From an uncultured Bacilli bacterium (lineage in GTDB: Bacteria; Bacillota_I; Bacilli_A; RF39; UBA660), in NCBI GenBank assembly GCA_947623845.1, contig CANQHM010000036.1, positions 1 through 12,089 on the forward strand: DNA of 12,089 bases. The letters are read 5' to 3'. A program made the position numbers and the translations under genes. The notes under the pieces were generated by a model, which did not search any database, was not told the origin of the DNA, and saw nothing but the letters and a program-made list of their open reading frames with translations. This document shows positions 1 to 12,089 of this stretch, in pieces. The stretch's first letter is position 1. Each line of letters opens with the position of its first letter.

Positions 1-402
1 GTTATACGTATTCTAGCGAAAAAGGAAACAAAGACAGTGTTGTGTCATTTGGGAATATAAAGCGAATATGTAATGGGAGCGCTCATTAATGAAACTATTG
101 GTGGATTAAATATAGCATATAGTGAATTTCAAATAGAATCCCCAAAACAACCAAATTACTTCCCTGCCACTAAATATTATGATATATACATATTTGAAAA
201 CGGCCATTTAGGAGATGCAACGAGAGAAACTGCAGGATGGAATGGTGATCTTCTTAATTTTCCAACAAATTCATCGCCTTGGTTCGTACGTGGTGGGCAA
301 CAATTAGATAAAGGTAATGCAAATGGAATTTTTGCCTATAGTTGGTATGGTGGAGGAGCTGGACCTGATAGAATTTTCCGTTCAGCCCTAACTGCATCAT
401 AA
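1..402 (+). pseudogene. Remnant of FGE-like/prepilin-like surface protein, frameshifted, 5' end outside window
   Basis: The last part of a surface protein is seen in two frames. Frame 3 (from base 3) reads YTYSSEKGNKDSVVSFGNI up to base 59. Frame 1 then continues SEYVMGALINE from base 61 to the TAA at 400-402. The downstream part carries LGDATRETAGW, PWFVRGG, GIFAYS and FRSAL. From memory, these match the C-terminal domain of prepilin-type or formylglycine-enzyme-like surface proteins that are abundant as paralogues in gut Firmicutes. Those proteins normally read GNIYGIYDMSGGAxEYVMG across this point. Joining the two halves requires a loss of about 29 bases, which is exactly what moves frame 3 into frame 1. 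The ATG at 73 is the Met of EYVMG, has no ribosome binding site, and is probably not a real start. Function is unknown; the family is presumed extracellular. A programmed or assembly artefact cannot be excluded. Confidence 0.6.
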
Positions 403-413
403 ACATCAATTTC

Positions 414-446
414 AAGATTACGTCAATATTATGATGTAATCTTTTT
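414..446 (+). terminator. Rho-independent terminator after the surface-protein remnant
   Basis: A 12-bp stem (AAGATTACGTCA pairing with TGATGTAATCTT, one G-T pair) closes a six-base ATATTA loop and runs into a T tract at 442-446. It starts 11 bases after the stop codon of the upstream remnant and lies before the next promoter, so it isolates the two units. Confidence 0.85.
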
Positions 447-488
447 CAATAAAATATTTTACTTATTGCAAAGTATAAACTCTTTTCA

Positions 489-518
489 TTGACTTTTTCT
501 CAGGGGGTAGGGTATAAT
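489..518 (+). promoter_or_regulatory. Sigma-A-like promoter for the surface-protein operon
   Basis: A TTGACT -35 box at 489-494 and a perfect TATAAT -10 box at 513-518 are separated by 18 bases; the spacer holds an unusual G-rich run (CAGGGGG). Transcription would start near 525, giving an untranslated leader of about 140 bases before the ATG at 669. The leader can form alternative weak hairpins (561-566 with 593-598, or 554-558 with 563-566), but I see no known riboswitch in it. Confidence 0.8.
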
Positions 519-668
519 GTTGTTATGATGAGGAGATTAGATTTAAAATTGCTCATGGGTTACCATTTATTTCTAATGAAATAAAAAGAGTTATGGTATA
601 TGATAATAGCATAATTTCTTATTGTGGTTATTTTTTGCATATTATGAAGTGAAAGGAGTAAAGATAAT

Positions 669-2084
669 ATGAAAGAATGGTTAGAAGAAAATTATAAAAA
701 ATGCTTAATAGTATTAGCATGTTTAATCGTAATATTAATAATTATATTTTTCTTACTAAGAAAACCTACTTATCTAATTACTTTTGATAGTAATGGAGGA
801 AGTGTGGTATCAAGTGTAAAAGTAAAGAAAGGAGATAAAATACCCGAACCTGAAGAACCAACTAGAGAAGGATATACTTTTATTGGCTGGGAATATGAAG
901 ATGTCTTATATGACTTTAGTAAACCTGTAACTAAAAAGATGACTTTAAAAGCTTATTGGACAGGTAATGCTAGTGGTATAGTTTTAGAGAGTACTACTCT
1001 TACATTAAAACCTGAAGATGAAGAATCTTTAAAAATAACTATTAATGGGGATGAACTTACTTTAGAAGATCTAGAATTTATCTCTAGTGATGAAAGTATT
1101 GCTACTATAGATAGTAATGGTAAAATAACTGCTATTAAAGATGGTAAAGTAACTATTACTATAAAGAGTAAAGATGGTAAATATAGTGTAACATGTGAAG
1201 TAGTAGTAGCAAGTAAAGTAGTAGAAGTAGAAAGTGTAAGTATAACTGGTAATAATAAAGTTACCGTAGGAAATACTATAAAACTTACTGCTACTGTAAA
1301 ACCTAATGATGCTACTAATAAAAATGTTACTTGGAAGAGTAGTAATACTAAAATTGCTATAGTAGATAAAAATGGTAATGTTAGAGGATTAAATGCTGGT
1401 ACTGTAACTATTACAGCGACTTCTGATAATGGTAAAGAATCTAGTAAAACTATCACGGTTGAAGCTAAGAAAGAAGAACCAAAAGAAGAAACCCCAACAA
1501 CTCCATCTAATCCTACTCCAAGTGATCCAACACCTAGTACTCCAACAACCCCAAGTGAACCAGAACCACCTAAAGATGTTGCTGTTACTGGTGTAACATT
1601 AACTGGAGGAAATAGTGTAAATGTCGGAAAAACTGTTAATTTAGCAGTTAATATAACTCCAGGTAATGCTACTAATAAAGACTTTACATGTACTAGTAGT
1701 GATCAAACTAAAGCAACGGTAACTAAATCAGGAACAAATTGTGTAGTCACTGGTAAAGATGATGGAGATGTAACAATTACAGTTACTACGGATGATGGTC
1801 ATCATACCGCTACTCATACAGTAACTGTAAACTCAGTATTTGTTATGACTTTAATACCCGAAGATATGGGAGCAGGCATGGGTGTAACTCGTTATAAATA
1901 TACTATAACAAAAAATGGAACACCAATCACCTTTATTACTGATGCTAATTTTACAAGTCTAACACTAAATAATATTAGTATATTTGACCCTGATACAGTA
2001 TCTTCTGCAGAAGTTAAGGATAGTAATACAGCATCACTAGTGTATAAGGGCAAAACGATAAATGTTACTGTAATAAAAAGATAG
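669..2084 (+). CDS. Membrane-anchored InlB-repeat and Big_2 (bacterial Ig-like) surface protein
   Basis: The 471-residue protein starts with a short charged cytoplasmic tail and one membrane segment (about residues 12-30), with no cleavage site, so it should be an N-terminally anchored protein facing outward. Residues 35-98 form an InlB B-repeat/Listeria-Bacteroides repeat (ITFDSNGG, GYTFIGW, AYW). Residues 103-180 and 187-266 are Big_2-like Ig folds (SSDESIATIDSNGKITAIKDG; VTWKSSN with TVTITATSDNG). A Pro/Thr/Ser-rich stalk spans 267-302, and a third Ig-like fold spans 303-388. The tail 389-471 is unassigned. The third fold has Cys341 where domain B has Trp, plus Cys358, a possible disulfide; Cys176 is unpaired. 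AAAGGAG at 652-658 supports the start. It is the first gene of a three-gene operon. Binding or adhesion is the family expectation; the ligand is unknown. Confidence 0.85.
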   Translation: MKEWLEENYKKCLIVLACLIVILIIIFFLLRKPTYLITFDSNGGSVVSSVKVKKGDKIPEPEEPTREGYTFIGWEYEDVLYDFSKPVTKKMTLKAYWTGNASGIVLESTTLTLKPEDEESLKITINGDELTLEDLEFISSDESIATIDSNGKITAIKDGKVTITIKSKDGKYSVTCEVVVASKVVEVESVSITGNNKVTVGNTIKLTATVKPNDATNKNVTWKSSNTKIAIVDKNGNVRGLNAGTVTITATSDNGKESSKTITVEAKKEEPKEETPTTPSNPTPSDPTPSTPTTPSEPEPPKDVAVTGVTLTGGNSVNVGKTVNLAVNITPGNATNKDFTCTSSDQTKATVTKSGTNCVVTGKDDGDVTITVTTDDGHHTATHTVTVNSVFVMTLIPEDMGAGMGVTRYKYTITKNGTPITFITDANFTSLTLNNISIFDPDTVSSAEVKDSNTASLVYKGKTINVTVIKR

Positions 2085-2103
2085 AAGAAAGGAATGATAG
2101 AAT

Positions 2104-5100
2104 ATGAAAAAAAGGCTAAATAAAATATTATTAGCAGTGTTCTTAGCATTTTTTGTATCAAATATCAATACTAATGCTAAAAAAATGACATATCAAGAAT
2201 TAGGACAAGAAGTATTAAGTAAAGAACAATATGCAGGTTTTGTGTATGTTGTAGGTGAATATGCATTTACTTCTCGTTATCAAGGATTTAATATCCAAGA
2301 TGTAATGTTAGCATCAGCAAATAGCATTACTGTAGACGATATTAATTCTGATACTACTACGGCTACAATAAAAGATAAAACCAAAGAAATGACAATCTAC
2401 CATATAAGAAGAACTAATAATGGTTGGGAAATTGCTGATAATTTAGTTGGAAATGGTACAGCATTCAATAGTAATGCTAAAGTAGATATTAAATATATTG
2501 ATTATAAGTATATTGCTGAAGAAAGTAAAATCGACAACTTACTTGGAGAAATTAATGATTATACTGATAAACTAGGTGCTAATAGTGATTTCCAAAATAG
2601 TAACTATAGTAAAGATTTATCAATTAATAAAATTAATAATAATAGGTATGAACTAAAAGGTTTATTATTAAAGAAACCTGCTGTAAGCGGATTTAACGAT
2701 AATCATACTGGATATTATATGGCATTTGCTTTAAATATCCCTGAATTGAATGATAATAGTACTTTAACTATAAGTGATGGTAAATATACTAAAACATTTA
2801 ACAGTGGTGACTTCAAAACTGATAGCAATAATGGTACAGCTGTTATATGGCCGGTAGATCCTGAGAGTAAAACAAATACGATAACTATTACTTTAGATCT
2901 TGATGGCACTGGAAATGAATATGGAACAACTAAATATGAAATTATTTGGGATGAAGAATTAATTTTTCAAGAAGATAGTAAAGCATCTATAAATTCAGAT
3001 TTAACTGAAGCAGAAACCCAAGAAGTAAAAGAAAAACTTGATTATGAAAAAACTGAAGAAGATACATATAGTATAAGTGGGCCTATTGATAAAACTTATA
3101 CTTTAAGTGGAGATGTTGTACTTCAAAATGCTCCTGATAAACATTTTGCTGCAACTGATCCTAAAGGATACTATGCTTTAATAAAAATTACTGATGATGA
3201 ATTTATACCAGGTAAGACTACTATTGTATTACCTTGTAAGAGTTGTACTGATGCAGATTCTAAGAAAACAATTAAACTTGAAGATAATTCCTTATCATTC
3301 CTAATGGCACTAGATAAAGAAGCCGGAAATAAAACTTTTGAAATAACCATTGATTTAGATGGTGAAGAAGATGCATACCTACCAGTTTCTTATACTATTG
3401 ATTATAATGGAGTTAACTTTAAACAAAGAACTGAAGTTAGTATGTCTATAAGTAGTGAGGGTGTTAATAGAGATTATGGTTATAGTGCTGATCCATCTAG
3501 CATAAAATTAGATAATAATGTTTTAAGTGACACGGTTCCATTAGATGAAGGAGTTACTAATACTAGCTTAGGAAATGGAGAAAATTTAACCAAATATTAT
3601 GTTCCAATTAAATTAGATATTACTGGTAAAAATAGTAGTACCAAAATATATGTAAATGATCATGAAACTACGGATACAACATTATTATTACCAGTATCTA
3701 AAAGTAAACAAAAAACTGAAAAATTTACTATCAAAGTAGATAATGGTGAAGGATATATTCCATATGAAGTTAGTATTTCTTATGAGGATTTATTATTCCA
3801 AGAAGCAAGTACTGTAATGGAAATTAAAACAATTACTAGTGGAGTATCATTTACTACAAATTGGGATTTAAGTAAACAAGATAGTGAATTAATTCTAGAT
3901 GGTACTGGCAATGAAAGAACTTTAAAAGGTAAAGTAAAAGAACAAAAAGTAGATGGTGAAAAGAAATTCTATTTTGCTTTCCAAGTTATCACTTCTAAGA
4001 CTAATAATCCTACAATCAAGGTAAATGCTAGTGCAGATAACGGGAAAGTAATAGAGCAAAAAGAAGATACTAGTTTCCCAAACAAAAAAATTAGTTATTT
4101 ATATGAACTTCCAGAAACTTTTGATGATGAAAAAGAAATTACAGTTACAGTTGATTTAGATGGTGATGGGAATGCCTATGCACCAAAAACATATACAATT
4201 AAATTAAACCCTAGTGATGCTAATTTAGTTCATTTATATACAATTTCATTCGAATATATAGAAGGATATGAAGATATAAATGTCTATGAAGATGAAACTC
4301 CAAAAGTAAATAAACCAACTAATACTGATTATGTAAAATTTGCTCATTGGATTGATACTACAGAAAAATCTCAAGTTGATTTAAGTAAGCCAATAAATAA
4401 AGATGTTACTGTAAGCCCATATTATGATGTTTATTTAAGTGATTACATTAATAGTTATTATGGTGATGGCAAATTTAAAAGCCAAAATATGATAGTTAAA
4501 AATAGTGATAGTACATACACTTTTGAAATAACTAAAGAAAAATTAGATTTAAATAATTTAAGTGAAACCAAATTAGAAGATGCTTTTAAAGGAATTCTTA
4601 CAGACTTAAAACTTCCATCTATTACTGTTAATGAAGAGATTGTAACTGATGCTAATAATGTTATAACAAACTTAACAAAAGATATGGGATCTTACCATAC
4701 ATATGATGATTTATTAAATGCTGAAAATAAAAATATTACATTAAAAGTTAATGGTACTGGAGATTCATATAAACTACATGATGGAGATAAAGAAGAATAT
4801 ACGTTTAATTTTACCTCTAATTTTAGAGTAGTAAAAAATAAAGCGGATTTAGCAAAGGCTTTAACGGAAAACGTTGCTAGAATAATTATTGATGATAATA
4901 TAACAGATTTAGATGCAGCTTTAGAAGCAAAAAAAGATGTAACTATTGAAGGTAATGGTCATACATTAACATCTACTGCTACTGATGCTGTATTAAAGGT
5001 TAGCGCAAATGTAACAATTAATAATTTAAAACTTAATGATAACGCTGCTCAAGAACTAATTCATCAAGAGGATGGAACATTAAATATTGATACTTTAGAA

Positions 5101-6594
5101 GTTGTTAATATTAAAAAAGGCGATAATGGAAATGCATATGCCGCAATAGATGTTGAAAGTGGAACTCTAACTGTTAGTAAGCTTACATTCGCTGATGAAA
5201 CTTATGATAACCCTGCTGTTAGAGCTAAAGAAGGCGCTAGCATTACATTAAATAGAACACCAAAAGGAACCGCTTCTCCAATTACTTATCAAGAAATTTT
5301 AACATATGAAGAAAGAAAAAAATTATCCCCAGATAAGGAAGTTTATGATGGTGATTTAAAACAAGATAAAGCTGGTTATCAATATAAACATTATTACAAT
5401 AATTCTTCAAACGAAGATAAATGGTATAAAATAACTTTCCAAGGAGATATGGGTGTTGTTAGAGCCATGATAAATTGGAATAGATATATAGTTAAAGGCG
5501 AAAGTTTTACTGAAAGTACCTTACCAGATACTGTAGATAAAATTACAAAATATAACAATGGTGGATATAATTATACAGTTGGACAAATATGCCTTCGTGA
5601 AGGATATTCAAATACTTGTAAATCAAAAATTATTGAATTTGATGCTCCAACTGGCGATACTACATATTATATTGGATTATCAGGAGAACTTAATGCTAAT
5701 GCAAAAGAAGTAGCAAATGCTCAAGCTTTATATAATGCTTTAAATGATGCGGGAGTTAATAATATCATTGTTACAGGAGATATAGATTTAACTACTGCTC
5801 CAGATTTATTCCCTAATGGTGTGCTAACAATTACTAAAGATAATCTAGATTTAGAATCAAAAGTTAATATGGGAGAATATAAAGGTTCTATTACTGGTAA
5901 AATAGTAATCAATGCTCAAAATGTATCTATTGAAAGATTATCTATTAAAGGAAAAAATACTGGTGAACAAGCTGAAGGAATTATTACTGTTAAACAATCT
6001 GGCTTCAACTTATTCCAAGGTGAAATCGCGGATGTAGAAGGAAACTTTAAAAATGCTATAGTATTTGATTTAGCATCTCCTAAAGCAAGTGTATCATTTA
6101 TAAAATTTACTAGTACGAATTTAAAATCATTCATTGAATTTAAACAAATTATTGAAGCAGAAGCAGACGATGGTTTTGAAACTTCTATAGTAGGTAATGA
6201 CTTCTTTGGAAGTACAAGCACTAAAGAATTTGTTGTACTAGATAATTTAGATAATACATCTCATGCTATGGATTTAGCGTTTAAACAATCTAGCTTTAAA
6301 TTTGCTAATGAAGATGATTATGCACTTATGATTAAATCTACACCTACAGGTAGTAATCCAGTTAATTTCCACTTTGGAATTCCATCTACTAAAAAGGATA
6401 GTGCAGTTGATAAAGTAAGAATTGGAATAACTGTTACAGCGGATAAGTATGATGCTTCTTCTATAACATTTAATGCAGAAAAGAAACTTGATAATTTAGA
6501 GGTTCATTATATAGAAGGTACTGAAGATAAAGGTGTTAAAAATCCACATGGTGATACATATAATGCAAAATTAGAGATTAAACCTTCAATTTAA
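2104..6594 (+). CDS. Giant secreted repeat/beta-helix surface protein
   Basis: The 1496-residue protein has a signal peptide (about residues 1-25, cleavage after NTNA). Residues 183-702 hold four tandem beta-rich modules of roughly 110-130 residues. Each ends in a strand-loop-strand such as DLDGTGNEY (265-273), DLDGEEDAY (417-425), VDNGEGYIPYEV (545-556) and DLDGDGNAY (684-692); three of these loops resemble acidic calcium-binding loops. Residues 710-775 look like an InlB-type repeat. Regions near 905-1060 and 1200-1350 read like right-handed beta-helix coils (KADLAKALTENVARIIIDDN; VTIEGNGHTL). A second InlB-like stretch with Cys1163 and Cys1172 lies between them. The only other cysteines are Cys378 and Cys381 (CKSC). 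No LPXTG motif, C-terminal membrane segment or known wall-binding domain is seen. AGAAAGGA at 2086-2093 supports the start, 19 bases after the previous stop. A role as adhesin or matrix protein is inferred; no catalytic motif is visible. Confidence 0.85.
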   Translation: MKKRLNKILLAVFLAFFVSNINTNAKKMTYQELGQEVLSKEQYAGFVYVVGEYAFTSRYQGFNIQDVMLASANSITVDDINSDTTTATIKDKTKEMTIYHIRRTNNGWEIADNLVGNGTAFNSNAKVDIKYIDYKYIAEESKIDNLLGEINDYTDKLGANSDFQNSNYSKDLSINKINNNRYELKGLLLKKPAVSGFNDNHTGYYMAFALNIPELNDNSTLTISDGKYTKTFNSGDFKTDSNNGTAVIWPVDPESKTNTITITLDLDGTGNEYGTTKYEIIWDEELIFQEDSKASINSDLTEAETQEVKEKLDYEKTEEDTYSISGPIDKTYTLSGDVVLQNAPDKHFAATDPKGYYALIKITDDEFIPGKTTIVLPCKSCTDADSKKTIKLEDNSLSFLMALDKEAGNKTFEITIDLDGEEDAYLPVSYTIDYNGVNFKQRTEVSMSISSEGVNRDYGYSADPSSIKLDNNVLSDTVPLDEGVTNTSLGNGENLTKYYVPIKLDITGKNSSTKIYVNDHETTDTTLLLPVSKSKQKTEKFTIKVDNGEGYIPYEVSISYEDLLFQEASTVMEIKTITSGVSFTTNWDLSKQDSELILDGTGNERTLKGKVKEQKVDGEKKFYFAFQVITSKTNNPTIKVNASADNGKVIEQKEDTSFPNKKISYLYELPETFDDEKEITVTVDLDGDGNAYAPKTYTIKLNPSDANLVHLYTISFEYIEGYEDINVYEDETPKVNKPTNTDYVKFAHWIDTTEKSQVDLSKPINKDVTVSPYYDVYLSDYINSYYGDGKFKSQNMIVKNSDSTYTFEITKEKLDLNNLSETKLEDAFKGILTDLKLPSITVNEEIVTDANNVITNLTKDMGSYHTYDDLLNAENKNITLKVNGTGDSYKLHDGDKEEYTFNFTSNFRVVKNKADLAKALTENVARIIIDDNITDLDAALEAKKDVTIEGNGHTLTSTATDAVLKVSANVTINNLKLNDNAAQELIHQEDGTLNIDTLEVVNIKKGDNGNAYAAIDVESGTLTVSKLTFADETYDNPAVRAKEGASITLNRTPKGTASPITYQEILTYEERKKLSPDKEVYDGDLKQDKAGYQYKHYYNNSSNEDKWYKITFQGDMGVVRAMINWNRYIVKGESFTESTLPDTVDKITKYNNGGYNYTVGQICLREGYSNTCKSKIIEFDAPTGDTTYYIGLSGELNANAKEVANAQALYNALNDAGVNNIIVTGDIDLTTAPDLFPNGVLTITKDNLDLESKVNMGEYKGSITGKIVINAQNVSIERLSIKGKNTGEQAEGIITVKQSGFNLFQGEIADVEGNFKNAIVFDLASPKASVSFIKFTSTNLKSFIEFKQIIEAEADDGFETSIVGNDFFGSTSTKEFVVLDNLDNTSHAMDLAFKQSSFKFANEDDYALMIKSTPTGSNPVNFHFGIPSTKKDSAVDKVRIGITVTADKYDASSITFNAEKKLDNLEVHYIEGTEDKGVKNPHGDTYNAKLEIKPSI
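2650..4209 (+). repeat. Four tandem beta modules within the giant secreted protein
   Basis: Residues 183-702 of the encoded protein contain four related modules. Shared landmarks are an early aromatic strand (GYYMAFAL, GYYALIKI, KYYVPIKL, KFYFAFQV), a late strand ending in DLDG or DNGEG, then Y-x-P/x-x-Y-x-I. In the first three modules this is followed by L/V-x-FQ/K and a new linker. Divergence is high at both protein and DNA level, so the duplication is old. I do not recognise the module as a named family. Confidence 0.7.
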
Positions 6595-6597
6595 AGT

Positions 6598-7131
6598 ATG
6601 AGAAAAATAGTTTATATATTCTTGATATGTTTATTACTACCTATGAATGCTTATGCAACCATAGGTAGTAATTCTTCTATAAAAGACGTTAATGTATATA
6701 TATTTAAAAATGAATGTGATAAATGTATCCAAGAAGAAAAATGGTTAGATAGTATTTATACTAAATATGCTAGATTAAATATAGTTAAAGTTAATGATAT
6801 AAAAAAATATGAAGATATTTTAAAAAAATTAAAAGTACCTAATAATAAATATCCGCTATTAATTATTGGATCTGATTACTTTATTGGGTTTAATGATAAA
6901 ATTAAAGAAGAAGTAGAGAATGCTATTGAAGCTTACTCTAAAGAAGATAGTTATTGTGATATTTTTGATACCAAATTAAGTAATAAAGAATGTTTAGATC
7001 TTAATAAAAAAATATATACCAAACCTAAAAGTATTATGGTTCCTGTAATAGCAATAAGTACTTTGGGTATTATTAGTATACTTTTTAAATTAATTTTAGA
7101 ATATAGAAAAAACAAAAATAAACTAGGTTAA
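6598..7131 (+). CDS. Exported, membrane-anchored thioredoxin-like protein with CxxC
   Basis: The 177-residue protein has a signal peptide (about 1-20, AYA before the mature end), a thioredoxin-like core and a C-terminal membrane anchor (about 146-167) followed by a basic tail. The redox core therefore lies outside the membrane. Cys40-Asp-Lys-Cys43 sits after a beta strand (VNVYIFKNE) and starts a helix, as in thioredoxin folds. KYPLLIIG places Pro86 at the expected cis-proline position, followed by the usual D-Y-F-I-G-F strand turn. A second pair, Cys120 and Cys132, lies before the anchor and could relay electrons or be structural. The start is 3 bases after the upstream stop with no good ribosome binding site, so translation is probably coupled. 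Placement after two cysteine-containing surface proteins suggests disulfide formation, isomerisation or reduction on them; this is inference. Homology to a specific named Dsb, Res or Tlp family is not claimed. Confidence 0.75.
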   Translation: MRKIVYIFLICLLLPMNAYATIGSNSSIKDVNVYIFKNECDKCIQEEKWLDSIYTKYARLNIVKVNDIKKYEDILKKLKVPNNKYPLLIIGSDYFIGFNDKIKEEVENAIEAYSKEDSYCDIFDTKLSNKECLDLNKKIYTKPKSIMVPVIAISTLGIISILFKLILEYRKNKNKLG

Positions 7132-7158
7132 GCATAGCCAATGCAATCTAGTTTTTTT
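7120..7158 (+). terminator. Terminator overlapping the end of the thioredoxin-like gene
   Basis: AAACTAG (7120-7126, inside the coding sequence) pairs with CTAGTTT (7148-7154). An inner GCAT/ATGC stem (7132-7135 with 7141-7144) stacks within, and seven Ts follow at 7152-7158. The TAA stop at 7129-7131 lies between the outer and inner 5' arms. It closes the three-gene surface operon. Confidence 0.8.
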
Positions 7159-7161
7159 CTT

Positions 7162-7248
7162 TTCATCTCGTCAAAATGTTAAAAAATAGGGGTATTTATG
7201 TCGTCAAAACGTTAAAAAATACTATGTTTTATCTTGTCAAAACGTTAA
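7162..7248 (+). repeat. Three direct repeats with exact 33-bp period upstream of the ATPase gene
   Basis: The core GTCAAAAYGTTAA begins at 7170, 7203 and 7236, exactly 33 bases apart. Upstream flanks are also similar (TTCATCTC, TTTATGTC, TTTATCTT), and copies 1 and 2 share a following A-tract ending ATA. Each full unit is thus about 27 conserved bases plus 6 variable bases (GGGGTA, CTATGT). Copy 3 diverges after the core, where the promoter -10 region begins. The core contains the palindrome AACGTT in copies 2 and 3. The phased spacing of about three helical turns suggests a binding array for a DNA-binding protein; the binding protein is unknown. Confidence 0.8.
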
Positions 7249-7262
7249 TTTAGATATAAAAT
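7234..7262 (+). promoter_or_regulatory. Candidate promoter of the AAA/DUF4143 gene, overlapping repeat copy 3
   Basis: TTGTCA (7234-7239) and TAAAAT (7257-7262) are separated by 17 bases and lie 25 bases before the ATG at 7287. The -35 box is made from the third 33-bp repeat, so anything bound to that repeat should affect initiation. An alternative TATAAA -10 at 7255-7260 gives a shorter 15-base spacer. Confidence 0.55.
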
Positions 7263-7286
7263 ATACTTAAGAAAGAAGGAATAATT

Positions 7287-8636
7287 ATGAATAATAATCC
7301 TTATTTTAAAAGAAAAATTTATAATAAACTAGTAGAATGGAAAGAAAATAGTAATGGTAAAACTGCTCTATTAATAGAAGGAGCAAGACGTATAGGAAAA
7401 AGTACTATTGCTCTTGAATTTGCCAAAAACGAGTATGAAGCCTACATATTAATAGATTTTAATATAGTTCCCGAAGAAATAAAAAACTTATTTATCCATG
7501 AAAGAAGCGATATTGACTTAATATTACAAAAATTACAATCATTTTATGGAAAAGTTTTACCTGTAAGAAAATCCTTAATTATATTTGATGAAGTCCAATT
7601 CTGTCCTGAAGCTAGATCCCTAATAAAATACTTAGTAGCTGATGGAAGATATGATTACCTAGAAACTGGTTCTTTAATATCTATCAAAAAGAATGTTGAA
7701 AATATAATAATACCTTCTGAAGAAAAAAAGATTAATATGTACCCCCTTGATTTTGAAGAATTTTTATGGGCGATGGGTGATACCACTACCATACCATTTT
7801 TAAAACAATGTTATGATAATAAAACTAAAGTTGATATAGCTCATAATAGAATTATGAAAGACTTTAGAACTTATGTCCTTGTAGGAGGAATGCCTCAAGC
7901 TATAGTAGAATATATAAATACTAAAAGTTTTGATAAAGTAGATGAAATAAAAAGAAATATATTATCACTATACCATGAAGATATAAATAAATATGGAGAT
8001 AATAGTAAAAAAATAATTAGAATGTATGATAATATCCCAAGTCAATTATCTAATGGAAGTAAAAAATATAAATTATCATCAATCGATAAAACTGCTAGAA
8101 ATATCAATTATAAAAATAAATTAACTTGGTTAGATGAAGCTAAAATTATCAATCTATGTAATAATGTTACCGACCCAAATATTGGTCTAGATTTAACTAA
8201 AGATGAAAATAGTTATAAATGTTATCAATCAGATGTCGGACTACTAGTTACCCAAGCATTTATAAATAAACCATTTGTAGATAATGAAATATATAAAGCT
8301 ATTTTATTTGATAAGTTAAATGTAAATGAAGGAATGATAATGGAAAATTATGTTGCTCAAACTCTTAAATCCAAAGGTTACGAATTATTTTATTATTCCA
8401 AAAATGATAATGACGTAATAGAAAATAATATGGAAGTAGATTTCCTAATAGTACAAGATAAAAAATTAAATCCTATTGAAGTAAAATCAGGAGATTATAA
8501 AAAACATACATCTATTGATCGATTTAAAGATAAATATAAGAAAAATGTTGGTACAAGATATGTCCTTCATCCTAAAGACTTAAAAGTTGAAGGAGATATA
8601 GTTTATTTACCATTATATATGGCTATCTTCTTGTAA
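7287..8636 (+). CDS. AAA_14/DUF4143 family ATPase with PD-(D/E)xK-like C-terminus
   Basis: The 449-residue cytoplasmic protein has a P-loop GARRIGKST (residues 32-40), Walker B LIIFDE (97-102) and the family's ETGS (126-129) and YPLDFEEFL (152-160) segments, all typical of AAA_14. VLVGGMPQA (197-205) marks the start of the DUF4143 region. Near the C-terminus, an ENYV helix (353-356), Asp385 in EVDFLIV and Glu398-Val-Lys400 make up an apparently complete PD-(D/E)xK-like nuclease signature. Length is normal for the family and no lesion is visible. These proteins are widespread, often multi-copy in gut bacteria, and their role is not established, so nuclease activity is only suggested. AGAAGGA (7274-7280) supports the start. 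It stands alone between two terminators and behind the 33-bp repeats, so it looks like an independently regulated single-gene unit. Confidence 0.9.
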   Translation: MNNNPYFKRKIYNKLVEWKENSNGKTALLIEGARRIGKSTIALEFAKNEYEAYILIDFNIVPEEIKNLFIHERSDIDLILQKLQSFYGKVLPVRKSLIIFDEVQFCPEARSLIKYLVADGRYDYLETGSLISIKKNVENIIIPSEEKKINMYPLDFEEFLWAMGDTTTIPFLKQCYDNKTKVDIAHNRIMKDFRTYVLVGGMPQAIVEYINTKSFDKVDEIKRNILSLYHEDINKYGDNSKKIIRMYDNIPSQLSNGSKKYKLSSIDKTARNINYKNKLTWLDEAKIINLCNNVTDPNIGLDLTKDENSYKCYQSDVGLLVTQAFINKPFVDNEIYKAILFDKLNVNEGMIMENYVAQTLKSKGYELFYYSKNDNDVIENNMEVDFLIVQDKKLNPIEVKSGDYKKHTSIDRFKDKYKKNVGTRYVLHPKDLKVEGDIVYLPLYMAIFL

Positions 8637-8648
8637 CATGTGTAAACT

Positions 8649-8674
8649 AAAAAAGATCTCGAAAGATCTTTTTT
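8649..8674. terminator. Bidirectional terminator between convergent ATPase and trmB genes
   Basis: AAAAAAGATCT (8649-8659) and AGATCTTTTTT (8664-8674) form a perfect stem over a CGAA loop. The A tract on one side and T tract on the other allow termination from both directions. It lies 12 bases after the ATPase stop, and its right arm overlaps the first two bases of the trmB stop codon on the minus strand (8673-8675). Confidence 0.9.
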
Positions 8675-9311
8675 AATCTTTATATTCTGCATCTAAGTAA
8701 TAAATTGGTCTTCCTTCTTTAAAGTAATTTTTTTCAAAATCGGTCATAATATTCTTAATTGGATTCTCATCATGATGAAGATCTAAACTAACTCTTTTAA
8801 AAGAATACCAATATTGTGATAAACTTTCTAATGAATAAGCAAAGAATCCCTTATTATCCGTTTTTAAAATAATATGTTTATCTTTTTTAAATATTCTATC
8901 ATATATTTTTAAATAACTAACATGAGTAAATCTTTTCTTTTCATCTTGTGGTTTAGGCCAAGGTTCAGAGAAAGTAAGATAAATAGTATCAATTTCTTTA
9001 CCAAAAACATTAATTAAATCACTAGCATCCATATTAATTAATCTTAAATTAGAAATATTAACACCCTCTAATCTTTCAGTTGCCATAACCATTTGCGAAG
9101 CATATAACTCGACCCCTATAAAATTAATATTAGGATAAGCTTTCGCCATATTGATAATAAAATCTCCTCGTCCCATCCCTAGTTCTAAGTGAATAGGTTT
9201 ATTATTCCCAAATACTTCTCTCCATTTATTCTTATAATTAGTAGGATTATTAACAACATAAGGACATTTACTAATAATCTTACTCGCATCTTTTATTACA
9301 TTGTAACGCAT
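8673..9311 (-). CDS. trmB: tRNA (guanine-N7-)-methyltransferase TrmB
   Basis: This cytoplasmic enzyme transfers a methyl group from S-adenosylmethionine to N7 of guanosine 46 in the tRNA variable loop. The 212-residue protein has SAM motif I as ELGMGRGDF (43-51), the acidic motif II residue in GVELY (Glu68), the signature FSEPWPK (114-120, with Glu where FSDPWPK is usual), LKTDN (149-153) and the closing TDFEKNYFKEGRPIY (190-204). Length and motif order are normal. The start is set at the ATG at 9311 because AGGAG lies 9 bases upstream; an in-frame TTG at 9320 directly abuts that site and cannot be used. It follows the 61-residue gene by 33 bases and probably shares its transcript. A TGATATACT extended -10-like sequence at 9332-9340 could add a nearby internal start. 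Confidence 0.95.
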   Translation of the reverse strand: MRYNVIKDASKIISKCPYVVNNPTNYKNKWREVFGNNKPIHLELGMGRGDFIINMAKAYPNINFIGVELYASQMVMATERLEGVNISNLRLINMDASDLINVFGKEIDTIYLTFSEPWPKPQDEKKRFTHVSYLKIYDRIFKKDKHIILKTDNKGFFAYSLESLSQYWYSFKRVSLDLHHDENPIKNIMTDFEKNYFKEGRPIYYLDAEYKD

Positions 9312-9320
9312 AAATATCAA

Positions 9321-9325
9321 CTCCT
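9321..9325 (-). promoter_or_regulatory. Ribosome binding site fixing the trmB start
   Basis: AGGAG on the minus strand is followed by nine bases and then ATG at 9311. It excludes the longer in-frame TTG start, which would touch the site. Confidence 0.8.
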
Positions 9326-9344
9326 ATAAGTAGTATATCATAAA

Positions 9345-9530
9345 TTAACGTATTATTCTTTTTAAAGTTAAAGAATCAGGTGTTCTACTATTTACTCTAG
9401 CTCTTACATTATCTTCGATTTGTTTATTTAATCTTTTAATATAAGCACTTGTTAAAATAGTTGCTTTATGTTCTGTTTCTTCTTCTTTTTTATTACTAGA
9501 TCCATTTAAAACTCGTACTTTAATTTCCAT
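9345..9530 (-). CDS. Small protein of unknown function (61 aa)
   Basis: I do not recognise this protein. It has no signal peptide or membrane segment. A beta-like start (MEIKVRVLNG) is followed by a charged low-complexity stretch (SSNKKEEETEHK, residues 11-22), a likely helix with many basic and acidic residues (AYIKRLNKQIEDNVRARV) and a Thr-Pro-Asp turn before a basic end. Support for it being real: it starts just after a good minus-strand promoter, keeps an open frame to within 33 bases of trmB, and fills an otherwise empty gap. The ribosome binding site is weak (GAAAGACGGG about 8 bases upstream of the ATG). It could be a leader peptide of trmB or a small nucleic-acid-binding protein; neither is shown. 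Confidence 0.6.
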   Translation of the reverse strand: MEIKVRVLNGSSNKKEEETEHKATILTSAYIKRLNKQIEDNVRARVNSRTPDSLTLKRIIR

Positions 9531-9554
9531 ATAAAACCCGTCTTTCTAATCATT

Positions 9555-9583
9555 ATTTTACTAAAAAATATTTTATTTGTCAT
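9555..9583 (-). promoter_or_regulatory. Promoter for the small protein and trmB
   Basis: On the minus strand, ATGACA (-35, 9578-9583) and TAAAAT (-10, 9555-9560) are separated by exactly 17 bases. Transcription would start near 9548, giving a short leader to the ATG at 9530. It lies just downstream of the previous gene's terminator, so the two minus-strand units are independent. Confidence 0.65.
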
Positions 9584-9591
9584 TAGTAATT

Positions 9592-9622
9592 AAAAAAAGA
9601 AAACTTCTTCTTAAAGTTTTCT
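9592..9622 (-). terminator. Terminator of the MMPL and phage-family gene operon
   Basis: On the minus strand, AGAAAACTT (9622 to 9614) pairs perfectly with AAGTTTTCT (9606 to 9598) over a seven-base loop and is followed by a run of Ts (9598-9592). The stop codon of the 131-residue gene (9611-9613) sits in the loop, so the 5' arm is coding sequence. Confidence 0.85.
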
Positions 9623-10006
9623 CTCTAATTTATTATTATTTAATAACGAGCTAAGTCTTTGGGTATCTTCTTCATCACTATAACCATCATATTTAGGAGC
9701 ATGTTCTAATTCTTGAATATTAAATAAATCCCAATATTTTAATTTAAAATGAAAAGTTGTTACTCCTTTTGGGGTCTTAATCCCTGCTACAAAGTCGCCG
9801 TTAAACATCGGGTCATTCACCTCATCATAATGTTTCTTACTTTTAAAAGAAAGAGTAGGGTAAGCTTGACAAACTAATGCAAACAAAATCATTCTTTGAT
9901 AATATAACATTTCAAATGTATGATGAGTATCACTTATTCCTTTGGTTGAATAACCATCTTTTTTTATTGTTTCAATTAAATTATTTATGATTTCAATGTA
10001 ACCCAT
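9611..10006 (-). CDS. Phage-associated small protein family (131 aa), function unknown
   Basis: The protein resembles a family of small soluble proteins that I know mainly from tailed-phage genomes. Its landmarks appear in order: ISDTHHTFEMLY (24-35, usually SDGYHTFxELY), FKSKKHYDE (54-62), DFVAGIKTPKG (71-81), TTFHFKLKYWDLF (83-95, usually TYHxPxxYWD) and APKYDGYSDEEDTQRL (103-118, usually APxWDGHTxxDVxxRL). The role of the family is not known to me. There is no signal peptide or membrane segment. It starts 1 base after the stop of the MMPL gene, and its AAAGGAG (10013-10019) lies inside the 3' end of that gene, so the pair is translationally coupled. No other phage gene is visible, which suggests a captured single gene or the edge of a decayed element. 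Confidence 0.8.
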   Translation of the reverse strand: MGYIEIINNLIETIKKDGYSTKGISDTHHTFEMLYYQRMILFALVCQAYPTLSFKSKKHYDEVNDPMFNGDFVAGIKTPKGVTTFHFKLKYWDLFNIQELEHAPKYDGYSDEEDTQRLSSLLNNNKLERKL

Positions 10007-10007
10007 A

Positions 10008-12089
10008 TTAATCTCCTTTTTTCTTTTTTACAATGAATCTATCACATACTGCTAAAATAGAAGGTAAGAAGACTAAAATCAAGATTGTTGAACAAATCGT
10101 CCCCTCGGAAATAGTTTTACAAATCTTCGCTGCAATAGCAGAAGTAAATGAAGCAATAATCAAAGTAACAATTATTAAAATAGAACTTGATGTTAAAATA
10201 GTATGAATAGAAGTATTATAAGATTTTTTAATCGATTCTTTAATATCTAAAGTTTTTCGGTGTTCTAAGTAATAAGAAGTAAATAATATCGCATAATCTA
10301 TTGTTGCTCCCATTAAAATACTTTGAACAATCAATATCGCAATAAAGTATACATTCTCACCTGCAACCCCTAAAATTCCCATTGTTAAGTAAACGGCACA
10401 TTGAATAGTTAAAACTAAAATAATAGGAATAATTAAGGATTTAAATGTCATTGCTACTACGATAAATATCGCCACCATGGTAATTATTGTAATTAAATTT
10501 AATTCATCATCAAAAGTTTTACTCATTTCATAAGCCATTGGTGAATCCCCAATAACATAAACTTCATCTAAATCTTTTTCTAAACTATCTTTCGTCTTTT
10601 TAACTAAGTTAAAAGTATCTTTTCCCTCTAAATCTAAAGTTGTATTTAAAACTACCCGTGAATAATTCTTAGCTACTAGTAATTCTTTAGCAGCACTAAT
10701 TGTATCTTTTGCTTCAAGAATCTTATTTCGCATATCATCATCAATATATTCCGTAAATCTTTTATCTAATAAGATATCATTATTTAAATAATTAACAAAC
10801 TCTTCTAAAGTTAAAGTCCAACTATTATCATAAGCTTTATCACTACCTAAATAGATATATAAAACCTCTAAAGTATCTTTTTCAACATCATTAGAAAGCG
10901 TATTAGTTATGGCAAATATTTCTTCGGCATTATACAAAGTATTATTTAAAGTATTGTCCATTATCTTATTAACTGTTGTTAACTTACTAATTTGATCTTT
11001 ACTAAAATTACTAGCATATGCTGGATTTTTAATAACATCATTAAGCAAGAAATTTATAAAGTCTTTTAAAGATATCATATAATTTTTATTAACATATAAA
11101 GAATCATATAAACCATATAATAAACTAGTATCATCTTTATTTAATCCTAAAAGGGTAGCAAGACTTGTACTATCATAATTAGTATTATTTATGGTACTTT
11201 CCATTATAACATTAAGAAGATTTAAGTTATCTAACATATCTTTAGAAAGATTATTCTTTAAAACTTCATCATTTTGATGAGCAAGTAAAAAGGTAACAAA
11301 TTCTTGAGGTGTTAAAGTAAGATTAGTATTACTTATTAAATAAAGAGTATAAAGATTTTGCGTCATACTTTTATCTAAATTAATTATCGTAGCTAGTTCT
11401 TCATAATTAAAAGTAAGATTATTTTTAGTACTATCCATAATTGTTAGTAATAAATTTAATTTTGCTAAAGTAGCTTCATCTAAACTAGGTTTTAACATAT
11501 AATGCTCTTTATTATCTAAAAGGAATTTAGTTAATTCATAAGGTGTGATAGTTTGTTTACCGGATTGTTCGATAGAACTTTTAAGAGAAATAATTAAGTC
11601 CATTTGCAATTTATCTTTTCCAAATAACGGAGCAATTTCAGTACTCGTCATTTCTTTATCAAAAATCTCTGGATTACTAAATTTTGCTAACATTCGTAAA
11701 TTAGTAATGGTATCCGATGTAAAACTATTAGCATAAGAAGGATCCATGACTACATTATCAAGAACAAAATTAGCAAAATCATTAAGTGTAAGGGTTAAAG
11801 ATGGTGTTTGTAAAGATAAATAATAAGTATATAAATCACTTACGGTTTGAGCATCGATTCCTAGAAGAGTAGCAATTTCTTCACTCGTCATTTTCTTAGT
11901 AATCGTCTCCGTATTAACAAACTTCGTCATCATTGCTAATTTTTCTTTATTCGCATCATTAATTCGTCCATTATATTTATTATTAGGTAAAACATCTTTA
12001 TTCATAAATGTTGTAAATTCTTGTAAAGTAAGTTTTTGAGTATTATGTTTGGAACGATAATAAATTAATAAGTCATTAATATCACTAGC
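10008..12089 (-). CDS. MMPL/RND-type membrane protein with large repeat-bearing loop, N-terminal part outside window
   Basis: The frame is open to the window edge, so the gene is partial: an ATG at 12005 lies inside a repeat and is not the start. Counting from the edge, residues 1-440 form a soluble, presumably extracytoplasmic region of six helical repeats of about 80 residues. Residues 440-525 form a mixed alpha/beta domain. Five membrane segments follow (about 529-549, 552-574, 580-600, 630-651 and 664-683), then a basic KKKKGD tail. GATIDYAILFTSYYLEHR (594-611) is the MMPL-type motif at the end of a membrane helix. This matches the C-terminal half of MMPL/RND exporters, which move lipids or other hydrophobic substrates by proton coupling; the substrate here is unknown. 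The first membrane half should lie beyond the right edge. The gene is co-transcribed and coupled with the 131-residue phage-family gene. Confidence 0.85.
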   Translation of the reverse strand, partial: ASDINDLLIYYRSKHNTQKLTLQEFTTFMNKDVLPNNKYNGRINDANKEKLAMMTKFVNTETITKKMTSEEIATLLGIDAQTVSDLYTYYLSLQTPSLTLTLNDFANFVLDNVVMDPSYANSFTSDTITNLRMLAKFSNPEIFDKEMTSTEIAPLFGKDKLQMDLIISLKSSIEQSGKQTITPYELTKFLLDNKEHYMLKPSLDEATLAKLNLLLTIMDSTKNNLTFNYEELATIINLDKSMTQNLYTLYLISNTNLTLTPQEFVTFLLAHQNDEVLKNNLSKDMLDNLNLLNVIMESTINNTNYDSTSLATLLGLNKDDTSLLYGLYDSLYVNKNYMISLKDFINFLLNDVIKNPAYASNFSKDQISKLTTVNKIMDNTLNNTLYNAEEIFAITNTLSNDVEKDTLEVLYIYLGSDKAYDNSWTLTLEEFVNYLNNDILLDKRFTEYIDDDMRNKILEAKDTISAAKELLVAKNYSRVVLNTTLDLEGKDTFNLVKKTKDSLEKDLDEVYVIGDSPMAYEMSKTFDDELNLITIITMVAIFIVVAMTFKSLIIPIILVLTIQCAVYLTMGILGVAGENVYFIAILIVQSILMGATIDYAILFTSYYLEHRKTLDIKESIKKSYNTSIHTILTSSSILIIVTLIIASFTSAIAAKICKTISEGTICSTILILVFLPSILAVCDRFIVKKKKGD
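10013..10019 (-). promoter_or_regulatory. Ribosome binding site inside the MMPL 3' end
   Basis: AAAGGAG, six bases before the ATG at 10006, is also the Lys-Lys-Gly-Asp-stop end of the MMPL gene. Ribosomes finishing that gene reach the next start directly. Confidence 0.8.
10770..12089 (-). repeat. Six tandem ~80-residue helical repeats encoded in the MMPL gene
   Basis: The repeat anchor is T/S-L-x-E/D-F-x-x-F-L followed by D-V-L/I, seen as LTLQEFTTFM, LTLNDFANFV, ITPYELTKFL, LTPQEFVTFL, ISLKDFINFL and LTLEEFVNYL at about residues 25, 105, 186, 264, 344 and 431 counted from the window edge (spacings 80, 81, 78, 80 and 87). Between anchors, each unit has an IMDxTxNN-like helix, an ExLAxLLGLDK-like helix and an LYxLYL helix. 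The first copy is cut by the window edge, so more copies may exist. Confidence 0.8.

Follow-up and report, generated by a model that had tools for sequence, protein, structure and literature searches.

A recurring three-gene cassette in uncultured Bacilli links a giant secreted protein to a thioredoxin-fold membrane protein

Layout of the locus

The window, the whole 12,089-nucleotide stretch of DNA analysed here, comes from an uncultured Bacilli bacterium. It contains three plus-strand genes, for an anchor protein, a giant secreted protein and a small thioredoxin-like protein that we call TrxL, separated by gaps of only 19 and 3 nt. The first-pass annotation had placed these genes between one promoter and one terminator, and this description was borne out: a promoter-like site precedes the first gene, and a hairpin followed by a T run closes the third (Table 1). 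A simple scan had not picked up the hairpin. Rfam gave no match at gathering thresholds. By this layout, the three genes form a real operon.

Table 1. Features of the anchor/giant/TrxL operon in the window
Feature	Position	Strand	Remarks
Promoter-like site, TTGACT-18-TATAAT	489..518	+	11/12 matches; 27/2000 intergenic shuffles reach 11
Gene 1, anchor protein	669..2084	+	N-terminal TM, Flg_new repeat, three Big_2 stretches
Gene 2, secreted giant, 1496 aa	2104..6594	+	Signal, N-terminal domain, Ig-like repeats, beta-helix-like part
Giant N-terminal domain, about residues 26-160	2179..2583	+	Conserved in giant alignment; putative docking module
Giant Cys378/Cys381	3235..3246	+	Close Cys pair in Ig-like repeat
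Giant Cys1163/Cys1172	5590..5619	+	
Gene 3, TrxL, 177 aa	6598..7131	+	Signal, thioredoxin fold, C-terminal TM, basic tail
TrxL CxxC (CDKC), residues 40-43	6715..6726	+	CxxC in 30/36 of clade
TrxL Cys120 and Cys132	6955..6993	+	36/36 in clade, 6/26 outside
Terminator hairpin, then T run	7120..7154	+	z -4.0; overlaps gene 3 stop codon

As had been noted from the sequence at first sight, the giant lacks an anchor: it contains no TM segment, and its 60 C-terminal residues hold no sorting signal, so it does not belong with the sortase-anchored LPXTG proteins. Sortase genes are present in 29 of 30 genomes searched. The strand pattern of the giant is compatible with a beta-helix, and the Pectate_lyase_5 profile matched above its cut-off in one of six members of the giant family (P0010). 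Foldseek returned Ig and cadherin arrays, with TM-scores over the query of 0.07-0.14 among the 50 matches listed; these say no more than that the protein is a string of beta-sandwiches. The C-termini of the giants differ greatly between relatives. A common C-terminal end, WH/WW..(S)TGA/S..Y.E, is seen in L128, L130, L132, L167, L168, L172, L178 and L191 and is absent from the window giant; perhaps it serves as a signal for attachment or sorting.

TrxL has the beta-alpha-beta-alpha-beta-beta-alpha core and the cis-proline loop of the thioredoxin fold, as judged by AF2 secondary structure and PDB comparison; Foldseek alone gave no match with E <= 1e-3. The cis-proline, Pro86, is kept in 36/36 TrxL. 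Hydrophobic segments are present at both the N- and C-terminal ends in 32 of 33 TrxL tested, a topology that would turn the thioredoxin domain outward. The window protein carries an oxidoreductase-type CxxC and a single C-terminal TM segment, with no multi-TM redox domain of the kind that marks a Trx-CcdA or DsbD conduit. Its order of signal, thioredoxin domain and TM, with no TPR match in Pfam, also separates it from CnoX, which we take to be cytosolic.

Several other features lie in the window. Between the terminator and the AAA_14/DUF4143 gene, positions 7170-7248 hold three copies of GTCAAAAYGTTAA at an exact 33-nt spacing; this operator-like triplet was found in 0/200 shuffles and 0/216 fetched loci. 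The AAA_14/DUF4143 protein itself (7287-8636) matches the PADLOC candidate defence family PDC-S01 at 5e-110. A WDGH-domain protein (9611-10006) is a strong match to phrog_3392, a phage family of unknown function. The window copy of an MMPL-type ORF (10008-12005; 665 aa) may be truncated or be missing its N-terminal half, since L128 encodes an apparent MMPL protein of 1197 aa. A 109-aa ORF (73-402) with no Pfam, NCBIfam or PHROG match is perhaps the end of a longer protein. A phage origin of the cassette was considered and rejected, as the PHROG matches of gene 1 are to Ig domains and the neighbours include TrmB and genes that resemble polA, gyrA/gyrB and uvrB by eye.

Recurrence and distribution of the cassette

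Does this layout recur? In 86 fetched stretches and the window, a giant is followed by TrxL at 29 loci, and all three genes stand in order at 20. The layout described in the first-pass annotation is thus a recurring unit. Its surroundings vary: counting the nearest gene of at least 120 aa without a profile match, the next downstream gene belongs to 22 unrelated families in 22/22 comparable loci and the next upstream gene to 14 families in 15 loci, although a polA-like gene one position further out is common to L122 and L131. The cassette is kept while its flanks change, and therefore selection, rather than inherited synteny, holds the genes together. Unlinked relatives, which had been named in advance as evidence against such a unit, were met with once, in genome G122, which has its TrxL (L133) on one contig and its giant (L176) on another.

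TrxL lies downstream of 26 of the 43 giants that have a stop codon and enough sequence, and the other 17 have none. Its presence follows the giant body, since it stands after 26/36 giants with a body match at E < 1e-30 and after 0/7 of the others (p 6e-4). Therefore, TrxL is tied to the body of the giant and not to the anchor. It is not obligatory, because no TrxL adjoins 10 of the 36 strong-body giants whose downstream sequence is long enough.

Within the searches made, the cassette is limited to one family of uncultured Bacilli. Whole-genome searches of this family were centred on the MAG Lapin-028, whose TrmB is 94% identical to that of the window and whose name (lapin, rabbit) suggests a source in rabbit gut. 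Among 145 family genomes, the TrxL clade was found in 11, strong giants in 15 and both in 10 (Fisher 4e-11, from counts compiled by hand from separate profile searches). Matches to the TrxL profile occurred in 7/19 genomes reached via the loci and in 102/145 family genomes, mostly to more distant thioredoxins. The giant N-terminal domain matched in 53/386 family genomes (37 at E < 1e-10) and in 9/395 class-drawn genomes, all nine already in the family draws. Close relatives in the protein collection were few (8 TrxL and 6 giants). A direct search of genome contigs and viral contigs with the TrxL alignment found no relatives; of these two scans, the one of genome contigs missed distant relatives that the whole-genome searches recovered. 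Literature searches, made largely among openly available papers, showed no paper on the cassette.

What holds the giant at the cell? A gene of the gene 1 kind lies within 300 nt upstream of 37/42 giants that have a start and enough sequence. At L191 (genome G108) the two are naturally fused in a single 1680-residue protein, which begins like gene 1 (TM, Flg_new and one Big_2) and continues into a giant body without the giant signal. The start of the giant N-terminal domain is missing from this protein, whose profile match runs from position 62. No TrxL lies beside the fusion gene, the Trx-CcdA profile had no match in G108, and G108 is also not among the matched genomes in the 145-genome TrxL search, which together make one case from incomplete MAGs. 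At L178, two giants precede a signal-plus-TM protein and a sortase, and no TrxL adjoins them. Single cases each, L178 and L191 fit a tethering role for gene 1. The suggestion that the first protein may tether the giant gains from both the 37/42 adjacency and the fusion, and on these sequence patterns we favour it. A lipobox-like signal, a hydrophobic run and then [GSA]C within the first 60 residues, occurs in 21/37 anchor proteins (for example L123:14865-16313 and L132:16135-17493); by eye, the window protein has none.

Loss of CxxC in TrxL and the cysteines of the giants

The 36 TrxL rows compared comprise 28 loci with an adjacent giant match, window included, and eight others: L119 and L139, which lie beside large proteins without a giant-profile match; P0002, P0005 and P0007, where linkage is presumed from longest contigs of equal length; and P0003, P0004 and P0006, rows without known context. 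L163, cut by its contig end, was excluded from the cysteine counts and the tree. With the cysteine columns left out, the tree places the TrxL of the operons and L133 on one branch (37 rows, support 100/99); support for its sister group is only 85/0.

CxxC is missing from six of the 36 TrxL (L122, L123, L128, L130, L131 and L172), and the tree requires at least five changes, which we read as losses. L123 and L172 have a shifted C-x6-C, and the other four have neither motif. Cys120, Cys132 and Pro86, by contrast, are retained in all 36, these six included. All 26 homologues outside the operon keep CxxC, in the CxHC form in 22/26 versus 0/36 inside. Between L122 and L131, both without CxxC, dN is 0.12 and dS 0.59, which suggests that purifying selection acted on TrxL after the loss. 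The retention of CxxC in 30/36 nonetheless argues that most lineages benefit from the motif.

Cysteine is scarce in the giants: the 21 complete ones beside TrxL have 2.24 per 1000, compared with 9.99 for 577 other ORFs. A close cysteine pair is nevertheless present in 26/29 giants beside TrxL. The giants without one, in L125 (one cysteine), L160 (none) and L181, all stand beside CxxC-bearing TrxL, and the six CxxC-less TrxL all adjoin giants with a close pair. Because of these mismatches, the presence of CxxC and that of giant disulfides are uncoupled, in both directions. At L160, where TrxL keeps CKDC, the anchor has one mature cysteine (176) and another (32) where its TM segment ends.

These patterns bear on the idea, put forward with the first description of the locus, that the product of the third gene oxidises or repairs those of the other two. 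The loss of CxxC in six TrxL beside Cys-paired giants speaks against it, as does L160, where a giant without cysteines and a persisting CxxC, a combination named beforehand as contrary evidence, are found together; the L125 giant has one cysteine. We consider the redox reading of TrxL weak; a redox role could still operate in the 30/36 that keep CxxC. As for possible redox partners, VKOR was found in 0/30 genomes searched, and near-full-length Trx-CcdA matches in 8/30, six of them strong. The idea that CxxC depends on a Trx-CcdA partner was rejected, there being no clear association: only G112 of the six genomes with CxxC-less TrxL has one, in MAGs that are incomplete.

A proposed role for TrxL and its alternatives

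How might the three proteins work together? The explanation we favour, tentatively and a little short of an even chance, is an anchored surface-assembly cassette in which TrxL is a thioredoxin-fold chaperone or holdfast and its CxxC is optional. Gene 1 would encode a membrane anchor with an extracellular stalk of Flg_new and Big_2 units that keeps the giant at the cell surface membrane, probably via the giant N-terminal domain. TrxL would be a type I membrane protein with its thioredoxin-fold domain outside, where the retained thioredoxin groove could bind the emerging body of the giant. CxxC chemistry would be an extra, lost in several lineages. Since the redox site has repeatedly been lost while the gene was retained, TrxL probably helps by holding or folding the giant and not mainly by forming disulfides. 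Counting against a chaperone, CxxC is found in more TrxL than expected if it were functionless, and most giants do have their close cysteine pair.

An alternative that we think unlikely but take seriously is that TrxL is a dedicated thiol-disulfide enzyme, which makes, isomerises or reduces the paired cysteines of the giant as MdbA and TsdA do for Actinobacteria pilins, the CxxC-less cases leaning on other extracytoplasmic thioredoxins of the genome. The frequency of CxxC favours such an enzyme, as do the paired state of the few cysteines left in giants that are otherwise so poor in them (2.2 vs 10.0 per 1000) and the many possible CxHC substitutes in these genomes. However, it would have to accommodate both kinds of mismatch, CxxC beside giants with no close pair and pairs beside TrxL without CxxC, as well as the absence of the relatives' CxHC from the clade and of VKOR from the genomes searched.

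It is improbable, in our judgement, that TrxL acts on the envelope redox state or on a different surface protein and stands in the operon only so that its expression matches that of the giant. The persistence of TrxL beside the Cys-free giant of L160 and its unlinked presence in G122 would suit such a target, but TrxL tracks the giant body rather than the anchor or the short relatives, and five losses of CxxC are unexpected for a general envelope enzyme. We regard it as likewise improbable that TrxL is a second membrane anchor, acting on the C-terminal part of a giant held at both ends. The C-terminal TM and basic tail, the conserved pair of hydrophobic segments, the lack of an anchor in the giant and the L191 fusion without adjacent TrxL are compatible with this arrangement; the 17 giants that have no TrxL and the great differences among giant C-termini argue against it.

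A more specific form of the chaperone-or-holdfast reading, which we regard as possible but doubtful, makes TrxL a dedicated extracytoplasmic pseudo-thioredoxin: an oxidoreductase taken into a surface-protein cassette, where it became a membrane-anchored chaperone or holdfast for one client and repeatedly shed its redox chemistry, within a sortase-independent display built of an anchor plus a docked giant. If true, very large proteins would be displayed without sortase in uncultured gut Bacilli, and nature would offer a series of catalytic and dead thioredoxins serving the same kind of partner. Such a series would permit a direct test of client roles of the thioredoxin fold beyond disulfide exchange.

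Precedents exist for parts of both the chaperone and the redox readings. CnoX/YbbN is a Trx-fold family in which some members have CXXC and others have lost it and are holdases, the SXXC members having another conserved cysteine outside the active site (PMC6282202). CnoX is a precedent for one fold with and without CXXC, as in TrxL; it has a TPR domain, whereas TrxL has none, is extracytoplasmic and membrane-anchored, and goes with a single partner gene. The Actinobacteria proteins MdbA and TsdA are membrane-tethered, thioredoxin-like proteins outside the cell membrane that assist surface proteins (PMC9974433). They are precedents for the redox alternative. Both depend on CxxC and act on many exported proteins, whereas TrxL loses CxxC in places and belongs to one cassette. 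LPXTG/sortase-anchored proteins are likewise large, repeat-bearing and adhesin-like, but the giant has no C-terminal TM and its proposed anchor is a separate protein.

Where might TrxL have come from? The same bacteria encode Trx proteins of about 400 residues with a CcdA-like membrane part, whose genes adjoin an apparent cysteine desulfurase gene and a small thioredoxin (names by eye). Their Trx part is homologous to TrxL, and the Cys120/132 pair is present in 3/6 compared. They keep CxHC and membrane cysteines, whereas the window TrxL has one TM helix. L139 is intermediate: its TrxL, from the genome whose TrmB is nearest to that of the window, lies beside another large repeat protein and has a CcdA-like membrane part without membrane cysteines. 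Because L139 keeps this part, an origin of TrxL from a Trx-CcdA protein fits the sequences, though the sister group of the clade has a support of only 85/0 in the tree. At L211:4032-5174, a further Trx that carries a CcdA-like membrane part has no cysteines other than those of CPHC, and it does not lie beside a giant.
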